Of a stretch of DNA of 12,162 nucleotides, positions 1 to 12,162 are shown one piece after another (position 1 is the stretch's first letter; each line of letters opens with the position of its first letter). Below the pieces are notes generated by a model. That model ran no database searches. It had not been told where the DNA came from and saw only the letters and a list, made by a program, of their open reading frames with translations. Both the position numbers and the translations under genes were made by a program. Source of the stretch: Bartonella birtlesii IBS 325 (lineage in GTDB: Bacteria > Pseudomonadota > Alphaproteobacteria > Rhizobiales > Rhizobiaceae); NCBI RefSeq assembly GCF_000273375.1, contig NZ_CM001557.1, positions 148,813-160,974 on the forward strand, read 5' to 3'.

Positions 1-30
1 CATTATGGAGAGATCTACACTTTCTGTTCA
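1..30. repeat. 30-bp direct repeat, copy 1
   Basis: The first 30 bases (beginning CATTATGGAG, ending TTTCTGTTCA) recur without mismatch at 670-699. In copy 2 the repeat starts directly after the stop codon of the small HTH gene. By analogy copy 1 should sit directly behind the stop of another HTH gene just left of the window. The sequences after the two copies differ, so the homology ends at the repeat. Confidence 0.9.
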
Positions 31-55
31 TTAAAAAACGCTGTTTTCATTTTTA

Positions 56-84
56 TTGTAAATCCCCTGAAATTCCTTTATAGT
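56..84 (+). promoter_or_regulatory. Predicted sigma70 promoter of the Brt-like RNA
   Basis: TTGTAA at 56-61 and TATAGT at 79-84 are separated by 17 bases, the optimal spacing. Transcription would start near 91. From there an RNA of about 200 nt would end near 284-295, just past a GC-rich hairpin and just before the HTH gene. The start site is inferred from spacing only. Confidence 0.55.
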
Positions 85-90
85 TTAAAA

Positions 91-290
91 GATGATTTTG
101 GTCGCATACGCAACGACCAATAGGGCTCTAAAACCCGAAACCTAAACATGAATTTACCCCGCTTTGCGGGTATCCCGGGATTCCGGGAGATTTTGCTATG
201 TCCAAGTGCTCTCAGCACTAAAAGCAAAATGCTGATTTAGGTTCAGTTTTAGACTCCCGGAATACTCATGCGAGGGCGCTCGCACTCGGC
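91..290 (+). ncRNA. Brt-like structured RNA upstream of an XRE regulator
   Basis: This stretch is GC-richer than its surroundings and packed with perfect inverted repeats. Seen directly: a hairpin at 98-104/114-120; CCCGC-TTT-GCGGG at 158-170; a 10-bp closing helix 180-189/254-263 (ATTCCGGGAG with CTCCCGGAAT). Inside that helix are an 8-bp helix 190-197/223-230 capped by 205-210/214-219 (AGTGCT-CTC-AGCACT) and a short 232-235/243-246 hairpin, together a three-way junction. A 6-bp hairpin at 269-274/279-284 follows. Known: B. henselae makes nine abundant RNAs of about 194-203 nt (Brt1-9), each directly upstream of a poorly transcribed HTH gene (Trp1-9), and Brt1/Trp1 affect badA. Position, size from the predicted start site and neighbour all fit. 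The exact ends are inferred; there is no U-tract after the last hairpin, so how the RNA ends is unclear. Confidence 0.7.
123..132 (+). repeat. 10-bp direct repeat GGGCTCTAAA, copy 1
   Basis: GGGCTCTAAA at 123-132 recurs exactly at 294-303, where it forms the spacer between the G-rich ribosome binding site and the GTG start of the HTH gene. The two copies bracket most of the Brt-like RNA. Chance is possible for 10 bp, but the location in the initiation region makes it worth recording. Confidence 0.5.
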
Positions 291-296
291 GGGGGG
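288..296 (+). promoter_or_regulatory. G-rich ribosome binding site of the HTH gene, possibly masked
   Basis: GGCGGGGGG lies 7 bases before GTG 304 and is the only Shine-Dalgarno-like sequence near either possible start. GCGGGG at 289-294 is exactly complementary to CCCCGC at 157-162 in the Brt-like RNA. The same CCCCGC also contributes CCCGC to a local hairpin (158-162/166-170). The two pairings exclude one another, so the site could be hidden or exposed by the RNA's fold. Confidence 0.5.
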
Positions 297-303
297 CTCT
301 AAA
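294..303 (+). repeat. 10-bp direct repeat GGGCTCTAAA, copy 2
   Basis: This is the second copy of GGGCTCTAAA (first at 123-132). Its GGG is the end of the six-G run that probably serves as Shine-Dalgarno for the HTH gene, and its AAA directly precedes the GTG start codon at 304. Confidence 0.5.
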
Positions 304-669
304 GTGCAAACCAAAACTCTCAACGACATTTTTGTAGGCAAGAGAATTCGTTTGAGGCGAAAAATGTTGAAAATGTCTCAAAAAGAATTAGCGCATGCTT
401 TAAATGTAAGCTACCAACAAGTTCAAAAATATGAAACAGGCTTAAATCGTGTTGCTGCGGGACACCTGAAAGATATTGCCGATATCCTGAGCGTTCCACT
501 TACCTTTTTTTACACTGATGTCTTAACAAAACAAGAAATCCCATACCATCATGATGCGCTCATATCGAGCAGAGAGGAATATTTGCTTTTAAAAAGATTT
601 AGAGTTTTAACCTCTGTAAAACAAAGAGCAATTTTACAACTCATCGCTGATCAGAATGAAAGTTTTTAA
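304..669 (+). CDS. Small XRE-family DNA-binding regulator (Trp-like)
   Basis: This encodes a 121-aa cytoplasmic protein with one helix-turn-helix domain, probably a transcription regulator. Residues about 13-66 form a Cro/C1-type domain; helices 2-3 run from SQKELAHALNV to SYQQVQKYE, followed by the family's G-x-N-R-V turn and a conserved VPLTFFY end. The 50-residue tail has no recognisable domain. I choose GTG 304 because it has a G-rich ribosome binding site. The in-frame ATG at 268 has none, lies in a hairpin (269-284) and would add 12 residues encoded by structured RNA. Known: Bartonella Trp proteins follow Brt RNAs, and Trp1 has been implicated in control of the adhesin gene badA; alphaproteobacterial relatives include PraR-like regulators. 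Inferred: expression depends on readthrough or refolding of the upstream RNA. The target genes of this copy cannot be told from sequence. Confidence 0.85.
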   Translation: MQTKTLNDIFVGKRIRLRRKMLKMSQKELAHALNVSYQQVQKYETGLNRVAAGHLKDIADILSVPLTFFYTDVLTKQEIPYHHDALISSREEYLLLKRFRVLTSVKQRAILQLIADQNESF

Positions 670-699
670 CATTATGGAGAGATCTACACTTTCTGTTCA
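670..699. repeat. 30-bp direct repeat, copy 2
   Basis: This is an exact copy of bases 1-30, starting at the first base after the HTH stop codon (667-669). CTGTTCA at its end (693-699) has an inverted match TGAACAG at 746-752 followed by TTTTTATTTT. That could act as a poor long-loop terminator, but the 46-base loop makes it doubtful. The repeat most likely marks the shared 3' flank of tandem Brt/trp units. Confidence 0.9.
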
Positions 700-811
700 G
701 TAGCATTCGTGGATATTTTTTTAAAGCCCAGCCTTTTACGCATAGTGAACAGTTTTTATTTTCAACCATGTGCACTTAAATACGCCTGTTATAAATACTT
801 GGGTATCTGTT
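700..811. other. Non-coding gap after the HTH gene
   Basis: I see no gene here. It contains AT-rich runs and the TGAACAG-T-run noted with the 30-bp repeat. On the minus strand, the bases just beyond 812 occupy the place where an IS605-type RNA would carry its guide, but with the element decayed this is probably only flanking DNA. Confidence 0.4.
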
Positions 812-873
812 TTAACTTCCCTCCACCCTAAAGGACGGTGATTCCTGCCACAACCGATCTGTAACTCATCGGG
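812..873 (-). ncRNA. omegaRNA/right-end-like remnant of an IS200/IS605 element
   Basis: On the minus strand this reads as GGAATCACCGTCC-TTTA-GGGTGGAGGGAAGTTAA in pieces, which resembles the conserved right end of TnpB-carrying IS200/IS605 elements (hairpin, then a purine-rich stretch, then a TCAA-like end). Upstream within it is a clean hairpin, CCGAT at 854-858 with ATCGG at 868-872. In such elements this RNA overlaps the tnpB 3' end and guides the nuclease; here the frame ends inside the hairpin loop, as expected. The identification is from pattern memory. No left end and no intact tnpB are present. Confidence 0.5.
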
Positions 874-1007
874 CTTCTCTTAAGGCCGGTTCTCCTTGCC
901 TTCTCACTCATGCATTTCATTTTATAAGATTCTACGGGCAAGCCCTGCCCTGAATATTCACCACACTCTTGAACAAAAAATATCACATGGGTAAAATTTA
1001 CCTTATA
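828..1007 (-). pseudogene. C-terminal remnant of a TnpB-like protein
   Basis: A minus-strand frame of 59 codons is open from a TGA at 1008-1010 to a TAG at 828-830, with no start codon of its own at the upstream end. It includes ECGEYSGQGLPVES and ends with VVAGITVL. A CGE-type segment after the zinc ribbon and a GI(P/T)VL-like end encoded by the right-end hairpin are common in IS200/IS605 TnpB proteins. The catalytic RuvC parts and the zinc-ribbon cysteine pairs are absent. Upstream sequence (1011-1240) shows no continuing frame, so the rest has been deleted or has decayed. It is presumably non-functional. Confidence 0.5.
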
Positions 1008-1010
1008 TCA

Positions 1011-1248
1011 CCACCATAAACGACAGTATTTTACGGCACAGCAGGATAAAAACACTTCATTGCGTAAAAAAGCATGGTGAAAGAGCAAAATCTTCTGACA
1101 CCAACAATAAGACGGAGCAACCTTGTTTTCCAATAAAAACGCGAGCATCAACGAATCTGAGTAGAATTGCTTTATTTTATGCATTAATAATCTATACCCT
1201 GCCGGAACTTTCCTGATTCAAGGATTCTTTTCCAGCAGCTGTCAAAAA
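1011..1248. other. Gap between TnpB remnant and groEL terminator
   Basis: I see no open frame or structured RNA here that I can support. It may hold unrecognisable decay products of the insertion element. Confidence 0.4.
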
Positions 1249-1277
1249 ACAAAAAAAACGGGCCCAATGGACCCGTT
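1249..1277 (-). terminator. Intrinsic terminator of groES-groEL
   Basis: On the minus strand AACGGGTCC pairs with GGGCCCGTT (1269-1277 with 1257-1265; nine pairs, one G-U) around a 3-base loop, followed by a run of eight T (1251-1258, overlapping the stem end). It lies about 25 bases past the groEL stop codon. Confidence 0.9.
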
Positions 1278-1299
1278 TCTTTTTACCTTTATAAGGGGC

Positions 1300-2943
<1,644 letters not shown>

Positions 2944-3019
2944 TTAATTTCTCCTTGGAGTTGTCTTAATGAAGTACAAAATACCAAATAATACAAAATG
3001 GAAGTATTGAGAGACTAAA

Positions 3020-3316
3020 TTAGCCCAAAATTCCCATAATGTCAGATTCTTTCATAATAAGAAGGTCTTCACCATTAATTTTAACTTCGGTTCCAGACCA
3101 TTTTCCAAACAAGATACGATCTCCTGTTTTAACTTCTAAGGGCACACGCTTTCCGTTATCATCGAGAGCGCCATTGCCAACAGCAATAATTTCACCTTCT
3201 TGAGGTTTTTCCTTTGCTGTATCAGGGATGATAATCCCACCAGCAGTCTTATTTTCAGATTCAACCCGACGGACAACGACACGATCGTGAAGTGGGCGGA
3301 ATTGTATGTTAGCCAT
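3020..3316 (-). CDS. groES: Co-chaperonin GroES (10 kDa subunit)
   Basis: This 98-aa protein is the heptameric lid of the GroEL chamber in the cytoplasm. It has the usual start [12 protein letters not shown], the mobile loop around residues 19-33 ([14 protein letters not shown]) that contacts GroEL, and the C-terminal [16 protein letters not shown] strand. AAGGA (3325-3329) lies eight bases before the ATG. It is the first gene of the groES-groEL operon. Its leader contains the CIRCE operator, so it should be repressed by HrcA and released on heat or misfolding stress. Confidence 0.98.
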
Positions 3317-3366
3317 GTTTTAAATCCTTAAAACTTAGTATAACTGAATTAATCTTAAAGGGTTTG

Positions 3367-3393
3367 TTAGCACTCTTAAACTATGAGTGCTAG
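3367..3393 (-). promoter_or_regulatory. CIRCE operator (HrcA binding site)
   Basis: TTAGCACTC at 3367-3375 and GAGTGCTAG at 3385-3393 form an inverted repeat with a 9-base spacer. This matches the CIRCE consensus (TTAGCACTC-N9-GAGTGCTAA) with one changed end base. It lies in the early transcribed region of groES, just downstream of the predicted start site, the usual place for HrcA repression. Confidence 0.95.
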
Positions 3394-3403
3394 TATCAAC
3401 CCG

Positions 3404-3432
3404 AATATAAAATCGCCACTCTTCAATGTCAA
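3404..3432 (-). promoter_or_regulatory. groES-groEL promoter
   Basis: Minus strand: TTGACA (3427-3432), 17 bases, TATATT (3404-3409). This is a near-perfect housekeeping promoter. The start site should fall near 3397, four bases before the CIRCE operator. I see no clear alphaproteobacterial RpoH -10 (CCCCAT type), so HrcA is probably the main control. Confidence 0.85.
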
Positions 3433-3459
3433 GGATCAACTGTTAAAATAATTTATTTT

Positions 3460-3489
3460 AAGAGGTCTTAAGAGTCTTGCCTCTTTTTT
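3460..3489 (+). terminator. Terminator-like hairpin in front of fumC
   Basis: AAGAGGT (3460-3466) pairs with GCCTCTT (3479-3485; last pair G-U) and is followed by a T run to 3489. The loop contains AAGA/TCTT, which can pair further. It reads as an intrinsic terminator on the plus strand, yet no plus-strand gene precedes it. It could be an attenuator in the fumC leader or a barrier against antisense transcription from the groES side. Confidence 0.5.
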
Positions 3490-3543
3490 CACTTTTGCGT
3501 TATCTAGCTTTTTATTATACCTGTGAACATAAAGGATCTTATC

Positions 3544-4932
3544 ATGGTTGAAACACGTCAGGAAACGGATAGCTTTGGAACAATTTCGGTACGTCAAGAC
3601 CGTTATTGGGGTGCACAAACTGAACGTTCTCTGCATAATTTTAATATTGGCAGTGAAAAACAACCTCTCACCATCATCTATGCCTTAAGCCTTATCAAAA
3701 AGGCGGCAGCTCTTGTGAATATGGAAAAAGGGAAGCTTCCGCAAAACATCGGGAAAGCAATCATTACTGCTGCTGATGAGGTACTTGCAGGGACATTCGA
3801 TACGCATTTTCCCCTTTCTGTCTGGCAAACGGGCTCCGGCACGCAAAGCAATATGAACGTCAATGAAGTCATCGCTAACCATGCCAGCCTCCTCTTGGGA
3901 GGAAAACTTGGCAACAAAACACCCGTTCACCCAAATGATCACGTGAATATGAGCCAATCATCAAACGATTCTTTTCCTACCGCGCTTCATATTGCGACCA
4001 CACTACAAACGCGTCAACACTTATTTCCTATTCTTGAAGCTCTTATTACCACTTTAAGAAAAAAAGAAGAAGAATTTGCCGACATTATCAAAATCGGACG
4101 CACCCATACCCAAGATGCAACGCCCTTAACTTTAGCACAAGAATTTTCAGGCTATCGCGCCGCACTAGAAGCCAATCTCCAGCGCATTGAAACAGCTCTT
4201 GCCGACGTTCAGACACTTGCTCAAGGAGGTACAGCTGTTGGAACAGGGCTCAATGCACCAAAAGGTTTTGATGTTGCTTTTGCGCAAACAATAAGCACCC
4301 TTACAGGGATAACCTTTAAAACCGCCAACAATAAATTTGAAGCCCTTGCCCACCATGGGGCCCTTGCACATTTCCATGGAAGCCTGAATGCTCTAGCTGC
4401 TGATTTGTTTAAAATTGCCAACGATATCCGATTTTTAGGATCAGGTCCCCGCTCAGGCTTGGGTGAATTAAGCTTACCCGAAAACGAACCAGGATCTTCT
4501 ATCATGCCAGGCAAGGTTAACCCCACACAGTGCGAAGCAATGACAATGGTTGCCTGCCAAGTCTTTGGCAATCATACCAGCGTCACATTTGCCGCAAGCC
4601 AAGGACATTTTGAACTAAACGTTTATAAACCTGTTATTGGCTATAATGTATTACAATCGATCACACTTCTTGGTGATTGCATGCGCTCTTTTGACTTGCA
4701 TTGTATACAAGGATTACGCGCCAATCGCGTTCATATTCACTCTCTCATGGAACGCTCTTTAATGCTCGTGACAGCCCTTGCCCCAGAAATTGGCTATGAA
4801 AAAGCTGCTGAAATTGCCAAAGCAGCGCATAAAAATGATACAACTTTGCGCACTGAAGCACTAAAAGCAGGTGTTTCTGGAGAGGATTATGATCGTCTGG
4901 TTGATCCCAAAAAGATGATCGCCCCACAATAA
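3544..4932 (+). CDS. fumC: Class II fumarate hydratase
   Basis: This iron-independent, tetrameric fumarase converts fumarate and L-malate reversibly in the TCA cycle (cytoplasm). The 462 aa contain the superfamily signatures in order: [12 protein letters not shown] (about 97-108), [31 protein letters not shown] with the catalytic His188, and [11 protein letters not shown] with the catalytic Ser318. I start at ATG 3544, seven bases after AAAGGA (3531-3536). With this start both catalytic residues take the same numbers as in E. coli FumC. An upstream in-frame GTG (3523) would add seven residues and lacks a ribosome site. It is divergent from groES and is followed by its own terminator, so it is a single-gene unit. 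Confidence 0.97.
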
Positions 4933-4966
4933 ACAATAGGATGTAAATCGTCTTAAAACAAAAGAT

Positions 4967-4997
4967 ATCGGACCGTTCGCGGTCCGATTGCCTTTTT
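4967..4997 (+). terminator. Intrinsic terminator of fumC
   Basis: ATCGGACCG (4967-4975) pairs perfectly with CGGTCCGAT (4980-4988) around a UUCG tetraloop closed by G-C, followed by TTGCCTTTTT. It lies 34 bases after the fumC stop codon. Confidence 0.93.
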
Positions 4998-5340
4998 ATG
5001 CGCACCTCTTACAAAGATACCTTCCCCCTTGGATACATTACCCTTTTGCAAAGATAAGAATTTTTTGCACATCCCATGCATAAAGCACAAACTTCAAGAG
5101 ATGATAATAACCTACTCAAGCCCCCAATATGCTCCACCCACAATAAGTAGCAGAATACAGACCTTGCCAAAATTTTCTCTCAAAAAAAATAGGAGAAATA
5201 TTAAAACCTTCATTTGTTGCCCGACAACATATGATTTTGGACATCACATCCATACGCAAATTTGAGTAAAGAAAACCCTCTCAAAAATGAGAACAGACTC
5301 CTCCATCTTAGCAAACAAATACAATCCCAACAAGGATCCT
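4998..5340. other. Gap between fumC and pgm (convergent)
   Basis: I see no gene that I can support. A plus-strand 78-codon frame (5029-5265) has no ribosome binding site, low-complexity residue use and no recognisable domain. No clear hairpins or repeats were seen. Confidence 0.5.
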
Positions 5341-5370
5341 AAAAAACAACATGACTCAGCGCTCTCATGT
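5341..5370 (-). terminator. Intrinsic terminator overlapping the pgm stop codon
   Basis: Minus strand: ACATGA (5365-5370) pairs with TCATGT (5349-5354) around a 10-base loop, followed by TG and six T (5341-5346). The first arm contains the pgm stop codon TGA (5365-5367), so the coding end and the terminator share sequence. Confidence 0.7.
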
Positions 5371-6993
5371 GATAATATCGGGGTGTGTGCGACCTAATTC
5401 TTGTGGTATATTCAACAGTTTCAGTGCTGCTTGTTGCAAAGGTCGGAGAACTTTTTGCAAATCTTGATTGTGTTTGTGTGGATTTCTTTCATACTGCTCA
5501 AAATAAAGCCGTAAAGTAGCTCCCACCGTCCCTGTTCCCGATAAGCGTATCACTAATCGTGCACCGTTCTTGAAAAAAATACGGATACCTTGCTTTATGC
5601 TAACACTCTGATCAATGGGATCATGATAAGTAAAATCGTCTGCTTTTTCGACCTCTAATCCAGCAATTTCTGTTCCCACTTGTGGCAAATCTGTACGTAA
5701 TCGTTCTATAATCGCTTCTGCTTTATCACTCTCCACACCTTCATAATCATGGCGCGAAGTGTAAAAGCGCCCATAAGTGCACCAATGTTGTTGAACAATT
5801 TGTGCGACAGATTTCCCTGTCACCGCTAAAAGATTGAGCCAAAATAACACAGCCCATAAACCATCTTTTTCGCGGATATGATGAGAGCCAGTTCCAAAGC
5901 TTTCTTCACCACAAAAGGTGACTTTTCCTGCATCCAAAAGCGACGCAAAAAACTTCCATCCCGTTGGCGTCTCAAAACAATTCAACCCTTTTTTTTCAGC
6001 AACCAGATCAACAGCACGCGCTGTTGGCATAGATCGGGCAATCCCCACAATGCCTTGACGATAACCTTTAATCAGATGTGCATGCTCAACCATAAGTGCC
6101 AAAGAATCAGAAGGCGTGACAAATTGCCCACGACCAATAATGAGATTACGATCTCCATCACCATCAGATGCCGCGCCAAGGTCAGGGGCTTGATCAGACA
6201 TTAACAAATCATAAAGAGCCTTAGCATAAACCAAATTGGGATCTGGATGCCCTCCTCCGAAATCTGGCAAAGGAACACCATTAACCACCGTTCCTTCCGA
6301 AAACCCTAAACATTTCTCAAAAATTTCGCGCGCATAAGGCCCCGTGACAGCATGCATTGCATCAAAGCGTAGGGTTAAGCCTCTTTCTACTGCTCGAGCA
6401 ATACAATCAAAGTCAAAAATCTCCTGCATCAAAGCAACATAATCAGCTACCGGATCAAGTATTTCCACTCGCATAGACCCGATAAAGCTCGTTCCTTCTC
6501 TGTCTAAATCAACATCTGGAGCTTCAAAAATTTTATAAAAAGCAAGATGTTGTGACGCTGCAAAAATAGCTTCACACAAAGAATCAGGGGCAGGACCACC
6601 ATGAGAAATATTGTATTTTATGCCACAATCTCCTTCTAAACCACCAGGATTATGACTTGCTGAGAGAATAATCCCACCATAAGCATGATATTTGCGAATA
6701 AGATGTGAGACAGCAGGCGTGGAAAGAATACCCCCTCTTCCAACTTTTACACAAGCAACACCGTGAGCCGCAGCCATTTTCAATACAATCTGAAGAAGGG
6801 TAAGGTTGAAAGTGCGCCCATCACCACCAAGAATTAACAATTTCCCTTCCATAGGCCCAATGCTATTAAAAATGGATTGGATAAAATTTTCAACATAATG
6901 AGGCTGTTGAAAAACCGATACTTTTTTGCGCAAACCAGACGTCCCAAGTTTTTGATCATTAAAAGCCATAGTCAAAACTGTAGTTATGGTCAT
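5365..6993 (-). CDS. pgm: Alpha-D-phosphoglucomutase
   Basis: This enzyme interconverts glucose-1-phosphate and glucose-6-phosphate in the cytoplasm, linking central metabolism to sugar nucleotides for LPS and other glycans. The 542 aa show all four active-site parts in order: SASHNPGG with the phosphorylated Ser113, the metal site DGDGDR (277-282), the sugar-binding loop GEESFGTGS (362-370), and the phosphate-binding RLSGTGTVGATLR (483-495). The early TSGLRKKV (about 18-25) is typical of the rhizobial-type enzyme. ATG 6993 is preferred over the internal Met9 because AAGG (7001-7004) sits eight bases upstream and the first residues align with rhizobial relatives. It is a single gene, divergent from the peroxiredoxin; no confident promoter was found. 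Confidence 0.96.
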   Translation of the reverse strand: MTITTVLTMAFNDQKLGTSGLRKKVSVFQQPHYVENFIQSIFNSIGPMEGKLLILGGDGRTFNLTLLQIVLKMAAAHGVACVKVGRGGILSTPAVSHLIRKYHAYGGIILSASHNPGGLEGDCGIKYNISHGGPAPDSLCEAIFAASQHLAFYKIFEAPDVDLDREGTSFIGSMRVEILDPVADYVALMQEIFDFDCIARAVERGLTLRFDAMHAVTGPYAREIFEKCLGFSEGTVVNGVPLPDFGGGHPDPNLVYAKALYDLLMSDQAPDLGAASDGDGDRNLIIGRGQFVTPSDSLALMVEHAHLIKGYRQGIVGIARSMPTARAVDLVAEKKGLNCFETPTGWKFFASLLDAGKVTFCGEESFGTGSHHIREKDGLWAVLFWLNLLAVTGKSVAQIVQQHWCTYGRFYTSRHDYEGVESDKAEAIIERLRTDLPQVGTEIAGLEVEKADDFTYHDPIDQSVSIKQGIRIFFKNGARLVIRLSGTGTVGATLRLYFEQYERNPHKHNQDLQKVLRPLQQAALKLLNIPQELGRTHPDIIT

Positions 6994-7209
6994 GTAAATA
7001 CCTTCATATTCTTTCTTTTAATTTTAAGAGCAAGAGTATCCAAAGTCGACCATTAATTCTACTTGACGGAATAGTGAAATATTTGCACACTCATTAGAAG
7101 TAAAAATTTTAAAAGAAGCCCTTTTATTTAAAACGTTCTTTCCCATATGTTTTTAAATCCGAAGGGTGTTTTAAAACACAATTTTCGTAAAAAATATAGG
7201 AGCATCATT
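6994..7209. other. Divergent spacer between pgm and the peroxiredoxin
   Basis: This 216-base AT-rich region must carry both promoters. TTGACG at 7063-7068 is a possible plus-strand -35 box, but no good -10 follows at normal spacing. An in-frame ATG at 7147 precedes the chosen peroxiredoxin start but lacks a ribosome site. Confidence 0.4.
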
Positions 7210-7734
7210 ATGATGAAAAAAACTGTTCCCAATGTAATATTCCACACACGTGTGCATGATGAATCAGTAAGTGGCAACAATCCTTATCGGTGGCAAGAAG
7301 TTAACAGTGATACGTACTTTAAAGGAAAACGGGTTATTCTTTTTTCTCTTCCTGGAGCTTTTACACCCACTTGCTCAATCTTTCAGCTACCTGACTTTGA
7401 AAAACTCTATGATGAATTTAAAAAAGTTGGCATTGATGAAATTTATTGCCTTTCCGTCAATGATGCTTTTGTCATGAACGCTTGGGGAAAAACTCAAGAC
7501 ATCAAAAATGTGAAATTAATCCCCGATGGCTCAGGCGAATTCACACGCAAAATGGGCATGCTGGTTTCTAAAGACAATATCGGTCTTGGAATGCGCTCAT
7601 GGCGTTATGCCGCTGTTATTAATGACGGCGTTATTGAACAATGGTTTGAAGAAGAAGGTCTTTCTGATAATTGCACAACAGATCCCTATGAAGTTTCTTC
7701 GCCACAAAATGTTTTAAAAGCCTTGAAAAATTAA
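7210..7734 (+). CDS. Prx5-type peroxiredoxin
   Basis: This thiol peroxidase (174 aa) reduces hydrogen peroxide and organic peroxides in the cytoplasm, using glutathione/glutaredoxin or thioredoxin as reductant. The peroxidatic Cys55 lies in LPGAFTPTCS, the Prx5 form of the PxxxTxxC motif. YCLSVNDAFVMNAW and GMLVSKDNIGLGMRSWRYA with the conserved Arg are also typical. Further cysteines are Cys80 (YCLSVND) and Cys155 near the C-terminus (DNCTTDP). Which of them, if any, acts as resolving cysteine cannot be told. I start at ATG 7210, seven bases after AGGAG (7198-7202). The upstream ATG 7147 would add 21 residues that are not part of the fold. It is a single-gene unit with a strong terminator. 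Host-derived oxidants make such an enzyme useful for a pathogen (inference). Confidence 0.93.
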   Translation: MMKKTVPNVIFHTRVHDESVSGNNPYRWQEVNSDTYFKGKRVILFSLPGAFTPTCSIFQLPDFEKLYDEFKKVGIDEIYCLSVNDAFVMNAWGKTQDIKNVKLIPDGSGEFTRKMGMLVSKDNIGLGMRSWRYAAVINDGVIEQWFEEEGLSDNCTTDPYEVSSPQNVLKALKN

Positions 7735-7774
7735 TTTTAAGCCTAGTTATACATTTGTCAAATGCAAACTTTCT

Positions 7775-7813
7775 AGCATAAATTCCTTTATAAAAAGGAA
7801 TTTATGCTTTTTT
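7775..7813 (+). terminator. Long-stem terminator of the peroxiredoxin gene
   Basis: AGCATAAATTCCTTT (7775-7789) pairs perfectly over 15 bases with 7794-7808 around an ATAA loop and runs into six T. The stem is AT-rich but long. Reading from the right, the A-rich left flank is weak, so it mainly serves the plus strand. Confidence 0.9.
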
Positions 7814-8152
7814 ATTCTATGAATTATAAATTGTAAAATCTGCACATATATTGACACCTATTTACGCCACAAAAGTATAAACAGTGCAGAGCAGTTCATC
7901 AGAGCATTCCTCCCAATATTTTCCCCCACCAATCCCCAGCAAAGGCAACACTCATCCTTATTGAAAACAAAAACAATCTCACGACAAAAACTGCTTCATT
8001 ATCATATACCACAAACACTATGTGGCCCCTCAAGCGCCTATAACAATACAAGCCCATCAACAGATCAATTCTTCTGTGGTTTAATAACCTGTTTTTTTCT
8101 ATTTTTTAAAGATCTTGTGCTCTAAAAATGACCACTAAAGCAGCCACTCATT
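7814..8152. other. Gap between peroxiredoxin and the orphan gene
   Basis: I see no supportable gene. A weak inverted repeat AAAATGA (8125-8131) / TCATTTT (8148-8154) overlaps the end of the minus-strand gene. It might serve as a poor terminator, but the loop is 16 bases and only a short T run follows. Confidence 0.45.
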
Positions 8153-8665
8153 TTAGTTTTCTGCCATAAATACTGTATTCATGTTTTCATCTTCATTAAG
8201 TTCAAAATTTTCATCACTTTCAGGAAGCCCAAAAATATCTGGATTTATAAAATAACAATGTCTTTTTGTTCCCTTCGCTAGAATTTTATGACATTCTAAT
8301 TCCTTGATACCTTCTTTAAAAGTTGCAAAATTAAGATATTGCGATTCTTCATTTGAAAAATCACAAGCCAAAAATTCATTGAGGATATCACGATCTAATA
8401 TTACCTGATCAAACCATAAGTCTACATCATCCTCGTCTAACATTTTTCCCACTTGCCACAACATAACAAAAAAACTTTTCAACCCAATAAATGAAAGCCC
8501 CAAAATCATATGCCGACTATCGGGTGCTCCTGAAAAAGAAATTTGTGGAAGATCTGAAAATCCAAAATTTGCCATAGGAAGCTTAAATGATTTTCCAATA
8601 TCCTCAGGTTTTTCAAGAATAAAAGGATTTCTTTCATAGAGCAGAGTAAAATCATATTGGACCAT
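8153..8665 (-). CDS. Uncharacterised protein, possible C-terminal winged helix
   Basis: I do not recognise this 170-aa protein. The N-terminal half is acidic to neutral with no signal peptide; a hydrophobic stretch around MILGLSFIGLKSFFVMLWQV is probably a buried helix rather than a membrane segment. The C-terminal third, ATFKEGIKELECHKILAKG followed by CYFINPDIFG, looks like a helix-turn-wing. A Y-x-INP end after such a wing is seen in some plasmid replication initiators and related DNA-binding proteins; this resemblance is tentative. The last 20 residues are acidic. I start at ATG 8665, seven bases after GGAG (8673-8676), not at the upstream TTG frame extension (8752). A TATAAT lies at the right place. 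It stands alone between long non-coding gaps, which could mean an acquired gene or the remains of a larger locus. Confidence 0.75.
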   Translation of the reverse strand: MVQYDFTLLYERNPFILEKPEDIGKSFKLPMANFGFSDLPQISFSGAPDSRHMILGLSFIGLKSFFVMLWQVGKMLDEDDVDLWFDQVILDRDILNEFLACDFSNEESQYLNFATFKEGIKELECHKILAKGTKRHCYFINPDIFGLPESDENFELNEDENMNTVFMAEN

Positions 8666-8725
8666 TATATTTCTCCATTTATGCGTTGACTTTTCGAAAA
8701 AAATGAATATTATCAGTTGCTTACC

Positions 8726-8752
8726 ATTATATGGGTCTACAATTGATACCAA
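8726..8752 (-). promoter_or_regulatory. Candidate promoter of the orphan gene
   Basis: On the minus strand a perfect TATAAT (8726-8731) is preceded by TTGGTA (8747-8752) with a 15-base spacer, shorter than ideal. Transcription would start near 8719, leaving a leader of about 54 bases before ATG 8665. Confidence 0.45.
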
Positions 8753-8895
8753 TATGTTCCTGTAAAAAATTGTCTGATTTAAGTTATTTTATTCTTTTTT
8801 CAACTTAAAAAGAAAAATTGCTCCAAATCTTCTTCTTTTGCGCAAACGAAATTCTGTACCTGCATTAAGAAAAGCAAAAAATTTTATACCAGAAG

Positions 8896-9057
8896 ATGAA
8901 AATTCAAAAATGTAAAACTGCTAATATCTCTATAAATTCTGACATTGATTTTTCGCAATATGATGAGGGAAATGGCGCAGATTTTTCTTCTATTCTGTGT
9001 CACAAAGATATCCACACCACACCTTCAGCCGATAAACCAATGCATTTTTTCTTTTAA
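8896..9057 (+). CDS. Possible small ORF or gene remnant (53 aa)
   Basis: ATG 8896 to TAA 9055-9057 encodes 53 residues including SDIDFSQYDEGNGADFSSIL. This looks more like a real soluble protein than the Lys/Phe/Ile-rich shadows usual in this AT-rich DNA. There is no proper ribosome site; AGAAG abuts the ATG. It could be the 3' part of a frameshifted gene whose 5' part lies in the frame ending at about 8915 (ending FIPEDENSKM). I recognise no family. Confidence 0.25.
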   Translation: MKIQKCKTANISINSDIDFSQYDEGNGADFSSILCHKDIHTTPSADKPMHFFF

Positions 9058-9061
9058 AAAT

Positions 9062-9091
9062 ATCTGCTTTTATGCCATCTGCTTTTATGCC
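9062..9091. repeat. 15-bp tandem duplication
   Basis: ATCTGCTTTTATGCC occurs twice in a row (9062-9076 and 9077-9091), followed by AT of a third start. It lies in non-coding DNA and probably arose by slippage. It may vary in copy number between strains. Confidence 0.85.
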
Positions 9092-9232
9092 ATATAGGTT
9101 TAAAAAATAACGCGCTTTTAAACACATAGATAAGACACATTTCCATGAGGCAAAATACCGATCCTGAAAATTTCCTGAAGATTTTGTAAGGAATTTCTAA
9201 GCTTTTAGCAGCCACACATTTTAACAAAATTT

Positions 9233-10726
9233 TTAACATGAACATTTATGGGCTGCCAAGATATCTTTTACTGTTTTGACCAATTGCGCTTCATCCACCA
9301 TAACTTGCGCTGGTCTACTTTCACGCCACGTTTGATTATCCTTAATTTCATGCGACAAACGTGCCCCTTCAACCAAATCTTTAATCTGTATTTTTCCACT
9401 CTCACGCTCTTGTGAACCTTGGATCACCACACAAGGCGCTTGGCGCCGATCAGCATATTTCATTTGTGCTTTCATCCCCGATGCCCCCAAATACAGTTCA
9501 GCAGAAATTCCAGCACTGCGCAACTGCATCACCATGCTTTGATACCGTGCTACAGCTTCCCGCTCTTGATCCATCATCAGCACCACCACAGGCCCAGTCT
9601 TTTCTTTTACAGGCAATTTTCCAAGATTTTGCAAAGCAGCTATCAAGCGTGAGATACCAATTGAAAAACCTGTTGCCGGAATATTTTCCCCACGAAAACG
9701 CGCCACCAATCCATCATAGCGTCCACCCCCACCAACAGAACCAAAGACAACTTTTTGTCCATCATCATTGAGAACATCAAAGAGCAACGCAGCCTCAAAA
9801 ACAGGTCCCGTGTAATACTCTAATCCACGCACCACAGAAGGATCAATTTTGATACGATTCTGGTACCCATTCGCGGCAAAAATTGCTTGCATTTCCTCAA
9901 GCTCACCAACCCCTTCAAGCCCTTGAGCACTCTGGTCAACAATTTTTCTAAGAGTTTCAAATGTTTCCTCTGTTGTTTCAGCCTGTAGCGTAAGCAAAGC
10001 AAGAATACAATCAATATCCTTGTCCTTAAGCTCTGCCCCTTTTGTAAAATCACCACTTTCATCCAAACGCCCCTTACCCAAGAGCAAACGCACACCCTCA
10101 AAACCAAATTTGTCAAGTTTATCCATTGCTCGAAGAACAGTGAGGCGCCTTTCAGTGTGTTCACTTCCCTCCAAACCAATCAATTCTAAAACACTCTCCA
10201 GAATTTTCCGATTATTAAGACGAATGGCATAATCATGGTGGGCAATTCCCAATTTTTCCAAACTATCGGCTGCCATCATGCAAATTTCTGCATCTGCAGC
10301 AACAGTTGGTGCTCCAATAATATCAGCATCAAATTGCATAAATTGCCGAAACCGCCCTGGTCCAGGCTTTTCATTGCGAAAGACAAAACCTAGACGATAG
10401 CTCCTATAAGGCTTTGGCAAAGTTTCAAAATTCTCCGCAAAATAACGCGCAAGAGGTGCGGTAAGATCATAACGCAAAGACATCCATTGTTCATCATCAT
10501 CTTGCAGCGAAAAAACCCCCGCATTTGGGCGATCTTCATCAGGCAGAAACTTGCCCAACACATCCGTATATTCAAAAATCGGTGTTTCAAGCGCTTCAAA
10601 ACCGTAAAGTTCATAAACTTCCCGAATCTGAGCTATCATGGTCTCCGTTGCATACAGTTGTGCACTTGTACGATCAACAAAACCACGAGGTAAACGCGCT
10701 TTGGTTTTTTCTTGTTTTAATGACAT
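9233..10726 (-). CDS. hisS: Histidyl-tRNA synthetase
   Basis: This class II synthetase charges tRNA-His with histidine in the cytoplasm using ATP. The 497 aa include motif 2 ([14 protein letters not shown], about 116-129), [11 protein letters not shown] (85-95), the histidine-specific GLEYYTG (301-307), [10 protein letters not shown] (332-341), motif 3 GFSIGISRL (353-361) and a C-terminal anticodon-binding domain ([10 protein letters not shown] onward). The acceptor-binding sequence has the alphaproteobacterial form, consistent with the unusual tRNA-His of that class (family knowledge). I choose ATG 10726; a TTG six codons upstream is also in frame. The ribosome site is weak (AGAGAA at 10731-10736). 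No hisZ or hisG follows, unlike in many rhizobia. No convincing terminator was seen after the stop. Confidence 0.96.
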
Positions 10727-10757
10727 ATGATTCTCTAACAACAATTTGTGTTCACAG

Positions 10758-10786
10758 ATAATATGTGTCTTAGCTTATAGAAACAA
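10758..10786 (-). promoter_or_regulatory. Predicted hisS promoter
   Basis: Minus strand: TTGTTT (10781-10786), 17 bases, TATTAT (10758-10763). The start site would be near 10751, giving a leader of about 25 bases, too short for a T-box or attenuator. Confidence 0.5.
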
Positions 10787-11052
10787 ACGCCGCAATGCCT
10801 TTATCACCCTAAACCTTTAAGCAACATGCACCAACACACCATGCATAAGCTTTTGTTTTACAAAGATGATACCCCTTCTTTCAAGAATATCCACTATAAA
10901 AGCGCTTGCACTTTCAAGATCAAAATGTAAACTCTACTCTGAATATTCTTCTATTTTCTCATGAAAAATACTGCACCCCTCACCCAAAACATTCTCCCAA
11001 ACAGTCTGCAATCCTACTTCTTTAGAGACATCAAAAACAACCGTTTATTCTA
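10787..11052. other. Gap between hisS promoter and pyrF
   Basis: I see no gene. Minor items are CTTTCAAGA occurring twice, about 30 bases apart (near 10880 and 10910), and a 5-bp ATGCA/TGCAT inverted repeat near 10826-10846. Neither supports a named feature. Confidence 0.4.
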
Positions 11053-11119
11053 GAAAAAAACTCTCCTATAAGTGCTTTCCAGATTTATCACATATAGATC
11101 TCAAAACAGGAGAGCACTT
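11053..11119 (-). terminator. Putative pyrF terminator with overlapping helices
   Basis: Minus strand: CTCTCCT (11108-11114) can pair with AGGAGAG (11061-11067), followed directly by seven T. Alternatively AAGTGCT (11113-11119) can pair with AGCACTT (11070-11076). Both left arms lie in the last pyrF codons and share two bases, so the helices compete or form a pseudoknot-like order. The 40-base loop of the first is long for a standard terminator. Confidence 0.45.
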
Positions 11120-11946
11120 TTAGCTTGCTCGGCAAAATCATTGATGCACGTTTTTAAATCCACAATATTGGGGCCAGCATCTGTAATCGATCTTGAAATA
11201 GAAGGAATAATATTCTGCCACAAACTTTGCGGAAACTGATGGGATAATTGTGTTATCGTTCCCCCTTGAGCACCAATACCAGGAACAAGAAACAAGCTGT
11301 TTTTTAACTGCTCAATTGCCTCTTTTGCTTCACTTCCCAATGTTGCTCCAATAACCGCACCAATAGGACCAACAGAATAATTTTGTCCTAAAGACTGGCT
11401 ATTATAGTCACAAATACGCTGTGCCAAATGAACAGAAAGTGTCTGATCACCAATACGGGCATTGCGAATATCTTTACCCTCAGGATTAGAGGATTCAACA
11501 ACCATAAAAACCGCTGTTCCTGTTTCTTCTGCAATTTTTATCATAGGAATGAGAGCATCAAAGCCAAGAAAAGCATTCACGGTTATAGCATCCGCTTTAA
11601 ACGCACTGCTTGAACCAAGCCAAGCTTGACCATAAGCTTCAACAGTAGAACCAATATCCCCCCTTTTTGCATCAACGAGAACCAATAACCCTTGTTCATG
11701 AGCTGTTTTAATAAGTTCTTTGAGAACTTGCAGGCCTTCCACACCATACAATTCAAAAAATGCGACTTGCGGCTTTATAATCCCCACATGTCCCACAACC
11801 GCGGTTAGGAGAATATCACAAAAATCTTTCAAGCCTTTATAATCAGGACTCAAATTCCATGATTGCAAAACTTTACGACTAGGGTCAAAACCAATACAAA
11901 GCGGTCCATAGATTTCACGATTTTTAAAAAAGTTTGAACAAAACAT
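11101..11946 (-). CDS. pyrF: Orotidine-5'-phosphate decarboxylase, type 2
   Basis: This enzyme catalyses the last step of de novo UMP synthesis, OMP to UMP plus CO2, in the cytoplasm. At 281 aa it is of the longer type 2 subfamily rather than the roughly 230-aa type 1. Visible motifs are IGFDPS (18-23), KPQVAFFE (58-65), the catalytic VDAKRGDIGST (91-101, with Asp92, Lys94 and Asp97 of the D-x-K-x-x-D signature), VPGIGAQGG (221-229) and SRSI with the phosphate-binding Arg252. ATG 11946 is preceded by a weak GAG (11953-11955). It stands alone, with no other pyrimidine gene in the window. It belongs to the barrel-fold OMPDC superfamily, and the DxKRGD form makes a decarboxylase much likelier than a relative such as HPS. 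Confidence 0.94.
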   Translation of the reverse strand: MFCSNFFKNREIYGPLCIGFDPSRKVLQSWNLSPDYKGLKDFCDILLTAVVGHVGIIKPQVAFFELYGVEGLQVLKELIKTAHEQGLLVLVDAKRGDIGSTVEAYGQAWLGSSSAFKADAITVNAFLGFDALIPMIKIAEETGTAVFMVVESSNPEGKDIRNARIGDQTLSVHLAQRICDYNSQSLGQNYSVGPIGAVIGATLGSEAKEAIEQLKNSLFLVPGIGAQGGTITQLSHQFPQSLWQNIIPSISRSITDAGPNIVDLKTCINDFAEQAKSALLF

Positions 11947-12162
11947 GCTATACTCTACAGTCTCTGTTTAAATTTTCTAATATAGAAAACAAAGTATTCA
12001 TTAATCGAAAGAACCGGTAACATGTTTTTTTTGAAAAGAAAATATTTTCAAATATTATGACATTCTCATAACATGGCAGAAAGCAAAGTCTCCTCCATAT
12101 CATTTTACTACCTCTCTATATTGTGCCATAAGAATTCTTTTGCTGCTTTATTTTCTATAGAT
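11947..12162. other. Region upstream of pyrF to window end
   Basis: This AT-rich region should contain the pyrF promoter. A TATATT (11979-11984, minus) is a possible -10, but no good -35 lies at normal spacing. No gene was seen to the window end. Confidence 0.35.

Follow-up and report, generated by a model that had tools for sequence, protein, structure and literature searches.

Sequence comparison places a Brt RNA of Bartonella birtlesii in a wide family of structured leader RNAs with matched variable arms

The stretch of DNA analysed here (the window, 12,162 nucleotides, positions 148,813-160,974 of the 1.83-Mb one-contig genome of Bartonella birtlesii IBS 325) begins with an RNA that, judging by sequence, is a Brt RNA. 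On comparison, Brt RNAs are seen to form one branch, that of Bartonella, in a wide family of structured leader RNAs, of which many lie on mobile elements. Comparison of copies also shows that a loop (L3) and a strand (Ja) of the RNA core are matched to pair with two upstream arms (Lb and La respectively), the four segments changing fast and together while the core hardly changes. An RNA thought peculiar to one genus is in this way placed as a branch of a family found before TraM, the quorum-sensing antiactivator of conjugative plasmids, and before other regulators. The comparison provides a precise and testable structure for Brt, in which two coded pairings cross a helix with an alternative partner, and the arm code would account for the marked divergence of Brt copies in two short segments.

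The first 700 bases of the window hold promoter-like boxes, a stably folded RNA region and a GTG-started XRE gene, with a 30-bp direct repeat on both sides. The boxes (TTGTAA-17 nt-TATAGT, 56-84, forward strand) agree with the consensus in 9 of 12 letters, a match that is weak when taken alone, four such sites being present on both strands of 1-760 against 1.5 (sd 1.2) expected in shuffles. Homologous copies supply 170 distinct upstream stretches, in which the block upstream of the RNA is conserved (TTTT from -47, AA from -27 and TT from -20 relative to the first hairpin), and the promoter-like boxes of the preliminary description are present. The RNA extends over about 91-290, its ends being adopted from published sizes, and is directly followed on the same strand by a G-rich Shine-Dalgarno-like stretch (291-296) and by the trp gene (304-669), which encodes a 121-aa HTH protein of XRE type (match to Pfam HTH_3 at E 1.2e-12) and confirms the HTH gene described earlier; GTG304 stands in a column occupied by ATG in most of the alignment rows shown.

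The direct repeat, which the preliminary description did not contain, marks the unit boundary on the left (1-30, forward strand) and is found again in an identical copy on the right (670-699, forward strand), and a third copy with one mismatch lies 1.4 kb upstream in an array of units (L088 7402-7431). Its presence on both sides of the unit and again in the array would fit a multiplication of units by recombination at this repeat. The unit of the window is the end of this run, where five RNA cores inside 2.5 kb (L088 6542-9012) are found against three trp-like frames; RNAs without a full trp may act alone. On the other side, a groEL-like frame recognised by eye (1300-2943) adjoins the unit, so that the earlier placement beside groEL holds as a matter of position, with no sign of any link between the two.

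Of the 71 genomes of the genus, 46 were matched in a blastn search with window positions 85-305 and 49 by R1, a covariance model made from Bartonella copies; the three further genomes, missed by blastn, have one divergent copy each, before an XRE-like frame. One genome (G022) shows nine blastn matches at a threshold of E<=0.01, all at E 6e-37 or better and spread between 1,439,053 and 1,716,028 (277 kb), with copies 4 and 9 in the order along the genome identical to each other and an HTH frame seen after eight of the nine. Copy number, span and identical pair fit B. henselae Houston-1, for which the available text of Tu et al. 2016 (PMC5387305) gives nine Brt RNAs of 194-203 nt with an XRE/HTH gene 10-18 nt downstream, and on this ground the window's RNA and gene are taken, from their sequence, as a Brt/Trp unit, in agreement with the family assignment made before. 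There are matches on five Bartonella plasmids as well, in every case over an HTH gene (two inspected); the Brt-HTH units on plasmids pTT0105 and pBGR3 (L352, L353) lie near a ParA gene. Among the B. henselae-like copies, the trp frames of 2, 3 and 5 (L136, L138, L137) change frame or diverge in the C-terminal half, and the trp of copy 8 is named as a pseudogene in the available text of PMC5387305. In the portions available of the published work (PMC5387305, PMC8070961), the effect on badA and biofilm is studied for Brt1/Trp1, copy 1.

The RNA folds with unusual stability, at -77.9 kcal/mol for 91-310 (z -3.8) and -67.6 kcal/mol for 91-290 (z -3.4), none of 200 shuffles being as stable in either case. 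The minimum-energy folds contain a 10-bp helix (P1, 180-189/254-263) and an 8-bp helix (P2, 190-197/223-230), which a third hairpin (231-235/243-247) completes to a three-way junction. Sequence and folds thereby bear out the earlier picture of an RNA of about 200 nt with a 10-bp closing helix, to which the long-range arm pairings and a competing hairpin at 173-188 have now to be added. The centroid structure of 91-290 shows the long-range arm pairing instead, and for the window RNA the P1 state (-77.9 kcal/mol) and the arm-paired state (-76.2 kcal/mol) are close in energy.

From its 5' end, the RNA (all elements on the forward strand) carries hairpin H1 (98-120, stem 98-104/114-120) with an ACGC-containing loop, with 99.2% of alignment cells paired and two pairs with two-sided changes (100% and four pairs in a rhizobial set described below), then a short hairpin PA (123-136, GGG 123-125/CCC 134-136; 95.8% paired and one such pair, against 100% and two pairs in the rhizobial set) which bears arm La (127-133) in its loop, then arm Lb (140-146) and hairpin Ph1 (158-170, stem 158-162/166-170), in which four of five pairs show two-sided changes and 95% of cells are paired. 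A hairpin P1alt follows (173-188, stem 173-178/183-188) that takes the 5' strand of P1 (180-189); P1 itself, closed by the 3' strand at 254-263, has 99.3% of cells paired, and in the rhizobial set 81.2%, with two-sided changes at two of ten pairs. P1alt is followed by GATTTTGCTA and scores terminator-like, and an early stop of transcription there is conceivable. P2 encloses an inner hairpin P2b (190-230 in all, P2b 205-210/214-219), with only 58.9% of P2b cells paired in the rhizobial alignment, and the internal loop of P2, TATGTCCA/TAAA, is near-invariant and nearly kept from Bartonella to rhizobia. Hairpin P3 (232-246, CTGA/TCAG; 97.3% paired and nearly invariant in Bartonella) surrounds L3 (236-242), strand Ja (247-253) spans the gap from P3 to P1, and a 3' hairpin without a U tract (269-284, TGCGAG-GGCG-CTCGCA) is paired in 94.3% of cells, its rhizobial counterpart GCGG-GGGCGCA-CCGC in 100%.

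Compensatory changes had been anticipated in both long helices of the junction. They are present in P2, where pair 190/230 changes on both sides in 27 of 56 sequences, and P1 is nearly invariant inside Bartonella, five of its ten pairs never varying and one showing a two-sided change, the helix being recoded in other genera. Sequestration of the ribosome site by 156-161 (CCCCGC/GCGGGG), a pairing contained in the minimum-energy fold of 91-310, was set aside by eye on the alignment because Ph1 covaries by itself and its G/A position does not track the ribosome site.

Two segments of the RNA, about 122-147 and 236-253, are hypervariable relative to the rest, La varying with Ja and Lb with L3. 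In the window the pieces tile, with Ja as the whole gap between P3 and P1, L3 as the loop of P3 and La inside the loop of PA. The arms were scored in distinct full-length copies other than the window's own, independently of the alignment inside the arms and after two copies without a recognisable P3 were dropped (181 of 183 copies). The 5' region of each copy fitted its own L3 and Ja with scores of 6.75 and 7.06, compared with 4.92 (sd 0.09) and 5.63 (sd 0.07) when permuted and with 5.16 and 5.88 as the highest of 300 permutations. At fixed thresholds (5.5 for a Bartonella arm helix), 162 distinct arm combinations include 123 with the loop pairing (Lb:L3) and 129 with the strand pairing (La:Ja), while random combinations of arms pair in 28% (L3), 42% (Ja) and, for both, 12%. 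Two-sided changes occur at 21 pairs of the whole structure in alignment A1, compared with 13.8 in shuffles, of which none of 500 reached this number; as A1 is drawn from copies with paired arms (56 of 57 chosen, L031 being dropped for an insertion), its counts for the arms are biased upward, and the unbiased comparisons are those with permuted or random arms, here and in the rhizobial and class sets below.

The state of the downstream gene is tied to the arms. When 188 distinct full-length copies were sorted by their trp (intact meaning at least 100 aa; 186 copies used, two without P3 being dropped), both arms were paired in 104 of 122 copies with an intact trp, 23 of 53 with a shortened one, five of nine without trp and one of two undecided. 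The difference between intact and shortened trp gives a Fisher value of 6e-8, and of 3e-8 when distinct combinations are counted (87 of 105 against 17 of 47), values that are not exact probabilities since Brt copies are related, and recombination could break arms and genes together. The tie is not complete: 18 of the 122 intact-trp copies are without one or both pairings, B. henselae-like copies 2, 5 and 7 included. By eye, copies 1, 3, 4, 6 and 9 of that genome are paired, copy 5 is half paired and copies 2, 7 and 8 are unpaired; copy 3 has its arms paired, yet its trp frame is cut short.

The preliminary description, following the literature, called these RNAs Bartonella-specific, and this part of it does not stand, as homologues were found on plasmids and in genomes outside the genus. 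They correct the range of the Brt family and leave the membership of the window unaffected. Among 297 genomes of the bacterial family searched, R1 gave weak matches in six outside the genus (best 1.9e-6), five of which have the same structural plan by eye; the sixth (L202) sits in an apparent coding gene and was taken as chance. A blastn search with one rhizobial copy matched 360 plasmid records, 267 of them typed as conjugative. In 18 chosen plasmid stretches from outside Bartonella, the next gene is traM in nine, an HTH regulator in two, a gene with a sub-cut-off Pfam TraM match in one and a small protein without Pfam match in four, the last two stretches having no close gene and no annotation respectively. 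One leader copy (L350 1761-2057; a similar frame is present in L203) precedes the gene of a protein of some 98 aa which is of neither the TraM nor the HTH kind and has no Pfam match.

In the rhizobial set (alignment A2), each arm has a 6-8-nt helix in all 25 copies, and the arms score 6.39 (L3) and 6.21 (Ja) with their own partners, as compared with 4.17 (sd 0.19) and 5.16 (sd 0.13) when permuted, in the 25 copies left after three of 28 loci (L199, L213, L343) were lost by the search pattern; three rhizobial L3 helices, at 5.3, are just below the Bartonella threshold. P1 is recoded in these sequences, and P1alt, which shares a strand with it, also has two-sided changes: A2 with P1 contains 17 such pairs against 10.6 in shuffles, and with P1alt 16 against 10.0, none of 500 shuffles being as high in either case, and three of the six P1alt pairs change on both sides. 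The cells paired amount to 81% for P1, 80% for P1alt, 64% for P3 and 59% for P2b, the figure for P3 coming from an alignment that misplaces P3 in part; by eye, the rhizobial P3 reads CCGT/ACGG or CTGT/ACAG. Comparison within this set shows P1 and its competitor P1alt, which uses the same 5' strand, both with two-sided changes.

A covariance model of the rhizobial RNAs (R2) gives E 2e-9 for the window and E 1e-4 or better for each of the nine B. henselae-like copies, four of which it matches by the core alone. In the other direction, R1 recovers 20 of 24 rhizobial loci, L202 among them, with E-values of 5e-4 or better. All of these model E-values are rough. In a sample of 289 genomes of the class, R2 matched 36 at E 1e-3, the window's own included, with at least seven copies in the richest, copy numbers in the R1 and R2 searches being lower bounds from at most eight candidates scored per genome. 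In the 23 of 29 loci outside Bartonella with the exact core word (six left out), own arms score 14.4 against 11.7 (sd 0.28) for permuted ones, with 12.6 as the highest permutation, and R2 contains no arm pairs. The next genes of this class set are mixed according to the frames read, with an XRE protein, nuclease-like, pilin-like and other products; the leader copies L360, L372 and L380, from different families of the class, stand by eye before pilin-like or prepilin-like frames. Six of the 23 copies have a hairpin with a T tail that shares 3-5 nt with the 3' strand of P1, the layout of a plain attenuator, and terminator-like hairpins after P1 are mildly enriched (10 of 23 against 113 of 488 in controls). 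With phages, blastn of one traM leader gave no match among 50,697 records, and none of the viral loci matching the core pattern (80 listed of 109) was matched by R2, so that the pattern matches were taken as chance.

Taken together, the retention of both P1 and P1alt on one shared strand is the main ground on which we propose a switch, and we consider it somewhat more probable than its alternatives, with modest confidence, that the Brt RNA is a cis-acting attenuator of trp in which the arms and the choice between P1 and P1alt decide the outcome. Pairing or non-pairing of the arms, together with P1 or P1alt, would decide the passage of transcription or translation into trp, and a private arm code would prevent the switch of each copy from pairing with sister RNAs in the same cell, while RNAs of the same code may act on each other. 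This proposal is supported by published observations on B. henselae, namely that Brt is abundant and trp scarce (available text of PMC5387305) and that trp1 rises when the 3' end of Brt1 is removed (available text of PMC8070961). Against it are the intact-trp copies without one or both pairings, the 3' hairpin without a U tract, the pairing of P1 in 81% of rhizobial cells, the search for arm copies at the trp ribosome site and in the 520 nt downstream, which found none (see below), and the mild degree to which terminators are enriched. The switching step is what we infer from the comparison, and the arms may also be paired at the same time as P1, in a pseudoknot, which leaves the switch unproven.

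A C4-like antisense RNA acting in trans, in which the core with Ja and L3 would be the antisense part (a', b') and the 5' arms (a1, b1) its self-binding site, is possible and in our view rather doubtful; its true targets would then lie in other mRNAs or in those sister Brt-trp leaders that share its code. Such a role would suit the high abundance of Brt, the binding of Brt1 RNA to other mRNAs that is quoted as unpublished data in the part available of PMC8070961, and a plan identical to that of the C4 RNA of phages P1 and P7 (available text of PMC5320573; row 'c4-a1b1' in that of PMC2864571). It also has a parallel within the window's own genome, where RNAs of the sRNA-Xcc1 type (RF02221) are present in at least 15 copies elsewhere (14 candidates scored and one more), among them L416-L421 on contig C1 (817,065-863,068; 1,255,057-1,258,693; 1,549,148-1,585,887). 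At the ribosome site, both arms recur in a third copy in ten of the 14 scored, one arm does so in one and neither in three, the RNA often standing before a phage antirepressor: the genes that follow, from the frames read, are AntA-like in eight cases and solenoid-like in four, and the four proteins after RF02221 copies that were tested comprise two AntA antirepressors and two beta-solenoid proteins.

Near trp, no such third copy was found, which counts against the antisense role. At the trp ribosome site, no arm copy was detected in 118 intact copies (own 5.25, permuted 5.15, sd 0.06), nor was any found within 520 nt downstream for 61 distinct codes (own 12.08, four permutations 11.82-12.10). 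Pairing of Ja with the trp ribosome site reaches -14.9 kcal/mol in the window (La -12.6), yet it was rejected as it does not exceed permutation in the 118 copies, and only two of six copies with CTCTAAA at that site have the same La. The window does contain GGGCTCTAAA twice, at 123-132 and at 294-303, a recurrence that is no family trait among the 118 intact copies compared and is probably a coincidence or a trait of the lineage, because neither an arm copy at the ribosome site across the Brt set nor one within 520 nt downstream was found. Outside the RNA, the code of the window fits two places in its own genome (none for a control pattern), neither at a start codon and both judged to be chance, and in that genome and in the 520 nt downstream no downstream or trans target of the code was found. 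A code shared by B. henselae-like copies 1 and 7, as a ground for the quoted binding of Brt1 to Trp7, was also considered and showed no match by eye. Finally, the C4 model (RF01695) matched none of the loci scanned, whether of the window, rhizobial, class or RF02221 type.

A ligand-binding riboswitch, for which heme has been proposed, is unlikely in our judgement. Here the internal loop of P2 would bind the ligand and the arm pairings would be a fixed tertiary contact and no switch. The near conservation of TATGTCCA/TAAA from Bartonella to rhizobia accords with this, as does the report, in the part available of PMC8070961, that low heme raises a brt1-gfp reporter; on the other hand, the genes that follow are a mixture of regulators and unrelated genes (traM, XRE and, by eye, nuclease-like and pilin-like ones) with no common metabolite in sight, and a fixed contact leaves the high diversity of the arms unexplained. 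An origin of the arm matches in shared ancestry and in recombination among copies, without selection for pairing, is highly improbable, for although the copies are repeated and recombining and mismatched chimaeras exist, matching is seen in three separate sets with different arm sequences (Bartonella, rhizobial, class) and is kept less often where trp is shortened.

With regard to known systems, the unit of the window is a member of the Brt1-9/Trp1-9 group of B. henselae, with the same RNA sequence, size and place directly before an XRE gene, as given in the available text of PMC5387305, where the group is called genus-specific, which the present searches do not bear out; the words pseudoknot, covaria..., Xcc1, traM and Rfam are all absent from the main text of that paper. 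The traM leader of Hyphomicrobiales conjugative plasmids has the same H1, PA with La, Lb, P1alt/P1, P2 core (TATGTCCARG...CTAAAGG), P3 with L3, Ja and 3' hairpin, and differs in its recoded arms and P1 and in its next gene, which encodes the TraR antiactivator TraM and not an XRE protein. The fall of Agrobacterium TraM without Hfq (available text of PMC4201532) agrees with control of traM at the RNA level and is not proof of it, and the promoter and regulation of traM are treated in PMC6341043 and PMC3907764, the available portions of which name no leader RNA. In the mostly freely accessible literature covered, on Brt, traM leaders and small RNAs, alphaproteobacterial structured RNAs, sRNA-Xcc1 and C4, we came across no description of the arm pairing, no RNA placed before traM and no link from Brt to the sRNA-Xcc1 or C4 families.

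Scans with Rfam 15 gave no match for the window RNA or for the rhizobial RNA (RF02506 matches elsewhere in the rhizobial loci), and window 1-720 was without a match to the sRNA-Xcc1 model RF02221 at E<=5. Of five class loci tested, four (L360, L366, L369, L377) match RF02221 over the whole model, at the P1-P2-P3 core, below its cut-off (26.9-29.6 bits of 53), and R2 on 36 loci of the sRNA-Xcc1 type gave five matches at E<=1, the best at 2.7e-4. Across the phylum, 51 of the 299 genomes searched carry RF02221 (36 above cut-off), and none of 14 controls does. Its copies share the plan of PA, La, Lb, L3 and Ja, with own 5' arms scoring 16.2 against 12.2 (sd 0.25) when permuted. Taken as a set, they also carry the arms a third time, at the ribosome side of the gene that follows, where the scores are 13.8 against 11.2 (sd 0.22); both results are from 43 copies. 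Sequence support for a link between Brt and sRNA-Xcc1 is weak and the suggestion rests mainly on this common plan, by which sRNA-Xcc1 is the nearest named relative of the Brt RNA.

It is tempting, as a tentative view that we hold to be possible more than probable, to unite Brt RNAs, traM leaders, the class-wide leaders of Alphaproteobacteria, sRNA-Xcc1 and perhaps phage C4 in one superfamily of coded antisense switches, disseminated on mobile elements, in which the private two-word code of each element (La/Lb with Ja/L3) would set its own immunity or conjugation circuit apart from relatives in the cell, and of which Bartonella would have turned an expanded set into a host regulatory network. 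sRNA-Xcc1, which lies upstream of symE in Xanthomonas cassettes (available text of PMC12444791), has the same three-way junction P1-P2-P3, the upstream PA and arms pairing with L3 and Ja; it differs from Brt in its P2 loop and in the third arm at the ribosome site of many copies, and Rfam models only its 87-nt core. In the C4 antisense RNA of phages P1 and P7, a' and b' are complementary to the ribosome-site and upstream segments, and short variable stretches set specificity (PMC5320573, in the text available). Brt copies differ from C4 in being without the ribosome-site copy of the arms, and the arm layout of the RF02221 copies is that of the phage P1/P7 RNA.
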